From contig NZ_CP124614.1 of the NCBI RefSeq assembly GCF_029958905.1, positions 2,232,001-2,296,000 of the forward strand: a DNA stretch of 64,000 nt, written 5' to 3'. How positions within the stretch are numbered: position 1 is the first letter of the stretch; the number at the start of each line of letters is the position of its first letter. Of the stretch, positions 1-64,000 are shown in pieces. The notes under the pieces are model-generated. The model saw only the letters and a list, made by a program, of their open reading frames with translations, ran no database searches and had not been told where the DNA came from. The position numbers were made by a program, and so were the translations under genes. Origin of the DNA: Vibrio sp. YMD68. GTDB lineage: Bacteria; Pseudomonadota; Gammaproteobacteria; Enterobacterales; Vibrionaceae.

Positions 1-363
1 ATGCACTTTAGGGTGCATAGACATAAAATGCTGAAGCGCAGGCACAAGCTGAGAAAACCCAAATGACGTACTTGTGGCGATCCGAACCATGCCAGATAAC
101 TCTTCAGTAGTATCACTCAATACACTCAAACTCTCCGCCTGCTCCAGCCAGGCCTCAACCTCATTGAGGCAACGCTCTCCGGCACTTGTCAGTGTTACTT
201 TACGGGTAGTCCGATGCAATAAGCGGCTATTCAACCACTTTTCCATCGCTTCAATATAGCGAGTGACCATTGGACGAGACATATCAAGCCTTTCGGCCGT
301 CGCGGTAAAACTGCCCGATTGAGCGACATCTACAAACACTTTTGCTGCAGTGAGTCTGTCCAT
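1..363 (-). CDS. LysR-family transcriptional regulator, 3' end outside the window
   Basis: Reading the minus strand from an ATG at 363 gives 121 codons open to the window edge, so the C-terminal effector domain is missing here. The N-terminus is a typical LysR winged helix-turn-helix: the first 60 residues include SGSFTATAERLDMSRPMVTR and the wing segment RLLHRTTRKVTLT. The gene is divergent from the secreted metallo-beta-lactamase-fold gene at 511, with 147 bp between the two starts. That is the usual arrangement of a LysR regulator and its target, so regulation of the 511-1988 pair is likely but inferred. Confidence 0.85.
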   Translation of the reverse strand, partial: MDRLTAAKVFVDVAQSGSFTATAERLDMSRPMVTRYIEAMEKWLNSRLLHRTTRKVTLTSAGERCLNEVEAWLEQAESLSVLSDTTEELSGMVRIATSTSFGFSQLVPALQHFMSMHPKVH

Positions 364-510
364 TTATTTGATCGAATTAAGAAACAATACTGTTCAATTT
401 GGTGTGTTTTTCAGATCAAGTCAATGTTTTATGATGACGTCCGTTGAAACCAATAAACCATTTGTTCCAAAAACGCTTTTATTCCAACACACCAATCAAT
501 GGAAATCATA

Positions 511-1374
511 ATGAAAAAGATCACTTTCTTAGCCGCTTCTATCCTACTTACTGGCGGTGCTTTTGCTACCGAACAAACACCCCTCACATTTGATGTTTAT
601 AACGCTGATGGAAACAGCTTCCACGTCAATTCAACACTGATTGAAGGAGAAAACGAAGTCATGCTGATCGACACGGGATTTACTAAGGCAGATGCGCTTC
701 GTATTGCCGCTAAAGTGTTGGACACAGGCAAAGAGCTAAAAACAATTTTTATTAGCCAAGCCGACCCAGATTACTACTTTGGCGCTGAAACTCTTCACTC
801 GCTATTTCCAGACGCACAAATTATTACGACCCCTGCCGTAAAAACAGTGATTGAGAAAAAATTGCCTACAAAGCTGAAAGTATGGTCACCACGTATGGGG
901 AGTAATGCACCTGTAGAGCCTTATGTCCCTCATGCTATAACCGAGAATTTCCTTACTTTAGAAGGACACAAAATAGAAATCATGGGGACAAACGGAGTGC
1001 TAGCTCATCGCCCCTATTTGTGGGTACCTTCGAGTAAAGCGCTACTGGGCAACGTAGCGGTATATGGCAATCTGCACCTTTGGACCGCAGATTCGCAAAC
1101 GGAACAAAGCCAGCGAGCATGGAGTGAGCAGCTTAAAGAGATGCAAGAACTTCAGCCTGAGTTAGTTATCCCTGGACATATGAAATCGGGTACAGCTTTA
1201 AACGCAGAAACAATCCGTTATTCTCAGCAGTACCTTAAAGACTTCAGCCAAGCAAAAGCGACCAGTGAAAACAGTGAACAGTTAATAGAAGCGTTATCTC
1301 AACAATATGGTGATGCTGAATCTATGAATTTAATGATTGGCGCTAAAGTTCACATGGGAGAGATGACATGGTAA
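511..1374 (+). CDS. Exported metallo-beta-lactamase-fold protein with substituted metal ligands
   Basis: A 287-residue protein starting with a signal peptide (MKKITFLAASILLTGGAFA, cleavage near residue 19), so it should act in the periplasm. An in-frame ATG 12 bases upstream would add MEII before the signal; I prefer 511 because it gives a clean signal peptide. The fold is recognisable from LIDTGF (residues 52-57), the strand before the HxHxDH position, and a late PGHM (221-224). The HxHxDH motif reads QADPDY (83-88): both first histidines and the last are replaced, and the usual second-shell Asp is Asn181. It may be non-hydrolytic or bind metal differently. It overlaps the next gene by 7 bases (ATGGTAA), implying translational coupling. 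Confidence 0.75.
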   Translation: MKKITFLAASILLTGGAFATEQTPLTFDVYNADGNSFHVNSTLIEGENEVMLIDTGFTKADALRIAAKVLDTGKELKTIFISQADPDYYFGAETLHSLFPDAQIITTPAVKTVIEKKLPTKLKVWSPRMGSNAPVEPYVPHAITENFLTLEGHKIEIMGTNGVLAHRPYLWVPSSKALLGNVAVYGNLHLWTADSQTEQSQRAWSEQLKEMQELQPELVIPGHMKSGTALNAETIRYSQQYLKDFSQAKATSENSEQLIEALSQQYGDAESMNLMIGAKVHMGEMTW

Positions 1375-1988
1375 CCATTCATTACTTTTATGACCCAATG
1401 TGCGGTTGGTGTTATGGCGCAACCACTCTCATTGAAACAATCACCAAAAGTCAGAAGTTCATGTTGAAATTACACCCAGGTGGAATGGTGCCCAACCGCG
1501 CAATTGAACCTAATTTCCGTAAGCATATTTTGAAAAGTGACCTATCAATCAGTGAGCAAACAGGCGCAAAATTTGGGCAACCTTATCGGGAACGCGTAAC
1601 CAGCCCTAATGAGTTTGTTTTGGATTCTTACCTTTCCATTCGAGCGATTCTTGTCGCTGAATCTTTGGGAATGGACCCGTTTCTAATGCTAAAAGCGATA
1701 CAAAAAGCGCATTATGTCGATGGAAAACAGGTCAATAAGCGAGCGACATTAGAGGAGATAGCCACCCAATTAGGGCTAGACCGAAAATTATGGTCTGAAA
1801 GAATGCTCGCAGGGGGAAATTGGGAAGTAAACGCAGTCGAAAACACTCACCAGCTGATGGCTCGCTTACAGGTACAAGGTTACCCGACACTGTTTCTCGA
1901 AGAAAATGACCAGTTTACTCGGTTGCCGCATTCAAAATATTACGGTCAAGGTCAGAAATGGCAAGCGTTCTTGGAAGACTTAGCCTAG
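1368..1988 (+). CDS. DsbA/FrnE-like thioredoxin-fold protein
   Basis: A 206-residue protein without a signal peptide, so probably cytoplasmic. It opens with a thioredoxin-fold strand followed by a CGWC active site (residues 12-15), has a long helical insertion with the DsbA-family GGMVPNRAIEPNFR segment, and a cis-proline motif GYPT near residue 173. This resembles FrnE-type DsbA-family oxidoreductases. The start ATG lies inside the stop region of the upstream metallo-beta-lactamase-fold gene, so the two are co-translated. A role in thiol stress or adduct removal is a guess; the substrate is unknown. A bidirectional hairpin terminator follows. Confidence 0.8.
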   Translation: MVTIHYFYDPMCGWCYGATTLIETITKSQKFMLKLHPGGMVPNRAIEPNFRKHILKSDLSISEQTGAKFGQPYRERVTSPNEFVLDSYLSIRAILVAESLGMDPFLMLKAIQKAHYVDGKQVNKRATLEEIATQLGLDRKLWSERMLAGGNWEVNAVENTHQLMARLQVQGYPTLFLEENDQFTRLPHSKYYGQGQKWQAFLEDLA

Positions 1989-2111
1989 GGCGTGTTGATC
2001 TTTCGCGGATAAATTTTATTCGCGATAAAATCGTTTTAGACGCGACGAAAAGTATGACGCCTAGTTATCCTAGGCATAATGCTTCTAAACCAAATACTTA
2101 TCTGAAAAAGC

Positions 2112-2151
2112 AAAAACGGCTAATCAGGTCACTGACCTCTAGCCGTTTTTT
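2112..2151. terminator. Bidirectional rho-independent terminator
   Basis: The arms AAAAACGGCTA and TAGCCGTTTTTT flank an inner TCAGGTCACTGACCT hairpin, giving a U tract on both strands. It lies between the convergent DsbA-like gene (+) and the last gene of the phosphonate-type transporter (-). Confidence 0.85.
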
Positions 2152-2178
2152 CTGGGGGTGGTGTTTAGGAAACAAAAA

Positions 2179-2982
2179 CTAGATCAATTTGTTTCGAATG
2201 TGTATGACCACGGCTTCTGCAATAATGACCACCACAAAAATACTCACCAGCACCATCGATACTTTCTGCCATTCAAACAAGTTTTGTGCGTCATTAAGCA
2301 CCACACCAATACCACCAGCGCCAACCAACCCTAATACGGCAGACTCTCGGACATTGATGTCCCAACGGAACAACACAATAGAGTAAAAAGCAGGCATAAC
2401 TTGAGGCCAATACCCTTTCAATATGACACTCATCCACGAGGCGCCAGTAGCACGGAGCGCTTCAATTGGGCCCATATTGACTTCGGCAAGTGCTTCCCCT
2501 AACAGCTTCCCTACAAACCCTATACTACGAATGGCAATCGCCATCACACCAGCAAGAACACCAGGGCCAAACAATGCGATAAACAACAAAGCCCAAACCA
2601 GTGAATTGACCGAACGGGAAGCCACAAGGAAAAACTGAGCGACCCAATTTAGCACTTTATTTTGTGTAATGTTTGGCGCATTAAGTAATGCCAAAGGAAT
2701 CGCAAATATCAGGGTAAACAGCGTCCCCAATGTGGCAATATTGAGCGTCTCAATCATCGCAGCGTGAATCGATTCAGGATAAAAAGCATAGTCCAATGGA
2801 ACCATTCTCTGAAACATGTCAGCAAACTGCGCAGGCGCGTCATACAAGAACTCAGGAATCACTTCCACGGTCTGCCACGACCACACAATCGCACAGACTA
2901 AGCTTAAGTAAATAGCAAATCGGGCAATACGCTCATTTGGCGTGAAGCGTTGCCACTCTTTATCGATAGAGGCGGTTGTCAT
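2179..2982 (-). CDS. phnE: PhnE-type ABC transporter permease (second copy)
   Basis: A 267-residue inner-membrane permease with about six hydrophobic segments and the binding-protein-dependent permease loop around EALRATGASWMSVILKGYWP (about residues 174-193), the site that docks on the ATPase. It pairs with the adjacent PhnE1 to form a heterodimeric channel for a phosphonate, phosphite or phosphate-ester substrate. Its ATG overlaps the stop of the preceding permease by one base (TAATG). It is the last gene of phnD-phnC-phnE1-phnE2 and ends before a bidirectional terminator. Substrate specificity cannot be read from the permease. Confidence 0.9.
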   Translation of the reverse strand: MTTASIDKEWQRFTPNERIARFAIYLSLVCAIVWSWQTVEVIPEFLYDAPAQFADMFQRMVPLDYAFYPESIHAAMIETLNIATLGTLFTLIFAIPLALLNAPNITQNKVLNWVAQFFLVASRSVNSLVWALLFIALFGPGVLAGVMAIAIRSIGFVGKLLGEALAEVNMGPIEALRATGASWMSVILKGYWPQVMPAFYSIVLFRWDINVRESAVLGLVGAGGIGVVLNDAQNLFEWQKVSMVLVSIFVVVIIAEAVVIHIRNKLI

Positions 2983-3809
2983 TAAAACACTCTCCTAACA
3001 ATATTAGAAAGAAACTCACCGACTAAAATCAATGCGATGATAGTGATCAAAATAGCGGCCACAAAATCGTAGTCAAAACGTTGGAAAGCAGAGAACAGCG
3101 TCCCTCCCAACCCTCCGGCTCCGACAATACCGACCATCGTTGAGTTACGTAAATTGGAATCTAACTGGTAACTTGCAAAGCCAATAAAGCGTGAAAATAC
3201 TTGAGGCATAACCGCATACAAAATGACACTGGCGAAGCTCGCACCCGTCGCTCTAATCGCCTCTACTGGCTTAAACGAAATCTCTTCAATGGACTCCGCA
3301 AACAGCTTGGCAATAAAGCCAATCGACGCAAACACTAAGGTAAGAATGCCCGCTAAAGCACCAAAACCCACCGCTTTAACAAACAAGATTGCGATGATCA
3401 CCGGATGGAAAGAACGGCATAAAGCAATAAAGCCACGCACAGGCGTTGAAACGAGAGAAGGCATCATATTTCGAGCCGCGAGTAACCCCAAAAACAGTGA
3501 AATGAGGATCCCAAAGAAGCTCGAAATAATAGCGATTTGCAGACTTTCAGCGAGACCGCTCAGTAATAAACTCGAACGAGAGAAATCAGGTGGAAACATA
3601 CGCGATAAAAGTCGTTCACTTTCACCAAAACCTATGATCAAACGGTCAACGGTTAAACCAAGCATCGATACGCTATAAAATAGGTAGCCTACAACCGCCG
3701 CGATAATGGCACGATTAAGCCAAGACACCTTGAACGGATTTTTACGATCAATAGAAGTGCCGTTTGAGGAAGGCCCGCTTGTCAAAGGACTTGGGGTTAA
3801 TTCAGCCAT
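2982..3809 (-). CDS. phnE: PhnE-type ABC transporter permease (first copy)
   Basis: A 275-residue permease with a proline- and serine-rich cytoplasmic N-terminus (about 30 residues), then several transmembrane helices. The EAA-type loop is [20 protein letters not shown], and the family signature [12 protein letters not shown] follows near the C-terminus. It partners with PhnE2 and the ATPase PhnC. It overlaps the phnC end by 13 bases and the next permease by one base, so the four genes look translationally linked. Two PhnE copies are common in PhnCDE-type importers. Confidence 0.9.
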
Positions 3810-4567
3810 GACTCGCCCCCGTAAATGATCTTCAGATCGTCTTCTGAAATACCCTCAGGGCTACCATCGTAATGAACCTTGCCATTACACATACCGATGA
3901 TGCGCTTTGCGTAACGTTTTGCCAAATTCACATCATGGATGTTCACCAACACTGGAATGTTTTTCTTCTCTGCGAACGTCTCCATTAGCTCCATAATCTC
4001 AACCGCAGTTTTAGGATCAAGTGACGATGTCGGTTCATCGGCCAACAGAATATAAGGGTCTTGCATGACGGCACGCGCGATACCAACACGTTGTCTCTGA
4101 CCGCCCGACAAGCTGTCGGCACGTTGGTTAGCAAAGTCTTGTAAGCCAACAAATTCAAGCAATTCAAAGGCTTTTTCGAGGTCTTTTCCCGAGTAATTAC
4201 GACGCCATGCATTCCATGCCGTCATGTAGCCTAAGCGCCCGCTTAACACGTTTTCAAGTACCGTTAGGCGCTCTACTAAGTTGTACTCCTGGAACACCAT
4301 TCCGATATGACGACGCTCCTTGCGAAGCGCTTGTCCTTTAAGTTGCGTGAGATCCGTACCATCAAATATGATTTCACCTTGGCTAGGATCATTAAGGCGA
4401 TTGATACAACGTAAAAGCGTACTTTTCCCCGTTCCTGAAGGCCCAATAATCGCAATAATTCCTGGTTCTTTAACATCAATGTTGATGCCTTTAAGGATTG
4501 GCTTTCCTGCCACATATTCATGATAAAGATTGTTGATCTTTATTCCGTCACAGCTTACTTCGGCCAT
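3797..4567 (-). CDS. phnC: PhnC-type ABC transporter ATP-binding protein
   Basis: A 256-residue ATPase with Walker [10 protein letters not shown] (residues 42-50), Q-loop VFQEYNL, signature [14 protein letters not shown], Walker [13 protein letters not shown] and H-loop NIHD. The length and the [18 protein letters not shown] region are typical of PhnC of phosphonate importers. It energises the two PhnE permeases. A 91-base gap with a strong hairpin separates it from phnD, so it probably depends on transcription through phnD, with the hairpin stabilising or limiting the messages on either side. Confidence 0.92.
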
Positions 4568-4599
4568 ACTGCATTTCCTTGTACAAATATTAAGATGAA

Positions 4600-4624
4600 C
4601 TATGCCCTACCGGTTAGGGCATAG
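4600..4624 (-). other. Intercistronic hairpin between phnD and phnC
   Basis: The perfect 10-bp inverted repeat CTATGCCCTA / TAGGGCATAG with a 5-base loop lies in the only sizeable gap of the operon. No U tract follows on the minus strand, so it is more likely a processing or stability element that keeps the binding-protein message abundant than a full terminator. That is inference from similar hairpins in other importer operons. Confidence 0.6.
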
Positions 4625-4658
4625 ATTTTTAGAGTGTTGGATTAGGTCGAGACGAGAA

Positions 4659-5699
4659 CTACTGGCTATTTGCTTGTTTTGCTAACTCTGCCGCTTTTTT
4701 CTTGGCACGTTTAGCCGCATCTTTTTCAGCCAGCTTTTTCAATCCTGCTTTGGTATAAGCCGTACCCGTTGCATGAGCGATATCGCGAATCACACCCCAT
4801 TCTTCTTGGTAAGAAATCGGTGAGAAGCGATCCGCACCTTTGAATGATGCTCTCATTTCAGGTGTGAAACGGTAGCTAAAGAAAGCTTCGTTAATTTTGT
4901 CTACCAATTCTGGTTTTAGGTTATGAGCGTAACCAAATGCCGAGGTAGGGAATCGTGGGCTGCGGTAGATGATCTTCAGTTCAGAGTCGTCGACACGACC
5001 TGCGGTTACCATACGATCGTACACATCAGATGCCACTGGTGCTGCATCATAGTCTCCATTGAAGACACCCAAAATTGATTGGTCGTGTTTACCAGAGTAA
5101 AGCACTTTGTAGTCTTCATCGGGTACTAGCCCTTCAGCAGGAAAGAGCGCGCGTGGTGCAAGGTTGCCAGAGTTGGAAGAGGCAGATGTGTGTGCAACCT
5201 TTTTACCTTTGAGATCAGCCATCGTATCGATGCCACTGTCTTTGCGTACAATAGTGATGAGGTTATAGCCTTGGAAACCCGACTCGTCACCTTTCACTGC
5301 AATAGGTACGTAACCCGCTAGGTTCACAGCATAACCCGTTGGACCTGTCGAGAAACCCGCAACGTGAAGACGACCAGAACGCATTGCTTCTACTTGTGCA
5401 GAATTAGAGTGAACAGTGTAATAAATCACTCGCTTGCCAGTAATCTTACTTAGGTGAGCTTGGAAATCTGCAAACGCGTCTTTGTACAATGCAGGGTCTT
5501 CAACTGGCGTGTAAGTAAACACCAGCGTACTTGGATCGTTCCACTCATCTGGATTCTTAGGTGAATCAGCCACAAGATCTTGGTTTTCGTCACAGTATCG
5601 ATCGTCTAACACACCACGGCTAGAGCAGTCGCTTGCCATAGCCAATGAAGGAAGTAGTAATGAGCTAGCGATTAACAGTCCTTTAACACTGATTTTCAT
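4659..5699 (-). CDS. phnD: PhnD-type periplasmic phosphonate/phosphate-ester-binding protein
   Basis: A 346-residue protein with a signal peptide (MKISVKGLLIASSLLLPSLAMA). The mature part matches PhnD: LVFTYTPVEDP near residue 59, RSGRLHVAGFSTGPTGYAVN in the middle, and the DLKGKKVAHTSASSNSGN ligand loop. An N-terminal cysteine-containing segment (SDCSSRGVLDDRYCDEN) and a lysine/alanine-rich C-terminal tail of about 20 residues are additions beyond the core domain. It is the first gene of the importer operon. A sigma-54 promoter lies 46-61 bases upstream of the ATG. Ligand could be a phosphonate, phosphite or small phosphate ester; the neighbouring phosphodiesterase hints at the last. Confidence 0.9.
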   Translation of the reverse strand: MKISVKGLLIASSLLLPSLAMASDCSSRGVLDDRYCDENQDLVADSPKNPDEWNDPSTLVFTYTPVEDPALYKDAFADFQAHLSKITGKRVIYYTVHSNSAQVEAMRSGRLHVAGFSTGPTGYAVNLAGYVPIAVKGDESGFQGYNLITIVRKDSGIDTMADLKGKKVAHTSASSNSGNLAPRALFPAEGLVPDEDYKVLYSGKHDQSILGVFNGDYDAAPVASDVYDRMVTAGRVDDSELKIIYRSPRFPTSAFGYAHNLKPELVDKINEAFFSYRFTPEMRASFKGADRFSPISYQEEWGVIRDIAHATGTAYTKAGLKKLAEKDAAKRAKKKAAELAKQANSQ

Positions 5700-5744
5700 A
5701 TTTAAACCTTATTTTTACTTATTGTTGAAAGTCACCATCGTTAT

Positions 5745-5760
5745 TGCAGAGTTTGTGCCA
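5745..5760 (-). promoter_or_regulatory. Sigma-54 promoter of phnD
   Basis: On the minus strand the sequence TGGCACAAACTCTGCA matches the consensus TGGCAC-N5-TTGCA with exact GG-N10-GC spacing (GG at 5759-5758, GC at 5747-5746). It lies 46 bases from the phnD start codon. A nearby sigma-54-dependent response regulator gene (7704-9059) supports it. Confidence 0.85.
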
Positions 5761-5823
5761 TATTTTTATTCCTTTATTTTCAACAATTTAACTAATGACA
5801 AAGAATATCAAAGAAACTTTGTG

Positions 5824-5869
5824 TCATTGCTGTCCAATTAAATGACCTTCATTTGGGTCATTATTGTCC
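5824..5869 (-). promoter_or_regulatory. Putative enhancer-binding sites upstream of phnD
   Basis: Two direct copies of a TCATTnnTGTCC motif occur at 5824-5835 (TCATTGCTGTCC) and 5858-5869 (TCATTATTGTCC). Between them AATGACC and GGTCATT (5841-5862) form an inverted repeat. The sites lie about 66 and 100 bp upstream of the sigma-54 -24 element. The same motif occurs at 7506-7517, upstream of the phosphodiesterase promoter. Binding by the 7704-9059 regulator is inferred. Confidence 0.6.
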
Positions 5870-5930
5870 TTAAAAGCCAGTCCTTAAAAACAAGTCCTTA
5901 AAAATAAGTCCTTAAAAATACAAGCTACAT
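5865..5930. repeat. Short direct repeats (AGTCCTTAAAAA)
   Basis: Four imperfect copies of a 13-14-base unit around GTCCTTAAAA follow one another. The first copy overlaps the distal TCATTATTGTCC site, so the array may contain degenerate half-sites or may be simple slippage. It occupies much of the intergenic space between phnD and the phosphodiesterase terminator. Confidence 0.7.
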
Positions 5931-5956
5931 AGATTCAAGCTCCTTAAGTTCAAAGG

Positions 5957-5982
5957 CAAAAAAAGAGCCCGAAGGCTCTTTG
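5957..5982 (-). terminator. Terminator of the phosphodiesterase gene
   Basis: On the minus strand AAAGAGCCT-TCG-GGCTCTTT is followed by a run of seven T. It isolates the glycerophosphodiester phosphodiesterase transcript from the phnD promoter region, so the two units need separate promoters. Confidence 0.88.
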
Positions 5983-6069
5983 GTTCACTGCTTTTTCTTT
6001 TTCTAAAAAATTTGTTTACTCGGCCACGAACTGAAATGCCTCTAAATAGCGACGGGCCTAATACATCCC

Positions 6070-7290
6070 CTAAGCCTCACTGTCCATGCAGTTAGCGTAG
6101 TAAGTTACGGTTGCTGGCCAATCACTGAACACCCCTAACACACCAACATCTTGTGCCAATACATCGAGCATTTTCATCATGTCGCCATCATTGTTAATCC
6201 CTTGCTTAACACTTTGGTAATACCAACCACCACCTTGTGCAAGCGAGCCTGAACGCTCTAGAGTCCATGCAATGATATCCAGATCAGCACCCTTCGCTAG
6301 CTTCGCGTAGTTAGATGCCACCAATTCATTGTTCTCATCGAGATCGACCAAAGCAAATAGAGGTGGTGCGATGATTTTCACACCCGCATCGTGCAGCTCT
6401 TTCATATTCTCTACAGAGGCAACAAAGTCAGCTTGCTCATAAACACGATCATCCAGATAAACGGCTTGTTTACCGAATTTAGGGTTTTCGTTGATCCAGT
6501 ACTTCACATCGTCAAGGTTGAATGATTGCAAGTAAGTATCAGAAGGCTCAAAACCTGCGTCTTTCAGTTCATCCACCAGCTTTTGTGCATACATCTCTTG
6601 AGTAAACCCGTTGAAAGGCATTTCAACATCCGCCGATTTAAGCTCAGGCGTCACTTTCACACCATACTCTTTAAATAACGCCGCACTTTCTGCATGAGTC
6701 ATTAATGTACCGCTTTGACTGTAAAGGTCAGTTCTCCAGCCGGGAGTTCCATTCATGTACTCTTCAACCGTTGTTGCTTTAGGATTTGCACCATCCATCT
6801 TCCCTTTCAGCGTCTTAAACTCAGCGAGAGTGAAATCAGAGGTGCGACATTCCGCTTTGGCATCTTCGCCAGTCACTGGGTTAGCCGGTGTAAATGGCGT
6901 CGAACACTTCTTCGCAAGGTCTGGATGAGCTAAGACATCCGTCGTTGTGTGCAAATCACTTTGCGAGTGACGACAGACCAAGGCTTTGTCTTTTGTGAAT
7001 GTTACATCACACTCCACGACGCCCGCACCCATTTGAATCGCCGCTAAGTACGATTCTTTCGTGTGCTCTGGAAACTGCATGGCCGCTCCGCGATGCCCAA
7101 TAGAAAAGTCGCTACGATGAAAAGGCCCTTCACTGCAACTCAGCAACTTCGTTTTCAAAGGGCTCTCGTCCATATTGTTGACTAAAAAGAGTGGACGAGG
7201 ACCTAAGTCTGCTGACTCTTGCGCAGCCCATGCCGTTATTGAACTCACGCCGAGTATCAGTGCAATAGAACCTTTCAGTATTTGCTTCAT
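6070..7290 (-). CDS. Periplasmic glycerophosphodiester phosphodiesterase
   Basis: A 406-residue protein with a signal peptide ([22 protein letters not shown]). The start at 7290 is chosen because AAGGAGAT lies 9 bases upstream; a longer reading from 7311 lacks this. The GDPD signature is present: [18 protein letters not shown] and [17 protein letters not shown] carry the catalytic His, Glu and Asp residues. GlpQ-type enzymes hydrolyse glycerophosphodiesters to glycerol-3-phosphate and an alcohol. At 406 residues it is longer than typical GlpQ, with an extra segment in the middle. It has its own sigma-54 promoter and sits between the importer and the two-component genes. Confidence 0.9.
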
Positions 7291-7312
7291 GTTTGTATCT
7301 CCTTGCAACAAG

Positions 7313-7327
7313 CAATTATTATTCTCA
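7313..7327. promoter_or_regulatory. Fur-box-like sequence in the phosphodiesterase leader
   Basis: Read on the minus strand, TGAGAATAATAATTG matches the TGATAAT-N-ATTATCA Fur pattern at 10 of 14 positions, with the left half nearly complete. It lies about 23 bases upstream of the start codon, downstream of the sigma-54 promoter. It may be chance in AT-rich DNA. Confidence 0.3.
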
Positions 7328-7424
7328 TTTCCTTATTCAGCCACTCGGTGCTGGATAACCGTCGCATACACTTTGGCTATACCCCGAAATGACCTCATGT
7401 GGACTCAAGCCACTGCGTAGGGAT

Positions 7425-7440
7425 TGCACGCATTGTGCCA
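7425..7440 (-). promoter_or_regulatory. Sigma-54 promoter of the phosphodiesterase gene
   Basis: On the minus strand TGGCACAATGCGTGCA gives TGGCAC-N5-GTGCA with exact GG-N10-GC spacing. It is 135 bases upstream of the ATG at 7290. It parallels the promoter of phnD. Confidence 0.82.
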
Positions 7441-7505
7441 AATACTAAAAGTCTTTTATTACAATAAGTTGAATATGTTCATTGTTCATGTGGTATTTAA
7501 ATGAG

Positions 7506-7517
7506 TCATTCTTGTCC
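7506..7517 (-). promoter_or_regulatory. Putative enhancer-binding site upstream of the phosphodiesterase
   Basis: TCATTCTTGTCC matches the TCATTnnTGTCC motif found twice upstream of phnD. It starts 66 bp upstream of the end of the -24 element (7440), the same distance as at phnD (5760 to 5824). Shared sequence and spacing suggest one activator for both promoters. Confidence 0.55.
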
Positions 7518-7590
7518 CTGTTAATCGCTGATTGAATGCTCAACCCATTTCGCCATACAAGTCACTTCGTTAACCATCATTCCGTTACCA

Positions 7591-7697
7591 GTCGTTCCAT
7601 TGTAAGTCGTTCCATTGCCCTCATTGAGATGACCCGTCATTAAGGAATCTTAGAAAACAATATTGGAAAACAATCATTGGAAAACAATCTTAGAAAA
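7591..7697. repeat. Short direct repeats downstream of the sigma-54 regulator gene
   Basis: GTCGTTCCATTG occurs twice (from about 7591), followed by three to four copies of a 13-14-base unit TTGGAAAACAAT (7648-7697). No gene lies here. The array separates the regulator stop from the phosphodiesterase promoter region. Confidence 0.65.
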
Positions 7698-7703
7698 AAT
7701 AGG

Positions 7704-9059
7704 CTATGACGTTTTAAAACTGTCTTTATCAAGTTGATGCTTTTTCATTTTCCGGTAAAGGGTTTTACGGGGCAGATTCAACTTGCTAGACACTTCGTTA
7801 ATATTGCCTGAGGTTTCAATTAACGCTTCCATCAAGACGTTTCTTTCGTAATGTTCCATCTGCTTTTCAAACGCAAAATCTTCCCCCGACGCTTCGCAAA
7901 TGGGTGACTGCAAATCAAAACCATCCCCCACAATGCCTAAAACAAATCGCTCAGCCACGTTCCTTAATTCGCGAACATTCCCCGGCCATTCGTGCCGACA
8001 TAACTGCTGAATTTGTTCGGGATAAATCGTCGACGGACGTGTTTTGTACTTTTGACTGGCTTGAATCACAAAGTGTCGAAAGAGTACCTGAATATCTTCT
8101 TTTCTATGGCGAAGTGCTGGTAAGTTTAAGCTCGCAATATTAAGGCGATAGAAGAGATCTGAACGAAAACCACCGGATTCACTTAAGCTCGCTAAATCCG
8201 TTTTGCTCGCAGCGACAACGACGATATCGACGGAAATCAGTTCATTCCCACCCACACGCTCAATCATGCGCTCTTGTATCACACGCAGTAATTTGATTTG
8301 TACCGCCATTGGCATGCTTTCTATTTCATCAAGAAACAGTGTCCCACCATTGGCTTGTTCAATTTTTCCGATTCGTTTCTTGTTCGCGCTGGTAAACGAA
8401 CCCGCTTCATGACCGAACAGCTCGCTTTCAATAATGCTTTCCGTCATACCCCCACAGTTAATCGCCACAAATGGCTTAGATTTACGGCGACTGAACTGGT
8501 GTAAAGCCCGCGCAATGACTTCTTTCCCTGTTCCTGTTTCACCATTTATAATGGTATCAACTCCGGTACGAGACAAGGCCAACACTTGCTTGCGAATGTT
8601 ATCTATTTCTTTTGATTGACCAATCACAACCGATTCAATTGGCCATTCGACCACTTCACCATCATCGCGCGTTTTCGGTCGATTTTGCTGGCTTTGAATC
8701 AATGCCAGATCGAGCTTTTCGACAAGCTCCCCTGGGTTCAATGGTTTTTCTAAAAAATCAAATGCCCCTGATTTCATCGCTTCTATCGCCATCGGAATAT
8801 CGCCATGCCCACTCATTAGCAGCACTGGAACATTCGGTGCGCGGTTTTGAATGGAACTCAATAACGTTAATCCATCCACTTTTGGCATTCGTACGTCACA
8901 CAACACCACCGATTGGCAATTCGCATTCAGTGATTTGAGGCCGACATTTGGGTCCGTGAACGGTGTCACGCTAAAGCCTTCAAGCTCCAGCATTTCACTC
9001 ATGGCTTCGATTACGTCTATTTCATCATCAATGAGGACTATGTGTTTTTGGGGAGTCAT
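7704..9059 (-). CDS. PgtA/DctD-like sigma-54-dependent response regulator
   Basis: A 451-residue transcription activator with receiver domain (phosphoacceptor Asp55 in VLCDVRMPK), AAA+ domain with Walker A GETGTGKE (173-180) and Walker B GGTLFLDE (238-245), and a C-terminal Fis-type helix-turn-helix (NINEVSSKLNLPRKTLYRKM). The sigma-54-contacting loop normally reading GAFTGA is GSFTSA (220-225). Phe and Thr are kept, but two small residues are changed. It overlaps the sensor kinase gene by 4 bases. The likely targets are the two sigma-54 promoters at 5745 and 7425. Closest known arrangement is PgtA of phosphoglycerate uptake, or DctD. Confidence 0.92.
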   Translation of the reverse strand: MTPQKHIVLIDDEIDVIEAMSEMLELEGFSVTPFTDPNVGLKSLNANCQSVVLCDVRMPKVDGLTLLSSIQNRAPNVPVLLMSGHGDIPMAIEAMKSGAFDFLEKPLNPGELVEKLDLALIQSQQNRPKTRDDGEVVEWPIESVVIGQSKEIDNIRKQVLALSRTGVDTIINGETGTGKEVIARALHQFSRRKSKPFVAINCGGMTESIIESELFGHEAGSFTSANKKRIGKIEQANGGTLFLDEIESMPMAVQIKLLRVIQERMIERVGGNELISVDIVVVAASKTDLASLSESGGFRSDLFYRLNIASLNLPALRHRKEDIQVLFRHFVIQASQKYKTRPSTIYPEQIQQLCRHEWPGNVRELRNVAERFVLGIVGDGFDLQSPICEASGEDFAFEKQMEHYERNVLMEALIETSGNINEVSSKLNLPRKTLYRKMKKHQLDKDSFKTS

Positions 9060-11032
9060 AAGTGCGTGCCTTTTGGAAGGGTGACGATAAATTCTGAACC
9101 TTGGTACTCAATCGATTCAACACGAATCGAACCGCCAAAATCTTTGATTATGTTGTATGCAATAGACAAACCTAGCCCAAGCCCTTTGTTTGTGGTTTTG
9201 CGGGTATAAAAGGGGTCAAACAAAAAAGGCAGTTCGTCTGTGGGGATACCTAGCCCATTATCACTCACTGAAATTTCAACCGTCGTTGAGAACGCTTTAA
9301 CTGATATTTCAAGGCGAGGGTGATCACAGTGCTCCACGGCATCTAACGCATTACTGATGAGGTTCACTAATACTTGCTCTAGTCGAATGCGATTCGCTCG
9401 AACGTTAAGTTCTGTTTGTTTCTGGTAATCAATCGACAAGGTATTTTGTCGAGTTTCAAACAGCTCTATTGCATCCTCAATGACACTCGACAACGCCACA
9501 TTTTCTATTTTTCCATCGCTTTTGCGCGCGAACGCTTTTAAATGGCTGGTAATCGCCGCAATTTTTTCGAGCAACCGTTCAATTTTATGCAAATTGGCTA
9601 CGGCCTTATCTGACCGTTCTCTCTCTAACCATAACTGAGCACTGCGAACGTGGCTATTGACGGCTGTCAGCGGCTGATTAATCTCATGAGTAATACCGAC
9701 ACTGAGTTGACCTAACGCCGCCAGCTTACCCGCTTGGATCAATTCGTCTTGTGTCACTCGCAATTTAGCTTCAGCGATGGTTCGCTCTTCTACTTCGGCT
9801 TCTAACTTACGATTGGTTTGTTTAACTGCTTTGGCGGTTGTTTGGAAAACCTTTAGGTACTTCGCCATCTGAGTAACTTCATCTTTTCCGCGTATCGACA
9901 CTTCAGTATCCAGATGACCTGTCGAGATCGCGAACATGTTATCTTGCAGCTGCAATAAACGTTCTAAAATACTCTTACGAACATAAAACCATGAAATAGC
10001 CGCCGCCGCGAGCACACTAAATAAAGAAAGAAATAGTGAGAGCCGTTGATTTGATTGAAGTGACTGCTGTGCCTGTTGGATAGACTGGTCAATATTGCCA
10101 TTGACCTTGTTCGTATTGCGTTCAATCTGGACGGTCAACTGGTTAAGATGTTCACGACTATTTTGAAGGAAATATTGCTCTTGATAACGATGATCTAACG
10201 CTTTGTTTTTAAGCGCATACAAACGGCTAGTGCTCGAAGCCAGGTTGTAAATAATCGCTAACTGGCGATCGAGTTCTGGAAATTCACTTCTTAAATCACC
10301 ACTCACCCACAGTGTCCACCACTGTTCACCAATTTGCTCAAGACGATTGCTAGTGTAATCCAATTCATTGAAACTGGCGTCGTTATACAATTTCTCAACT
10401 AAGCCAAGTTGGTAATAAAGCAGTGATCTCAGCTGAATGTACTGGATCTTCTGTTTACTTTTGGCTGGCAAACGGTCAAGCGAATCACTTGCTTGCTGCA
10501 ATAAAGGATAAAAGCCCTCGAGCAAACCCCATAGCTCTCTGTTCAGCGCGTTTGATTCGAGTTCACTTTGATAGAGCAGGCTAAGACTGTTGTTAACTTG
10601 GGCGATAAGATCTTTAAAATAGGCGTGATAATCTGGGAAGTTCAGCATAATACTATCCATCACGAGAATAGCATCTTGTATTTCTTGCATCGCATGTTTA
10701 CGTTCTAAACTCGAATCCGCCTCGCTGAGTTGAGAGGAGGTGGTGATGATCACCCTCACCATATCATTAAGGCGAGACGCATGATCTAGGGCTGGAATCT
10801 CACTTTTTTTGAGTGTTATAAGCTGCTGATTCAATTCATTAAACGTCGATGATGAAAAAACAGAAAGAAAAATCGTGGTCATCGACAGTATCGCGAGCGC
10901 TAATACGAGGCGCAACTCTATCCCTTTCCAGCGAAACCATTTCTTAGCCGATACTGGGCGTGCAAATGCGCCGTGAATGCGTGTAATGCGTGGCTTGATT
11001 TTGTCTATGGCTTGATAAGCATCATTAATCAC
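9056..11032 (-). CDS. PgtB/DctB-like membrane sensor histidine kinase
   Basis: A 658-residue kinase. After about 44 cytoplasmic residues comes a transmembrane helix (about 44-63), a long helical periplasmic region to about 325, a second transmembrane helix (about 326-348), a HAMP linker, then a DctB-type kinase core. The H-box GITHEINQP places the phospho-His at 449. The N-box is VNLISNALDA, and DNGLGIP and GLGLGLSIA form the ATP lid. Length and the coiled-coil periplasmic sensor resemble PgtB more than the PDC-sensor DctB. It is cotranscribed with the regulator, upstream of it. The signal may be a periplasmic phosphate ester, by context. Confidence 0.9.
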   Translation of the reverse strand: MINDAYQAIDKIKPRITRIHGAFARPVSAKKWFRWKGIELRLVLALAILSMTTIFLSVFSSSTFNELNQQLITLKKSEIPALDHASRLNDMVRVIITTSSQLSEADSSLERKHAMQEIQDAILVMDSIMLNFPDYHAYFKDLIAQVNNSLSLLYQSELESNALNRELWGLLEGFYPLLQQASDSLDRLPAKSKQKIQYIQLRSLLYYQLGLVEKLYNDASFNELDYTSNRLEQIGEQWWTLWVSGDLRSEFPELDRQLAIIYNLASSTSRLYALKNKALDHRYQEQYFLQNSREHLNQLTVQIERNTNKVNGNIDQSIQQAQQSLQSNQRLSLFLSLFSVLAAAAISWFYVRKSILERLLQLQDNMFAISTGHLDTEVSIRGKDEVTQMAKYLKVFQTTAKAVKQTNRKLEAEVEERTIAEAKLRVTQDELIQAGKLAALGQLSVGITHEINQPLTAVNSHVRSAQLWLERERSDKAVANLHKIERLLEKIAAITSHLKAFARKSDGKIENVALSSVIEDAIELFETRQNTLSIDYQKQTELNVRANRIRLEQVLVNLISNALDAVEHCDHPRLEISVKAFSTTVEISVSDNGLGIPTDELPFLFDPFYTRKTTNKGLGLGLSIAYNIIKDFGGSIRVESIEYQGSEFIVTLPKGTHL

Positions 11033-11454
11033 AGAGAATATCCTCTCAATGCTTTTATTATTGTGTATTAAGCGAACGAGTTTAAGAACAGCAATGGCGT
11101 AGTTTCATCCATTTTCTTATTTCAATACATACACTTTTGTTACATTGATCGCACTCATCACATCTGAGATACAAATTACTTACAATTATCCCCTCAGGTT
11201 CAAACTTTACTTTTCCATTCAAGTTTCCCTAACAGAGATTTTCAGTCTTGCAGAGTCAATCGTCATGATTACCACCCTCTTTCTAGTCGATTTGTTGGTA
11301 TATCCAACGAGAATCGGGGCAAACGTCAATAACTTCAATCTCACCTTTTTCTGTCTCACATTGATGAATGAGCTTCAAATGACACGTATTTACATTGATA
11401 AATGTTAACAGCTAGTTGATTTCATGTGTCCATCATTACTATCAGGAAATAAAA
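11033..11454. other. Intergenic region without a recognisable gene
   Basis: This 422-base AT-rich stretch lies upstream of the sensor kinase (-) and the decayed binding-protein gene (+). An open frame of 87 codons at 11145-11408 has no signal peptide, domain or good ribosome site and looks accidental. No sigma-54 element or clear operator was seen. Confidence 0.5.
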
Positions 11455-11681
11455 ATGAAGTGGATATTCGTGGCATTCGTCAGTGTTTTTCTATGTTTAC
11501 TTACGCGAAAGATTGGAAACAAATTCGCTTTACTGTTGAAGGGGCTTACCCACCGTTTAGTTGGACAACACAAGACGGTAAATTGGAAGGGTTTGAGGTC
11601 GATTTTGCCAACGCCCTGTGTACAGAATTAGGTGTAAAGTGCCTCATCTCGAAGACAAAAAAACCGATGTTAAATTGCTAA
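11455..11681 (+). pseudogene. Truncated amino-acid ABC transporter binding protein remnant
   Basis: An ATG at 11455, behind AGGAAATAAAA, starts a hydrophobic signal-like segment (MKWIFVAFVSVFLCL). The homology then continues in the next frame: FTVEGAYPPFSW and GKLEGFEVDFANALCTELGVKC are the opening of a HisJ/ArgT-type solute-binding protein. A frameshift near 11495-11505 and truncation after about 75 residues leave less than a third of the usual 250 residues. The frame ends at TAG-less sequence running into a hairpin at 11662. No permease or ATPase genes remain nearby. Confidence 0.65.
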
Positions 11682-11700
11682 CATCGGTTGTTGAATTTTT
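11662..11700 (+). terminator. Hairpin terminator after the binding-protein remnant
   Basis: AACCGATGTTA and TAACATCGGTT form a perfect 11-bp stem with a 6-base loop, followed by TTGAATTTTT. The U tract is interrupted, so it is moderate. It overlaps the last codons of the remnant frame. Confidence 0.65.
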
Positions 11701-11779
11701 CACAGGCAGTGAAATGATTTCGACAATGTTTTAAGCGGTTCTGTATTAATGTCTACGGGCGTAGAAACACTTTGATGAC

Positions 11780-12055
11780 TTACTGCTTTTTACCGCCAAC
11801 TTGAACATAATCAATACCGATGATGCGATTGATGATACCCAACGCAGAATCAGTATCAGAATCAGTCGCTCGAATGGTTTCAACAGTCGCACCTTCAGGA
11901 ACTAAGTCCATTGCGCGGTCTTGAGTGTTGCCTGGAATCTGCAACCCTACGATATTAAAGCTTTCAGCATGCGCGGTATAAACTTCATCATTATGAGTAA
12001 TCCCTGAACAACCTGCTAGTGACATAACACCTAAAATACACAATAACTTTTTCAT
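11780..12055 (-). CDS. Small predicted lipoprotein of unknown function
   Basis: A 91-residue protein starting at 12055 (AAAGG 8 bases upstream). MKKLLCILGVMSLAGCSG is a lipoprotein signal peptide with lipobox LAGC, so Cys16 should be acylated. The mature part (about 75 residues) contains NIVGLQIPGNTQDRAMDLVP, PEGATVETI and a C-terminal GIINRIIGIDYVQVGGKK. This looks like the family of small lipoproteins with a conserved central IPG segment. I know no function. It lies 89 bases downstream of an RstB-like kinase gene on the same strand, so co-regulation is possible. Confidence 0.75.
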   Translation of the reverse strand: MKKLLCILGVMSLAGCSGITHNDEVYTAHAESFNIVGLQIPGNTQDRAMDLVPEGATVETIRATDSDTDSALGIINRIIGIDYVQVGGKKQ

Positions 12056-12144
12056 AAAATACCTTTCAATCAATAAGGTTTAGATACCGCGCCTTGCCAT
12101 ATCTTTCGACCGTTGATGAGTAGTATTCCAGAGTCGTTTCGTCT

Positions 12145-13464
12145 TTACTGTATGGCTTTGTCAGCCGAATCCTGACAAAGAGGGAAGGTCATTGTAAACA
12201 GAGCACCCTTGAGTGTTTTGCTTTGCCCAACCTCAATAGTGGCATCATGTTGTTCGCAGATTTTCTTGACGATAGATAGCCCTAACCCATGGCCACTTTT
12301 GGCTTTGTTACGAGCTTTGTCACCCACGTAAAAAGGGTCGAATAGGTGAGAGTGATGCTCTACAGCAATACCATCACCATCATCGTGAATCTTGATACGC
12401 AGCTCATGGTGATGCGCCGTCGCCTCTAATAGCACTTGAGTCCGCGCATATTTAAACGCGTTACGTACTAGGTTATCAAGTGCTCGGTTAAGTAACTTGG
12501 CATCGGCCTGTATTGATTTAGGTTGATCGGGCAACAATAAATGAATGTTGAGATCGGTTTCTTTGTTCCATCGGATAAGGGCTATATCGAGGAAGCTTCT
12601 TATCTCCACGGGTTCTTGAAGCGCGTCTAACTGACTACTATCGAGCTTGGCATAATATAAAAGCTCATCGACCATTTTTTCCATCTCTTCTGTATCTTCA
12701 ACGATACTATCAACGGTCATTTGTTGATCTTTAGTGAGCGGTGTGTCTTTTAACATTTCAGCTTGCCATTGAATGCGAAAGATCGGCGTACGCAATTCAT
12801 GCGCGACGGCATTAGTGAGTGATCGGTTACTTTCAATAAGACGATTGATTCTGTGGGCCATGAGGTTAAAGGATCGGTTGAGCGAACCAATAGCACGGTT
12901 GCTCGAGGTTTCTGCTCGTGAAGAGAGATCCCCTTCTGCAAAGCGCAGTGTGGCGGCTTCAAGTTTTTTGACTCTTCGGAAAATGATAAGGAGATGCCCT
13001 AGCCCATAGACGAGGAAACTGACTAGGAAGAACAACCAGATGAGATTTTCTTCTAGCTCCACTTTTTGTCTAACTGGCGCGTCGTAATTGATCACGTAGT
13101 GGTAAACATTGTCGCTTTCTGCCAAACGAAACCACAGTTCACGCTCCTCGTCGTGAAATATGGCACTGTCAGGACGAGCGGTGAAATAGTCTGTGACCAC
13201 CGTGGGGATTTCATCGTTATGTCCTAAAATAGTCAATGTCATCTTAGACGTATCAACAAACTGTCTCATCGCCTGATGCGCAGCATCAATACCTTGATGT
13301 TTAGCAATATTTTCAATTAGCTGCTGATGAGCGACGGCTTCATAGTCTTCTAGTACATAATCATAATCTGTCGTGAGCTGAAAAACGAAGACCTCATAAG
13401 CGACAATACTTGTCATGAAGCAAACCAGTAAGCCCAACAAGGATTCCAAATAAATACGTCGCAT
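12145..13464 (-). CDS. RstB-like sensor histidine kinase
   Basis: A 439-residue kinase with transmembrane helices at about 7-28 and 141-163 around a periplasmic domain of about 110 residues, then HAMP, H-box VAHELRTP, N-box NLVRNAFKYA, G1 DDGDGI and G2 GHGLGLSIV. It is an OmpR-partner type kinase. The short acidic periplasmic domain and the pairing with the upstream RstA-like regulator suggest RstAB-like signalling of envelope or ionic conditions, but the signal is not evident. It follows the regulator by 35 bases on the same strand. Confidence 0.85.
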   Translation of the reverse strand: MRRIYLESLLGLLVCFMTSIVAYEVFVFQLTTDYDYVLEDYEAVAHQQLIENIAKHQGIDAAHQAMRQFVDTSKMTLTILGHNDEIPTVVTDYFTARPDSAIFHDEERELWFRLAESDNVYHYVINYDAPVRQKVELEENLIWLFFLVSFLVYGLGHLLIIFRRVKKLEAATLRFAEGDLSSRAETSSNRAIGSLNRSFNLMAHRINRLIESNRSLTNAVAHELRTPIFRIQWQAEMLKDTPLTKDQQMTVDSIVEDTEEMEKMVDELLYYAKLDSSQLDALQEPVEIRSFLDIALIRWNKETDLNIHLLLPDQPKSIQADAKLLNRALDNLVRNAFKYARTQVLLEATAHHHELRIKIHDDGDGIAVEHHSHLFDPFYVGDKARNKAKSGHGLGLSIVKKICEQHDATIEVGQSKTLKGALFTMTFPLCQDSADKAIQ

Positions 13465-13499
13465 CGTTACTCTCTGTCATTACGCTCATTTTGAACGTG

Positions 13500-14204
13500 T
13501 TAGCGCCACGCGGTTGAAACAAACAGGTAACCTTTGCCGCGAATGGTCTGGATTTTTTCGGCTGGGGTTTTATCGTCGCCGAGCAATTTTCTTAATCGCA
13601 CGATCTTGTTATCGATGGTTCGGTCGATACCATCGTATTCAATACCGCGCAGTGTTTGCGTTAGGTAATCCCGAGATAGTGGTGCATCGGGGTGGTTCGC
13701 TAACAACCAAAGGAGGTCAAATTCACTATCTGTCAGTGCTAAAATGTTGCCTGCAAGCTCGCATTTTTTGTAGGTGTTTTTCAGTACAAGTTGATCAAAC
13801 TCCAGGTATTCTGAGTCGTCGACAAGCATGCTGTTGGACTCCTTACGGCGCAATAGCGAGCGTACTCTTGCCAGTAGAACTCTAGGTTTGATTGGCTTAG
13901 TGACATAGTCATCAGCGCCAGTTTCTAACCCCGCAACGTGGTCAAAATCATCATCGCTGGCGGTTAGCATTAAGATCTTACCTTTATAGAGAGCCCGCGT
14001 CTGTCGGCAGATTGTCAGCCCATCGGTTACAGGAAGCATTAAATCCAATAGCACGATATCAGGTTGTTGAGAGAGGATGGTGTGTGCAGCGTCATTGCCA
14101 TTATCTAACGTGGTGACATCGAAATCTTGCGTGACAAAATAGTCTTTCAGCATTTGCTGCAGTTTCAAATCGTCTTCAATGATGATCATTTTAGCTTTCG
14201 TCAT
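13500..14204 (-). CDS. RstA-like OmpR-family response regulator
   Basis: A 234-residue regulator: receiver domain with acidic pocket EDD (10-12), phosphoacceptor Asp54 (VLLDLMLP) and Lys in TKPIKPR, then a winged-helix DNA-binding domain with RGIEYDGIDRTIDNKIVRLR and GKGYLFV. The C-terminal recognition segment is very like RstA. It is the first gene of a two-gene operon with the downstream kinase. Confidence 0.87.
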   Translation of the reverse strand: MTKAKMIIIEDDLKLQQMLKDYFVTQDFDVTTLDNGNDAAHTILSQQPDIVLLDLMLPVTDGLTICRQTRALYKGKILMLTASDDDFDHVAGLETGADDYVTKPIKPRVLLARVRSLLRRKESNSMLVDDSEYLEFDQLVLKNTYKKCELAGNILALTDSEFDLLWLLANHPDAPLSRDYLTQTLRGIEYDGIDRTIDNKIVRLRKLLGDDKTPAEKIQTIRGKGYLFVSTAWR

Positions 14205-14640
14205 TCCATTACCAGCCTTATAACGTGTTGAACTCGTGTATGGGTTTATGCGGGTATGAGGCCCAAAAGCACTCGTTTTTCTTTAGATTACAATCAACGC
14301 TTATAGATTCAAAGATCGTTTTCTAAAATGACGATGACTCATTCTATTGCTCGTATCCAATACCTGGATTAATAGGGGCTGGAGCCGATGGCGTCACGCC
14401 TTGTGTTTTGCTACCAGTAGTAAAGTTTGATGAGTGAGCTTGGATCATTTCAGTTACTGTAAAAGCCTTTACCCCCTACAAAGCCATGCCTAATTTTACT
14501 CATCCACTACATCGTATTATCGACGCATACTGATGGATTAAGTCCATCGCTAGAGATTGGTTCAGTCTGTCTTATTGCTTAATAATTGCCACATCAACCA
14601 AAACACAGATTTATTTTCAATCTAATTAAGGCTTCAAACC
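14205..14640. other. Intergenic region with a possible 34-codon remnant
   Basis: This region separates divergent units. On the minus strand a 34-codon frame (14344-14448) reads SKTQGVTPSAPAPINPGIGYEQ at its end. This has protein-like proline/glycine composition but no family I recognise and no clear ribosome site. Otherwise I see only the promoter areas of the regulator and of the peptidase. Confidence 0.35.
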
Positions 14641-16161
14641 ATGACAAAACCATCAAAACTCTTTACCAGTATCGCTTCTGCTTTGGCATTGACCGCTAGT
14701 ATTTCGGCATGGGCTGATGAACAGGACTTTAGTTCGATGCAAATGCAAGGTGTCGAAAAAGTCGACATTCAAGTTGATGTAGAAGGTGCTGCACAACGCT
14801 TATCGCAAGCGGTTCAGTTTCAAACTATCTCTAATCAAGACCGCAGTGATTTTGATGAGCAGGCTTTTCGTGACTACCACCAATTTCTTGAAGAATCGTA
14901 CCCATTAGTGCACAAAACACTCAAGCGAGAAGAAGTTGGTGACCCACGCCCTTTCAGCTTGATTTACACTTGGGAAGGTAAAGACCCATCACTCGCTCCC
15001 GCCATCTTTATGGCACACCAAGATGTGGTACCAATTGCAGAAGAGTCTCGTGATGAGTGGAAAGAAGAACCATTTTCCGGTGTGATTAAAGACGGTTATA
15101 TCTGGGGCCGCGGCTCTTTAGATGATAAAAACCAGCTTCAGGCACTGTTAGAAGCCACCGAAATGAAACTAAAAGAAGGTTTCCAGCCTGAGCGTACCAT
15201 TTTGTTTGTATTTGGCCACGATGAAGAAGTCGGCGGTCCAGAAGGCGCCAAACATGCCGCTGATATCATTGAACAACGCTATGAGAAAATTGCGTTTGTT
15301 ATGGATGAATCCGCTCCACTTGTGCCTGGTATATTCCCTGGCATCCGCGAAAACACGGCATTAATCGGTATTGCTCAAAAAGGATTCGTTAGTCTAGAGA
15401 TTGCCATCAATGGTATTGGCGGTCACTCTTCACAACCGGGAGAAGAGTCAAATATTGTCGCGTTAGCAAAAGCGGTTGAGAAAGTGGAAGCCGCGCAATT
15501 CCCTTACAAAATTCACGATGCGGTGAGATACCAATACCGTTACATGGGCCCAGAGCTTCCTGAAGCGCAGCAACCCCTGTACAAAGCCGTCGCCTATGGT
15601 GAAAACGACACGGTGACAGACTTAGAGAAAAAATTTATTGATGTCATGTCTAAAAATCAGGTTACACGTGCCATGCTGCATACCACAACGGCGGTGACGA
15701 TGTTTAATGCGGGTATTAAAGACAACGTATTACCACCAGCCGCTACCGCAGTGGTTAACTTTAGACCAATGCCAGGTGACACGCCTGAGGTGATCATTGA
15801 GCATGTCAAGAAAGCGATCGGTGATGAAAGAATGACCATTCGTGATATCTCAGCGTCAACCCCTGCCACCAATGTTGCGGATCCAAGCGGCCCAGGTTAT
15901 GCCATGTTGGAGAAAACGATTCGCCAAACTTGGGGTAATGATCTGATTGTTTCACCGTTCTTTGTTATTGGTGGTTCAGACTCTAAGCACTTCCAAGCGC
16001 GAGATTTTGCCCCTGATGTATACACAATGACGGCCATTCAATTAGAAAGCGTCAAAGAGTTCGAAGGCTTCCACGGTGTAAACGAACGTATCTTGGTTGA
16101 AGAATACGGCCGCTCTATTGGGTTCTTCTACCAACTTATGGATAACCTCGAAAATCTGTAA
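14641..16161 (+). CDS. Exported M20-family zinc metallopeptidase
   Basis: A 506-residue protein with a signal peptide (cleavage near residue 25, SISAWA). M20 hallmarks are in order: FMAHQDVVP (metal His and Asp near residues 130-132), GRGSLDDK (bridging Asp), GHDEEVGGPEGA (catalytic Glu and metal Glu), MDESAP, the dimerisation-domain GGHSSQPGE, and VIGGSDSKHF (last metal His). The length and the GIAQKGFVSLEI segment fit the carboxypeptidase S/PM20D1 branch, which cleaves or forms amide bonds of N-acyl amino acids or peptides. It would act in the periplasm. A terminator follows at 16195. Confidence 0.88.
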   Translation: MTKPSKLFTSIASALALTASISAWADEQDFSSMQMQGVEKVDIQVDVEGAAQRLSQAVQFQTISNQDRSDFDEQAFRDYHQFLEESYPLVHKTLKREEVGDPRPFSLIYTWEGKDPSLAPAIFMAHQDVVPIAEESRDEWKEEPFSGVIKDGYIWGRGSLDDKNQLQALLEATEMKLKEGFQPERTILFVFGHDEEVGGPEGAKHAADIIEQRYEKIAFVMDESAPLVPGIFPGIRENTALIGIAQKGFVSLEIAINGIGGHSSQPGEESNIVALAKAVEKVEAAQFPYKIHDAVRYQYRYMGPELPEAQQPLYKAVAYGENDTVTDLEKKFIDVMSKNQVTRAMLHTTTAVTMFNAGIKDNVLPPAATAVVNFRPMPGDTPEVIIEHVKKAIGDERMTIRDISASTPATNVADPSGPGYAMLEKTIRQTWGNDLIVSPFFVIGGSDSKHFQARDFAPDVYTMTAIQLESVKEFEGFHGVNERILVEEYGRSIGFFYQLMDNLENL

Positions 16162-16194
16162 TTCGAATATTACCGACTGATATTAAACAAGATG

Positions 16195-16222
16195 GTGGCT
16201 AAGGTTTTCTTAGCCACTTGTT
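16195..16222 (+). terminator. Terminator after the M20 peptidase
   Basis: GTGGCTAAG and CTTAGCCAC form a 9-bp stem with a TTTT-containing loop, followed by TTGTTC. The U tract is weak, so termination may be partial and the DUF3299 gene could receive read-through. Confidence 0.65.
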
Positions 16223-16255
16223 CATTAGCCCTTATTCTTTTAAGAAAATATTAAA

Positions 16256-16864
16256 ATGAAAAATACAATATTAATGGTTATGGCTTGCTGTTTTAGTTTG
16301 TTCACACAAGCGGCTGAAACGATATCTTGGGAGTCATTAAGACCTTTGCAAAATCAATATCAGACTCTTTCTCCTGGGAATAAGGCCCTACTTTCTGAGA
16401 TTTACGCTTACGAAGCCGTTCAAGAAACTCGTCAGTTAAGTCCACTGGAAAACAATGGCTACATTCAACGCGTAGCATTGGCTGAAAAGTTTGGTTTAAA
16501 CGTTAGTGAACTGCTTAAACAAAGAACACAACAAGCGAACGATATTGTACCCAATCTTAGTATTAACGACATGAAGCTGGCCGGGTTTTTAGTGCCGCTC
16601 GAAATGGAAGGTTTAGTAGGAACGCAGTTCATTTTGGTGCCAACCGCCGGGGCTTGCATTCATACACCTCCTCCACCCGCAAACCAAACGATTCTAGTCG
16701 AATTCCCCGAAGGCCATGAATTGCAAAGTTTGTACACACCAGTATGGGTAACAGGAGACATTAAAACAGGGGCGGTTGATGCGTCAGTGGCACTTTCTGA
16801 TGGCAACCAAGATATTCAAACTGGGTACGTCATTGACGCGTCGGATATTGAGCTTTATCACTAA
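16256..16864 (+). CDS. Exported DUF3299 protein
   Basis: A 202-residue protein with a signal peptide ending QAAE near residue 20. The conserved DUF3299 core is present: GFLVPLEMEG followed by PTAGACIHTPPPPANQ, then VWVTGDIKTG. The single cysteine in the ACIHTPPPPANQ motif is typical. Members often sit near outer-membrane or metal-related genes; their function is unknown to me. No ribosome site is strong, and it follows the peptidase by 94 bases, so it may be partly cotranscribed with it. Confidence 0.85.
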   Translation: MKNTILMVMACCFSLFTQAAETISWESLRPLQNQYQTLSPGNKALLSEIYAYEAVQETRQLSPLENNGYIQRVALAEKFGLNVSELLKQRTQQANDIVPNLSINDMKLAGFLVPLEMEGLVGTQFILVPTAGACIHTPPPPANQTILVEFPEGHELQSLYTPVWVTGDIKTGAVDASVALSDGNQDIQTGYVIDASDIELYH

Positions 16865-16931
16865 CCTGAGAGATCCAATGGGGTTAGTGAGTTACAGTAG
16901 ACGACCGAGTTCATTGTATCCGGCCACCTTC

Positions 16932-17100
16932 TCAAACTCTCAAACTCTCAACCAAATGATTGATGAATGCTTTGGCTTGTGGCGAAAGCGTTTTTCTTTT
17001 TGGGTACAGTCGCCAGCCAGGGCCGGGTTGCATTGGATTATCGTCGAGGGTTATCGGGCAAAATGTTGACCCGTTGTTCCCGCTCTAATTCCTCTGCTAT
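16932..17100 (-). pseudogene. Possible C-terminal remnant of a LysR-type regulator
   Basis: On the minus strand the region ends with a frame reading WRLYPKRKTLSPQAKAFINH, which resembles the last 40 residues of LysR regulators (LYP.RR.LSP..RAFI). Upstream, ELEREQRVNILPDN in another frame fits the preceding LysR segment, so a frameshift lies between. No start codon or DNA-binding domain is present. It is short, and similarity was judged by eye. Confidence 0.4.
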
Positions 17101-17244
17101 GGGTTGTTCTATGGGTAAGCTTATTCCTTGATGATTAATACACTGATTTATCAATATTATTTAAAGTTAAACTTACCAATCATTTCTTTGCGTACGCACC
17201 TAAACGTATTCGTTTTATCCCCCTAAATTTTTCGTACATTGACG

Positions 17245-17739
17245 TTAGGTCGCTTTTGATGCAACGTGCTGATCGATAAAGAACAGGATCGCTTCTTCAC
17301 TTAAACAAGATTTACTAACATATTGGCGTTGTTTACCCATATGAAGGATAAATCCTAAATCGGTTTGTTGAAGTTGATCAATCTCACTCCAAGCGATACT
17401 GCGTGTATTCTTGCCATTTTTATAACTCACGCCGCAAGACCCAAGCTTAAATACCACTTTGCTGCCTGAGCTCCTACTGAGTTTTTGTCGCCATAGCCAC
17501 CAGGCTCTTTTGTAATAAATACTGAGCGCCTCAATCACACTCAAAACAATAAAGAACCAGCCAACGTAATCATTGGGTAATAGTTCAAGTAAGACTAAAA
17601 CCGCACCAAAAAGAAAAAAAAGCATTCCTTTTAGGTAGGCTTTGGGAAATGGAACCGGAAGGCTAGTTTGATCATAACACTCTGCAAAAAAGGGCTTATC
17701 GAGGGTGTATTGTGTGGTGAATTCGAAATCTTTGGACAT
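17245..17739 (-). CDS. YcxB-like membrane protein
   Basis: A 164-residue protein with two adjacent transmembrane helices (about residues 35-75: GMLFFLFGAVLVLLELL and YVGWFFIVLSVIEALSIYY) and a C-terminal cytoplasmic domain with VVFKLGSCGVSYKNGKNTRSI, WSEIDQLQQTDLGFILHMG and FIDQHV. This fits the YcxB-like family, a PH-like domain of unknown function found in many bacteria. No operon partner is adjacent. Confidence 0.7.
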   Translation of the reverse strand: MSKDFEFTTQYTLDKPFFAECYDQTSLPVPFPKAYLKGMLFFLFGAVLVLLELLPNDYVGWFFIVLSVIEALSIYYKRAWWLWRQKLSRSSGSKVVFKLGSCGVSYKNGKNTRSIAWSEIDQLQQTDLGFILHMGKQRQYVSKSCLSEEAILFFIDQHVASKAT

Positions 17740-18044
17740 AGGTGGCTACTTTAACGTCTTGTGTGAATGAGTATTCCATGCTGCGAACTCGCAACGCTCG
17801 TATTGTATCGCTTCTCGGTGTTTACCTTTAACTATTATAAGCCTCATTTGTAAGTCAATGATACCAGTATAAGACGACCAACTCCTTGAATACTCAGGTG
17901 ACATCAAACCCTACTGATGTTCCGCTCAGTCATGGTGCTCATGGCGTTCCCTCATTCGTTACTTGGCTGAATAACACCCGTCTGGCATCATGCGCCTAGG
18001 AAATCCGTGAACAGTAAACATTACAGAGAGTATGAAGGTAATCA
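17740..18044. other. Intergenic region, nothing recognised
   Basis: About 305 bases separate divergent genes. I saw no protein-like frame, no terminator and no operator beyond the expected promoters. Confidence 0.5.
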
Positions 18045-18833
18045 GTGGTAGAACATAGCCAACAATTGAGTAACCGTTACGACGAACAGGGTTACTTTGT
18101 GATAAGAAATTATTTCAATGACGCTCAAATTTCATCGCTTCGACAAGTGATATTAAAATTCCATGAATTATGGAAAGCAGACAACCAAGAATTCTATCTA
18201 GAAGAAGCGTTTAATTCGTCTTTGATTACGGGAAGCGAATATTTACCCGTCGACGATAGGGCGGCACTCTTTGATTTCATCAGCTCAAAAAAAGTCATGG
18301 ATGTGGTCGATGCGGTGATACCAGACAATCCAGCGTTTATGAATACTCAGCTGTTCTTCAACCCTGTCAATCCGACACTAAAAGACTTCTGGCATCGCGA
18401 TTGTCAATATGACTATGACATTGAAGACCAAATGAAAGTCATACTAGAAACACAGGTTCTACACCTTCGCGTCCCCCTATTTGATGAACCCGGTATGGAA
18501 ATCATCCCCGGAACACACAAGCGATGGGACAACGAAGAAGAATACAATGTTCGCCAAGAAGTGAACGGCAAGGTCAGCAGTGATAGCATATCCGGCGCCA
18601 AACAGATCAAATTAGCAGCGGGAGATTTGCTGGTGTTTTCAGCGGATATGATCCACAGAGGACGGTATGGATTGGACCGCTTGGCCTTAGACATTTTGAT
18701 TTTTGATTCGGCCGCTGATTATGTCGACTACGTCGATGACGATTGCTTACCTACGCCATCAATGCTGAATAATATGGCTGACCCAAGGCTATTCATGAAC
18801 ACGCTGCGCCTAAAGTCGATAGTGCGTTCTTAA
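18045..18833 (+). CDS. Phytanoyl-CoA dioxygenase (PhyH) family Fe(II)/2-oxoglutarate oxygenase
   Basis: A 262-residue soluble protein. The N-terminal YDEQGYFVIRNYF is the PhyH opening. The metal triad is visible: His and Asp in FWHRDCQYD (about residues 115-118), and the distal His in ADMIHRGRYGLDR, where the following Arg would hold 2-oxoglutarate. GMEIIPGTHKRW is the conserved loop before it. Family members hydroxylate small molecules such as ectoine, halogenated or lipid substrates. No biosynthetic neighbours indicate the substrate; it stands alone between opposing genes. Confidence 0.85.
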   Translation: MVEHSQQLSNRYDEQGYFVIRNYFNDAQISSLRQVILKFHELWKADNQEFYLEEAFNSSLITGSEYLPVDDRAALFDFISSKKVMDVVDAVIPDNPAFMNTQLFFNPVNPTLKDFWHRDCQYDYDIEDQMKVILETQVLHLRVPLFDEPGMEIIPGTHKRWDNEEEYNVRQEVNGKVSSDSISGAKQIKLAAGDLLVFSADMIHRGRYGLDRLALDILIFDSAADYVDYVDDDCLPTPSMLNNMADPRLFMNTLRLKSIVRS

Positions 18834-19025
18834 TAAGTTGATGGTGTGCTCTTAAGTTGACGGTGCGTTCTAAAAAAACGGCCAAGAGCCACAGCAATGT
18901 CTGGGGAATAGATGCCATCAGATTTACCCTAAGCCCATTCACTACAGCAAGAAGAAAGATCCGCTCGATATCTGTCGAATCGATTTCAATCCAACCACCT
19001 TCTTACCATGCTTAAATATCAATAA

Positions 19026-19760
19026 CTATTGGCAGTGTCGAGCGTGATTCTCGATAATCTCTTGGTAACGTTCAGTGCGTTTAATGTTGTCGAGAGCACG
19101 CTGCCATCGCGCCACTTCTTCATTGCTCGTGTTGGGTGACATAGCAAGATATAAATGTGAAGTCAGTAAAACGACATCGGTCGCGCGCAGCGTTGTTGCT
19201 TCTAAATTATTTTTGGCTAATAGACAAGGCAAGGCAGCGTGGCCAATAGGGAAATAGTCACCTCTGCGCTTTATGAGCATTTGAAGTGCAAACCCGCTGT
19301 TATCTGACAAAACAATGTTCTGGTACCCTTCATCTCGCAAAATTTGCTCTTCTGGATAACCTTTAGAAACCACCACAAGCCCGTTTTCTTTAATATTTTC
19401 TTTATCACTAAGCTGCTGTTCGTTAAGTTGATAGAGAGAGACTTTGTCTGAGTAAAAAGGCCCAACCCACTTAAACCATTTCTCTCTTTCTTTCGTACGT
19501 GCGACCGAAAATAGGACATGGTTTTCTTTTGTTCGGGTTAAACTGATGCCTCGACTCCAAGGTAATACCTCAATGTCAGAATCAATGTTTAAATCATCTA
19601 AAAGCCAATCAACAATTTCAAAAGCCATACCATCTACCTTTCCATTTTCAGTTGGATAGGCAAAGGGCCGGAAATCTTCAGTAATGATGCGATACTGGGA
19701 TTGCACAGCGCCAGAAAAGAAAGCCGCAGACCACGCTAAAAGAAGAAATGATCGATACAT
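19026..19760 (-). CDS. Periplasmic solute-binding protein family 3 member
   Basis: A 244-residue protein with a signal peptide (about 21 residues, ending VQS) followed by the family 3 binding fold: YRIITEDFRPFAYPTENGKVDGMAFEIVDWLL, EVLPWSRGI, and FSVARTKEREKWFKWVGPFY. There are no transporter genes nearby. Orphan proteins of this family in marine gammaproteobacteria may act as sensors or be relics, so transport is not certain. Confidence 0.8.
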   Translation of the reverse strand: MYRSFLLLAWSAAFFSGAVQSQYRIITEDFRPFAYPTENGKVDGMAFEIVDWLLDDLNIDSDIEVLPWSRGISLTRTKENHVLFSVARTKEREKWFKWVGPFYSDKVSLYQLNEQQLSDKENIKENGLVVVSKGYPEEQILRDEGYQNIVLSDNSGFALQMLIKRRGDYFPIGHAALPCLLAKNNLEATTLRATDVVLLTSHLYLAMSPNTSNEEVARWQRALDNIKRTERYQEIIENHARHCQ

Positions 19761-20103
19761 ACTTCAACACTACTTTGGTTCACAATACTATTAATAGTAG
19801 TCAGTTTTGGTTGAGTGCATACCAGTTAAGGAGAAAAATTATTAAAAATATGTATGACAGGCTTTTGGGTAAGATCGCGCATGTTTAGCGCCGTTATTTA
19901 GTGCCATCGGTGAGTACCAAGCTAAAGTCACGCCATTGATATGAGTAAGGTATTGTTTTGCTCAATTTAGATAGCAAAAAAATGCTCATGAGGATCGGTT
20001 TTTCTTATGTCGATGAAACCATAAAGCGCCCAAGTAACCATTTAATTTTCAATATCTTACAAGCACACTAAAAGCATATCACGTCCAAACATAATACCAT
20101 AAG

Positions 20104-20274
20104 ATGTCCTTTTTATATGCTTCAACAAAAAGACGAGAGTTAGATGTAAGAAAGTTGCATAACATTAGAAATGACCATAACTTGCTGCGAGCAGCTCCTG
20201 GTAGTTACGATACGACAGAATCACTTGGTGATCACAACCCCAAAACTAGCCTTGTAACTCATTATTGGACATAA
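20104..20274 (+). pseudogene. 56-codon frame, possible tyrosine-recombinase C-terminal remnant
   Basis: The frame ends LLRAAPGSYDTTESLGDHNP followed by KTSLVTHYW. The segment resembles the end of phage-type integrases (LR...GS......LGH.N.KT...Y.H), but the catalytic Arg-His-Arg and Tyr cannot all be assigned. No ribosome site precedes the ATG. It could be a scar of an excised element or chance. The stop codon lies within the inverted repeat at 20250-20288. Confidence 0.3.
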
Positions 20275-20288
20275 ATGAGTTACCAAGG
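20250..20288. repeat. Imperfect inverted repeat
   Basis: CCTTGTAACTCATT pairs with AATGAGTTACCAAGG (one bulged base) around a 10-base loop. No T tract follows on either strand, so it is not a standard terminator. It could be a recombination site relic beside the integrase-like frame. Confidence 0.5.
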
Positions 20289-20465
20289 TTGCTAATTTAG
20301 TAATATACGAATAACTATAGGTATTGGAAAATCGCTTGGAGGGGGCCATTTCCTAGTGTGACTTTATATATCATAATCGAGCAGCTTTGTTAGCAGTCAG
20401 CCTAGTTGCTTAACATAGGAAACAACTAGACACGATAGTATCTATACCTGTTGGTTCGTAGGTGG

Positions 20466-21386
20466 CTATCTACCTTTCACTTGAATCAACAAACAAATTA
20501 GGATTAAACCGATGCCACTCCATCCAAGCATTGGTATCGACTCGCCAACCACCACCACTGCCAAAGCTGCTGCTACAACAGGTTCAAAAAGTGTAATCAA
20601 ACTTGCACTACTGGCGGTTACAAACCTTAGGCCAAATCCATAAGCAATATAACCCAACCCCATTGGAATCAACGCCATATAGCCAACTACCAGAATATTG
20701 GTTGTTGATGCAAAAAGATTATCTCCAGTAACCAAAAGTGTTGGGAGCAAAATTAACGAACCAAAACCAAAAATACTGCCTAAAGCCGATTGGGATTGGA
20801 CACCCTGTTCAATCAGTGTCTTAGCAATCCACGAATAGACGGCATAACACAAACCCGCAATAAAACCCAACAAGATGCCAATCAGTCTCAAGTTATTAAC
20901 TGTATGGGTTGCAGGTGACTCAGAGAAAACCAACAACATGATGCCTGCAATTCCGACAGAGAAGCTTAGCAACCATTTTTTCGTAATTCTTTTACCTTTG
21001 CTAAATAGACACTCAAGTATGGCCGCAAAAAACGGTGCTGTGGCAATAGAAATCACGGTACCAATTGCGACACCAGCCAGCCTCATCGAGGAATAAAATG
21101 CTAATGGATAGGCAGCCAAAGCGATTGCGCTAATCGCTAATTTTCTCTTGTGAATCAGAATCTTTTTGAAATCATTTAGCAATTGTTTGCGAGATAGTGC
21201 GGCTTGAAAAAGCCCACCAACACCCATTGAAAAAGCGCCTATTGCTAGAGAGCTAATATCTGGAGCTAAACTAGCGACCGTACCTGTAGTACCCCATAAG
21301 ACTGAGGCAAACAGTATCGAGAAAATGCCAAGCTGATAGGAAGTATAGCGACTGTACAACATAATTATATCTACCGAAAAACTCAT
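20466..21386 (-). CDS. EamA/DMT-family small-molecule exporter
   Basis: A 306-residue membrane protein with ten hydrophobic segments in two EamA repeats: SILFASVLWGTTGTVASLAP opens the first and GLCYAVYSWIAKTLIEQG the second, with the typical GLRFVTASSASLITLFEPVVA near the end. These transporters export amino acids or metabolites. An internal Met at 21362 is an alternative start. It lies 78 bases downstream of an AraC-type regulator on the same strand, a common pairing that suggests local control. Confidence 0.85.
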   Translation of the reverse strand: MSFSVDIIMLYSRYTSYQLGIFSILFASVLWGTTGTVASLAPDISSLAIGAFSMGVGGLFQAALSRKQLLNDFKKILIHKRKLAISAIALAAYPLAFYSSMRLAGVAIGTVISIATAPFFAAILECLFSKGKRITKKWLLSFSVGIAGIMLLVFSESPATHTVNNLRLIGILLGFIAGLCYAVYSWIAKTLIEQGVQSQSALGSIFGFGSLILLPTLLVTGDNLFASTTNILVVGYMALIPMGLGYIAYGFGLRFVTASSASLITLFEPVVAAALAVVVVGESIPMLGWSGIGLILICLLIQVKGR

Positions 21387-21464
21387 AACAAGGCAGAGAT
21401 TTTAGGCGATTAATTACACCATGTTTTTGCTAAAAGGACGCAATAGTTGTTTAAATAGACGAAC

Positions 21465-22178
21465 TCAAGAGCGCGCGAACTCCCTTGGAGACATTCCATA
21501 GTGGACGGAAAAGCGTCGGCTAAAAGCTGAAAGGTCGCTGTATCCTACTCGCTCTGCTACCCACTGCACAGGTAAGTCAGTATGGGTTAGCAGTGCCTTA
21601 GCCTTCTCCATACGTTGCTCAGTGATGTATTTGAGTACACTCACCCCTATGTTTTCTTTGAAGAGCTTCTTGAACTGAGTTGGACTAAGATACGCAATCT
21701 TAGCAAGCGACTGAATGGTAAGAGGCTCGGCTAACCGTTCACTGATCATCACCTGCACTGCTCGAATCCGTGGATCGTTAGTTCGAGACAGCTCTTGCTG
21801 TCCCAGCAATAAGGTGAAGATACTTACCATAGATGCTTCAATTGCACTATCCACCTGATATTCAAGTTGCTTTTCAACAAAGTGAATAAAGCTCAACAGA
21901 GGGGGAGAGATCGAAAAAACAGCTAGTTCCTCACTGATCAAATGAGAAGGCAGTTCATCAAGATCAGCTACAATGAATCGTGCTGCTTCATCAGCATTAA
22001 ATCCATGTGCTACACCTTTTGGGATCACCACGCATTCACCGACACTCACCTTACCCAAGAAACCATCCATATCAATATGAATATTACCTTGAATAGGCAG
22101 TACCAGTTGATGATAGCTATCGTGAACATGGCGACTAAAGCGCTTTGTGTAAGTGCGAATACTTAAACTAGTTTTCAT
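21465..22178 (-). CDS. AraC-family regulator with N-terminal cupin
   Basis: A 237-residue regulator. The first about 95 residues form a cupin-like sensing domain (HDSYHQLVLPIQGNIHID, GECVVIPKGVAHGF), and the last 100 contain two AraC helix-turn-helix motifs (TIQSLAKIAYLSPTQFKKLF and PVQWVAERVGYSDLSAFSRR) ending in GMSPREFAR. The downstream exporter gene on the same strand is its likely target. Confidence 0.87.
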   Translation of the reverse strand: MKTSLSIRTYTKRFSRHVHDSYHQLVLPIQGNIHIDMDGFLGKVSVGECVVIPKGVAHGFNADEAARFIVADLDELPSHLISEELAVFSISPPLLSFIHFVEKQLEYQVDSAIEASMVSIFTLLLGQQELSRTNDPRIRAVQVMISERLAEPLTIQSLAKIAYLSPTQFKKLFKENIGVSVLKYITEQRMEKAKALLTHTDLPVQWVAERVGYSDLSAFSRRFSVHYGMSPREFARS

Positions 22179-22312
22179 ATCAACAACAAGTTAGCAAAAG
22201 ACAATAACAGGTATTTCCAGCAACTTTCACTCATTACAAAAATTAGGTCAAGCAGATGGTTCACTTAGCTCACAATGGGGCAGAAATCGTGCAGAAGCTC
22301 GGCTACAAGTAT

Positions 22313-22663
22313 TTATTGGTTCCTATTATTTAAAACAACTAATTTGTAGACCGTCAAGAATGAACAAACTATAGAGATGAAAAAGTAAAAGTAGCCATCA
22401 ATAAAGAGTGAAGAAGCTATGATAGATAAGTAGGATACGATGTAATACCACTTTAAGGCGTTTATCCTTTTCAGGGTTAATCTAATGTAGCTTGGAGCGT
22501 AAGATATAAAGAATCCAAGTGAGCCAATTATCAGCATGCTAACTTCGTTTTCAGCTAACCCTCTCAAAACTAGGGCAAGAGATAAGAAGCCGATAAGTGT
22601 ACAGCTTAGAAACCATCTACAAACCACCCAGTCATCCCAAAAACTCAGTACTCGTAACTGCAT
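22313..22663 (-). CDS. Small hypothetical membrane protein
   Basis: A 116-residue protein with about four hydrophobic segments (WFLSCTLIGFLSLALVL, VSMLIIGSLGFFISY, YYIVSYLSIIASSLFI, YFYFFISIVCSFLTVY). I recognise no family. The start at 22663 is the only sensible one. It stands alone in an AT-rich area and could be a recent acquisition. Confidence 0.5.
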   Translation of the reverse strand: MQLRVLSFWDDWVVCRWFLSCTLIGFLSLALVLRGLAENEVSMLIIGSLGFFISYAPSYIRLTLKRINALKWYYIVSYLSIIASSLFIDGYFYFFISIVCSFLTVYKLVVLNNRNQ

Positions 22664-23102
22664 TCTCTATTCCTTAAGTAGCCCACTTTAAAGCACATTA
22701 CCATGGATTTATCCTCTTACAGGGTAGATGCCATATATCAATTTCTCTTCACTTTTACAGCTTCAATTAATAGGCTATTCGGATGAGGTAAACTAAGTCA
22801 AATTGCTTTCAAAAAAGTGACTTATTGAATGACTGAAACACGTAATGGGGCAAAGACGAGCCAGAACAGAACACTCTGACTCTGTTATCACCAAGCAACT
22901 TCACTGTACAGAAAAATGAGTCAGCACAGTGAGCACACACGGGGTCACTCATTACTTTGCATTCAAATTCTCCGCTTTAGAAAAATGGGAAGCTATAGAT
23001 TTTAAGCTCATATATTTGCCTACTTAGTCTAAATTCTACATTTCATCAAACGACAAAAGCAGCCCAGTGAAGGCTGCTTTAAAATTGATAACCCTAACCT
23101 AG
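22664..23102. other. Intergenic region, only a terminator recognised
   Basis: This 439-base region contains the terminator of the TonB receptor gene at its left-reading end (23054-23084). I saw no other gene or signal. Confidence 0.5.
23054..23084 (-). terminator. Terminator of the TonB-dependent receptor gene
   Basis: On the minus strand AAAGCAGCCT-TCACTG-GGCTGCTTTT forms a GC-rich stem followed by a short T run. It lies about 20 bases after the stop codon. Confidence 0.85.
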
Positions 23103-25226
23103 TTAGAATTCATAGTTCACGCTGAGTTCTACAGACTGCTCAGCACCGAACCAGCAGTTCGATTGGTCGTAACAGGCGTAATATTCTTCATTGAAGATAT
23201 TATTTACGGCTAAGTTAGCTGTAGCGCCTGATAAAGTCTCACTCGCTGCACCTAAGTCATAACCTACAGACAGGTCAACCACTGTGTACGCAGGTACTTT
23301 ACCTTGAGTATTACTCGCATCCATTTGCATTTCGCCAACATAACGAGCACCAGCACTGAATCGAGAACCCGCTAGCATGCCGTTAAATACGTTGTAGTTA
23401 GCCCACAAGTTCGCAGTATGTTCAGGTACATAGATTGGCGTAGTACCCTCTAGGCCATTACTCGTGTCTTCAGTTATTTCCATATCGACGTAAGTGTAAG
23501 CTGCGGCAATATCAAAGTTCTCAGTAGCAAACCAACGGCCTGATAGTTCAGCACCTTGCGATACCACTTCACCCACTTGGATTCTTGGCCCATAAACATT
23601 GCTAGGATCCGTCATTAACATGTCTTGCTTAGTAATATGGAAGAGCGAAACCGTTGCTTCTGTCGACATATCACCAGACAGGTATTTCACACCAATCTCA
23701 GCTTGCTGTGCCATTTCAGGATCAAATTCGTTGCCACTCTTATCAACCCCAGGAGCTGGCTCGAAACTGGTCGCGTAACTCGCAAATGGAGATAGACCAT
23801 TATCAAGTTCGTATAAACCACCTACACGATAAGTAAATTGCTTATGGTCAGACTCATGTGCGTAGTAATCGCTTTCTGACTTGTAGTGATCAAAACGAGC
23901 ACCTGCAATTAGGACAAGAGCATCTAAACGAACTTGGTCCTGAAGGTATAAACCAAGCTGGCTTGATGTGGTGTCATCAAGATATTCACCCGTTTTAGTC
24001 ACGTCACTACGATCGAGGAGATCATTGTTAGGGTTCAATGGGTCGAAGCTATTGAAACCACTTACGTTAGCGCTATAAGACGAGTAATTTACGTCTCCAT
24101 CCATATTTTGATAATCAATACCAACTAACACATTGTGTTCTATTGAACCGGCTTGAATAAGACCACTCAATTGGTTATCAATAACAAAGCCTTTAAAGCT
24201 TTCATCTGTTGAATACAAGTATCGACTAAGTTGATTCGGCGTATTTGAATCGTAGCTCACATGGTAAGTGTTCTCTTGGTAAAGAGATGCATCGGTATAA
24301 CGAGCATTTTGCAAGAATGTCCAATTGTTATTGAAGTCGTGGTTAATCTTATAACCAACCATCAACACTTCACGTTCAAATTTGCTCCAGTTCTTATCAC
24401 CCATAGAAACAGATGGGTCGCTTGCTTTCAGGACATCTAATGGCATTGAAGAGTTGATGCCCATTGAAGGATCGTTTTGGTAATACAGGTTGAAGTTGAT
24501 TAATGTGCTGTCTGTTGCTCGCCAGTCTACAGAAGGGGCAATTAAGTAACGTTCTTCTTCAGCGTTATCAACTTGGCTATCTTGTTTACGAGCAAGTGCG
24601 ATCAAACGGTAAGAGAAATCACTGTCACCAAACTGACCAGTGGTATCAATCGAAGCTTCTTGTAAGTTTCGCGAACCTGTCGCGACACCAACCTTCGTTG
24701 ATTGTTCAGTTTGCGGAGCCTTAGCGATCATGTTGACCATGCCGCCCGGTGGCATCGCTCCATAAAGTACAGAAGTCGGTCCTTTGAAGATCTCAACTTG
24801 TTGCATGGCGATAGGATCAATCTGCGGCTGTAAATTCCACCCGTTCAATTGTTGAAGTGATAAACCATCGTAATAGTTAACGTTATTGGTTTTGAAACCG
24901 CGTATAGAGTAAGAATCAAACATGGCTACAGAGCCACCTCGGTTTTCAGTTACAACACCCGGTGCATAACGAAGGGCTTGGTTCAAAGATTGAACACCTC
25001 GTTGATCTAACTGTTCTCCATCAATTACTGTAATACCTTGAGGCGTCTCTTCTGGCTCGAGGGCCGATTTAGTCGCTGTATTACGATAGGCTTTGCCCAT
25101 AATAGTAACAGTTTCTACATTCGAATCTGCTGCTGTAACGGTTTCTTCCGCCAACGCTTGCGCTGAGAACGCCGTCAACAACGCAACTGCCAATGATGAA
25201 TACTTAAAACGAGTGTGAGTGGTCAT
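23103..25226 (-). CDS. TonB-dependent siderophore receptor
   Basis: A 707-residue outer-membrane receptor. It has a signal peptide (cleavage after SAQALA, residue 26), a TonB-box-like VETVTIMG, a plug domain (TPQGITVIDGEQLDQRG, SYSIRGFKTNNVNYYDG, EIFKGPTSVLYGAMPPGGMVN) and a 22-strand barrel ending in aromatic Phe (LSVNYEF). The plug sequence is of the FhuA/FoxA ferric hydroxamate class, so a hydroxamate siderophore is the best guess. The start has GAGGGA 5-10 bases upstream. A Fur-like site lies 31 bases upstream. An AraC-type regulator gene follows upstream on the same strand. Confidence 0.9.
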   Translation of the reverse strand: MTTHTRFKYSSLAVALLTAFSAQALAEETVTAADSNVETVTIMGKAYRNTATKSALEPEETPQGITVIDGEQLDQRGVQSLNQALRYAPGVVTENRGGSVAMFDSYSIRGFKTNNVNYYDGLSLQQLNGWNLQPQIDPIAMQQVEIFKGPTSVLYGAMPPGGMVNMIAKAPQTEQSTKVGVATGSRNLQEASIDTTGQFGDSDFSYRLIALARKQDSQVDNAEEERYLIAPSVDWRATDSTLINFNLYYQNDPSMGINSSMPLDVLKASDPSVSMGDKNWSKFEREVLMVGYKINHDFNNNWTFLQNARYTDASLYQENTYHVSYDSNTPNQLSRYLYSTDESFKGFVIDNQLSGLIQAGSIEHNVLVGIDYQNMDGDVNYSSYSANVSGFNSFDPLNPNNDLLDRSDVTKTGEYLDDTTSSQLGLYLQDQVRLDALVLIAGARFDHYKSESDYYAHESDHKQFTYRVGGLYELDNGLSPFASYATSFEPAPGVDKSGNEFDPEMAQQAEIGVKYLSGDMSTEATVSLFHITKQDMLMTDPSNVYGPRIQVGEVVSQGAELSGRWFATENFDIAAAYTYVDMEITEDTSNGLEGTTPIYVPEHTANLWANYNVFNGMLAGSRFSAGARYVGEMQMDASNTQGKVPAYTVVDLSVGYDLGAASETLSGATANLAVNNIFNEEYYACYDQSNCWFGAEQSVELSVNYEF

Positions 25227-25256
25227 GATTCCCTCGGTACCAATGCTGAATATAAA

Positions 25257-25271
25257 TAATAATAAATCTCA
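25257..25271 (-). promoter_or_regulatory. Fur box upstream of the TonB receptor
   Basis: TGAGATTTATTATTA on the minus strand matches the 7-1-7 Fur pattern TGATAAT-N-ATTATCA at 11 of 14 positions, with flanking AAA and TTT also as expected. Position just upstream of the receptor start fits iron repression. Confidence 0.65.
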
Positions 25272-25432
25272 TTTGCATTGTATGTATCTATGAGCGGGAT
25301 AATTAACAATTTGGTGCAAATTACAAAAGAACTGGGGCTATTTTGAATGAAAATGAGCCAATTGATGATTAAAGCCGCAATTGGCCTTACTGAATGAGAG
25401 GCTTTATAGGAAGAAAATTGATGGAGATATGA

Positions 25433-26347
25433 CTATGATTTAATGATAGGAACCCAATATTCCATTTCAGCATCAGAGGCATGCGCTTGGTATCCAAATG
25501 GGTAGACTTCGAGTTCGTAGCCATCGACCCCACGGTAACCAGAGCTTGGAAGCCAATTAAGCACAAACCAGCTTAAGGTATGTCGCAGGTTCTCAATAGG
25601 CCCACTATGTTTGACCACGGCGTAGGTTTGCTTAGGGATAGTCAACACCTCTAATTTATCAGAGATAATGCTCGGTAATTGAGGGATTGAAATTCCATCG
25701 TGTAACTCAACGCCAGCCCAATAATGAATATTCGTGCCATCAAAGCAAGACTGAGTCAGGTCCACGACACCAACAAGCTGAAGCACGTTATCGTTTGGAA
25801 TCGTGACTTCATGTTCCAAACGAGACCAAAGTTGTGGAACTTTTTGTGCGAAGTCTTGTGTCAGTGAAAACAAACCGCTGATTTCTGATGTCATGCCCTT
25901 AACAAGGAATGACTCTCTCTCATCAATACGAACTTTCACAAAACTGAGAGCACCATTATCAGCAGCGCTCTTGATTTCAGACACCTGAATCGGTTTTCTA
26001 AGCCCAACTCTTTTGCCCGCTTTTCTATATTGGCTCGGGCTAACCCCAAACATCTGCTTAAACGAACGACTGAAACTAATTTCTGAGTTGAACCCGAGAC
26101 TGAGCGAGACATCTATCACCCGCTCTTTTCCATCAAGCAACTCTTCTGCAGCTTGACTTAATTTTAGCTCTCTCACGTAGTTTGCTACGGTCAGCCCAGT
26201 TTCTGCTTGAAACACTCTTTGCAGTTGCCAACGAGACCAACAACTATGTTTCGCAATATCTTCTAACGATAGCGGAGAGCTCAGATTCGCATGAATATAC
26301 GCCAGAACGCGGCTGATACGATCAAATGCTGGAGTGTTCATATTCAA
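25433..26347 (-). CDS. AraC-family regulator with GyrI-like ligand domain
   Basis: A 304-residue protein in the Rob/GyrI-like arrangement: two AraC helix-turn-helix motifs at the N-terminus (SLEDIAKHSCWSRWQLQRVF and VIDVSLSLGFNSEISFSRSF, then GVSPSQYRK), followed from about residue 130 by a GyrI-like effector-binding domain (FLVKGMTSEISGLF, GISIPQLPSI, YAVVKHSGPIENL, YELEVYP). The gene lies upstream of the siderophore receptor on the same strand, suggesting ligand-responsive control of it, although GyrI-like domains more often sense drugs or cations. Confidence 0.88.
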   Translation of the reverse strand: MNMNTPAFDRISRVLAYIHANLSSPLSLEDIAKHSCWSRWQLQRVFQAETGLTVANYVRELKLSQAAEELLDGKERVIDVSLSLGFNSEISFSRSFKQMFGVSPSQYRKAGKRVGLRKPIQVSEIKSAADNGALSFVKVRIDERESFLVKGMTSEISGLFSLTQDFAQKVPQLWSRLEHEVTIPNDNVLQLVGVVDLTQSCFDGTNIHYWAGVELHDGISIPQLPSIISDKLEVLTIPKQTYAVVKHSGPIENLRHTLSWFVLNWLPSSGYRGVDGYELEVYPFGYQAHASDAEMEYWVPIIKS

Positions 26348-26561
26348 GCGTTCATATTCTCTATAATTGGCGGGGATGTATTAGATTCACCAATACTTTT
26401 ATCATTTAACAAGGTTTTTATCACTTAAAAAAGGCTAAGCCATGGGCATTTAATAAATGAGGCAAACGGGAAAAAGCTCAACGTAGATGCTCCATATTGT
26501 ATGGTTATCCTCGATAAGGCTCGCTATGATAACGCAACTTATTCTTGTTTAATGGTTTAAA

Positions 26562-26844
26562 ATGCTTTCCCCGCTGAACAACATTGTCACTCGTCGAAGC
26601 GCCCCTTCCCTACACCAGAAAATTTTCGCTTACTCAAAACAATCCCCTCCCCCTATTTAAGCGGAAGTTATGGTTCTCTGAGCAGTAACAGCATTGCAGT
26701 GACGAATGATAAGAGCCATAAAGAAATCAAACGCGTTTACGATGGTCTTGCCAACAATCACTCTAAAGCAGGCAAAGCCTATTGGTTAACCCGAACATGG
26801 GATCTCGATGTTGCTTGCTCACCTGTCTCCGATATTGAACCTTG
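26562..26844 (+). pseudogene. N-terminal remnant of a FhuF-like siderophore ferric reductase
   Basis: An ATG at 26562 begins MLSPLNNIVTRRSAPS, interrupted by a frameshift in the C-rich run near 26645-26655. The homology resumes as GSYGSLSSNSIAVTN and AGKAYWLTRTWDL. This looks like the start of Vibrio-type siderophore ferric iron reductases (FhuF-like), which release iron from siderophores. The C-terminal cysteine cluster is lost. At about 26808 the sequence joins directly to an ABC ATPase remnant, so an internal deletion fused the two genes. Confidence 0.5.
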
Positions 26845-27081
26845 ATAAACCGAACTCTGCACTGGATGTTCATCATCAATTCCAGCTTATGTCCGTACTT
26901 TCTAAACTCAACAAAAAAAGGGGGTGGTGTGATCGTTATTTTGCATGATTTGAATTTAGCACTTAGGTACGCTACACATATTATCGCTTTAAAAAAGGGA
27001 CAAATTGCATTCGGGGGTAACGCAGAGAAACTACTTGAGAAAAATCCGCTTGATGAGTCTTGTCGTATTAATTACTTATGA
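26810..27081 (+). pseudogene. C-terminal remnant of a siderophore/heme ABC transporter ATPase
   Basis: The sequence reads MLLAHLSPILNLDKPNSALD (a decayed Walker B with D-loop; Glu replaced by Lys), then after a frameshift in the A-G run near 26918-26930 continues GGGVIVILHDLNLALRYATH (H-loop) and ALKKGQIAFGG to a stop. This is the last third of a FhuC/FepC/HutD-type ATPase. Walker A and signature are absent. It confirms that an iron-siderophore import locus once stood here. Confidence 0.75.
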
Positions 27082-27310
27082 GTCATCGCTGATGCGACCT
27101 CTTGACTTTCGTTTCCCCCCACCAGAATTTCCTGCACTCATTGCTTAAACTCTAAAGCTGTATAATCTGAAATTTTGAGTTAAAACAAGTTACAGGTTTA
27201 TCTTCTAAAAGAAGAACGTTGGGTTAGATAACGTATGTTTAGTACCAATGAGTTTTCTTGACTATACGTAAGGAATAATTATTTGATTTGACGAGATTTA
27301 GTTAGATAGC

Positions 27311-27339
27311 AAAAAACCGCTCCTGAAGAGCGGTTTTTC
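27311..27339 (-). terminator. Terminator of the SRP RNA gene
   Basis: On the minus strand AAAAACCGCTCTTCAGGAGC and its complement make an 11-bp stem ending in a T6 run. It follows directly after the 3' end of the RNA. Confidence 0.9.
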
Positions 27340-27344
27340 TAAAG

Positions 27345-27451
27345 GGTGGAAGCCCCAGCCACATCCCGGCACACACGTCGCCTGCTGCGGCTGCTTCCTT
27401 CCGGATCTGACCGAGTTCACAAGTTAGTGTTGCGGGAGGACCAGGGCCTCC
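27345..27451 (-). ncRNA. ffs: Signal recognition particle 4.5S RNA
   Basis: The minus strand contains the invariant SRP RNA apical domain: GGTCAGATCCGGAAGGAAGC and AGCAGGCGACGTGTGTGCCG, closed by the outer pairing of GGAGGCCCTGGTCC with the GGCTGGGGCTTCC end. About 107 bases, the small bacterial form. The RNA binds Ffh and targets membrane proteins to the translocon. Ends are estimated. Its neighbours (atl, ybaY, tesB) match the enterobacterial ffs context, except that two extra genes are inserted between ffs and atl. Confidence 0.95.
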
Positions 27452-27579
27452 ATAGATTCTGTATCTTAGTATTAACTAAGAGCGCTGAGGATTATCAGCC
27501 ATCAACCGTTCTATTGCAAGTCGTATGTCCCTAATTTTACTCACACAGCAACCAAGTGTTTAGAGTTTGACCAATTTGC

Positions 27580-29619
27580 CTAAATGCGCTGCACATTCGA
27601 CGAATAATCTTGATTTGCCGCTTCTTTATGACGCTGTTCACTATGTTTGTCTTTGTACATGGCTTTATCGGCTTGATCCATGACGCTTTCTAACGACATA
27701 AAACGAGTTCGAGGAGAAGACACACCAATCGCTATATCTATATCCAATCGAATGCCTTGCTTAAGATGGTGGTAGTCGACCTTACTCAGCATGCTTACTA
27801 TAACGGGAAGGTGCCTAGGTTTGATGGAGCCCACCAAAATAAATTCATCTCCACCGATTCGATAACAACCACCTCGCCACACTTTACGAATTTTATGTGA
27901 CACCTGCATTAACACGTCATCCCCGATTTCGTGTCCATAGGTGTCATTGATCTCTTTAAATTTGTTTATGTCGAGGTAAATCAGCGTTAAGTTAGCACCA
28001 ATACCTGCTCGATATTTCCTGTGTAATGCGCGTCGATTCTTTAAACGAGTGAGATTGTCGGTATTAGACTGAACATGTAGATACATACTCACAATCAACA
28101 TAAAGGCAATCACTAGAGTGAACAGCCATTGTGTTCTCCGTGCGAAGCGCTTTTCCGCCACTAATGTCGAACGCCAATCGGGCTGCAAATCGTATCTCGC
28201 CAGTATTTGTTTTACATCTATAATTTTAAGCGCCTGATCAAAGAGCGGTGCTAGCTGAGCACCAAATTCATTTTTCGGAAAAGCAAAGCCAATATCGACG
28301 GTGTAAAAGTCGCCGATCAATGCATCTTTCACTAGTGGCAGTAAGTGCTCGCTTTTCTTTAACTCCCGGTTAAAGTTGCTGACACTGATAGTAATATAGT
28401 CAACCTCACCGTTGAGCAGCCCTTGTATTTTATCTTCCGTACTCTCATAAAAGACAAACTCTTTATTCGGTAATAATTGGCTAAATAGTTCATGGACAAA
28501 GCCATCCTTAATTACCCCAATTCTTTCGATAACCAGTTCGGCTACATTTCGATATACATTGTCTTTGTACCCTTCCCGCTTAATCAAAATAGCTTTTGAC
28601 TGATAGTGCGTATCGGTGAAATACATGAGTGGTTTTCTTTGCTCAGAGATGGCTACTGGGGCGAGTAAATCGATCTTCTTATCTCTGAGATCGTTGTACA
28701 TACTTTCCCAGGTTTCATTTTCCGTACTGACGATTTCACATTTCACCATCAGCAACTCACAACTGCTTCGCATTAAATCGGCACTCACGCCGTGAACACT
28801 CCCATCACTTGTATAAAAAGCGTAAGGGTTTAGGTTCTCAAGCTTCACTTTCAGTGTGCGAGAAAGGTTAACATTACTATCGATAACCGATTGTCGAAGT
28901 GCTTGCGTGCGTATATCTAACTGATAGCGTTCTATCGATTCTCTTAGCTGCTTTTGAATAGGAGCTGAATGAACAAAGTCGACAATCTTAGGTAACAATT
29001 CGTTGTGCCGACCTTTAGGGGTGATAATAGAGACAGGTTGAATCGACAAGTGGTCATTGAGTAATTGTGCATTTAACCCCTTAAGTAAAAGAGGTTTGAG
29101 TTGATTAATCGCATCAATAACACCGTCAACGTCACCCGAATGAAGCAATTGAAAAGCTTGATCGTGCCCGTTATATAAAATCAGCTCGATTGAGGGGTAA
29201 TTAATGGAAATCAGATCGGAGTAAATTGTCCCTTCAGGTACACCGAGTGTTGATATTTCAGACAGTTCTAGATGCTCGTAGCTATATAGGTAGGTATATT
29301 CAATGTTGGTGGGTTGAGAAAAATCGAAACGTTGCGAACGCGACTCGGTGTAAGTCACATTCGCTGCAAAATCACTTTCGCCACTTTCAACAGAGTTAAG
29401 AATTGCATCAAAATTGGGCTGATCGATGTAGTCAATTGTTAATCCAAATTTATCGCCAATGTTGTCAAACAACACTCGTGTGACAATATCATCCGCCTCT
29501 GTAGAAACGGTTAATCGGTCAGATTTTTTTACGCCCACAGAAGGGCTTGCATGAACGGCAAAAGAGATAAGATGAATCAGTATAAAAACCATGACGCTAC
29601 TTCGATATTGCCTATTCAT
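27580..29619 (-). CDS. Sensor diguanylate cyclase with two solute-binding domains
   Basis: A 679-residue inner-membrane protein. The start at 29619 has GGCGG 5 bases upstream and a signal sequence (ILIHLISFAVHA); a longer frame from 29643 lacks a ribosome site. Two family 3 solute-binding domains follow (about 30-230, and about 255-485 starting KVKLENLNPYAFYTSDGSVHG), a transmembrane helix (WLFTLVIAFMLIVSMYLHV), then a GGDEF domain with intact active site GGDEFIL. It should make cyclic di-GMP in response to a periplasmic ligand such as an amino acid. No EAL domain is present. It is monocistronic. Confidence 0.9.
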   Translation of the reverse strand: MNRQYRSSVMVFILIHLISFAVHASPSVGVKKSDRLTVSTEADDIVTRVLFDNIGDKFGLTIDYIDQPNFDAILNSVESGESDFAANVTYTESRSQRFDFSQPTNIEYTYLYSYEHLELSEISTLGVPEGTIYSDLISINYPSIELILYNGHDQAFQLLHSGDVDGVIDAINQLKPLLLKGLNAQLLNDHLSIQPVSIITPKGRHNELLPKIVDFVHSAPIQKQLRESIERYQLDIRTQALRQSVIDSNVNLSRTLKVKLENLNPYAFYTSDGSVHGVSADLMRSSCELLMVKCEIVSTENETWESMYNDLRDKKIDLLAPVAISEQRKPLMYFTDTHYQSKAILIKREGYKDNVYRNVAELVIERIGVIKDGFVHELFSQLLPNKEFVFYESTEDKIQGLLNGEVDYITISVSNFNRELKKSEHLLPLVKDALIGDFYTVDIGFAFPKNEFGAQLAPLFDQALKIIDVKQILARYDLQPDWRSTLVAEKRFARRTQWLFTLVIAFMLIVSMYLHVQSNTDNLTRLKNRRALHRKYRAGIGANLTLIYLDINKFKEINDTYGHEIGDDVLMQVSHKIRKVWRGGCYRIGGDEFILVGSIKPRHLPVIVSMLSKVDYHHLKQGIRLDIDIAIGVSSPRTRFMSLESVMDQADKAMYKDKHSEQRHKEAANQDYSSNVQRI

Positions 29620-29731
29620 TTTTCCGCCATAATTTTTATGCATGTAAAAAACATAGTTATTTATTACATATATGCAACAACGTCAACCCAGGAGGTAACA
29701 CTTTTGCCTGATAATCTGATCTAAGACACGG

Positions 29732-30472
29732 TTACAGCTGTTGCGTCTCTTCTATGCTACGCAGCATATAATCGGTAATCCAGGCGGTCCCTAACAGACA
29801 AATCCAAACTACAAACACGGGCTTAGGCACATCAACGTTCGGCGTCACCACCAAAGCAGCAAAGCCTACTGCGGGCAGTGACCAGCAAAGCAGTTTGTTC
29901 CACTTAAACTCTTTGAATCGGTCAAGGCTTTCAAACGAGGCAATGATCCCAGTAATACTCAATGAAATCAGAATCGCGTAAGACAACCCCGCAAGCCATA
30001 ACGGCAAAATAAACAATAGCGCCCACCAACTGTGCTTATCGGATCGTTTCCAATGAGTAGCAGACCACCAGATAACAATAATAGAAAGCAACTGAACGAA
30101 GGTTAACAATGCACTCCCGCCTAACTTACCTGAAGATTGGGTAAGCATGATGCCAACCTGAAGGGCAATCACAATCAGAGACGTTGTTAAAATAACAGCC
30201 AAACTGCTTCGCTTTGAAAAGATCACCATGAGCAACGGAAACAGCATCCATACACTGACTGAAAGAGAAAATGGCTGACTTGCTAGAGTGAGAGCGTAAC
30301 TGGTCATCGCAGCTAATAGAGCCAGCCCAGCGACGCCTCCTTGTGGGAGTATCCATAAAGCGGGAATGACAAAAGCAATAATAGGAACTTCGCCACCACT
30401 TAAGCTCAAAGCGCGTGCACATATCGCCGCTAAGAGTGTTGTAATTAAGAACTGAAATGTTGAGAATATCAT
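29732..30472 (-). CDS. Hypothetical polytopic membrane protein
   Basis: A 246-residue protein with about eight hydrophobic segments, including FLITTLLAAICARALSLSGG, VSVWMLFPLLMVIF and WWALLFILPLWLAGLSYAIL. I recognise no named family. It is divergent from the alkyltransferase-like gene with 51 bases between the starts, and so shares a regulatory region with it. Confidence 0.65.
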   Translation of the reverse strand: MIFSTFQFLITTLLAAICARALSLSGGEVPIIAFVIPALWILPQGGVAGLALLAAMTSYALTLASQPFSLSVSVWMLFPLLMVIFSKRSSLAVILTTSLIVIALQVGIMLTQSSGKLGGSALLTFVQLLSIIVIWWSATHWKRSDKHSWWALLFILPLWLAGLSYAILISLSITGIIASFESLDRFKEFKWNKLLCWSLPAVGFAALVVTPNVDVPKPVFVVWICLLGTAWITDYMLRSIEETQQL

Positions 30473-30523
30473 GAGCTCTCCTTGTACCTATCCGTGGTAC
30501 TTCAACTCTAGGACCCACCCAGT

Positions 30524-30826
30524 ATGGATCAGTTTTCAGTTCAAATCTTTGCAGTAATTCACCAAATTCCACATGGGAAAGTAACAAGCTATGGTGTTGT
30601 CGCGAAATTAGCTGGCTATCCTGGTTACGCAAGGCAAGTAGGCAAAGTCCTCTCAAACTTACCAAAAGATACGCGCTTACCCTGGTTTCGTGTCGTCAAT
30701 AGCCAAGGGAAGATCTCATTAACCGGTGATGCGTTACAAAGACAAAAAGAGACGTTATTAAGAGAAGGGATTGAGGTCAGTGAGGGCGGAAAGATTAAAA
30801 TGAGCGTTTATCAATGGCAACCATAG
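30524..30826 (+). CDS. atl: Alkyltransferase-like DNA repair protein
   Basis: A 100-residue protein with the methylguanine methyltransferase fold minus the acceptor cysteine: the PCHRV motif reads PWFRVVN (about residues 52-58), as in ATL/YbaZ proteins. IPHGKVTSYGVVAKLAGYPG and ARQVGKVLSNLP contact DNA in this family. ATL proteins bind O6-alkylguanine and hand it to nucleotide excision repair without dealkylating it. Order with ybaY and tesB downstream matches Escherichia coli ybaZ-ybaY-tesB. Confidence 0.93.
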   Translation: MDQFSVQIFAVIHQIPHGKVTSYGVVAKLAGYPGYARQVGKVLSNLPKDTRLPWFRVVNSQGKISLTGDALQRQKETLLREGIEVSEGGKIKMSVYQWQP

Positions 30827-30991
30827 TGACAATCATAGCTACAATCATAGCGACAACTGTTGATACCGTCATCGCAACAACTAAAGCGACAGCTATTTCA
30901 TCAAATAAAACAGCGCCTTTCAGCCAATGCCATTGATAAACTTCGTTAAATGTACAATTAATTGGCACCTATACCTAATTTGCACCTACGC

Positions 30992-31423
30992 CTAATTTGC
31001 ACGAACACTAATGAGTCGAAGATCAACATTTTGTGTTCTGTTCATGTCCGTAATCACTGAATATCGTGTATCGGTAATAAAGCGTAATTTTCCATCCACT
31101 TCGATACGAGCACTAACACTGTAAGTGTGCCTCTGCTGTATTTTATTGCTGTCATAAGCCAAATCAAAATTGAACGGCACTTGTGAACCATTGGTTTCAA
31201 AACGGTGCTTAGCAATAACGACCGCTGGCGCATCGGCTAATGAGACATCTTGCAACGTAACAGTGACCAGCGCGTTCTCGGGAAGAGCAATACGCTCACG
31301 GTAAGAGACCGTACCCGTGATAGATTCAACATGGCTTGAATCCACTTGTTTCTCTGAAGACTGACAACCCACTAATGCAGCGCCGAATATTATCGACATA
31401 ATAACCAGTAGTGCCTTTTTCAT
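30992..31423 (-). CDS. YbaY-family lipoprotein
   Basis: A 143-residue lipoprotein; start at 31423 (AGAGAGA upstream) gives MKKALLVIMSIIFGAALVGC with lipobox LVGC. The mature part is the YbaY beta-sandwich: ITGTVSYRERIALPENALVTV, LQDVSLADAPAVVIAK and a closing TRYSVITDM. Function is unknown. Neighbour of atl and tesB as in enterobacteria, though on the opposite strand from both. Confidence 0.88.
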   Translation of the reverse strand: MKKALLVIMSIIFGAALVGCQSSEKQVDSSHVESITGTVSYRERIALPENALVTVTLQDVSLADAPAVVIAKHRFETNGSQVPFNFDLAYDSNKIQQRHTYSVSARIEVDGKLRFITDTRYSVITDMNRTQNVDLRLISVRAN

Positions 31424-31582
31424 AAAATCTCTCTTAAAATAGTAAAATCGAAGCAATTGTATGCTCGGTTTGATAACCTGTCACGGTGATACATAAGATG
31501 CTGACAACTTTTTGACTGTGTTAGAATTTCGACCATCTTATGATTAATGTTTAGTAAACAAAATAGATAAGGTCAAAAATTA

Positions 31583-32443
31583 ATGAGTAACGCCTTGAAA
31601 GAACTGTTAAGTCTTCTTCAGTTAGAAAAACTAGAGGAAGGGCTTTTTAGAGGTCAAAGTGAAAACCTTGGTTTGCCTCAAGTATATGGGGGGCAAGTGA
31701 TTGGACAAGCACTCTCAGCTTCACGATATACGGTTCCTTCAGACAGAACCGTGCACTCATTTCATAGCTATTTTCTTTACCCAGGCGATCCCGAAAAACC
31801 GATTATTTACGATGTTGAAAACCTGCGTGATGGCAAAAGCTTTAGCACAAGACGAGTGAAAGCCATCCAAAATGGTCGCCCTATCTTTTACCTGACCGCT
31901 TCCTACCATGGCGATGAACCGGGTTTTGAACATCAAAACACCATGCCAGAGGTTCTTGGCCCTGAAAACTATGTGTCTGAAACCGAACTGGCGGCACAAG
32001 TAGAGCACCTTTTGCCTGAAAAGCTTAAAAAGATTTTCTGTGGTGATAAAGCCATTGAAGTGCGCCCTGTGACTATCGTAAACCCACTAAACCCGAAAAA
32101 AGAAGAGCCAAAGCAATACCTTTGGATGAAAGCAAATGGCGATATGCCCGACAGTCAACTCATCCACCAATATTTGTTGGCTTACGCGTCAGACTGGGGA
32201 TTTTTAGTCACCGCACTTCACCCTCATGAAGTGTCATTAATGACACCCAAGTTCCAAGTGGCAACGATTGATCACTCTATTTGGTTCCACCGCCCATTCA
32301 AAATGGATGAATGGCTGCTGTTTGCTATTGATAGCCCAACCGCCTGTAACACTCGAGGGTTAGTTCGTGGGGAAATCTACAATCGCCAAGGTCACTTAGT
32401 CGCCAGTGCCGTCCAAGAAGGCGTCATGCGATTTACTCAGTAA
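31583..32443 (+). CDS. tesB: Acyl-CoA thioesterase II
   Basis: A 286-residue double-hotdog protein. Recognisable blocks are [24 protein letters not shown] near the N-terminus, [42 protein letters not shown] (catalytic Asp) and a C-terminal [18 protein letters not shown] with [18 protein letters not shown] (catalytic Gln). The enzyme hydrolyses medium and long acyl-CoAs in the cytoplasm. The length equals that of Escherichia coli TesB. Confidence 0.95.
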
Positions 32444-32472
32444 TCATGACGCGCACTACTTCGCATAAAGCC

Positions 32473-32549
32473 TTAGCTTCTAGCTTCTAGCTTCTAGCTT
32501 CTTAACTTATTAGCTTATTAGCTTCTTAGCTTCTTAGCTTCTTAGCTTC
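32473..32549. repeat. Tandem repeat TTAGCTTC
   Basis: About ten copies of a 7- to 8-base unit (TAGCTTC, then TTAGCTTC with a few variants) fill the gap between tesB and the convergent Lrp-type gene. Array length may vary between strains by slippage. Confidence 0.9.
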
Positions 32550-32589
32550 AATCAGCTCGGGCTTTATGCCAATCATCTATGGCTTTGCT

Positions 32590-33048
32590 TTATATTGGTA
32601 AAGCTGTGGTGTATTTAAGAGGCTCCATCGCAAAGGTCGACGTCACATCCGAAAGGCCATCGACACTGTTCACCAGACGCTTATAAAACTCGTCGAAGCA
32701 CTTCATATCCTTAACCAGAACTTTGAGCATGTAATCATACTCACCCGCCATCCGGTAGAACTCCATCACTTCAGGAAACTCAACTGCGGTCTCAACAAAA
32801 TGGCGATACCATTCATGAGAGTGATCGCTGGTTTTGATCATAACAAAGGCGGTAAATGACAGCCCGAGTCGTTCAGGGTTTAGCAAGGCAACTCGCTTTT
32901 CAATCACTCCTGCTTCTTCCAGTTTTTTAAGCCTCTTCCAGCATGGCGTTGAAGTTAAATTGACCGATTCCGCTAAGTCATTCAGCGATATCGTTCCATC
33001 GGCTTGTAACAGCCTTAGCAGTCGCTTATCTATTTCATCAAGTTTCAT
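32590..33048 (-). CDS. Lrp/AsnC-family regulator, possibly DecR-like
   Basis: A 152-residue protein when started at 33048 ([18 protein letters not shown]), the usual Lrp opening; longer frames start upstream without support. The N-terminal helix-turn-helix contains [20 protein letters not shown], and the C-terminal RAM domain contains [19 protein letters not shown]. It is divergent from a cysteine synthase-fold enzyme gene. In enterobacteria DecR (YbaO) is an Lrp-type activator of cysteine detoxification; the arrangement suggests the same job here. Confidence 0.88.
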
Positions 33049-33172
33049 TTCGATACAAGCCAGTAATGGAGAAAATAATTCTCCCATTATTGGTTTATAC
33101 AGGTAAATAAGCAAAGTTTTTCTCTTGAATTATCGTTAGATTATGGACATACCAAATCGAAGGAATCACCTT

Positions 33173-34240
33173 ATGTGTACTGATCATAACTGGATTAACA
33201 ATGCGATCCGTAAAATTGAAGCCGACTTTCAACGCTCTGCAGATACTCACCTCATTAAGCTTGAATTACCCAGTATCGAAGGCATCGATGTTTATCTTAA
33301 AGACGAAAGTACACACCCAACGGGATCTTTAAAGCACCGTTTAGCACGTTCTCTATTTTTGTACGCAATCTGTAATGGTTGGGTAGGCCCAAAAACCACG
33401 ATCATCGAATCATCTTCAGGCAGCACCGCGGTTTCTGAAGCCTATTTTGCTCGTCTTCTTGGCTTGCCATTTATTGCGGTTATGCCCAAAAGTACCGCGG
33501 TTAAAAAGATCGAACAAATTGAATTTTACGGTGGGAAAGCACATCTGGTTGACCGTTCTGACGAAATTTATGCCGAATCATACCGCTTAGCAAAAGAGCT
33601 AGATGGTCACTATATGGATCAATTCACTTACGCAGAACGCGCTACCGATTGGCGCGGTAATAACAATATTGCTAATTCGATCTTTAGCCAAATGGAACGT
33701 GAAGATCACCCCATTCCTGACTGGGTTGTGATGAGCCCAGGAACAGGGGGAACGTCAGCAACCATTGGTCGCTTTATTCGTTACCAACAACACAATACCA
33801 AACTGTGCGTAGTAGACCCTGAAAACTCGGTATTCCACGACTATTTTAAGACGGGTGATGCAACCATAAAAGGTGACTGCGGAAGTAAAATAGAAGGCAT
33901 TGGTCGCCCTCGTGTCGAACCCAGTTTCATCCCTGGTGTGGTGGATGAAATGCGTACCATTCCCGATGCAGCGAGTGTTGCCACGGCTCACTGGCTAGAA
34001 AACATCCTAGGCCGTAAAGCGGGCGCTTCAACAGGTACCAATCTCTATGGTGTTCTTCAGTTAGCGAGTGAGATGAAAAAACGTGGAGAGACTGGATCGA
34101 TCGTCACTCTTCTATGTGACAGTGGAGAGCGCTATTTAGATACGTATTACGATGAGAAATGGGTCGCGGATAATATTGGCGATTTAAGGCCGTATTTAGA
34201 CAAGCTCGATACCTTTTCTGAAACAGGCCACCTTGACTAG
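33173..34240 (+). CDS. PLP-dependent cysteine synthase-fold enzyme, possible cysteine desulfhydrase
   Basis: A 355-residue protein; the ATG at 33173 has AAGGA at a good distance, better than 33143. The fold-type II PLP motif is [11 protein letters not shown] (Schiff-base Lys), with [12 protein letters not shown] binding the substrate carboxylate and [14 protein letters not shown] the phosphate. The length and [14 protein letters not shown] match the PLP-dependent cysteine synthase family that includes Cds1-type desulfhydrases (cysteine to pyruvate, ammonia and sulfide). The divergent Lrp-type regulator supports cysteine catabolism rather than synthesis. Confidence 0.85.
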
Positions 34241-34313
34241 CTTAAAAGTTAAGAACATCGCTAAGAAGAATAAATGACGCTATAAAAAAAGACGCTTTAA
34301 AAGAGAAAAAATA

Positions 34314-34360
34314 GAAGCCGCTATCTTATGAAATAACATTCATTGATAGCGGCTTCTTTA
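34314..34360. terminator. Bidirectional terminator
   Basis: GAAGCCGCTATC pairs with GATAGCGGCTTC, followed by TTTAT; on the other strand the stem is followed by TATTTTTT. It lies between the convergent desulfhydrase-like gene and recR. Confidence 0.87.
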
Positions 34361-34396
34361 TCTTTTGATTTCGACTTTGTTGAGAGCGACTGAATG

Positions 34397-34996
34397 CTAC
34401 AGCTTGTGTCTGCCTAACAGTGAATGAGACAAGGTCGTGCCATCCACGAGTTCAAGTTCACCACCGACAGGCACACCGTGTGCAATACGACTCGCTGAAA
34501 CCTGATGTTCTCGGCAAAGCTCAGCAATGTATTGCGCTGTGGCTTCCCCTTCAACCGTTGGGTTCGTTGCCAAAATCACTTCAGTAATGTCCTTCTGACG
34601 AAGGCGAAAATCAAGCATATCGAGGCCAATGTCACTGGGGCCAATCCCGTCTAATGGCGACAAATGCCCCATTAACACAAAATATCGCCCAGAGAATTGC
34701 CCTGTTGCTTCCACTGCTGCAATATCGGCAGGGCTTTCTACCACACAGAGCAAGCCATTAGCTTGACGTTTAGGATTACTGCAAATATGGCAAACCTCTT
34801 CTTCCGTAAAGGTTCGACATTCGGTGCAGTGACCAATCTCGGTCATGGCTTGGCTGAGTGCATCGGCAAGCTGTAAGCCGCCTTTTCTATCGCGCTGTAA
34901 CAAATGAAAGGCCATACGCTGTGCCGACTTGGGGCCAACCCCAGGCAGACAACGTAAGGCCTCCATCAAATGCTCCAGCATATGACTGGTACGCAT
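34397..34996 (-). CDS. recR: Recombination mediator protein RecR
   Basis: A 199-residue protein with N-terminal helix-hairpin-helix ([21 protein letters not shown]), a C4 zinc finger (HCTECRTF and CHICSNPKR), Toprim domain ([26 protein letters not shown]) and C-terminal Walker B-like region. With RecO it loads RecA at gaps. Third gene of the dnaX-ybaB-recR unit, 50 bases after ybaB. Confidence 0.97.
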
Positions 34997-35046
34997 CTAT
35001 AATTCGCTTATTTAGTTCAAAAAGCTAATGACAATAAGCTTGAGCT

Positions 35047-35376
35047 TTAAAACGGCATCTTCATACCTGGTGGTAATTGCATACCGCCAGTTACACTCGC
35101 CATTTTTTCTTTTTGAGTCTCTTCTACACGGCGTGCTGCATCGTTAAATGCCGCTGCGATAAGATCTTCAAGCATCTCTTTATCGTCTTCCATTAAGCTC
35201 TCGTCAATTTCTACACGACGAGTGCTGTGGCTGCCTGTGATCGTTACTTTAACAAGGCCAGCACCAGCTTCACCGGTCACTTCCATGCTTGCGATTTCTT
35301 CTTGAAGCTTTTGCATGCGCTCTTGCATTTGCTGGGCTTGCTTCATCATGTTGCCCATACCGCCTTTACCAAACAT
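35047..35376 (-). CDS. ybaB: YbaB/EbfC nucleoid-associated protein
   Basis: A 109-residue protein: [20 protein letters not shown], then a conserved [20 protein letters not shown] and a C-terminal helix. It forms tweezer-like dimers that bind DNA. It sits between dnaX and recR as in most gammaproteobacteria. Confidence 0.96.
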
Positions 35377-35499
35377 TCGCGTCTCTCTGGTTATTGGGTG
35401 TTTCGTTATTTATGGGGTTGACGTTGTTTAAATTCAACCCCACGGATTCTATATTATCTGAGTGTCAATTCCGTTGGCTTATCGTCAATTCGTGTTCCA

Positions 35500-37824
35500 T
35501 TAAATAGGCCGGACACTGTCTCTGTCTAAGGTAGCTGCAAACCGTTTTTCAATAAACTGGACATTGTTGTCCGCTGCTAAACTGTCAAAAGCTTGTTGTA
35601 ACTTTCCTTGGTAAAGTTTTTCTCTCAACTCTAAGGGTGTTTCACCACTTTCGCCCACTTCAACCACCAACTGACACTCGTTCCCCTTCACTCGGCTAAG
35701 CGCCTGCTGTAATTCCTGACAGGCTCGTTCGGTGTTCAAATGAGCTTGTGCACTTCGTAACGTTAAGTTCACCGTATTCCCTTCTTGGCGATACGATGAA
35801 TTGAGAGCTAATTGTTCAACAAGTTTTGCGGTTTCTAGCTTTTGGATGAGTGCAGCCCATTCACTTTGCTCGATAGATTCGCTCATTAACCGATCCACCA
35901 TTTCTGGTGTTTTGATGTGCTCTAGAGCCGCTTTGATTTGAGTGGGTGTGAGTCCATTATCTTGCTTTGGCGCAATAGGCTTTGACGCTTTCCACTGGTA
36001 GGGTTCGTCCCCACTGGCTTGAGCGTTGTCCGTCCCTTCGATCAGTGAGGAATGAGAACTTAGCGACACCGGCGCTGTTCCTGAGTGCTTTTTAGCCACA
36101 CGATCAAGGACAGTTTCTGATTTAGCGGATGCCGCTCTAGGCTTTTTTGGTCGTGAATCCTGAACTTGTAGAGTGGTTCTTGGCGATCCCGTAGGCTGAT
36201 CTTTTGAAGCATTTGGCGCAGATTTCAACCCTTGGCGTTGCGAACGTAATTGGTGACGCAAGCCACTCAATGGTGACGACGCTGTTTTTGTAGGCTCAGG
36301 GTTCACTGGCGTCTGAGGCGGTATCACCTCGGATTGAGCCGCTTGAGGTAGCTCTGAATCCATTTGCTGTGTTCTTGAATGAACCCTGTGTTCTTGGGGC
36401 ACATAAGGCGCTTCTTCCTCGGGCATATAGCCATGAGAGGCTCGGTCATATTGATCATACGATGACGGGGTTAATTCACTACCAGCCACACCGCTGTTCA
36501 TACCGCCACGATTGACCACACCATTTTCAGCAGCGGGTTGCTGAGTCGGTTGATTCGTCATAGGTGTTGCCGTTTTTTGTGCGGTGGCCATTGCTGTTGT
36601 AGCCATTGGATCGCTATCCATTGACGTACTCGCCATCGGCGCTCTAGAGCTGTCTATTGCAGCCGAATGCTGAGGCTGATTCTGGGCGGCAACAGGGGCA
36701 TCGCTCAACTGGGTAGAAATACGATTTGTACCCGTCACTGTCGCAGGACGAAACGCTAACATGCGTAATACAATCATTTCTAAGCCCATACGAGCACTCG
36801 GCGCGTGAGCAAGATCGCTGCGGCCTTTTAAAACAATTTGGTAATACAGTTGAATGTCTTGTGGGCTCAAAGCTTGCGAAAGCAGCTCGACTTTTTCAGC
36901 GTCTGGCTGCTCTTTATCAAGCGTGACTGGTAACGCTTGATACATCGCCATCCGATGAAGCTGCGCCGCGAGTTGTTGCAACAAGCCATCCCACTCGACG
37001 CCATTTTCAGCCAACTTTTCAATGCAGTCCATCGCCATCTTGGGTTGCTTGTGGCTGATCGCTTCCAGCAGATGCATCGCTTGGTCAGTGTCTAATGTAC
37101 CAAGCATGTGCGCGACAAGTGTTGATTCTACATTCCCGTTACCTAACGCGATGGCTTGATCCGTTAAACTCAACGCATCACGCATGCTGCCATCAGCCGC
37201 ATGGGAAATCATGCCGAGCGCTCTTGGCTCGGATGAAACACTCTCTTGGGCTAGAATATAGTCCAATTGCTGATGGATAGTATCAACACTGATCGGTTTC
37301 AGATGAAACTGTAAACAGCGTGACAAAATGGTGACTGGAAGCTTTTGAGGATCGGTCGTCGCCAATATAAACTTCACATACTCAGGCGGCTCTTCAAGAG
37401 TTTTGAGTAAGGCATTAAAGCTGTGGCGAGAAAGCATATGAACTTCATCGATAAGATAAATCTTAAAGCGCCCACGTGCGGGTTTATATTGAACGTTATC
37501 AAGAAGATCACGAGTATCTTCCACTTTAGTACGCGAGGCGGCATCAATTTCTAGTAAATCAACGAATCGACCTTCATCAATCTCTTTACACGTATCGCAC
37601 TCACCACATGGTGTGGCTGTAATGCCCGTCTCGCAATTGAGTCCTTTAGCGAACAAACGCCCTATGGATGTTTTACCGACGCCACGAGTTCCACTCAGCA
37701 AATACGCATGGTGCAAACGGTTTTGTGTTAACGCATTTTCTAACGCCGTTAAAACGTGTGCCTGGCCCACAACTTCATTAAATTTAGTCGGTCGCCACTT
37801 TCGTGCTAAAGCAAGATAACTCAT
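35500..37824 (-). CDS. dnaX: DNA polymerase III subunits tau (and gamma)
   Basis: A 774-residue clamp-loader subunit; ATG at 37824 has GGAAG 7-8 bases upstream (an upstream in-frame TTG is less likely). It contains Walker A GTRGVGKTS, the four-cysteine zinc module (CETGITATPCGECDTC), DEVHMLS, SRC sensor 1, and SMRDALSL. After about residue 370 comes a long low-complexity linker rich in Met, Ala, Thr, Pro and Gln (MASTSMDSDPMATTAMA), longer than in Escherichia coli, then the tau-specific C-terminal domain that binds polymerase alpha. The usual A-AAA-AAG slippery site is not convincing. Confidence 0.96.
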   Translation of the reverse strand: MSYLALARKWRPTKFNEVVGQAHVLTALENALTQNRLHHAYLLSGTRGVGKTSIGRLFAKGLNCETGITATPCGECDTCKEIDEGRFVDLLEIDAASRTKVEDTRDLLDNVQYKPARGRFKIYLIDEVHMLSRHSFNALLKTLEEPPEYVKFILATTDPQKLPVTILSRCLQFHLKPISVDTIHQQLDYILAQESVSSEPRALGMISHAADGSMRDALSLTDQAIALGNGNVESTLVAHMLGTLDTDQAMHLLEAISHKQPKMAMDCIEKLAENGVEWDGLLQQLAAQLHRMAMYQALPVTLDKEQPDAEKVELLSQALSPQDIQLYYQIVLKGRSDLAHAPSARMGLEMIVLRMLAFRPATVTGTNRISTQLSDAPVAAQNQPQHSAAIDSSRAPMASTSMDSDPMATTAMATAQKTATPMTNQPTQQPAAENGVVNRGGMNSGVAGSELTPSSYDQYDRASHGYMPEEEAPYVPQEHRVHSRTQQMDSELPQAAQSEVIPPQTPVNPEPTKTASSPLSGLRHQLRSQRQGLKSAPNASKDQPTGSPRTTLQVQDSRPKKPRAASAKSETVLDRVAKKHSGTAPVSLSSHSSLIEGTDNAQASGDEPYQWKASKPIAPKQDNGLTPTQIKAALEHIKTPEMVDRLMSESIEQSEWAALIQKLETAKLVEQLALNSSYRQEGNTVNLTLRSAQAHLNTERACQELQQALSRVKGNECQLVVEVGESGETPLELREKLYQGKLQQAFDSLAADNNVQFIEKRFAATLDRDSVRPI

Positions 37825-37845
37825 CAATTCTTCCAAATAACCAGA

Positions 37846-38391
37846 TTAATGGCCTTCAAATTCGCAAATGCTATAAACATCGAGATTCAATGCCGCTAAA
37901 CGTTTCTCACCACCAATTTCCGGTAGATTGATAACAAACGCAGCGTGTTCAACAATGCCGCCTAAACGACGAATCAATATCGTTGTCGCTTCAATGGTAC
38001 CGCCAGTCGCCAGTAGGTCATCCACCATCAGAACTTTGTCGCCATCGGAAATCGCGTCAGTGTGAATTTCCAGTGTATCAGTACCGTACTCTAGCTCGTA
38101 TGATTGACTGATGGTTGCGCGAGGAAGCTTGCCTGGTTTACGCACAGGAACAAACGCAACACCCAACTCTAGAGCAAGAGGAGCACCGAATAAAAAGCCA
38201 CGAGCTTCCGTACCTACAATTTTGGTGAATCCCATATCTTTGTATTTTTCGACCAACAGCTGAATCGTTGCACGATAAGCTTGTGCATCTTCCATTAGGC
38301 TGGTTACGTCACGAAATAAGATGCCTTTCTTTGGGTAGTCAGGAATACTTTTGATACTAGATTTGATCAGTGAAATTGTTTCGGTCGTCAT
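37846..38391 (-). CDS. apt: Adenine phosphoribosyltransferase
   Basis: A 181-residue salvage enzyme converting adenine and PRPP to AMP. It shows the type I PRTase PRPP-binding motif [16 protein letters not shown], the ARGFLFG segment and the [15 protein letters not shown] opening. Upstream of dnaX by 21 bases, as in enterobacteria. Confidence 0.97.
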
Positions 38392-38532
38392 AATTCAACT
38401 TTCTTTCGATTGGCAAATTCACCCAAAAGTGCGTTCATTTGGGCGTATCGGCATTGATTACAGTGCAACAAATAGCACAGCCTGTTGCGATAAAAAACAA
38501 AATGCCCACTTCATGAGTAGGCCAATGTAATT

Positions 38533-38940
38533 TTAGTGGGTTTCTTTATTATCAGCAACCGACTCTATCACAGGTAAACGGATAAACCACGCTAACAGGA
38601 CAAACATGAATATCAACAGCGCGGCATTTAACCAAACGTGCGGAATGACCCAAATAGAGAACGAAAAGCTGAGCACTATCATTACCGCTCCTCGTTGTTT
38701 GACTTTCAATGTGACACCACGATGTTGGTGCCAATGGGTCAGTATTGGGCCGAGAGTAGGATGGCCGTGTAACCATTGATGAAAACGGGGGCTGCTGCGC
38801 ATAAAGCAGGCGCTAGCAAGCAATACAAATGGAGTGGTCGGGAGAAGAGGAAGTAAAATGCCTAATAGGCCTAAAAATAAACTCAAGCCACCAACAATAT
38901 TGAGGAAGATACGACGAATATTGATGGTGAGCTCCGACAA
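38533..38940 (-). CDS. ybaN: YbaN/DUF454 inner-membrane protein
   Basis: A 135-residue protein with the DUF454 signature near the N-terminus: LGLLGILLPLLPTTPFVLLA followed by FMRSSPRFHQWLHGHPTLGP. Three to four hydrophobic segments are present. Function unknown. It precedes apt in the same direction, as in Escherichia coli (ybaN-apt-dnaX-ybaB-recR). Confidence 0.9.
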   Translation of the reverse strand: MSELTINIRRIFLNIVGGLSLFLGLLGILLPLLPTTPFVLLASACFMRSSPRFHQWLHGHPTLGPILTHWHQHRGVTLKVKQRGAVMIVLSFSFSIWVIPHVWLNAALLIFMFVLLAWFIRLPVIESVADNKETH

Positions 38941-38947
38941 TAGCTAA

Positions 38948-38996
38948 ATAGCTAGTAACTAAGTAACTAAGTAACTAAGTAACTAAGTAACTAAGT
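38948..38996. repeat. Tandem repeat TAACTAAG
   Basis: About six copies of the 8-base unit TAACTAAG lie immediately upstream of the ybaN start, in its promoter or leader region. Copy-number change could affect spacing. Confidence 0.92.
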
Positions 38997-39044
38997 ATGC
39001 TATGGAAAATAACTGCGCTATAGAAAAACTGCGCTGCAGAAATC

Positions 39045-39176
39045 CTAAAACACCGCGTAACCATTAACCACGCGAATCCAAGTCAAGATCATTGGAAGCA
39101 AAGGAATGGATAAGACTGCGATAAATCCGAGGAAGTAGAAGATATTATAAGGTTCTTGAAAGTCGTTGTCTGCCAT
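39045..39176 (-). CDS. Small single-helix membrane protein
   Basis: A 43-codon frame from ATG at 39176: MADNDFQEPYNIFYFLGFIA, then VLSIPLLPMILTW, ending GYAVF. The acidic N-terminus and one transmembrane helix with a Pro pair look like a genuine small protein rather than chance. The ribosome site is weak (AGAG about 11 bases upstream). No known function. It lies between ybaN and an RssB-like regulator gene on the same strand. Confidence 0.5.
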   Translation of the reverse strand: MADNDFQEPYNIFYFLGFIAVLSIPLLPMILTWIRVVNGYAVF

Positions 39177-39301
39177 GATTTTACTACTCTAGTGTGAAAG
39201 TTATCTTTATCGCTCTAGGTCATAACAACGTTGAAATATTGCTAAGTAAATGAGCGTTTTTTGTTGTTCGCGAACTATAACTCATCACAAAAGAGATAAA
39301 T

Positions 39302-39333
39302 ACCAACAAAAACTAGGGTTTTTGTTGGTATTT
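39302..39333 (-). terminator. Terminator of the RssB-like regulator gene
   Basis: ACCAACAAAAAC and GTTTTTGTTGGT form a 12-bp stem with a 4-base loop, followed on the minus strand by TATTT. It stands about 70 bases after the stop codon at 39400. Confidence 0.75.
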
Positions 39334-39399
39334 TAATCACTTAAAATTGTCTTTCTTGCTCAAGACTTCACGCCTTTCTACTTGAGTATTCTACGGACC

Positions 39400-40503
39400 T
39401 TATGCATTGGCTCCTTGATAAATATCTAGGGCAAAACTACTCACACCTAATTTACTCAAAGAAAGTTGGCACGCGCTATTGATAGCAAGATCAGCGGTCA
39501 TAAAGTTCTTATTACAGTTATCGCCTAACATCACACCACCAGCGATGTGCTGAGAAGCGTACCCATTGGACCACCGAGCATCTAAACCTGCGGGCAGTAT
39601 CGTGACCGAACCTTCTGCTAGGTCGGCAATACCAAATATCGCATTCACAGGGTTAGCGCAGGTTGAGCAACTGATTCCTCTTTCAATAATCGTCCCAAGA
39701 TCTTTCAAGTCAACATTAGCACTCTTAAGGTTTCTCAAATAATCATGGAATAGCGCTCTTACCAGTAACGTTGTTGCCGCACCATGGGTTTCACTCGACG
39801 ACGCATCAACGAGATAGAAAACAAACTGACCATCCATCAACCACGCATAGTCAAATACTAATGGCATGCTTTCTGTCGATTGGAGCAACCGATAGTTACA
39901 CTTCCAAACGCCTTGTGATGTGTCTTTTTCTGGCAATAGCGCATGAAGAAGATCTCTCGCTGCACTTGGGTTTTCTTGCAAGTATTCTAAATGCCAGTGC
40001 AGTTCCTGATCTTCTGGCACTTCGCCGCCATCATCCACCTGAAACCACTGGGTCGCAAAGTCGCGCATATCAGACAGGTGATCACTGCTGTCTTCTATCG
40101 TGCTTTCAATGGCGCTGCCCAAGTGCTCAAAGTTGGTCATAGGTTTTGGCAAAAAATCTTTGATGCCAAATTTCAAAGCCTTAGCAACATCCGCCATGTC
40201 GTCCGTTGCGGAAACCACAATCAGAGGTAACGATGGATACTCCAAGCTCACTTCTTCTGCGAACTCAATGCCATTTAAGACCGGCATGGATAAATCGCTA
40301 ATAATCAGATCAGGTTCATCCAATCTGAGTTTTTTCAGTGCTTCTAAGCCATTTTCAGCTTCGACAACACCATAACCTTGACTCTCTAAATACCCACCCG
40401 CGATGCGACGAAACACAGGGTCGTCATCGACGAGCAAAATTAACTTGTTATCGGGTGCCGGGTATGCCGAATGCACCGCAGCCGTGTTGTGACTTTTGTA
40501 CAT
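39400..40503 (-). CDS. RssB-like response regulator with a PP2C/SpoIIE-like output domain
   Basis: A 367-residue protein; start at 40503 has GAGG 9 bases upstream (40518 is an alternative). The receiver domain spans about residues 15-135, with Asp in LIISDLSMP. The rest has SpoIIE/PP2C-like features: FVFYLVDASSSETHGAATTLLVRALFH and GIADLAEGSVTILPAGLD, but the metal-binding Asp residues seem incomplete. The layout is that of RssB, the adaptor that delivers RpoS to ClpXP. It could be a diverged paralogue controlling another anti-sigma or stress pathway. No operon partner. Confidence 0.75.
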   Translation of the reverse strand: MYKSHNTAAVHSAYPAPDNKLILLVDDDPVFRRIAGGYLESQGYGVVEAENGLEALKKLRLDEPDLIISDLSMPVLNGIEFAEEVSLEYPSLPLIVVSATDDMADVAKALKFGIKDFLPKPMTNFEHLGSAIESTIEDSSDHLSDMRDFATQWFQVDDGGEVPEDQELHWHLEYLQENPSAARDLLHALLPEKDTSQGVWKCNYRLLQSTESMPLVFDYAWLMDGQFVFYLVDASSSETHGAATTLLVRALFHDYLRNLKSANVDLKDLGTIIERGISCSTCANPVNAIFGIADLAEGSVTILPAGLDARWSNGYASQHIAGGVMLGDNCNKNFMTADLAINSACQLSLSKLGVSSFALDIYQGANA

Positions 40504-40749
40504 AAGATTTTGCCTCATCTGTCCAAACCCACTAACGTTTCTATTACTATTATTATTTTTGTTAGCTATAAAACTTACTCTTAAAAAATAGCCGCGAAAG
40601 TGAATTTATACAAATATTCCGTTTTTTAGCTCAGTTGCATACTATATATACACATAGTCACATTTATCACGACTTATTGACGCGCCTCATATTTTAGCAA
40701 CTGATAAACGTATAGATTGTAACGACATGTAAAATTCGTACCGGTAATA

Positions 40750-41628
40750 ATGAAATTAGACGACCTAAATCTCTTTAGACTTGTTGTCGAGAATGGGAGC
40801 TACACCGCAACTTCTCGAAAAACCCTAGTTCCTGTGGCAACCATTACTAGACGTATTCAAGCCTTGGAAGAATCCCTAAATCTTCGATTGCTGAACCGCC
40901 ATGCGCGTAAACTTTCCCTAACGGAAGCAGGTGAACGTTTCTTCAATGAGTGCGGGCCGTTATTACAGCGACTCACCTCGATGACTGAAGAACTGTCCGA
41001 TGAGTGCCGAGGAGCCGCAGGCAAGATCAAGCTCTCTGCGCCTTCTAACCTGACAAAGCGTTTGATGATGCCGATGTTAAACGCATTCATGAAACGATAC
41101 CCTGACATCAATATCGAGTTGGCGATGAGCAACCACGCCGATGAGCTAGACCCAACTGAGTGGGACGTTATCTTTCGAGTCGGGCCACAACGAGACTCTA
41201 GCCTCATTGCACGGAAAATTAGCGGAGTAAAAGATATATTGGTGGCTAGCCCTGAATACTTGGCATCGGTACCAGAGCTAAAACATGCAGAAGAGCTCAG
41301 TGATCATGCATTATTAAAGGGTCATCCGCTGATTCGTTGGCAGTTATCTAACGCTTCTGGTGAAACGGTAGTCAATAATGACAAAGGCCGTTTTAGTGCC
41401 AGTACTCTCAATATTGTCAGAACAGCCTGCTCTGACGGTTTAGGCATCACGCTTATGCCCGATGTGATGCTAAAAGAGTATATTGAGAATGGTGAGTTAA
41501 TTAGGGTTCTCAGCGACTGGAGTGCCAACCCGAGAGATATCTATATGCTTTATAACCACAAAGCGCATCAGCCTGAAAAAGTACGCCTATTTATTGATTT
41601 TGTTATCGAGTACTCGCAACCGAAATAA
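40750..41628 (+). CDS. LysR-family transcriptional regulator
   Basis: A 292-residue regulator. Helix-turn-helix NGSYTATSRKTLVPVATITR, wing RLLNRHARKLSLTEAG, then a substrate-binding-like effector domain with IELAMSNHADELDPTEWDVI and SDGLGITLMPDVM. It is not divergent from an adjacent target; the convergent nitroreductase gene lies downstream. Target unknown. Confidence 0.92.
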   Translation: MKLDDLNLFRLVVENGSYTATSRKTLVPVATITRRIQALEESLNLRLLNRHARKLSLTEAGERFFNECGPLLQRLTSMTEELSDECRGAAGKIKLSAPSNLTKRLMMPMLNAFMKRYPDINIELAMSNHADELDPTEWDVIFRVGPQRDSSLIARKISGVKDILVASPEYLASVPELKHAEELSDHALLKGHPLIRWQLSNASGETVVNNDKGRFSASTLNIVRTACSDGLGITLMPDVMLKEYIENGELIRVLSDWSANPRDIYMLYNHKAHQPEKVRLFIDFVIEYSQPK

Positions 41629-41658
41629 CGCGACTCGCTTTAGATCCTCACCAGAAAT

Positions 41659-41765
41659 AAGGCAATAAAAAAGGTAATAAACAGGTAATAAACAGGCAAT
41701 AAAAAAGGTAATAAACAGGTAATAAACAGGTAATAAAAAAGGTAATAAACAGGTAATAAAAAAGC
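41659..41765. repeat. Tandem repeat AGGTAATAAAC / AGGTAATAAAAA
   Basis: About nine copies of an 11- or 12-base unit alternate as AGGTAATAAAC and AGGTAATAAAAA, filling the gap between the LysR gene and the nitroreductase terminator. Higher-order 22-35-base periods are visible, which suggests repeated duplication. Confidence 0.92.
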
Positions 41766-41789
41766 GAGAGTTCATGACTCTCGCTTCTT
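41761..41789 (-). terminator. Terminator of the nitroreductase gene
   Basis: AAGCGAGAG and CTCTCGCTT form a 9-bp stem, followed on the minus strand by six T. The A-rich repeat array supplies the U tract. Confidence 0.82.
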
Positions 41790-41808
41790 CATACATGGCT
41801 TGGCCGAA

Positions 41809-42357
41809 TTACAAGAACGATACAAATTTCGACAACTCTCTTTCTGGCACTTTCATTGGTGTGCAACCGGGTGTTCCAAGATACAAAAAGCCAACAATCT
41901 CATCTTGTTCGCTAGCACCTAATGCTTTTCTCACCTCAGAATCGAACATCCACTTCCCAGAACGCCAAAAACCTTGAAAGCCTTGCGCTACTGCTGCCAT
42001 TTGCATTGCGTGAGCCGCACATCCTGCCGAGATTACTTGCTCTACCGCAGGGACTTTTTCATGAGGCGTAATTTTCGCAATCACGGTGATCACCATCGGT
42101 GCTCGAAAAGGCGCCTTTTTGGCTTTCTCTATCACCGCCTCTTCTCTACCCGCATTAATTGCCGATTGTTCTAATATCGCAGCAAGTTTGTTTAACCCCG
42201 TACCTTGTGCAATCACAAAATGCCAAGGAGTCAACGCGGCATGATCTGGCGCTCGTAATCCAGCCTTAATAATATTCTCTAATGCTACCCCCTCAGGAGC
42301 CGGCGCTGACAACTTTGCTATCGAGCGACGATTGAGCAATAAATCAAGAGCATCCAT
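41809..42357 (-). CDS. YdjA-type NAD(P)H nitroreductase
   Basis: A 182-residue FMN protein; ATG at 42357 has AAGGA upstream. N-terminal LLNRRSIAKLSAPAP is the FMN phosphate contact, DHAALTPWHFVIAQG the YdjA loop, and GCAAHAMQMAAVAQGFQGFW the dimer helix. YdjA is a minimal nitroreductase of unknown physiological substrate. Downstream hairpin at 41761. Confidence 0.9.
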   Translation of the reverse strand: MDALDLLLNRRSIAKLSAPAPEGVALENIIKAGLRAPDHAALTPWHFVIAQGTGLNKLAAILEQSAINAGREEAVIEKAKKAPFRAPMVITVIAKITPHEKVPAVEQVISAGCAAHAMQMAAVAQGFQGFWRSGKWMFDSEVRKALGASEQDEIVGFLYLGTPGCTPMKVPERELSKFVSFL

Positions 42358-42432
42358 TTTACGTCCTTCTATTTTCATCATTTTAGATAAGTTACGCTAA
42401 TACGTTATTGATAATAGCTCTCAATAATGAAA

Positions 42433-42458
42433 AAGGCGAACACTAAATGTTCGCCTTG
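42433..42458 (-). terminator. Terminator of the fadIJ operon
   Basis: AAGGCGAACA and TGTTCGCCTT form a 10-bp stem; the minus strand continues with TTTTCATT. It lies 70-95 bases after the fadJ stop. Confidence 0.85.
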
Positions 42459-42528
42459 ATGATAGCAAAACCCTGATATATCGAGGGATATAGGGAATCA
42501 CGGCCTAACGTCGCCAACCCGTTTGAGG

Positions 42529-44697
42529 CTACTCGGCGTTATCGCCTTGTGGTTCGTCTTGTGATTTTTTGGCGTCCGAGTAGAAAGATTCACCAATTCC
42601 TGCTCGGGTCAATAACCCATCACATGGCGCAAAACGATTCCCGTATCTTTCCGCATGTTGGTTAAGCATTTCCACAACCGTCTTCACGCCCAGTTTATCA
42701 ATGTAGCGGAACGGGCCGCCAAGGAATGGTGGGAAGCCGATGCCGAAAATCGCCCCAATATCGCCATCGCGTGCGCTACGAATGATACCTTCATCTAAAC
42801 AGCGAACCGCTTCATTGAGCATCAGTAAGGTACACCGGATAGCAATATCTTTCTCGCTCGAACGAATGTCAGGATTCAATTTAAGCAGTTTGTAAACCGA
42901 CTTATCGACCTCCTTCTTCTTACCTTTATAGGAATAAAAGCCTTTATTACTCTTTCTTCCTTTTCGGCCATCATTCAGTAGCGTGTCAAAGACATCCGGG
43001 CCCTGGAAACGTTCACCAAGCTCTGAGACTAAAATGGGCATAATTTTCGCGCCAATATCAATACCCACTTCATCCAACAAGGTAATCGGACCCACTGGGA
43101 AACCGAAATTAAGCAGCGCTTGATCTAAATGCTCAATCGGCTCTCCTGATAGCAGCACCTCGGCGGCTTCATTCATGTACGGAGCAAGAATTCGATTCAC
43201 ATAAAAACCCGCACAGTCTTTAACGACAATCGGTGTTTTGCCCTGTTTTTTCGCTAACGCGACGACCGTAGAGATCGTTTCGTCGCTGGTCGATTGATGT
43301 GGAATCACTTCCACCAACGGCATTTTTTCAACCGGGCTAAAGTAGTGTAAGCCAATCACATTTTGTGGGCGAAGCGCTTTCTCTGCAATTTTAGCGATCG
43401 GTAAAGAAGACGTGTTGGTCGCAAAAATAGTGCTCTCTTTCACGTTGCTTTCTACATCCGCCACCATTTGCTGTTTCAAATCAAGATCTTCAAAAACCGC
43501 TTCAATCACAACATCCATCGTATTAAAGCGTGCGAAATCGATACCGCCTGAAATCTGCATCATTTTAGATTGCTGTTGAGCTTTAGAAATGATTCGGCGC
43601 TTTCGTTGCTTATCAAACAGCTTATTGTTGTATCTCAGCGCGTTTAACACGCCATCATTGGACACATCTTTGATACGCACAGGTAATTTGGCTTTGGTGA
43701 CGGTAACGTGACTGATCCCTGCCCCCATAAGACCGCCGCCCAATACCGCTACTTGATCGATATTCGCTGGCTCAGCACTGCTGCCGTGCTCTTTTTTCAT
43801 TTCGGTTGTCGCAAAGAAAATCGAACGAAGCGCTTTAGACTCCTCGGTCATGACCAACTCACCAAAGCGTTTCGCTTCTTGCTCTAACCCTTTTTTGATG
43901 CCCTTTTCTAAACCATAACGGATGACTTCCAAAATGCTGTCGACTGCTGGGTAATTGCCCCGTGTTTTCTGCGCAGTTTTCTTTGCCGCTTGTTCAAAAA
44001 TCACTTTACGACCAAGCCCAGTATTAGACATCAACTTTTCTTTGGTCGACGATTTTTTCTTTTTATGTTTATTTTTGGATGCTTTATCAAGCATGGACAA
44101 AGCCACATCAAATAAAATACTTTGCGGGACACAAGCATCCACAACACCCAGCTTTTTCGCTTTTTTAGCACGAAGCTGTTTGCCCGTTAGAATCATATCA
44201 AGCGAAGGCAGTAGACCAATCAATCTTGGTAACCGCTGCGTACCGCCAGAACCTGGCAGCAAGCCTAGTTGCACTTCAGGTAAACCAAGTCGGGTTTTAT
44301 CTGAATCGGTACACACACGGTAATCGCACGCCAGTGCCAGCTCTAACCCACCGCCTAAACAAGGCCCATGAATAGCGGCAACGACAGGGTAAGGCAAATC
44401 AGACAACGCCTGAAACATCTCCTGCCCTTGCACTGCGAGCGCTTGCGCTTCTTGGGCTGTTTTGCATTCAGCCAACATGCGAATATCGGCCCCCGCAATA
44501 AAGTTGTCGGGCTTATCGGAATGGATAATCACGCCCTTGAGCTCATCTTGATAAGATTCAAGTTCAACCAAAATATCTTTAATTTCGGAAACAAAGGCAG
44601 ACTGAAGCGTGTTCATCTTCTCGCCCGGCACATCAATTGAAAGCCAAGCCACCTTATTCTCATCCACTTTCAAGTGGAACGCTTTAGACTGAGACAT
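42529..44697 (-). CDS. fadJ: Fatty acid oxidation complex alpha subunit FadJ
   Basis: A 722-residue multifunctional enzyme. The N-terminal crotonase domain ([43 protein letters not shown]) hydrates enoyl-CoA, and the C-terminal 3-hydroxyacyl-CoA dehydrogenase ([36 protein letters not shown]) oxidises the product. The length matches FadJ. A lysine-rich stretch (KNKHKKKKS) around residue 213 is an unusual insertion. Second gene after fadI, with no gap between them. Confidence 0.96.
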
Positions 44698-46022
44698 TAT
44701 TCAACCTCCAAAATCATTGCTGCACCTAAGCCACCCGCTGCACACGCGGTATTGAGCGCCAATCCACCACCACGACGTTTTAATTCACGCAGTGTTTGAG
44801 TGATCATTCTTGCCCCCGTTGCTGCAAATGGGTGCCCGTACGCTAGCGAACCGCCAAGTACGTTAAATTTATCCATATCAATCTCACCAATCGCTTTGCC
44901 TCGGCCTAAATGCTGCTGAGCAAAACTGTCACTGGCGAACATCTTCACATTAGAAAGCGCCTGCGCTGCAAACGCTTCGTGCATATCGATCAACGTAAGA
45001 TCGGAAAGCTCAATGCCTGCCCTAGCGAGTGCGATAGGAGTGGCGAACGATGGCCCCATGAGCATATCTTTCTCAACGCCAATGGCAGAAAAAGCGTAGG
45101 AACGAATGTAACCCATGACTTCAAGGCCCAGCTCTTTTGCGCGTCCTTCTCTCATTAACATAACAGCGGCAGCACCATCGGTCAGAGGTGTACTGTTTGC
45201 TGCAGTGACGGAGCCGTATTGACGATCAAACGCAGGACGCAACTTGGCGTACCCTTCTAGGCTGGAATCTAAACGAATGTTGTTGTCTTTATCTATCCAC
45301 TTTTTATACGGGTCAGGGAAGGCGGTCATGACCTCACCTGAAATCTTTCCTTCATCCCAAGCTTTTGCTGCAAGCGTGTGGGAACGGTGCGCTAACGCAT
45401 CCTGATCTTCTCTCGAAATACCATGCGTTTTCGCCATCTGTTCCGCGGTTTGCCCCATGGAGATGCCCGTTGAATACTCCGCAACGGCAGGCGGTACAGG
45501 AACCAGATCTTTAAGAGATAGGTTTTTAAGGATTTTCAGCTTTTGCCCAACGGTTTTGGTTTTGCTCAACGCCAGTAAGTTAGCGGCCAGTTTTTTTGAC
45601 ACACCTATCGGAAGAACCGATGAAGAATCCGCGCCCCCAGCAATACCAATATCGATAGTGCCAGAAACAATACTCTCGGCTACATTCGCTGCCGATTGAA
45701 AACTCGTTGCACATGCACGGGTCACGCTGTAAGCATCAGTATGAATGTTCATTCCAGTACCCAGCACTATCTCGCGAGCAATATTTGGGGCTTCAGGCAT
45801 TTGAACTACCTGGCCAAACACCACTTGATCGATCAATTCCGCAGGAACTTCGCTGCGTGCGAGTAGCTCGTTGACCACCATTTTCCCGAGATCAACGGCA
45901 GGTACATGGCTAAATTCAGTACTTTGACGAGCGAAAGGGGTTCGAAGCCCCGCAACGATAGCAATACGTTCACCGGAACGTGTTTGCAGTATCTGCTTAT
46001 TGATATTATTTGGCTTGCCCAT
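44697..46022 (-). CDS. fadI: 3-ketoacyl-CoA thiolase FadI
   Basis: A 441-residue thiolase, the beta subunit partner of FadJ. Nucleophile Cys is in [12 protein letters not shown], the base His in DMHEAFAAQ, and the C-terminal motif is [15 protein letters not shown]. The longer length and [11 protein letters not shown] opening fit FadI rather than FadA. It starts the fadI-fadJ operon, with fatty-acid-responsive operator-like sequences 46-104 bases upstream. Confidence 0.96.
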
Positions 46023-46067
46023 TAGTTCTCCTTACATTCGCCATTCAAAACATTTTGCACTCAAAAA

Positions 46068-46084
46068 TAGAGGTCAGACCTGAT
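46068..46084. promoter_or_regulatory. FadR-like operator upstream of fadI
   Basis: The minus strand reads ATCAGGTCTGACCTCTA, containing the palindromic core GGTC-N-GACC of FadR sites (AACTGGTCNGACCAGTT type). It lies 46-62 bases upstream of the fadI start. FadR represses beta-oxidation genes and is released by long-chain acyl-CoA. Confidence 0.6.
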
Positions 46085-46110
46085 GCATTGTAACGAAATT
46101 GTTAACACAA

Positions 46111-46126
46111 TCAAACGGACGTTTGA
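46111..46126. promoter_or_regulatory. PsrA-like operator upstream of fadI
   Basis: TCAAACGGACGTTTGA is a perfect inverted repeat of the form GAAAC/CAAAC-N4-GTTTG recognised by PsrA, a TetR-type fatty acid sensor that controls fad genes in several gammaproteobacteria. It lies 89-104 bases upstream of fadI. Confidence 0.6.
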
Positions 46127-46415
46127 ATAAACGTGAACTAAGCGAGATTGAGTGAGCCACAAATGAGGGAGCATCATAGATAAGAAGTAGAGCTGGTATT
46201 CAAATTTATCCGTTTTACACGTTAAAAGTCGGAACAGTCTGATTAGTTTTTTAACGTTCAGGGTGAGATTAGCCCGATATAGAGGACTACTGCGTAATGA
46301 GTGAAACAAGTTAATCGAGTGACCTATTGCGTAAAACAATGGCGAAGAAAAATAAGAACATTAAGTATGAAACAGGCACTTAAAAATATAAGCAAATGAA
46401 TTAAAAGCAAAAAAA

Positions 46416-46575
46416 AACCACACAAAGTTGTGTGGTTGGAATGTATAAAGCAATTAACTTAACGCCAATTGAAAAATCAGTTTCCTGATTAGGAGAAAGT
46501 AAAGTCAGCCTTCAAAAGGAAGTGTCATCTTGCTCAACACACTAACTCATAGAGTTAGCTAGATGACAGGTTGTA
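46416..46575 (-). ncRNA. Candidate trans-acting small RNA upstream of fadI
   Basis: On the minus strand a strong terminator (AACCACACAA-CT-TTGTGTGGTT plus nine T) stands 390 bases before fadI with no protein gene ahead of it. Upstream lies a nested hairpin: outer arms TGTCATCT / AGATGACA around an inner CTAACTC-ATA-GAGTTAG (46525-46572). A TATAGT box near 46578-46583 could be the -10 element. About 160 bases, single-stranded pyrimidine-rich middle (TTTACTTTCTCC). This is the look of an Hfq-dependent small RNA; it could instead be a leader attenuator of fadI. I cannot match it to a named RNA. Confidence 0.5.
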
Positions 46576-46660
46576 CTATAGCCACAATTAAGTATAAGAT
46601 TTTGAAGTAGATCAATTTTATCTCATATTTTGTGCTCATGACCCCTGGATGGAGACTTAT

Positions 46661-47224
46661 GTGTCAATAATCGAATTCTTTGGAAAGAAAAATCCAAAAC
46701 GTACGGTCAACTCTGATATGGACAAACAAAGAAAATATGAAGCGCTCGTACGTGCTTATCATCGCGACCTGTTTCGATATGGCTTTTGGCTATGCAAAGA
46801 TAAAAGCATTGCTGAAGATCTGGTGCAAGAGACCTGCTTAAGAGCATGGAAATCACTTGATAGCTTACAAGATGAGAAAGCAGCAAAATCGTGGCTCATT
46901 ACGATATTGAGACGTGAGAATGCTCGCCGCTTTGAACGAAAGCAGTTCGATTTAGTCGACATCGATGATTACAGTAATGATGCCATCGTCAGCGATGATG
47001 CTCATCACCAATCTGAATGGGTACAAACATTGATCATGAAATTGGATGTCGAATATCGCGAACCACTCTTTTTACAGGTTGTCGGCGGATTTAGTGGTGA
47101 AGAGATAGGTTCGATTCTCGAACTCAATAAAAACACTGTCATGACACGACTGTTCAGAGCACGAAACCAATTAAAAGAGATGATGGAGTCATCACAATCT
47201 ACAAGAGGGCAGCAAAATGGATGA
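46661..47224 (+). CDS. ECF-type RNA polymerase sigma factor
   Basis: A 187-residue sigma factor. GTG at 46661 has GGAG 6 bases upstream; an ATG at 46649 adds four residues without a ribosome site. Region 2 is RYGFWLCKDKSIAEDLVQET and RAWKSLDSL, with KSWLITILRREN following. Region 4 is FSGEEIGSILELNKNTVMTR. Region 3 is absent, as in ECF sigmas. It overlaps the DUF3379 gene by 8 bases. That membrane protein is a likely anti-sigma partner. Targets unknown; the downstream fadL genes are candidates. Confidence 0.9.
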   Translation: MSIIEFFGKKNPKRTVNSDMDKQRKYEALVRAYHRDLFRYGFWLCKDKSIAEDLVQETCLRAWKSLDSLQDEKAAKSWLITILRRENARRFERKQFDLVDIDDYSNDAIVSDDAHHQSEWVQTLIMKLDVEYREPLFLQVVGGFSGEEIGSILELNKNTVMTRLFRARNQLKEMMESSQSTRGQQNG

Positions 47225-47930
47225 TTTAGAATTTCGCCGCCATGTCATGTCTGATCCTAAGCAACGTGATCAAGACATTATAGACGCGATAAACAGCAAC
47301 GAAGCCAACGCGAAGTTTTTAGACGATGTTCTTGATCTCGACAATAGAATTCTAAAGGCCATGAATGTTGATGTGCCTGAAGATCTCGCTGATAAAATTC
47401 TATTCAGCCAGCCAGATGAAGAACCCAATGTTGTTCGGCCTAACTTTGTTAAGCGTTCAATGGCATTCGCGGCCTCTGTTGCTTTTGCCTTTGGTCTGTT
47501 AGCGGGGCAACTCAACTGGGGGAATCTGCTTGTTTCTCCTGCTCAGGCGAGTCTGGCTGACACGGCAATAAAACATGTCATTGATGAACGCGACTTTATT
47601 TCGCCGCTTGATGAGCGGGTTGGTCTATTTCAGATCAATGCCAAGATGCTGCCGTTTAAAATGAAATTTGAAGATGATTTTCCTTACCATGTTTACTATT
47701 TGAATCACTGCGGTTTTGGTGATTCTAACGCACTGCACATGGTCTTTGCCGGTGAACATGGAAGAGTGACCCTATTCATCACCAACATCTCTCAAGAAGA
47801 TCGTAAGGTCTTTGACCAAAAAGGCATGACGGGCGTTGTTGAACCATTAGCAAACGCAAGCTTAATCGTGGTGGGTGAGGAAGGCGAAAACGTCGCTAAA
47901 ATTGCCTCGTCGGTGATATCTAGCCTATAA
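47217..47930 (+). CDS. DUF3379 membrane protein, putative anti-sigma factor
   Basis: A 237-residue protein: N-terminal cytoplasmic part (about 80 residues, EFRRHVMSDPKQRDQDIIDA), one transmembrane helix (SMAFAASVAFAFGLLAG), and a C-terminal periplasmic domain (PYHVYYLNHCGFGDSNALHM, HGRVTLFITN). This is the DUF3379 family, usually found just after an ECF sigma gene. The 8-base overlap with the sigma gene argues for translational coupling as seen for anti-sigma factors. A terminator follows. Confidence 0.85.
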   Translation: MDDLEFRRHVMSDPKQRDQDIIDAINSNEANAKFLDDVLDLDNRILKAMNVDVPEDLADKILFSQPDEEPNVVRPNFVKRSMAFAASVAFAFGLLAGQLNWGNLLVSPAQASLADTAIKHVIDERDFISPLDERVGLFQINAKMLPFKMKFEDDFPYHVYYLNHCGFGDSNALHMVFAGEHGRVTLFITNISQEDRKVFDQKGMTGVVEPLANASLIVVGEEGENVAKIASSVISSL

Positions 47931-47950
47931 ACCGTGCTTATTTCATACTA

Positions 47951-47979
47951 GGCTCTGATTGCATATCAGGGCCTTTTTT
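47951..47979 (+). terminator. Terminator of the sigma/anti-sigma operon
   Basis: GGCTCTGAT-TGCAT-ATCAGGGCC followed by TTTTTT. It separates this operon from the first fadL gene, which therefore needs its own promoter. Confidence 0.88.
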
Positions 47980-48079
47980 GAGCCTATTTTATAGAGTCTT
48001 AACTCTAAAAACAGCGTTTTATTCCCTTTTTCCTGCCAGATAGGCATCATTTCGTTAATTTTCACTGCCAATTTAACGG

Positions 48080-48104
48080 TGGTCGGATTTGTTTGCTATA
48101 TACT
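48080..48104 (+). promoter_or_regulatory. Possible promoter and FadR-like half-site of fadL
   Basis: TGGTCGGATTTG resembles the FadR core TGGTC-N-GACCA with two changes, and TATACT (48099-48104) could be the -10 hexamer. The start codon is 87 bases downstream. Weak. Confidence 0.3.
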
Positions 48105-48190
48105 TGAGTCTAGGATCAGCCACCAACTGAGCATTTGCTCAAATATATCGCCCAACTAGAGGCGAATATTACAAAAAGGAAAAAGCAACT

Positions 48191-49498
48191 ATGAACAACT
48201 CGCGTCTGTTTAAAAAATCGCTTCTCGCAGTCACCATCGCCTCAGCTTCTCTTGCCTCTGCGCAAGTAGCAGCAGCAGGTTTCCAACTTAACGCTCAATC
48301 TGCAACTGGCCTTGGCCGCGCATTCGCTGGTGACGCCGTTATCGCCGATAACGCATCAGTCATGGCACGTAACCCAGCAGCAATGGCATTGTTTGACTCT
48401 GTTGAATTGTCGCTGGGTTTCACATCTATTACTTCTCAAATTGAAGTGAAAGACGCAACTTACTGTGGACCAACTTGCCAAGTTACTGGCGGAGCTATGG
48501 GCTCAGAAAACGCCAATTACAGTGATGCAGGCGATACGTCACTTGTGCCAAACATCCATTTGATAGTGCCTGTAAACGATAAGTTTGCATGGGGTGTTAA
48601 TGCTTATACTAACTTTGGTACAAAAACAGAATTTGATAGCACATACGCTGGCTATGAATATGGCGGTTTGACCGATGTTAAGAGCATGAACCTTGGTCTT
48701 GCTGGTTCTTACCGTTTGAACGAGCAATGGAGCTTTGGTGCCGGCCTCGATCTAATCTATGGTCAAGGTAAGCTACAAAGAAGCTTTAGCCCTGCAATTG
48801 CAGGCGCATTAGGTACGGACAAAGCACTAGATGTAGATGCTGACGGTTGGGCTGTTGGATTTAACCTAGGTACTGTTTATGAGTTGGACGAAAACAATCG
48901 TTTTGGTTTAGCTTATCACTACAGCCCTGAGTTAGAAGCAGATGGAGACGTGACATTTAAAGGTGTTAAATATTCAGACGATACTTTGTTAATGCCACTA
49001 CCTGATATGCTAGAGTTCTCTGGTTTCCATAAAATAACGGACACTAAATTTGCAGTTCACTATAGTGTTCAGTGGATCGGCTGGAGCGCATTTGATGTAC
49101 TTAAAAGCGAAAAAGCTGGTGAGCTAAATCAGTATAAATGGCAAGATGGTATGCACTACTCACTGGGTGGTACTTATTTCTTGAATCAAGATTGGACACT
49201 ACGTGCAGGTTACATGTACGACACGAGTGCACAAGATGAGCTTACTTCGATTTCAGTACCAGATTCAGATCGCCAATGGTTCTCTGCAGGTTTCACATAC
49301 CATATCGACACAGCATCAAACATAGACTTTGGTTTCACATACCTACTTGGTGACGATGTAAAAGTTTCTGAATCTAACGCAAACCCATTCTTTGGTACTG
49401 CGCACCCAACAGGTACAGCGGAAAACATATCTAGTATTTCTGGCACAACTCACGCAAATGCTATCCTAGTCGGTCTTCAATACAGCCGTAGCTTCTAA
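48191..49498 (+). CDS. fadL: Outer-membrane long-chain fatty acid transporter FadL (first copy)
   Basis: A 435-residue barrel. The signal peptide is cut near AQVAAA (residue 29), giving the mature start GFQLNAQSATGLGRAFAGDA, the FadL hatch region. DNASVMARNPAAMALF follows, and the last residue is aromatic (LQYSRSF). An extracellular loop near residue 97 holds a disulfide-like pair (CGPTC). It imports long-chain fatty acids across the outer membrane. It has its own promoter and a terminator at 49539. Confidence 0.93.
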   Translation: MNNSRLFKKSLLAVTIASASLASAQVAAAGFQLNAQSATGLGRAFAGDAVIADNASVMARNPAAMALFDSVELSLGFTSITSQIEVKDATYCGPTCQVTGGAMGSENANYSDAGDTSLVPNIHLIVPVNDKFAWGVNAYTNFGTKTEFDSTYAGYEYGGLTDVKSMNLGLAGSYRLNEQWSFGAGLDLIYGQGKLQRSFSPAIAGALGTDKALDVDADGWAVGFNLGTVYELDENNRFGLAYHYSPELEADGDVTFKGVKYSDDTLLMPLPDMLEFSGFHKITDTKFAVHYSVQWIGWSAFDVLKSEKAGELNQYKWQDGMHYSLGGTYFLNQDWTLRAGYMYDTSAQDELTSISVPDSDRQWFSAGFTYHIDTASNIDFGFTYLLGDDVKVSESNANPFFGTAHPTGTAENISSISGTTHANAILVGLQYSRSF

Positions 49499-49803
49499 GC
49501 TTTTCACTACTAAAGTAGTCGCTGTTTTTAAGATCGTTAAAGGGCTGGTTTTCCAGCCCTTTTGATATTTTTCCTTCCTGAAAAATTCAAGTCTTCTTCA
49601 AAAACCTCTCATTTCGCATCACAGCTGTTCGCTCAAAAAATGAAACAACCTCATAACATCTAGGTTTTTTAACTACATAAATCCACTTTTAAAGATAATT
49701 AGACTAAATACTCTAGTTTTACTCTTTTTTATTTTTAAAGTAATAACTCTAAACGTACCATTCAGCCACGATATTGATTCAACTCAGCGAACGGTACGAT
49801 TAC
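49499..49803. other. Gap between the fadL genes
   Basis: It contains the terminator of the first fadL copy and an AT-rich stretch (49660-49745) probably carrying the promoter of the second copy. An inverted pair CGTACC / GGTACG (49754 and 49792) flanks the leader. Confidence 0.5.
49539..49565 (+). terminator. Terminator after the first fadL copy
   Basis: AAAGGGCTGG-TTTT-CCAGCCCTTT followed by TGATATTTTTCC. Strong GC-rich stem just 40 bases after the stop codon. Confidence 0.9.
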
Positions 49804-51090
49804 ATGGACTTCAATAATTCAAAAAAAACACTACTAGCTAGCGCAGTTGCCTTTGGTCTGCTTTCTACTTCTTCTGCCGTATTTGCCGCAGGCTTTCAGC
49901 TAGCAGAATACTCAGCCACAGGCCTTGGCCGAGCTTATGCAGGCGAAGCCGCCATGGCTGATAATGCCAGCGCACAATGGCGTAACCCCGCAATGATGAC
50001 GTATCTTTCTGGTACTCAAATATCTGTCGGTGCTATCTACGTTGACCCAAACATTGATGTGAATGGACAGATCAACGGCGCGCTCAATACACAATCAGAC
50101 GATTTCGCAAACAGCGCCGTTATTCCTAATTTCTATGTTTCTCACCAGCTCAATGAGCAACTGGTACTTGGTGTCGCATTTGGCACGAATTACGGCATGG
50201 AAACCGAGATGAATAAAGACTTCGCTGCCAATCACTTTGGTAACGAAGCCATGGTTAAAAGCATGGAAGCAAACCTCAACGTAGGGTACCAGCTGAATGA
50301 AGCGCTTAGCGTTGGCGGCGGTATTCGTTATGTCATGGGTGAAGGGCATTTCGGTGCAACTTCTCCAGCTCAATCAGAACCCACTCTACCTCAGGGTACA
50401 ACACTCAAGTACATGGAAGGTGATGACACAGCATGGGGTTGGCAAGTCGGTACGGCATGGCAAATTAACGACGATCACCGAGTTGGTTTCGCGTATAAAT
50501 CAGAAGTAGAACTAAAACTAGAAGGTTACGCGGAAGGGATCGGCTTTGGCATTCCTTCAGCCACTCGTGATAACGGCTACATGAACCTCGCTCTACCCGC
50601 AACCGCAGAGATCGCGAGTTTTCATCAGCTTAACGAGCAATTGGCCATTCATGCAAGCGTAAACTGGACGGACTGGAGCAGCTTTGAAAAGCTAGAAGCT
50701 CATTTAGAGACGTACGGGACTCATATGGTCAAGGTCGAAAACTGGGAAGACAACTACCGTTTCGCAATAGGCGCGACTTATCAGCTCAACCAAAAGACCG
50801 CACTTCGAACAGGCGTTGCCTACGACACGTCTGCGGTAAATGACAAGAATCGCACAATCACCATTCCAGAAACGGACCGTACTTGGCTTAGTATCGGTGC
50901 AAGCCATGACATAAGTGAACAGCTGACTCTAGATGCGGGCTTTACTTACATTCTGGCTAAAGACGCCAATATCAGTGAATCTCGTGGTTACGCATCCGAT
51001 GATGCAGCTCAGGCTGTTGGCGGCGCATTCACAGGAACAACATCAGGAAGTGTTTGGTTACTTGGCGTTCAAGCGAACTACACGTTCTAG
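49804..51090 (+). CDS. fadL: Outer-membrane long-chain fatty acid transporter FadL (second copy)
   Basis: A 428-residue FadL paralogue. ATG at 49804 (MDFNNSKKTLLASAVAFGLL) gives a clean signal peptide ending VFAAG; an upstream TTG is unlikely. Mature GFQLAEYSATGLGRAYAGEA and DNASAQWRNPAMM match the first copy, and the protein ends in VQANYTF. The two copies differ in extracellular loops, so they may favour different chain lengths or hydrophobic substrates. Terminator at 51121. Confidence 0.93.
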   Translation: MDFNNSKKTLLASAVAFGLLSTSSAVFAAGFQLAEYSATGLGRAYAGEAAMADNASAQWRNPAMMTYLSGTQISVGAIYVDPNIDVNGQINGALNTQSDDFANSAVIPNFYVSHQLNEQLVLGVAFGTNYGMETEMNKDFAANHFGNEAMVKSMEANLNVGYQLNEALSVGGGIRYVMGEGHFGATSPAQSEPTLPQGTTLKYMEGDDTAWGWQVGTAWQINDDHRVGFAYKSEVELKLEGYAEGIGFGIPSATRDNGYMNLALPATAEIASFHQLNEQLAIHASVNWTDWSSFEKLEAHLETYGTHMVKVENWEDNYRFAIGATYQLNQKTALRTGVAYDTSAVNDKNRTITIPETDRTWLSIGASHDISEQLTLDAGFTYILAKDANISESRGYASDDAAQAVGGAFTGTTSGSVWLLGVQANYTF

Positions 51091-51120
51091 GCTGTGATAG
51101 AACAGCAACGATAAAACCAA

Positions 51121-51153
51121 AAGAGGTGACACAAATACTGTCACCTCTTTTTC
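51121..51153 (+). terminator. Terminator after the second fadL copy
   Basis: AAGAGGTGACA and TGTCACCTCTT form an 11-bp stem followed by TTTTCT. The stem also has A residues on the other side, so it may serve the convergent mlaA gene too. Confidence 0.88.
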
Positions 51154-51159
51154 TATTCA

Positions 51160-51216
51160 CGTCTTATGTAATCTCATCTTATCTAATCACTGCTTATGTA
51201 ATCACTGCTCATGTAA
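51160..51216. repeat. Imperfect repeats CTTATGTAATCACTG
   Basis: Three to four degenerate copies of a 15-17-base unit around CTTATGTAATCA fill the gap before the mlaA stop codon. Confidence 0.65.
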
Positions 51217-51227
51217 GCTGATTAGGA

Positions 51228-52094
51228 CTAAAATTCTTCATCAAGATAGTCATCGAGAAAATCTTCTTCATCTTCATCGTAATTATCTCGTTCAATCTCG
51301 GCTCTAAAATCTTGATTCTGTAAATAGACTTCTTTGCTCAGTGCATATGGGTCAGGTGAATCGTAGAGCATGGATTCTTGCGACACTAAACGAGCACGCG
51401 ACTCCATCCCTTCTAACGCCCACTTGCTTAGCCCAGCCCAAATATTGAGGTAAGAGAGTGGCGCGTACAAGCTGTCGACGACATCTGTTGCTTCACGCAC
51501 AGTCCAAGGACCATAAGCCGGTACCATCACATAAGGCCCGTTACCTACGTCATAGTGACCAACAGCATCACTGAATACTTTTTCGCCGTGTCTGGTAATC
51601 CCCGCTTCAGAAGCAATATCAATCACGCCAAGCAAACCCAATGTTGAGTTCAACCAAAAGCGATTAAAATGATCTAAGGCTTTTTCACCGTTCCCCATAA
51701 TGAGGTTATTGACCACGCTCGACGGTTCATCCAAATTCGAAAGAAAGTTCGCAATGCCCTTTCGAATCGGCGAAGGGACATAATTGACATAGGCCAATGA
51801 GGTTGGACGAACCAAGTAAGGATCTAGATAATCGAAGTTGAGCGCCCACATAGTGCGGTTGAAACTTTCAAACGGATCACCTTCGTTTCCTGATGGGTTG
51901 GCTCCAGAACTGTGCGGTGGGTTACCGTTTTCAGGGTTATTCGACAAGGCGCTATCACCCGCCGTGGAATGATTTGGGGCTGAATAACCACGCGCTGCAT
52001 CATCTGATGCGGAATCATCAGGTGAAGAAGCACAGCCCGTCAATAAAACAGACAGCAGTGTGAGCTTAATAAAACGCACTCGGTTTAAATCCAT
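51228..52094 (-). CDS. mlaA: MlaA (VacJ) phospholipid-transport lipoprotein
   Basis: A 288-residue outer-membrane lipoprotein with lipobox LLTGC (Cys21). The core DPFESFNRTMWALNFDYLDP begins at residue 73, followed by VPSPIRKGIANFLSNLDEPS, FWLNSTLGLLGVIDIASEAG and YGPWTVREATD. MlaA removes surface phospholipids from the outer membrane with MlaC. The linker between Cys21 and the core is about 50 residues rich in Ser, Asn, Gly and Pro, against about 10-15 in Escherichia coli, and the C-terminus is very acidic (DEDEEDFLDDYLDEE). Confidence 0.94.
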   Translation of the reverse strand: MDLNRVRFIKLTLLSVLLTGCASSPDDSASDDAARGYSAPNHSTAGDSALSNNPENGNPPHSSGANPSGNEGDPFESFNRTMWALNFDYLDPYLVRPTSLAYVNYVPSPIRKGIANFLSNLDEPSSVVNNLIMGNGEKALDHFNRFWLNSTLGLLGVIDIASEAGITRHGEKVFSDAVGHYDVGNGPYVMVPAYGPWTVREATDVVDSLYAPLSYLNIWAGLSKWALEGMESRARLVSQESMLYDSPDPYALSKEVYLQNQDFRAEIERDNYDEDEEDFLDDYLDEEF

Positions 52095-52128
52095 TTACTT
52101 GTTCCATGAAGTAAAGCGTGTAAAAAAC

Positions 52129-52159
52129 AAAAAAGGCCGATGAATGCATCGGCCTTTAT
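52129..52159 (-). terminator. Terminator of the ccm operon
   Basis: On the minus strand AAAGGCCGATGCATTCATCG and GGCC close a GC-rich stem followed by TTTTTTG. It lies 50 bases after the ccmI stop and before mlaA. Confidence 0.88.
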
Positions 52160-52208
52160 TAACAATGACTAATCGTGCATCGTTATGAGTATAACAGCTG
52201 ATTCGTTA

Positions 52209-53429
52209 TCAATAACGTTTATCAATGACAACGTCAACCGATTCACCAAATTGTGCGACTTGGCTTTCTCCGTACCAGTCACCTTCTCTGGTTGAAACAT
52301 TACCATCTGTATCAATTCGAACGCGCACTATGTAGCTTTCTAAATCCGACAAGTTACGCCCTGGCATCATACTGTTGCTATCGTCTAAAACGACAGTTCG
52401 AGGAAAACTGCCTAATGGGTAGCGAGCCGCAGCAACGGGCATTGGAGAACCGTCCGCACTGTGTACCGATACGATTAACGCATCATTCTCTGCTGCGTTA
52501 ACGTCGTTACTGATCGCGATAGTGACTGCAACACGGCCACCAGCTGCGGTCATGGTTTCACCCATTTTGTTTTGAGCGCTTTCAATGCTTCGAGACAACA
52601 TTTCGTAACGGCTGTCTTCTGGGCCAATCATTTTTTGCATCACTCCCCAGAACTTAATCGCAGCTGGGTAATCTTGGCGTTCGAATGCATCAAAGGCCAG
52701 CAGAGAGAAAACTCGAAGATCAACATAATCTTGCTGCACTAAGTTGTTCAGAATCGTGCGAGCACGATTTTGCTCCCCTTCATCGTCAGACATCATCAAT
52801 GCTTGAGCAAAACCAAGCTGGGAGTCAGTGTCAGTGGTATCAAGTCGATACGCTCGCTTCATTGCCCCAATGGCCGTTTCAACATCGCGGTTAGCTAATG
52901 CGATTCTTCCTAGCAATAGCCAGCCTGTTGCATCATTAGGTTCAACGTGCAATCGAGAACGCAATCCCAACGTCAAATCGTCCATTTCATCATCAGTGAG
53001 CATGACCCCATCAGGGTTCATTAGCTTTTTCGACAATTCTGGCAACGTGTTGGTGACTTCATTCCATTCGATGACTTTATCCATTGAACCAAATTTCGCA
53101 TACACCCCGTAGGAAAGTACGATCACGAGCAATATAGATGGCACGACAAACGTCATCGGTGAGATCGCCGATACGCGATTAATGTCGCTATCGGTTGGAA
53201 CGTCATCGAGCAGTGATTGTTTAAGATCCGAAACCAGCTCTTGCTCGTTATCAACCAAACCCTCTTCGGTCTCGACAGCAAGCTCAGACAATCGGTCTTT
53301 ATATAACGCTTTATTTAGCTCATCTCTCAGGATCTGGTCATTGTTGGCCTTTTGCTTTATCGCAGGCAGCGCAATCATTAAACAACCAAAGAGAATTAAT
53401 AGTACAGAAGCGACCCAAAATAATGTCAT
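52209..53429 (-). CDS. ccmI: Cytochrome c maturation protein CcmI
   Basis: A 406-residue apocytochrome chaperone: two transmembrane helices (ASVLLILFGCLMIALPAI near residue 7; FVVPSILLVIVLSYGVYA near 95) around a cytoplasmic loop, then TPR repeats (ATGWLLLGRIALANRDVETA, DSQLGFAQALMMSDDEGE) and a C-terminal beta domain. It holds apocytochrome for the heme ligation complex CcmFGH. Overlaps ccmH by one base. Last gene of ccmABCDEFGHI. Confidence 0.93.
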   Translation of the reverse strand: MTLFWVASVLLILFGCLMIALPAIKQKANNDQILRDELNKALYKDRLSELAVETEEGLVDNEQELVSDLKQSLLDDVPTDSDINRVSAISPMTFVVPSILLVIVLSYGVYAKFGSMDKVIEWNEVTNTLPELSKKLMNPDGVMLTDDEMDDLTLGLRSRLHVEPNDATGWLLLGRIALANRDVETAIGAMKRAYRLDTTDTDSQLGFAQALMMSDDEGEQNRARTILNNLVQQDYVDLRVFSLLAFDAFERQDYPAAIKFWGVMQKMIGPEDSRYEMLSRSIESAQNKMGETMTAAGGRVAVTIAISNDVNAAENDALIVSVHSADGSPMPVAAARYPLGSFPRTVVLDDSNSMMPGRNLSDLESYIVRVRIDTDGNVSTREGDWYGESQVAQFGESVDVVIDKRY

Positions 53430-53911
53430 TACTGCTTGTCTCCATCATTTTTTTCATCAAGCAACGCATTCAAACGTGCTTCTTTATCGGCATCCCAGGC
53501 ATCATCGGCTGTGGCTTTCGCAGCTTTCAATTTTTTGCTGCGCACAATAATCAAGCCAAACCCGATTACAATGATGATGAACGGACCACCCCATAAAATT
53601 GACGTCGCAAGTGTCAAAGGCGGATTGTAAGTCACAAAATTGCCGTAACGTGCAATCATGTAATCAACGATTTCTGATTTTGACTTCCCTTCTTTTGTCA
53701 TCTCATACACTTTTTGACGCAAATCTTGAGCAAGCTCGGCATTTGAGTCACTGATGGTATTATTTTGACATTTAGGGCAGCGAAGCGTATGGCTGAGGTC
53801 TTTAAACTGCAATTCCTGTTCGAGCGTATCGAATTCGTAGATATCAATCGCCGCGCTCGCCCCCATCGAAATCGCAAAAACAGCAAAAAATGCTAGGATT
53901 AACTTTTTCAT
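53429..53911 (-). CDS. ccmH: Cytochrome c maturation protein CcmH
   Basis: A 160-residue thiol protein with signal peptide, the redox motif LRCPKCQN (about residues 43-50), and a C-terminal transmembrane anchor (ILWGGPFIIIVIGFGLIIV). It reduces or holds the CXXCH cysteines of apocytochrome. This is the short CcmH form; CcmI is a separate gene. Overlaps dsbE by 4 bases. Confidence 0.95.
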   Translation of the reverse strand: MKKLILAFFAVFAISMGASAAIDIYEFDTLEQELQFKDLSHTLRCPKCQNNTISDSNAELAQDLRQKVYEMTKEGKSKSEIVDYMIARYGNFVTYNPPLTLATSILWGGPFIIIVIGFGLIIVRSKKLKAAKATADDAWDADKEARLNALLDEKNDGDKQ

Positions 53912-54462
53912 TGCTTAGCCTCCGCGAGAAGTTCAGCGTACATCGGGCCCAGCTTTTCCGCCCAGTTACGTGAATTTACATCACCAACATGGCGGTAGCG
54001 AACCACACCCTTAGCATCAATCAAAAAGGTTTCTGGTGCTCCGTACACACCGAGATCTAGCCCTAACATGCCATCGCCATCAAATAGGCTAATAAGATAG
54101 GGATTACCCAGATCGGTTAACCAGCCGACGGCTTTGTCACGTTGATCTTTGTAGTTCAATCCAATGATTTTCACGCCCTTTGCAGACAATTCGTTTAAGT
54201 ATTGGTGCTCTGCATAACACGTTGGGCACCATGTCGCCCATACGTTAAGCAGCAACGGCTCGCCTACAAAAATATCCTGACTGTAAAGCTTCCCAGGTTG
54301 AGCAAGATCTTCTAAACGAAACTCAGGAACAGGCTTACCAATCAGCACCGACTCTAGCTTAGTTGGGTCGTCTCCCTGTGCGTTTCGAGCCAGCTGCGTA
54401 GCAAACACAGCGGCCAATGCGAGAAAGGCGATAAAAGGCAGAAACAGTATTTTCTTATTCAT
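53908..54462 (-). CDS. dsbE: Thiol:disulfide interchange protein DsbE (CcmG)
   Basis: A 184-residue membrane-anchored thioredoxin. The active site WATWCPTCYAEH lies near residue 77, and GAPETFLIDAKG carries the cis-proline. It reduces apocytochrome c disulfides in the periplasm. Next to ccmF with no gap. Confidence 0.95.
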   Translation of the reverse strand: MNKKILFLPFIAFLALAAVFATQLARNAQGDDPTKLESVLIGKPVPEFRLEDLAQPGKLYSQDIFVGEPLLLNVWATWCPTCYAEHQYLNELSAKGVKIIGLNYKDQRDKAVGWLTDLGNPYLISLFDGDGMLGLDLGVYGAPETFLIDAKGVVRYRHVGDVNSRNWAEKLGPMYAELLAEAKQ

Positions 54463-56442
54463 TTATGCCTCCTTTAGACCGCGATCTGCAGCTGACTTTT
54501 CATCGCTTTTTCTGAATCGGTAACGTTTGTCACTGATTGCCAAAATGCCACCTAAAGCCATTAATAACGTACCGCCCCAAATCCAGCGAATAAAGGGTTT
54601 GTAATAAACACGTACTGCCCATGAAACGTTATCATCCAGGCGTTCACCCATTGCGATATAAAGGTCACGCGTAACGGCTGCATCAATAGCGGCTTCGGTC
54701 ATCATTGATTTCGATGTACGATAGAAGCGCTTCTCTGCATGCAGAGTATTGACGTATTCACCGTCTTTGGTGATTTCAAAATCGGCAATGAAACCATCGT
54801 AATTCGGACCATCTTCATCACGAATTCCTTTAAAGTAAAAATCATACCCTTGGATTTGATAATGCTCACCCGGTGCTAAGCGAACGTCTCGCTCAATGCT
54901 GTAGTTCTGAACCATTGCGATACCAATAACGGTCACAGCCATACCGACGTGAGCAAGAATCATCGCCCAGTGACTGCGAGGCAGTTTGGTAATACCGACG
55001 GCAAAGCTATGTCTGTGCGTTGCTCGTTCGTAAAGCTCAAAGCCATGCATGATAATGATCCAGTAAGCCATAACCCAGCCCATGAACGCCATACCATTGT
55101 AATGTTCAGCAAAAAGATAAACAGAAAGCGCAGCAAGACCCAGTGATAACACACCTGAAATCACCATAGGTTTGATCAGCTTAGATAAGTGATCGCGCTT
55201 CCAACGGATAAGTGGCCCAATACCCAGTAAAAATGAGAATGGAATCATGAGCCAAGCGAATAGCATGTCAAAGAATGGCGCACCAATCGAGACAGAACCC
55301 AAGCCAAGCTGCTTATGAACCAGAGGCAATAATGTACCGACCAAAACCACCGTCAGCGCAGCGATCAAGAGTATATTGTTACCGAGTAATGCGTTTTCTC
55401 TGGAAACCAGATCAAAGTTACCACGTACACGTACTTTGGCCCCTTTAATGGCAAACAACAGTAAAGAGCCGCCAATAACAAAGATCAAGAAGCCTAGAAT
55501 AAACATTCCACGTGCAGGATCGGAGGCGAATGCATGTACTGACACTAAAATGCCAGAACGTACTAAGAATGTACCAAGTAAACTCAATGAAAACGCTGAG
55601 ATTGCCAGCAACACTGTCCACGCTTTAAATGTACCGCGCTTTTCAGTTACTGCTAATGAGTGCATCAACGCCGTACCTGCAAGCCAAGGCATAAATGACG
55701 CGTTTTCAACGGGATCCCAGAACCACCAGCCGCCCCAGCCGAGTTCGTAGTATGCCCACCATGAACCCAGAGAGATGCCGAGCGTTAAGAAGATCCACGC
55801 CGCCGTTGTCCAAGGACGAGACCAACGTGCCCACGCCGTATCTAATCGGCCAGACATGAGTGACGCAATAGCAAATGAAAAGGCGACAGAAAACCCTACG
55901 TACCCCATATACAGCATAGGCGGGTGAACAATCAGCCCAGGATCTTGCAGTAACGGGTTTAAGTCACGACCGTCAACCGGGAAAAATGGCAGTGTTCGGT
56001 CAAATGGGTTGGAAGTCATGATGATGAACAGCAAGAAGCCGACGGTGATCATGCCCATGACGGCAAGAACCCTTGCAACCGATTCTTGTGGCATACCACG
56101 ACTAAATGACGCAACCGCGACAGTCCAACCAGCTTGAATGAGTGCCCATAATAGTAACGAACCTTCATGCGCCCCCCAAACCGCGGTTAATCTATAAAAC
56201 CACGGTAGCTGGCTATTTGAGTTATTCGCTACATATTGAACCGTAAAATCATTAACGTAAAACGCCCATAATAGAACGATGAATGACACCATGATAAGTA
56301 AGAACATACCCCAAGACAGTGGCCTTGCAGTATTCATTAACATCGTATCGTTTCTTGATGCACCAACAAGCGGCAAAATACTCAGAAGTACCGCCAGCCC
56401 CAAAGAAACGATGAGGGCAAAGTGGCCTATTTCAACAATCAT
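54463..56442 (-). CDS. ccmF: Cytochrome c heme lyase subunit CcmF
   Basis: A 659-residue polytopic protein with about 15 transmembrane helices. The heme-handling WWD domain reads [19 protein letters not shown], with conserved flanking His residues ([21 protein letters not shown]). It transfers heme from CcmE to apocytochrome. Overlaps ccmE by 4 bases. Confidence 0.96.
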
Positions 56443-56924
56443 TCATAGCTTCCTTGTTTTTGCTCTTCAGTGTACTGAAGCGGTTCATGCGTTTTTTTCA
56501 TCGCTTCGGCAATTTCTGATGGCACATATTCTTCATCGTGCTTGGCCAGTACTTCAAAGGCTTCTATTGTGGTAGCATCAGTTAATACACCCTGAGCAAC
56601 AATGCCTTGTCCTTCACGGAACAAGTCTGGGAGAATGCCTTCATAGAATACCGTCACTGTCGGGCCCACATCACGTAGGTCGAAGCTAACACGTAATGAC
56701 TTAGGATCACGAGATACCGAACCAGGCACCACCATTCCACCAATTCTCAGTCTTTGCCCAACTTCTGGCTTGCCGCCATTGGGCTTGCCATTGACGATTT
56801 CGGTCGGGGTGTAAAAAAGATCCATATTTTGATTCAGTGCGTAAAGCATTAAACCAACCGTTGTTGCGATACCAATAAATATCGCAAGGACAATACCGAG
56901 CCTCTTTTTACGTCTTGGGTTCAT
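56439..56924 (-). CDS. ccmE: Periplasmic heme chaperone CcmE
   Basis: A 161-residue protein: N-terminal signal anchor ([20 protein letters not shown]), OB-fold ([30 protein letters not shown]), and the heme-binding segment [15 protein letters not shown] in which His covalently binds heme and Tyr assists. The C-terminal tail is typical. Overlaps ccmD by 4 bases. Confidence 0.95.
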
Positions 56925-57127
56925 AAGGTGTTCTCCAAATCCTTCGCTGCATCGATTCGAGCTTGACGCTCTATTTTTGCTTGGACTTCTTTCAGTAAGT
57001 CCTTACCACGTCGAATACTTGTGACTAAAATAATTAACATTGATAAAAATGTAATGCCAAAGGCGCTCCACACATAAACAGCGTAGCCGCCCATTTCCAA
57101 TAGCTCGCTCAGTGAATCAAAATACAT
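56921..57127 (-). CDS. ccmD: Heme exporter protein CcmD
   Basis: A 68-residue protein with one transmembrane helix ([20 protein letters not shown]) and a charged tail ([20 protein letters not shown]). Start at 57127 ([14 protein letters not shown]) follows GGGGAG at 9 bases; the longer frame from 57175 overlaps ccmC. It helps release holo-CcmE from the CcmABC complex. Confidence 0.92.
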
Positions 57128-57129
57128 AA

Positions 57130-57882
57130 TTAAACACTCCCCTGAGATTTTTTCGTAGCAAGGCTGATGACCCAAGGTCTATGGCTTTCTTGACTGATGA
57201 TTTCATTACGAAAACGAATCATAGTGACCCAGCCGAAGAAAAAAGCAAAACCAAAGATATTGAGCAGCAGCGGCCACAACATGTCATTTGAAATCGAAGG
57301 GCTATCAAACTTCGTAATAGTTGCCCCCTGATGAAGCGTATTCCACCATTCGACTGAAAAGTGAATAATGGGAATATTCACCACGCCGACTATGGCTAGA
57401 ATACCCGCCGCTTTCGCCGCTGTTTTTTGATCGTCAAAGGCATTATAAAGAGCAATAACACCGAGATAGAGAAATAGCAGAATCAACTCAGAGGTTAGCC
57501 GAGCATCCCAAACCCACCATGTTCCCCACATTGGTTTGCCCCACACTGCGCCAGTCAACAGAGCGATAAAAGTGAATACTGCACCAATAGGAGCCATCGC
57601 TGAAACAGCCATACTGGACAAACGCACTTGCCAAACAAGGCCAATAAAGGCCGCTGTGGCCATCGACATATAAGCACCCATCGACCAAATCGCCGACGGT
57701 ACGTGGATATAGATAATTCTGAAACTGTTGCCTTGTTGATAATCAGACGGTGCGAACACCAAACCCCAAATGGTACCTACAGACAGACACAATAGCGCCA
57801 GTACCGCAAACCAGGGCATCAACTTACCACACAACTGATAAGAGGTTTCAGGCCTTGCATAAGGATGAAGCCATTTCCACAT
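57130..57882 (-). CDS. ccmC: Heme exporter protein CcmC
   Basis: A 250-residue protein with six transmembrane helices. WWD motif WGTWWVWDARLTSELIL with flanking periplasmic His residues (IYIHVPSAIWSM, HFSVEWWNTLHQG) attaches heme to CcmE. ATG at 57882 (MWKWLHPYARPE) is chosen; a GTG 12 bases upstream is possible. Confidence 0.96.
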   Translation of the reverse strand: MWKWLHPYARPETSYQLCGKLMPWFAVLALLCLSVGTIWGLVFAPSDYQQGNSFRIIYIHVPSAIWSMGAYMSMATAAFIGLVWQVRLSSMAVSAMAPIGAVFTFIALLTGAVWGKPMWGTWWVWDARLTSELILLFLYLGVIALYNAFDDQKTAAKAAGILAIVGVVNIPIIHFSVEWWNTLHQGATITKFDSPSISNDMLWPLLLNIFGFAFFFGWVTMIRFRNEIISQESHRPWVISLATKKSQGSV

Positions 57883-57951
57883 TGTCTTTCTCACTCTAAC
57901 TTCGTTAAGACGAACTTAATGTCCGTTCTATAGTTTTTACTCGTAAATTTT

Positions 57952-58620
57952 TTAATGAACGCTAACGCGAAGTGCCACACTAATGGCAAATGGAGTCATT
58001 GTCATCGATCCCGCTAACATGGCCCCCAAAATAGCCAACTGACCATTATAGGCGGCGCCTAATGAAGCCGCATCAATAGCCGACGTCGCAAAAATCAAAA
58101 TCGGAATATACAGGGGTAAAATCAGCAAACTGAGCAATACACCGCCTTTTTGTAAACCGACCGTAAGTGCAACGCCGATAGCGCCAATGAAACTCAGAGC
58201 GGGTGTTCCTATGATGAGCGTCAATACCACCGCTTTCCACGTCTCGTAGTCTAAAGAGAGTAGAATCAATAACAGAGGGCTAATAATAATCAGCGGTAAC
58301 CCTGTTAACACCCAGTGAGCAAATACCTTGGAAATCACCACGACAGGCAGTGGGATTGGCATAAGCATCATTTGCTCTAGAGCACCGTCTTGAAAGTCAT
58401 CACGAAAAAGGCGCTCTAACGAAAGCAACGCAGACAACAAGGCCGCAACCCATACAATTCCTGCGGCTATTCGAGCCAGTAGGTTTGGCTCTGGTCCAAT
58501 ACTCAATGGAAACAAAGTAATGACGATGATAAAAAACCACAGCGGATTGAAAATATCAGCCTGTCGTCGGAAAGCGATCAATAGCTCTCGACGAACAATG
58601 GTATTCATAGTGGCGATCAT
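57952..58620 (-). CDS. ccmB: Heme exporter permease CcmB
   Basis: A 222-residue membrane protein with six helices. MNTIVRRELLIAFRRQADIF and NPLWFFIIVITLFPLSIGPE are family-specific; FRDDFQDGALEQMMLMP follows. With CcmA it forms the ABC module that frees holo-CcmE. It starts 2 bases after ccmA. Confidence 0.96.
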   Translation of the reverse strand: MIATMNTIVRRELLIAFRRQADIFNPLWFFIIVITLFPLSIGPEPNLLARIAAGIVWVAALLSALLSLERLFRDDFQDGALEQMMLMPIPLPVVVISKVFAHWVLTGLPLIIISPLLLILLSLDYETWKAVVLTLIIGTPALSFIGAIGVALTVGLQKGGVLLSLLILPLYIPILIFATSAIDAASLGAAYNGQLAILGAMLAGSMTMTPFAISVALRVSVH

Positions 58621-58622
58621 CG

Positions 58623-59243
58623 TTAGCTACCTAATTTGATTTTTCTTAACTTGGGGTTATCTGTAAACATGTCTTGATGCGTCGTTAACATAACGATGCC
58701 ACCGTTTTCTGCGTGTTGTAGAAAAAGAGCTTCAAGAACCTTAACGCCTTGTTTATCGATGGCAGTCAACGGCTCGTCAAGAATCCATAATTTTTGCTTA
58801 CTCAGCCAAAGACGGGCTAGTGCGACACGACGTTGTTGACCAGCAGACAATTGTGCAACGGGTACATCTTCTCTACCCGCGAGGCCGACTTTAGTCAGTG
58901 CGCTGAAAATAGAGTTTTTATCGTCAGATTCAGGTGAGTGAATGGATTGGTAGAAATGAAGGTTTTCATAAGCCGTCAGCTCTCTCTTAACCCCGGTCTG
59001 ATGACCAAGAAACAGCAAATCTTGATGGAAAGATTCACGGTTCGATTCAATATTTTCTTGATTCCAATAAATCTCGCCTTCGTCTCTATCGCCAAGCCCA
59101 GTAATAATGCGTAACAGTGTGGTTTTACCTGTTCCATTACGGCCTTCCACTTGAACCAATTCCCCTTCATTTACGGTAAAAGACAAAGATTCAAACAGGG
59201 CTCTTTCGTCTCGAATGGCAGTGAGCTTTTTTACTTCTAGCAT
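58623..59243 (-). CDS. ccmA: Heme exporter ATPase CcmA
   Basis: A 206-residue ATPase: Walker [13 protein letters not shown] (about residues 34-45), signature [16 protein letters not shown], Walker [14 protein letters not shown]-loop TTHQ. First gene of the ccm operon. The region upstream (59244-59396) should hold its promoter. Confidence 0.96.
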
Positions 59244-59396
59244 GTGTTGTCATCAAGAAAATTCATGAAACTTATATTAACACAGCCATCGTTATACGAA
59301 ATAGTCTATCCACATCGTGAGTCACGAAACAACGTAAGGAACTGTTAATATTTAATCACTTTTTGTCTCATTTACCACTTTTTAGTTACAAGTACT

Positions 59397-59424
59397 AAAA
59401 AAGGAAGCAATGCTTCCTTTTTTG
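59397..59424 (-). terminator. Terminator of the chemotaxis operon
   Basis: AAAAAAGGAAGCA and TGCTTCCTTTTTT form a symmetric stem with T6 on either strand. It lies directly after the DUF2802 stop codon and before ccmA. Confidence 0.88.
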
Positions 59425-59922
59425 TTATCTTCGATGATGACCCGCTCTTGGTCTCTGCTGAGGCTGCTTGTCTGGTGTGCTTTCCAATGGGGGGACTTTT
59501 TCTTTTCCCGTTAACTTATTTTGCAACGACATCATAAGTTCAGCTTCCGCTTTTGGCAGCTCACACTCTTCAATGAGCTCATGCAACCCAGCACCAAGTT
59601 GGACCATTTTGCTCGCCCTGGTGTAAAGACGTCCATCACTATCTGCATGTTCAAGTTCAGAAACCCTTTCATCTAAGTGCTTGATGATATCTTGCTGTTC
59701 ACTGAGCTTTTGACCTAGGCCAACGACTACAGAACGAACTTCAAGTAACTGTTTACTGGATTTTTGCAGTTCTTTATCCAAGCCTCGGATTTGTCGATGA
59801 TAAATCTCATGCTGTTTTTTTGCATTCGACTTAGAGCGATAGACCAATAAGCCCATCACTAAAACAACCAGGCTAAGTGCTCCCGCTATAATGGGAGCCT
59901 CAAACAAGAAATCAGGTGCCAT
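59425..59922 (-). CDS. DUF2802 membrane-anchored protein
   Basis: A 165-residue protein: N-terminal transmembrane helix (APIIAGALSLVVLVMGLLVY), a coiled coil of about 65 residues (IYHRQIRGLDKELQKSSKQL, LDERVSELEHA), then the DUF2802 segment (RASKMVQLGAGLHELIEECE, LPKAEAELMMSLQNK) and a disordered basic tail. Its place at the end of the chemotaxis operon, overlapping cheW by one base, is conserved in marine gammaproteobacteria. Function unknown; a polar or chemoreceptor-array role is inferred. Confidence 0.85.
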   Translation of the reverse strand: MAPDFLFEAPIIAGALSLVVLVMGLLVYRSKSNAKKQHEIYHRQIRGLDKELQKSSKQLLEVRSVVVGLGQKLSEQQDIIKHLDERVSELEHADSDGRLYTRASKMVQLGAGLHELIEECELPKAEAELMMSLQNKLTGKEKVPPLESTPDKQPQQRPRAGHHRR

Positions 59923-60416
59923 TATAGATGAGCCATGTCATCCCATTCTTCATCTGAAAGAAGCTTGTTAAGATCAACCAAAATAAGAAGCTTACCGTCT
60001 CGGTTGCTGACACCTTGGATGAATTTAGCACTTTCATCGGTACCAACACTTGGTGTGGTATCAATTTCAGAAGAACGTAAGTAAACCACTTCCGCAACAC
60101 TATCTACCAAGATACCAATCACTTGTCTCTCAGATTCGATAACGATAATTCGAGTGTTGTCGGTGATTTCACCTTCCATCAACCCAAAACGTGAACGGGT
60201 ATCAATAACGGTAACTACATTGCCACGAAGATTAATGATGCCTAATACGTAATCTGGAGCACCGGGGACTGGCGCTATTTCCGTATAGCGTAAAACTTCT
60301 CGCACCTGCATAACATTGATGCCATAAGTTTCTTCTTCAAGCTGGAACGTCACCCACTGAAGCACTTCGTCGTTAGACTGATCTTTTCTTACTTCGACTT
60401 CATTAGATTGAGACAT
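59922..60416 (-). CDS. cheW: Chemotaxis coupling protein CheW
   Basis: A 164-residue CheW domain: WVTFQLEEETYGINVMQVREV, then PDYVLGIINLRGNVVTVIDTR and VGILVDSVAEVVYL. It links chemoreceptors to CheA in the cytoplasm. Start 38 bases after parP. Confidence 0.96.
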   Translation of the reverse strand: MSQSNEVEVRKDQSNDEVLQWVTFQLEEETYGINVMQVREVLRYTEIAPVPGAPDYVLGIINLRGNVVTVIDTRSRFGLMEGEITDNTRIIVIESERQVIGILVDSVAEVVYLRSSEIDTTPSVGTDESAKFIQGVSNRDGKLLILVDLNKLLSDEEWDDMAHL

Positions 60417-60453
60417 ACCTTTTCCTCTCTAAGTCGTTTCCGACACAAATACG

Positions 60454-61497
60454 TTATTTATCGAGTGCTTTTACATCAAGCCCTGCATTAAGCATAGCTA
60501 TCAATTCTTCAACGTGAATTAAAGCGCACATTTTTTCTTTTACCATTCCCGCAAGCCAAGGGCGTTTTCCTGCCATTTCACGCCAGCGGACTTTGTCTGT
60601 ATTGAGCGACTCTGTCCCTTTTAATTCGGTACTAGCAAGTCCCCACATACTTTCACCCAACATCACAATATACTGATAATGCTCTTTATGGCTGTCATCT
60701 GATAATTTTTCAGACATCACCCACTCGGCCGTATCAACGACATCGAGCTGATTTTCTTTGCTTGTTTGCAAACCTAGATACCACCCTGGGCGTCCGATAA
60801 GGTGACTCAGTGTACCCAATCTATGGATTCCACCCAATTCATCAAGTGGTACGGCAAACATCACACCGTTAACATCAAAATACAGGACTTGAAAATCTTC
60901 AGTTCTTTTCGTGCTTTGCCAAACCTTGACCGGGCTTTCGTTAGCTTGCTCAACCGATATATCAGTTTCAATATCAACGTGTTGTTCTACAATTTCTTGT
61001 ATTTCATGAACCGGTTCTTCGATAATGGGCTCTTCGATGACAGGCTCAACAAGCGCCGTTTCTTCTACCTGTAGGGTCACCGTTTCATCGATTAAAACAT
61101 CGTCGACTACGGGCTCTTCTACCACGGTCCAGTCTTGCACCTCTCGCTCAGCTTTGGCTTCTTTTTCCGCGGCTATCTGTCGCGTATTTTGCTCAAGGAT
61201 TTCGTCTAAATCGAGCTCAGCCACAGGATTACTTGATTCTAACTGCTGTAAGAGTCGCTCTACGTCTTCCAGATTCGGAACAGCGATATCATCGTCATGA
61301 AGTTTATAGAATCTTTTTTCAGTTTGAGCTTCAGGTTGCGGCTCTGGCTCTAGTTCTGGTTCTAATTCAGACTCAAGAAGCGCCGTTTTCGCCTCCGACA
61401 TTGCTGGCTCAAGAGTTTCCGTGTCCTCTCCGTCCAACATCGCAGTAAAGTAGTCATCGAGAGCTTGCTCACTAGAAATCATCGATGAATTACTCAT
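60454..61497 (-). CDS. parP: Polar chemotaxis coupling protein ParP
   Basis: A 347-residue protein. The first about 200 residues are acidic and disordered (many Glu, Val and Pro; ELEPELEPEPQPEAQ, EEPIIEEPVHEIQE). The C-terminal 150 residues form a CheW-like domain (FQVLYFDVNGVMFAVPLDELGG, RPGWYLGLQ). In vibrios ParP binds ParC and CheA and keeps signalling arrays at the cell pole. It overlaps parC by 8 bases, as expected for that pair. Confidence 0.88.
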   Translation of the reverse strand: MSNSSMISSEQALDDYFTAMLDGEDTETLEPAMSEAKTALLESELEPELEPEPQPEAQTEKRFYKLHDDDIAVPNLEDVERLLQQLESSNPVAELDLDEILEQNTRQIAAEKEAKAEREVQDWTVVEEPVVDDVLIDETVTLQVEETALVEPVIEEPIIEEPVHEIQEIVEQHVDIETDISVEQANESPVKVWQSTKRTEDFQVLYFDVNGVMFAVPLDELGGIHRLGTLSHLIGRPGWYLGLQTSKENQLDVVDTAEWVMSEKLSDDSHKEHYQYIVMLGESMWGLASTELKGTESLNTDKVRWREMAGKRPWLAGMVKEKMCALIHVEELIAMLNAGLDVKALDK

Positions 61498-62266
61498 TAA
61501 TGCTTAACCTCTCGAGAAATAATAATAATTGCTTGTATGCGAATACGCCTCTGCTTCCCGCTGCGAAGTGCGAAACGGGTAAATGCCGCAAGCTAGCATC
61601 ACGAAATTTAGTATCAATCGGAACCGCTGAATTCCAAACCTGATCTGGGTAGTCTTTTTTCAACTGGTTGAGCGTATGTAATGAAGCATTAGTTCGTTTG
61701 TCATACATTGTCGGAACGATGGTGACTTTAAACGCTTTATTCCGTGATTTCTGCATAATGTCCAAGGTTCTGACCATTCGTTCTAAACCTTTCATTGCCA
61801 AAAACTCGGTTTGAACCGGAATAAGGATACGATCACTTGCTGCCAGTGCATTAACCATCATGACACCCAAAATAGGAGGGCAATCAATCAAGACATAATC
61901 ATAATGTTCACGCAATGCAAGAAGTGCACGTTTCAAAATCAAGCCCATACCACTTCGGTTACCCATAACTCGATCCAACGTCGCAAGTGACATATGAGCG
62001 GGTATGATATCGATCCCCTCGACATCTGACTTCAAAATCAAAGGGGTAACCGTTTGAGTGGTGTATTCTTTCAGTTGAAACAGATCAAATAAGCTTGCCG
62101 GCACATCGTCGGAATCATAACCAAGGTAGGTTGTTAAAGAACCATGCGGGTCAGTATCAACCAATAGCACTCTATGTCCTTGCTTACTTAGTAAGCCCGC
62201 TAAGGTGACGGTAGTGGTGGTTTTCCCTACGCCTCCTTTTTGGTTTGCTACGCTCCAAACTATCAT
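61490..62266 (-). CDS. parC: Polar chemotaxis ParA-like ATPase ParC
   Basis: A 258-residue ParA/MinD-type ATPase: deviant Walker A KGGVGKTTTTVTLAG (residues 10-24), VLLVDTDPHGSLT, and Walker B-like YVLIDCPPILG. In Vibrio, ParC forms a polar focus and gradient that positions chemotaxis arrays. The partner gene parP follows and cheB precedes by 9 bases. It is not the plasmid partition protein or topoisomerase IV subunit that share the symbol. Confidence 0.9.
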   Translation of the reverse strand: MIVWSVANQKGGVGKTTTTVTLAGLLSKQGHRVLLVDTDPHGSLTTYLGYDSDDVPASLFDLFQLKEYTTQTVTPLILKSDVEGIDIIPAHMSLATLDRVMGNRSGMGLILKRALLALREHYDYVLIDCPPILGVMMVNALAASDRILIPVQTEFLAMKGLERMVRTLDIMQKSRNKAFKVTIVPTMYDKRTNASLHTLNQLKKDYPDQVWNSAVPIDTKFRDASLRHLPVSHFAAGSRGVFAYKQLLLFLERLSINE

Positions 62267-62275
62267 TCAGTTCCC

Positions 62276-63388
62276 CTACCCTAGACCGACTTCGACGAGC
62301 ATACGCTCTGCAATGCGATCTAGTGGTAAATCTTCGGTAGAAAGTCCCGCTTTTGCTACGGCCTGTGGCATCCCATAAACAACGCAACTTTCTTCATCTT
62401 GTGCCCAAATAGTGGCTCCTGCTGTCTTCAGCATTCGAGCGCCTTCTCGTCCATCCGCTCCCATACCCGTCAATACCATTGAAAGTACTTTGTCTGTATA
62501 GATTTTAGCCGCAGACCCGAAGGTAACATCAACACAAGGTTTGTAATTCATGCGTTCTCCGCCATCGATTACTCGTAACCTTGCCGAGCCCGGTCGGCCG
62601 TCAACCATCATCTGTTTGCCTCCCGGAGCCAAATACGCGACGCCCGGACGCAATACATCACCATCTTGCGCTTCTTTGACTTCAATCTTACACAGTGAGT
62701 TCAGTCGACTCGCAAACGCAGACGTAAACGTGGCCGGCATATGCTGAATAAGCAAAATAGGATGTGGATAATTTTGCGGGAGTTTCGTTAAGATCTTCTG
62801 CAAAGCAACGGGGCCACCTGTTGAGGTTCCAATCGCCGTTAACTGGTACTTTTTACCACTGGCTTTAAATCGAGTTGCAACCGTTGGAGCCGCAGGGCGT
62901 GTGAGGCGCGTACCCACTGCTGGCTTCGTTGCCAACGAGGATGTGCTCGCTGATGGACGAACAGCAGGAGCCGCTCGTCTCATCATCGCACGCTTAGAGG
63001 CAATCTGAATAACACGCTGTTGCAACAAAGACACAGCATCATCGCGGTTACGTGCAATGTCTTCAAATTTCTTAGGTAGAAAATCAAGAGCGCCCGCGTC
63101 AAGAGCGTCAAGCGTGGCTTTTGCTCCATCGTGAGTCAATGACGAAAACATCAAAATCGGTGTTGGACAGGCCGCCATTATTTGCTTAACAGCAGTAATG
63201 CCATCCATAACCGGCATTTCAATGTCCATGGTGATGACATCAGGCTTGAGAGTTTTCGCTTTTTCTACCGCCTCTTTGCCATTCACGGCAACATCCATCA
63301 CTTCTAATCGCGATTCCGCATTAATTATCTCGCTCACTCTGCGTCTAAAAAAGCTAGAGTCATCAACCACGAGTACTTTAATCGCCAT
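62276..63388 (-). CDS. cheB: Chemotaxis methylesterase CheB
   Basis: A 370-residue response regulator/esterase. Receiver domain with Asp in [13 protein letters not shown], a linker of about 60 residues rich in Ala, Pro and Arg, then the methylesterase domain with catalytic Ser ([11 protein letters not shown]), His ([15 protein letters not shown]) and Asp ([11 protein letters not shown]). It demethylates and deamidates chemoreceptors. Longer linker than in Escherichia coli. Confidence 0.96.
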
Positions 63389-63415
63389 AGGTTCCCTTTT
63401 ATCTACTGACTGCGA

Positions 63416-64000
63416 CTAGATTCTTGAAGCGGCAGCGTACTGCTTCAACAAGTCTGGTACGTCTAAAATGAGTGCGATGTGACCATCACTGGTAATTGTC
63501 GCACCTGCCATACCCGGTGTACCTTGTAATAGTTTATCAAGGGGTTTAATGACCACTTCTTCTTGACCAATCAAAGCATCAACCACAAAGCCAACTCGTT
63601 GACTGCCAATTTGAACAATCACGACATGACCATGGCCTTTTCTCAATTCAACCATTCCGTCTTGAGGCGATAACCAGTTCTGCAAGTAAAACAGCGGGAT
63701 AGACTTATCACGAACAATGATCGTCAGCTGTCCATCGACAATATTGGTTCGGCTTAAATCAAGATGGAAAATTTCATTAACACTGGCCAGAGGCAGTGCA
63801 AAAGGATGACCAGCAACGCCCACCATTAATGTCGGCAAGATAGCCAGAGTTAGCGGTACCTTGATGGTTATTTTGGTGCCTTTGGTCAGCTCTGAATCAA
63901 TATCTATCGAACCATTAAGGGTATTGATCGCGGTTTTCACCACGTCCATTCCCACGCCACGTCCTGATATATCCGATATTTTTTCTTTGCTTGAAAAGCC
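63416..64000 (-). CDS. cheA: Chemotaxis histidine kinase CheA, C-terminal part
   Basis: The frame is open to the window edge, so only about 194 C-terminal residues are seen. It includes the end of the kinase domain (SDISGRGVGMDVVKTAINTL, G2-like box; LTKGTKITIKVPLTLAI) and the CheW-like P5 domain (PFALPLASVNEIFHLD, VGFVVDALIGQEEVVIKPLD, GATITSDGHIALILDVPDLL). It phosphorylates CheY and CheB. An internal Met near 63955 is not the start. It precedes cheB by 27 bases. Confidence 0.95.
   Translation of the reverse strand, partial: GFSSKEKISDISGRGVGMDVVKTAINTLNGSIDIDSELTKGTKITIKVPLTLAILPTLMVGVAGHPFALPLASVNEIFHLDLSRTNIVDGQLTIIVRDKSIPLFYLQNWLSPQDGMVELRKGHGHVVIVQIGSQRVGFVVDALIGQEEVVIKPLDKLLQGTPGMAGATITSDGHIALILDVPDLLKQYAAASRI

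What the first reader, a model, noticed from the sequence alone, without database searches (positions are those of the whole stretch)
2179..11032. A sigma-54-controlled organophosphate scavenging regulon (PhnCDEE importer, periplasmic phosphodiesterase, PgtAB-like sensing)
Seen: two promoters with exact GG-N10-GC spacing, one before phnD (5745-5760) and one before the phosphodiesterase (7425-7440), each its own unit because a terminator lies between them; and a sigma-54 response regulator with kinase next door. Known: PgtA/PgtB activate phosphoglycerate uptake, GlpQ-type enzymes release glycerol-3-phosphate, PhnD proteins bind phosphonates or phosphate analogues. Inferred: the set degrades glycerophosphodiesters outside the inner membrane and imports a product or phosphonate on sensing it. 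I know of no description of a PhnCDEE importer tied to this sigma-54 pair.
Basis: partly seen in the sequence, partly recalled or inferred. Interest (0 to 1): 0.72.

Follow-up and report, generated by a model that had tools for sequence, protein, structure and literature searches.

The report
Sigma-54 regulon for glycerol-phosphate scavenging
A marine Vibrio carries a conserved gene set in which a sensor kinase and its sigma-54 activator appear to switch on just two units, an enzyme that would cut phospholipid remnants outside the inner membrane and an importer whose closest studied relative binds glycerol phosphate, so a cluster labelled 'phosphonate uptake' is probably a lipid-recycling system.

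Summary
Observation confirmed: GG-N10-GC promoters lie before phnD (5745-5760) and the phosphodiesterase (7425-7440), with a terminator between and a kinase plus sigma-54 activator next door. Both promoters carry the same activator-type site, GACA-N4-TGACNCA, at fixed distances. Site plus promoter, sought in 148 same-genus genomes, gives 67 hits in the cluster and 3 elsewhere. Kinase orthologs occur in 34 of the 35 genomes with this phnD and in no other of the 148; the next match is 39% identical. In 75 of 75 named loci with 4.5 kb upstream, kinase and activator precede phnD.

Corrections: the regulators miss the PgtA/PgtB models by far; the kinase sensor folds like TorS. The 'PhnD' fails the PhnD model and is sister to GpxB, the glycerol-1/3-phosphate binder of 2025, keeping 8 of 9 ligand residues. 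The phosphodiesterase folds like GlpQ. Best reading: substrate-induced release and import of glycerol phosphate. Fixed Asp225/Ser253 leave another phosphomonoester possible. That the binding protein is also the kinase's co-sensor is untested. New variant of a known kind.

The parts
9056..11032 (-). sensor histidine kinase; periplasmic sensor region folds like TorS (helical bimodular)
7704..9059 (-). NtrC-family sigma-54 response regulator
   Evidence: receiver, sigma-54 AAA+ and Fis-type HTH domains; loop G[SA]FT[SGN]A in 72 of 75 orthologs, window GSFTSA
7502..7516 (-). activator-type site GACAAGAATGACTCA upstream of the phosphodiesterase
   Evidence: 76 bp before the promoter T; same pattern at -74 to -77 in 31 of 32 loci, -64 in one
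7460..7471 (-). loose IHF-like AA-N4-TTG between site and promoter (phosphodiesterase)
   Evidence: at -31 in 20 of 32 loci; the stricter YAA-N4-TTGAW in 0 of 32; IHF consensus recalled
7425..7440 (-). sigma-54 promoter TGGCACAATGCGTGCA
6070..7290 (-). periplasmic GDPD-family phosphodiesterase (GlpQ fold), signal peptide by inspection
5962..5981 (-). terminator between the two units
5854..5868 (-). activator-type site 1 upstream of phnD, GACAATAATGACCCA
   Evidence: at -108 in 34 of 34 loci
5820..5834 (-). activator-type site 2 upstream of phnD, GACAGCAATGACACA
   Evidence: at -74/-75 in 34 of 34 loci
5779..5790 (-). IHF-like TAA-N4-TTGAA between sites and promoter (phnD)
   Evidence: YAA-N4-TTGAW at -30 in 29 of 34 loci; IHF consensus recalled
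5745..5760 (-). sigma-54 promoter TGGCACAAACTCTGCA
4659..5699 (-). periplasmic binding protein, sister group of GpxB (glycerol-phosphate binder), annotated phnD
   Evidence: 9lf9 E 3e-79; 8 of 9 ligand residues identical; tree
4600..4624 (-). hairpin between phnD and phnC, probably favouring excess binding protein
   Evidence: the strongest 40-nt fold of the gap lies below the mean of 30 mononucleotide shuffles in 34 of 34 loci; the hairpin sequence differs between groups and in L046 another hairpin was strongest; role inferred
3797..4567 (-). ABC ATPase (PhnC family)
   Evidence: TIGR02315 319 bits against cut-off 266
2982..3809 (-). permease 1 (PhnE family)
   Evidence: TIGR01097 261 against 217
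2179..2982 (-). permease 2 (PhnE family)
   Evidence: TIGR01097 280 against 217

Best explanation
A substrate-induced, sigma-54-dependent regulon for scavenging glycerol phosphate from glycerophosphodiesters (phospholipid remnants). A TorS-type kinase senses the substrate in the periplasm (inferred) and phosphorylates the NtrC-type regulator (family knowledge). The regulator binds GACA-N4-TGACYCA (inferred from position and exclusive co-occurrence), DNA is bent at an IHF-like site (inferred), and sigma-54 polymerase starts phnDCEE and the phosphodiesterase (promoters shown as sequence, not as transcripts). The exported GlpQ-fold enzyme frees glycerol phosphate (fold shown, activity inferred); the GpxB-sister binding protein hands it to the PhnC/PhnE/PhnE importer (substrate inferred from ligand residues). 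Inside it feeds glycerol and phosphate metabolism, in some relatives perhaps through a phosphatase encoded close by (linkage shown, role inferred).
For: Regulon: the site-plus-promoter pattern over 148 genomes gives 67 hits in the cluster (2 in each of 33 genomes, 1 in G027, which lacks the phosphodiesterase), 3 elsewhere; reversed control pattern 2. Kinase orthologs (57-100% identical) in 34 genomes, all among the 35 with this phnD; the 35th, G117, is 79% complete. Kinase-regulator upstream of phnD in 75 of 75 named loci with 4.5 kb upstream. Phosphodiesterase in 39 of 80 named loci, including two (L138, L164) where it lies between phnD and phnC, a second, separate linkage. Substrate: nearest PDB chain GpxB, 270 bits against 91 for PtxB; Thr118, Gly119, Tyr145, Ser175, Asn176, Ser177, His205, Arg229 match GpxB's published contacts, Ser253 replaces Thr247, no aromatic cap as in PtxB. 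GlpQ fold. HAD-IIB phosphatase in the stretch held in 26 of 80 loci, 20 of them within 1.6 kb of the second phnE; histidine phosphatase right after the second phnE in 13 of 80.
Against: No expression or binding data exist. The protein lies outside the GpxB clade (support of its own clade only 0.78), and Asp225 (invariant in 15 diverse members) stands where E. coli PhnD has amine-binding Glu177 and GpxB has Ser. Eight genomes also hold a second relative of the GpxB type (the 7 of 23 such genes examined are 70-74% identical to GpxB), so the two may differ in substrate. The activator-type site was not found within 500 bp of phnD in 25 of 80 named loci, among them Nitrincola, Halomonas, Oceanospirillum, Zobellella and Budvicia. 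Six of 79 scored loci lack the strict promoter match. 41 of 80 named loci show no such phosphodiesterase in the stretch held. The strict IHF motif is absent from the phosphodiesterase upstream (0 of 32). The HAD gene is not near the cluster in the window's own genome.
Confidence: 0.68

Rival explanations
1. Same regulon, but the imported ligand is another phosphomonoester, for instance phosphoethanolamine, phosphocholine or a longer polyol phosphate, held by Asp225.
For: Asp225 and Ser253 are invariant in 15 diverse members and differ from GpxB; Asp225 is in the column of PhnD Glu177. A GpxB-type relative coexists in 8 genomes.
Against: Other glycerol-phosphate contacts including Arg229 and Thr118 are kept; a GlpQ-fold partner would be expected to free glycerol phosphate. 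The Glu177 column rests on a 27%-identity alignment.
Confidence: 0.25
2. A true phosphonate or phosphite importer under sigma-54 control, as the annotation says.
For: Pfam Phosphonate-bd, PhnC and PhnE models pass. PhnX over cut-off in 28 of 34 and PhnJ in 10 of 34 genomes with the system, so phosphonate use is possible in most of them.
Against: PhnD equivalog model not met (132 against 261); the genome's C-P lyase cluster has its own PhnD (327); PtxB-type Tyr cap absent; G060 and G089 have neither PhnJ nor PhnX over cut-off yet keep the system.
Confidence: 0.07
3. The kinase senses a small molecule directly, as the McpS-type chemoreceptor domains do, with no role for the binding protein in signalling (compatible with the best explanation; it rivals only the novel case).
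Against: TorS ranks first in both comparisons and Pfam's TorS domain hits 12 of 30 members; kinase and binding protein go together in every locus that could show it.
Confidence: 0.45

Closest known systems
GpxB importer (PNAS 2025, PMC12718374; abstract, sections 5 and 8 and passages read)
   Same: PhnT-family ABC importer; 8 of 9 ligand-contact residues
   Different: 45-46% identity, sister clade, Ser253/Asp225. The 7 Vibrio GpxB-type loci fetched show none of this kinase or regulator in the 12 kb taken
AioX-AioS-AioR (PMC5908839, passages read)
   Same: PhnD-fold periplasmic protein, kinase, and regulator acting at an RpoN promoter
   Different: There the binding protein only signals; here it belongs to an ABC importer. 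A signalling role here is untested
TorT-TorS-TorR (structures 3o1h-j; one passage of PMC5908839; otherwise recalled)
   Same: sensor-domain fold
   Different: regulator of another family (recalled); TorT structurally and phylogenetically distinct from AioX, the PhnD-fold sensor (PMC5908839 passage)
PgtA/PgtB (Salmonella; biology recalled)
   Same: kinase plus NtrC-type regulator
   Different: both curated models missed by a wide margin
E. coli GlpQ
   Same: fold; periplasmic location inferred
   Different: curated GlpQ model not met, 47 against 254 bits

Membership tests
GpxB | nine ligand-contact residues | tested here: inconclusive
   8 of 9 identical, Thr247 to Ser
GpxB | falls inside the GpxB clade | tested here: not met
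   sister clade in a 27-sequence tree; joint support 0.997, own clade 0.78, GpxB clade 0.94
GpxB | binds glycerol-1/3-phosphate | not testable with these tools
   needs protein
PhnD (phosphonate binding) | TIGR03431 equivalog cut-off | tested here: not met
   132 against 261
PhnD (phosphonate binding) | Glu177/Asp205 pair | tested here: not met
   columns hold Asp225 (acidic, as Glu177) and Ser253
PhnC/PhnE transporter subunits | TIGR02315, TIGR01097 cut-offs | tested here: met
   319/266; 280 and 261/217
PgtA/PgtB | NF047793, NF047794 cut-offs | tested here: not met
   314/650 and 227/1000
TorS-type sensor domain | fold | tested here: met
TorS-type sensor domain | Pfam PF21689 hit | tested here: inconclusive
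   12 of 30 members at E<=1, best 2.3e-8, window none
TorS-type sensor domain | docks a periplasmic binding protein | not testable with these tools
   no complex prediction offered
NtrC-family sigma-54 activator | receiver, AAA+, Fis HTH, sigma-54 loop | tested here: met
sigma-54 promoter | GG-N10-GC, conserved | tested here: met
GDPD / GlpQ | PF03009 and GlpQ fold | tested here: met
GDPD / GlpQ | GlpQ equivalog NF008354 cut-off | tested here: not met
   47 against 254
AioXSR-type three-component system | binding protein required for signalling | not testable with these tools
   needs deletion

The most novel reading that the evidence does not exclude
The importer's own PhnD-fold binding protein is also the ligand-loaded co-sensor of the TorS-type kinase, so one protein both feeds the transporter and switches on its sigma-54 regulon: an AioX/TorT-like three-component circuit built onto an ABC importer, old enough to be shared by Vibrionaceae, Moritella, Psychromonas, Oceanospirillales, Zobellella and Budvicia, with a ligand distinct from that of GpxB.
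Probability: 0.35. Interest if true: 0.68.

Novelty: new variant of a known kind. Interest (0 to 1): 0.5.

Why it matters
The binding protein's relatives are numerous (7,999 of the 8,000 candidates scored passed E 1e-20; that set was not split into subfamilies and will include GpxB and others) and, where named in the listing, are called phosphate/phosphite/phosphonate binders. Some may instead recycle glycerol phosphate from membrane lipids, a sizeable organic phosphorus pool in the sea. The module supplies a predicted regulator site, two promoters and a ligand list, so that both substrate and sensing route can be tested directly, and it offers a case where transport and sensing may share one binding protein.

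Tried and rejected
Pho-box control: no further conserved block besides activator sites, IHF-like site and promoter was seen in the aligned upstreams (the middle of its output was cut, so the check is partial); no formal Pho-box scan was run. Two other exact activator-site matches in the window's genome (L072, L073) have no sigma-54 promoter at the right place, and the reversed control also gave 2. Rate of evolution of the binding protein as a sign of an extra partner: uninformative, since the GpxB-type gene is equally conserved between the two genomes compared. Absence of phosphonate catabolism as an argument: weak, only 2 of 34 genomes lack both PhnJ and PhnX. HAD phosphatase as a fixed member: dropped, because in the window's genome its ortholog sits elsewhere, in a TRAP-transporter cluster. 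One search used a wrong spacer (N7 for N6), gave 1 stray hit in 148 genomes, and was repeated. My Walker-A expression matched nothing (0 of 75) because it was written wrongly; the window shows GETGTGKE. In one search the activator sites were located with a fixed pattern, so letter counts at its fixed positions are 100% by construction; the constancy of their distances is not. Papers: ten searches found no description of this kinase-regulator-importer set; only listings were seen except for PMC12718374 and PMC5908839; no supplementary file was opened (none allowed).

Full report
What is there. The window lies in a genome of 4.85 Mb in 3 contigs; the nearest named relative found is Vibrio genomosp. 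F10 (PhnD 99%, which may leave out the genome itself). On the - strand, in order of transcription: kinase, response regulator, phosphodiesterase, phnD, phnC, phnE, phnE.

The regulon. phnD at 86% identity or more is found in 35 of 148 same-genus genomes. Of these, 33 loci were fetched (the window's own was at hand; G117, a 79% complete assembly with phnD at a contig end, was not). In all 33 the genes lie together, except that the phosphodiesterase is absent in L044 and cut short in L058; L056 has about 1.8 kb inserted between phosphodiesterase and phnD. Searching the 148 genomes for site plus promoter gave 70 hits: 67 in this cluster, 3 elsewhere (G129, G117, G040); the reversed pattern gave 2. 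So in the 34 genomes with the full set the predicted regulon is these two units and nothing else, at this stringency and spacing. Kinase orthologs occur in 34 genomes, all with this phnD (G079 and second copies in G081 and G135 are 37-39% relatives).

Beyond Vibrio. Eighty named loci (the best 80 of 341 found) span Vibrio, Photobacterium, Enterovibrio, Grimontia, Moritella, Psychromonas, Alginatibacterium, Marinomonas, Nitrincola, Halomonas, Oceanospirillum, Zobellella, Budvicia and MAGs including one labelled Hyphomicrobiales. In 75 of 75 with at least 4.5 kb upstream, kinase and regulator precede phnD on the same strand; of the 5 others, 2 (L130, L160) also show them and 3 (L122, L144, L156) have too little upstream DNA. 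The promoter is found in 73 of 79 scored (L122 not scored; missing in L138, L144, L156, L161, L162, L163; looser forms appear in L138, L161-L163). The activator-type site lies within 500 bp of phnD in 55 of 80 and is not seen in 25, mostly the more distant ones. Relatedness was not corrected for in any of these counts.

The importer's ligand. The nearest solved structure is GpxB (9lf9, E 3e-79; PtxB follows at 91 bits). PMC12718374 (abstract, sections 5 and 8, passages) reports micromolar binding of glycerol-1- and glycerol-3-phosphate and names nine contact residues. Eight are identical here and Thr247 is Ser253. A tree puts this family beside GpxB, not in it (joint support 0.997; own clade 0.78). 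A second, GpxB-type gene, 47-51% identical to the window's, occurs in 23 of 148 genomes, 8 of which hold both; the 7 examined are 70-74% identical to 9lf9. Two positions are fixed differently in the window's family: Ser253, and Asp225 where E. coli PhnD has Glu177. The gene is not a phosphonate PhnD by its model (132 against 261), while the genome's C-P lyase cluster has one that passes.

Verdict. The parts are known kinds in a combination for which I found no description in ten searches of the held library, which lacks most subscription papers.

Noticed in passing
window 11424-11681: 85-aa start of a family-3 solute-binding protein (SBP_bac_3) that ends abruptly, probably a gene remnant.
   Followed up: no
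window 12145-14204: A second two-component pair of the HisKA/OmpR type right behind the remnant; apparently unrelated.
   Followed up: no
window 499-1988: MBL-fold hydrolase near the Vmh model (266 bits, cut-off 430) followed by a DsbA-like protein.
   Followed up: no
L208 6055-11546 (G000:C1): UgpQ-like phosphodiesterase and DeoR/GlpR-like regulator divergent from a TRAP transporter that ends in the ortholog of the HAD phosphatase found beside the phn cluster in other vibrios: a second possible glycerophosphodiester route (UgpQ and GlpR models below their cut-offs).
   Followed up: partly
L138, L164, L129, L131, L132, L134, L141, L148, L153, L156, L160-L162: Histidine phosphatase directly after the second phnE.
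   Followed up: partly
L065-L071: Chromosome-1 GpxB-type genes in vibrios, with PhnC/PhnE-type genes but without this kinase/regulator in the 12 kb taken.
   Followed up: partly
L209 (G000:C2:1763000-1780000): C-P lyase region of the same genome with its own true PhnD and PhnC.
   Followed up: partly
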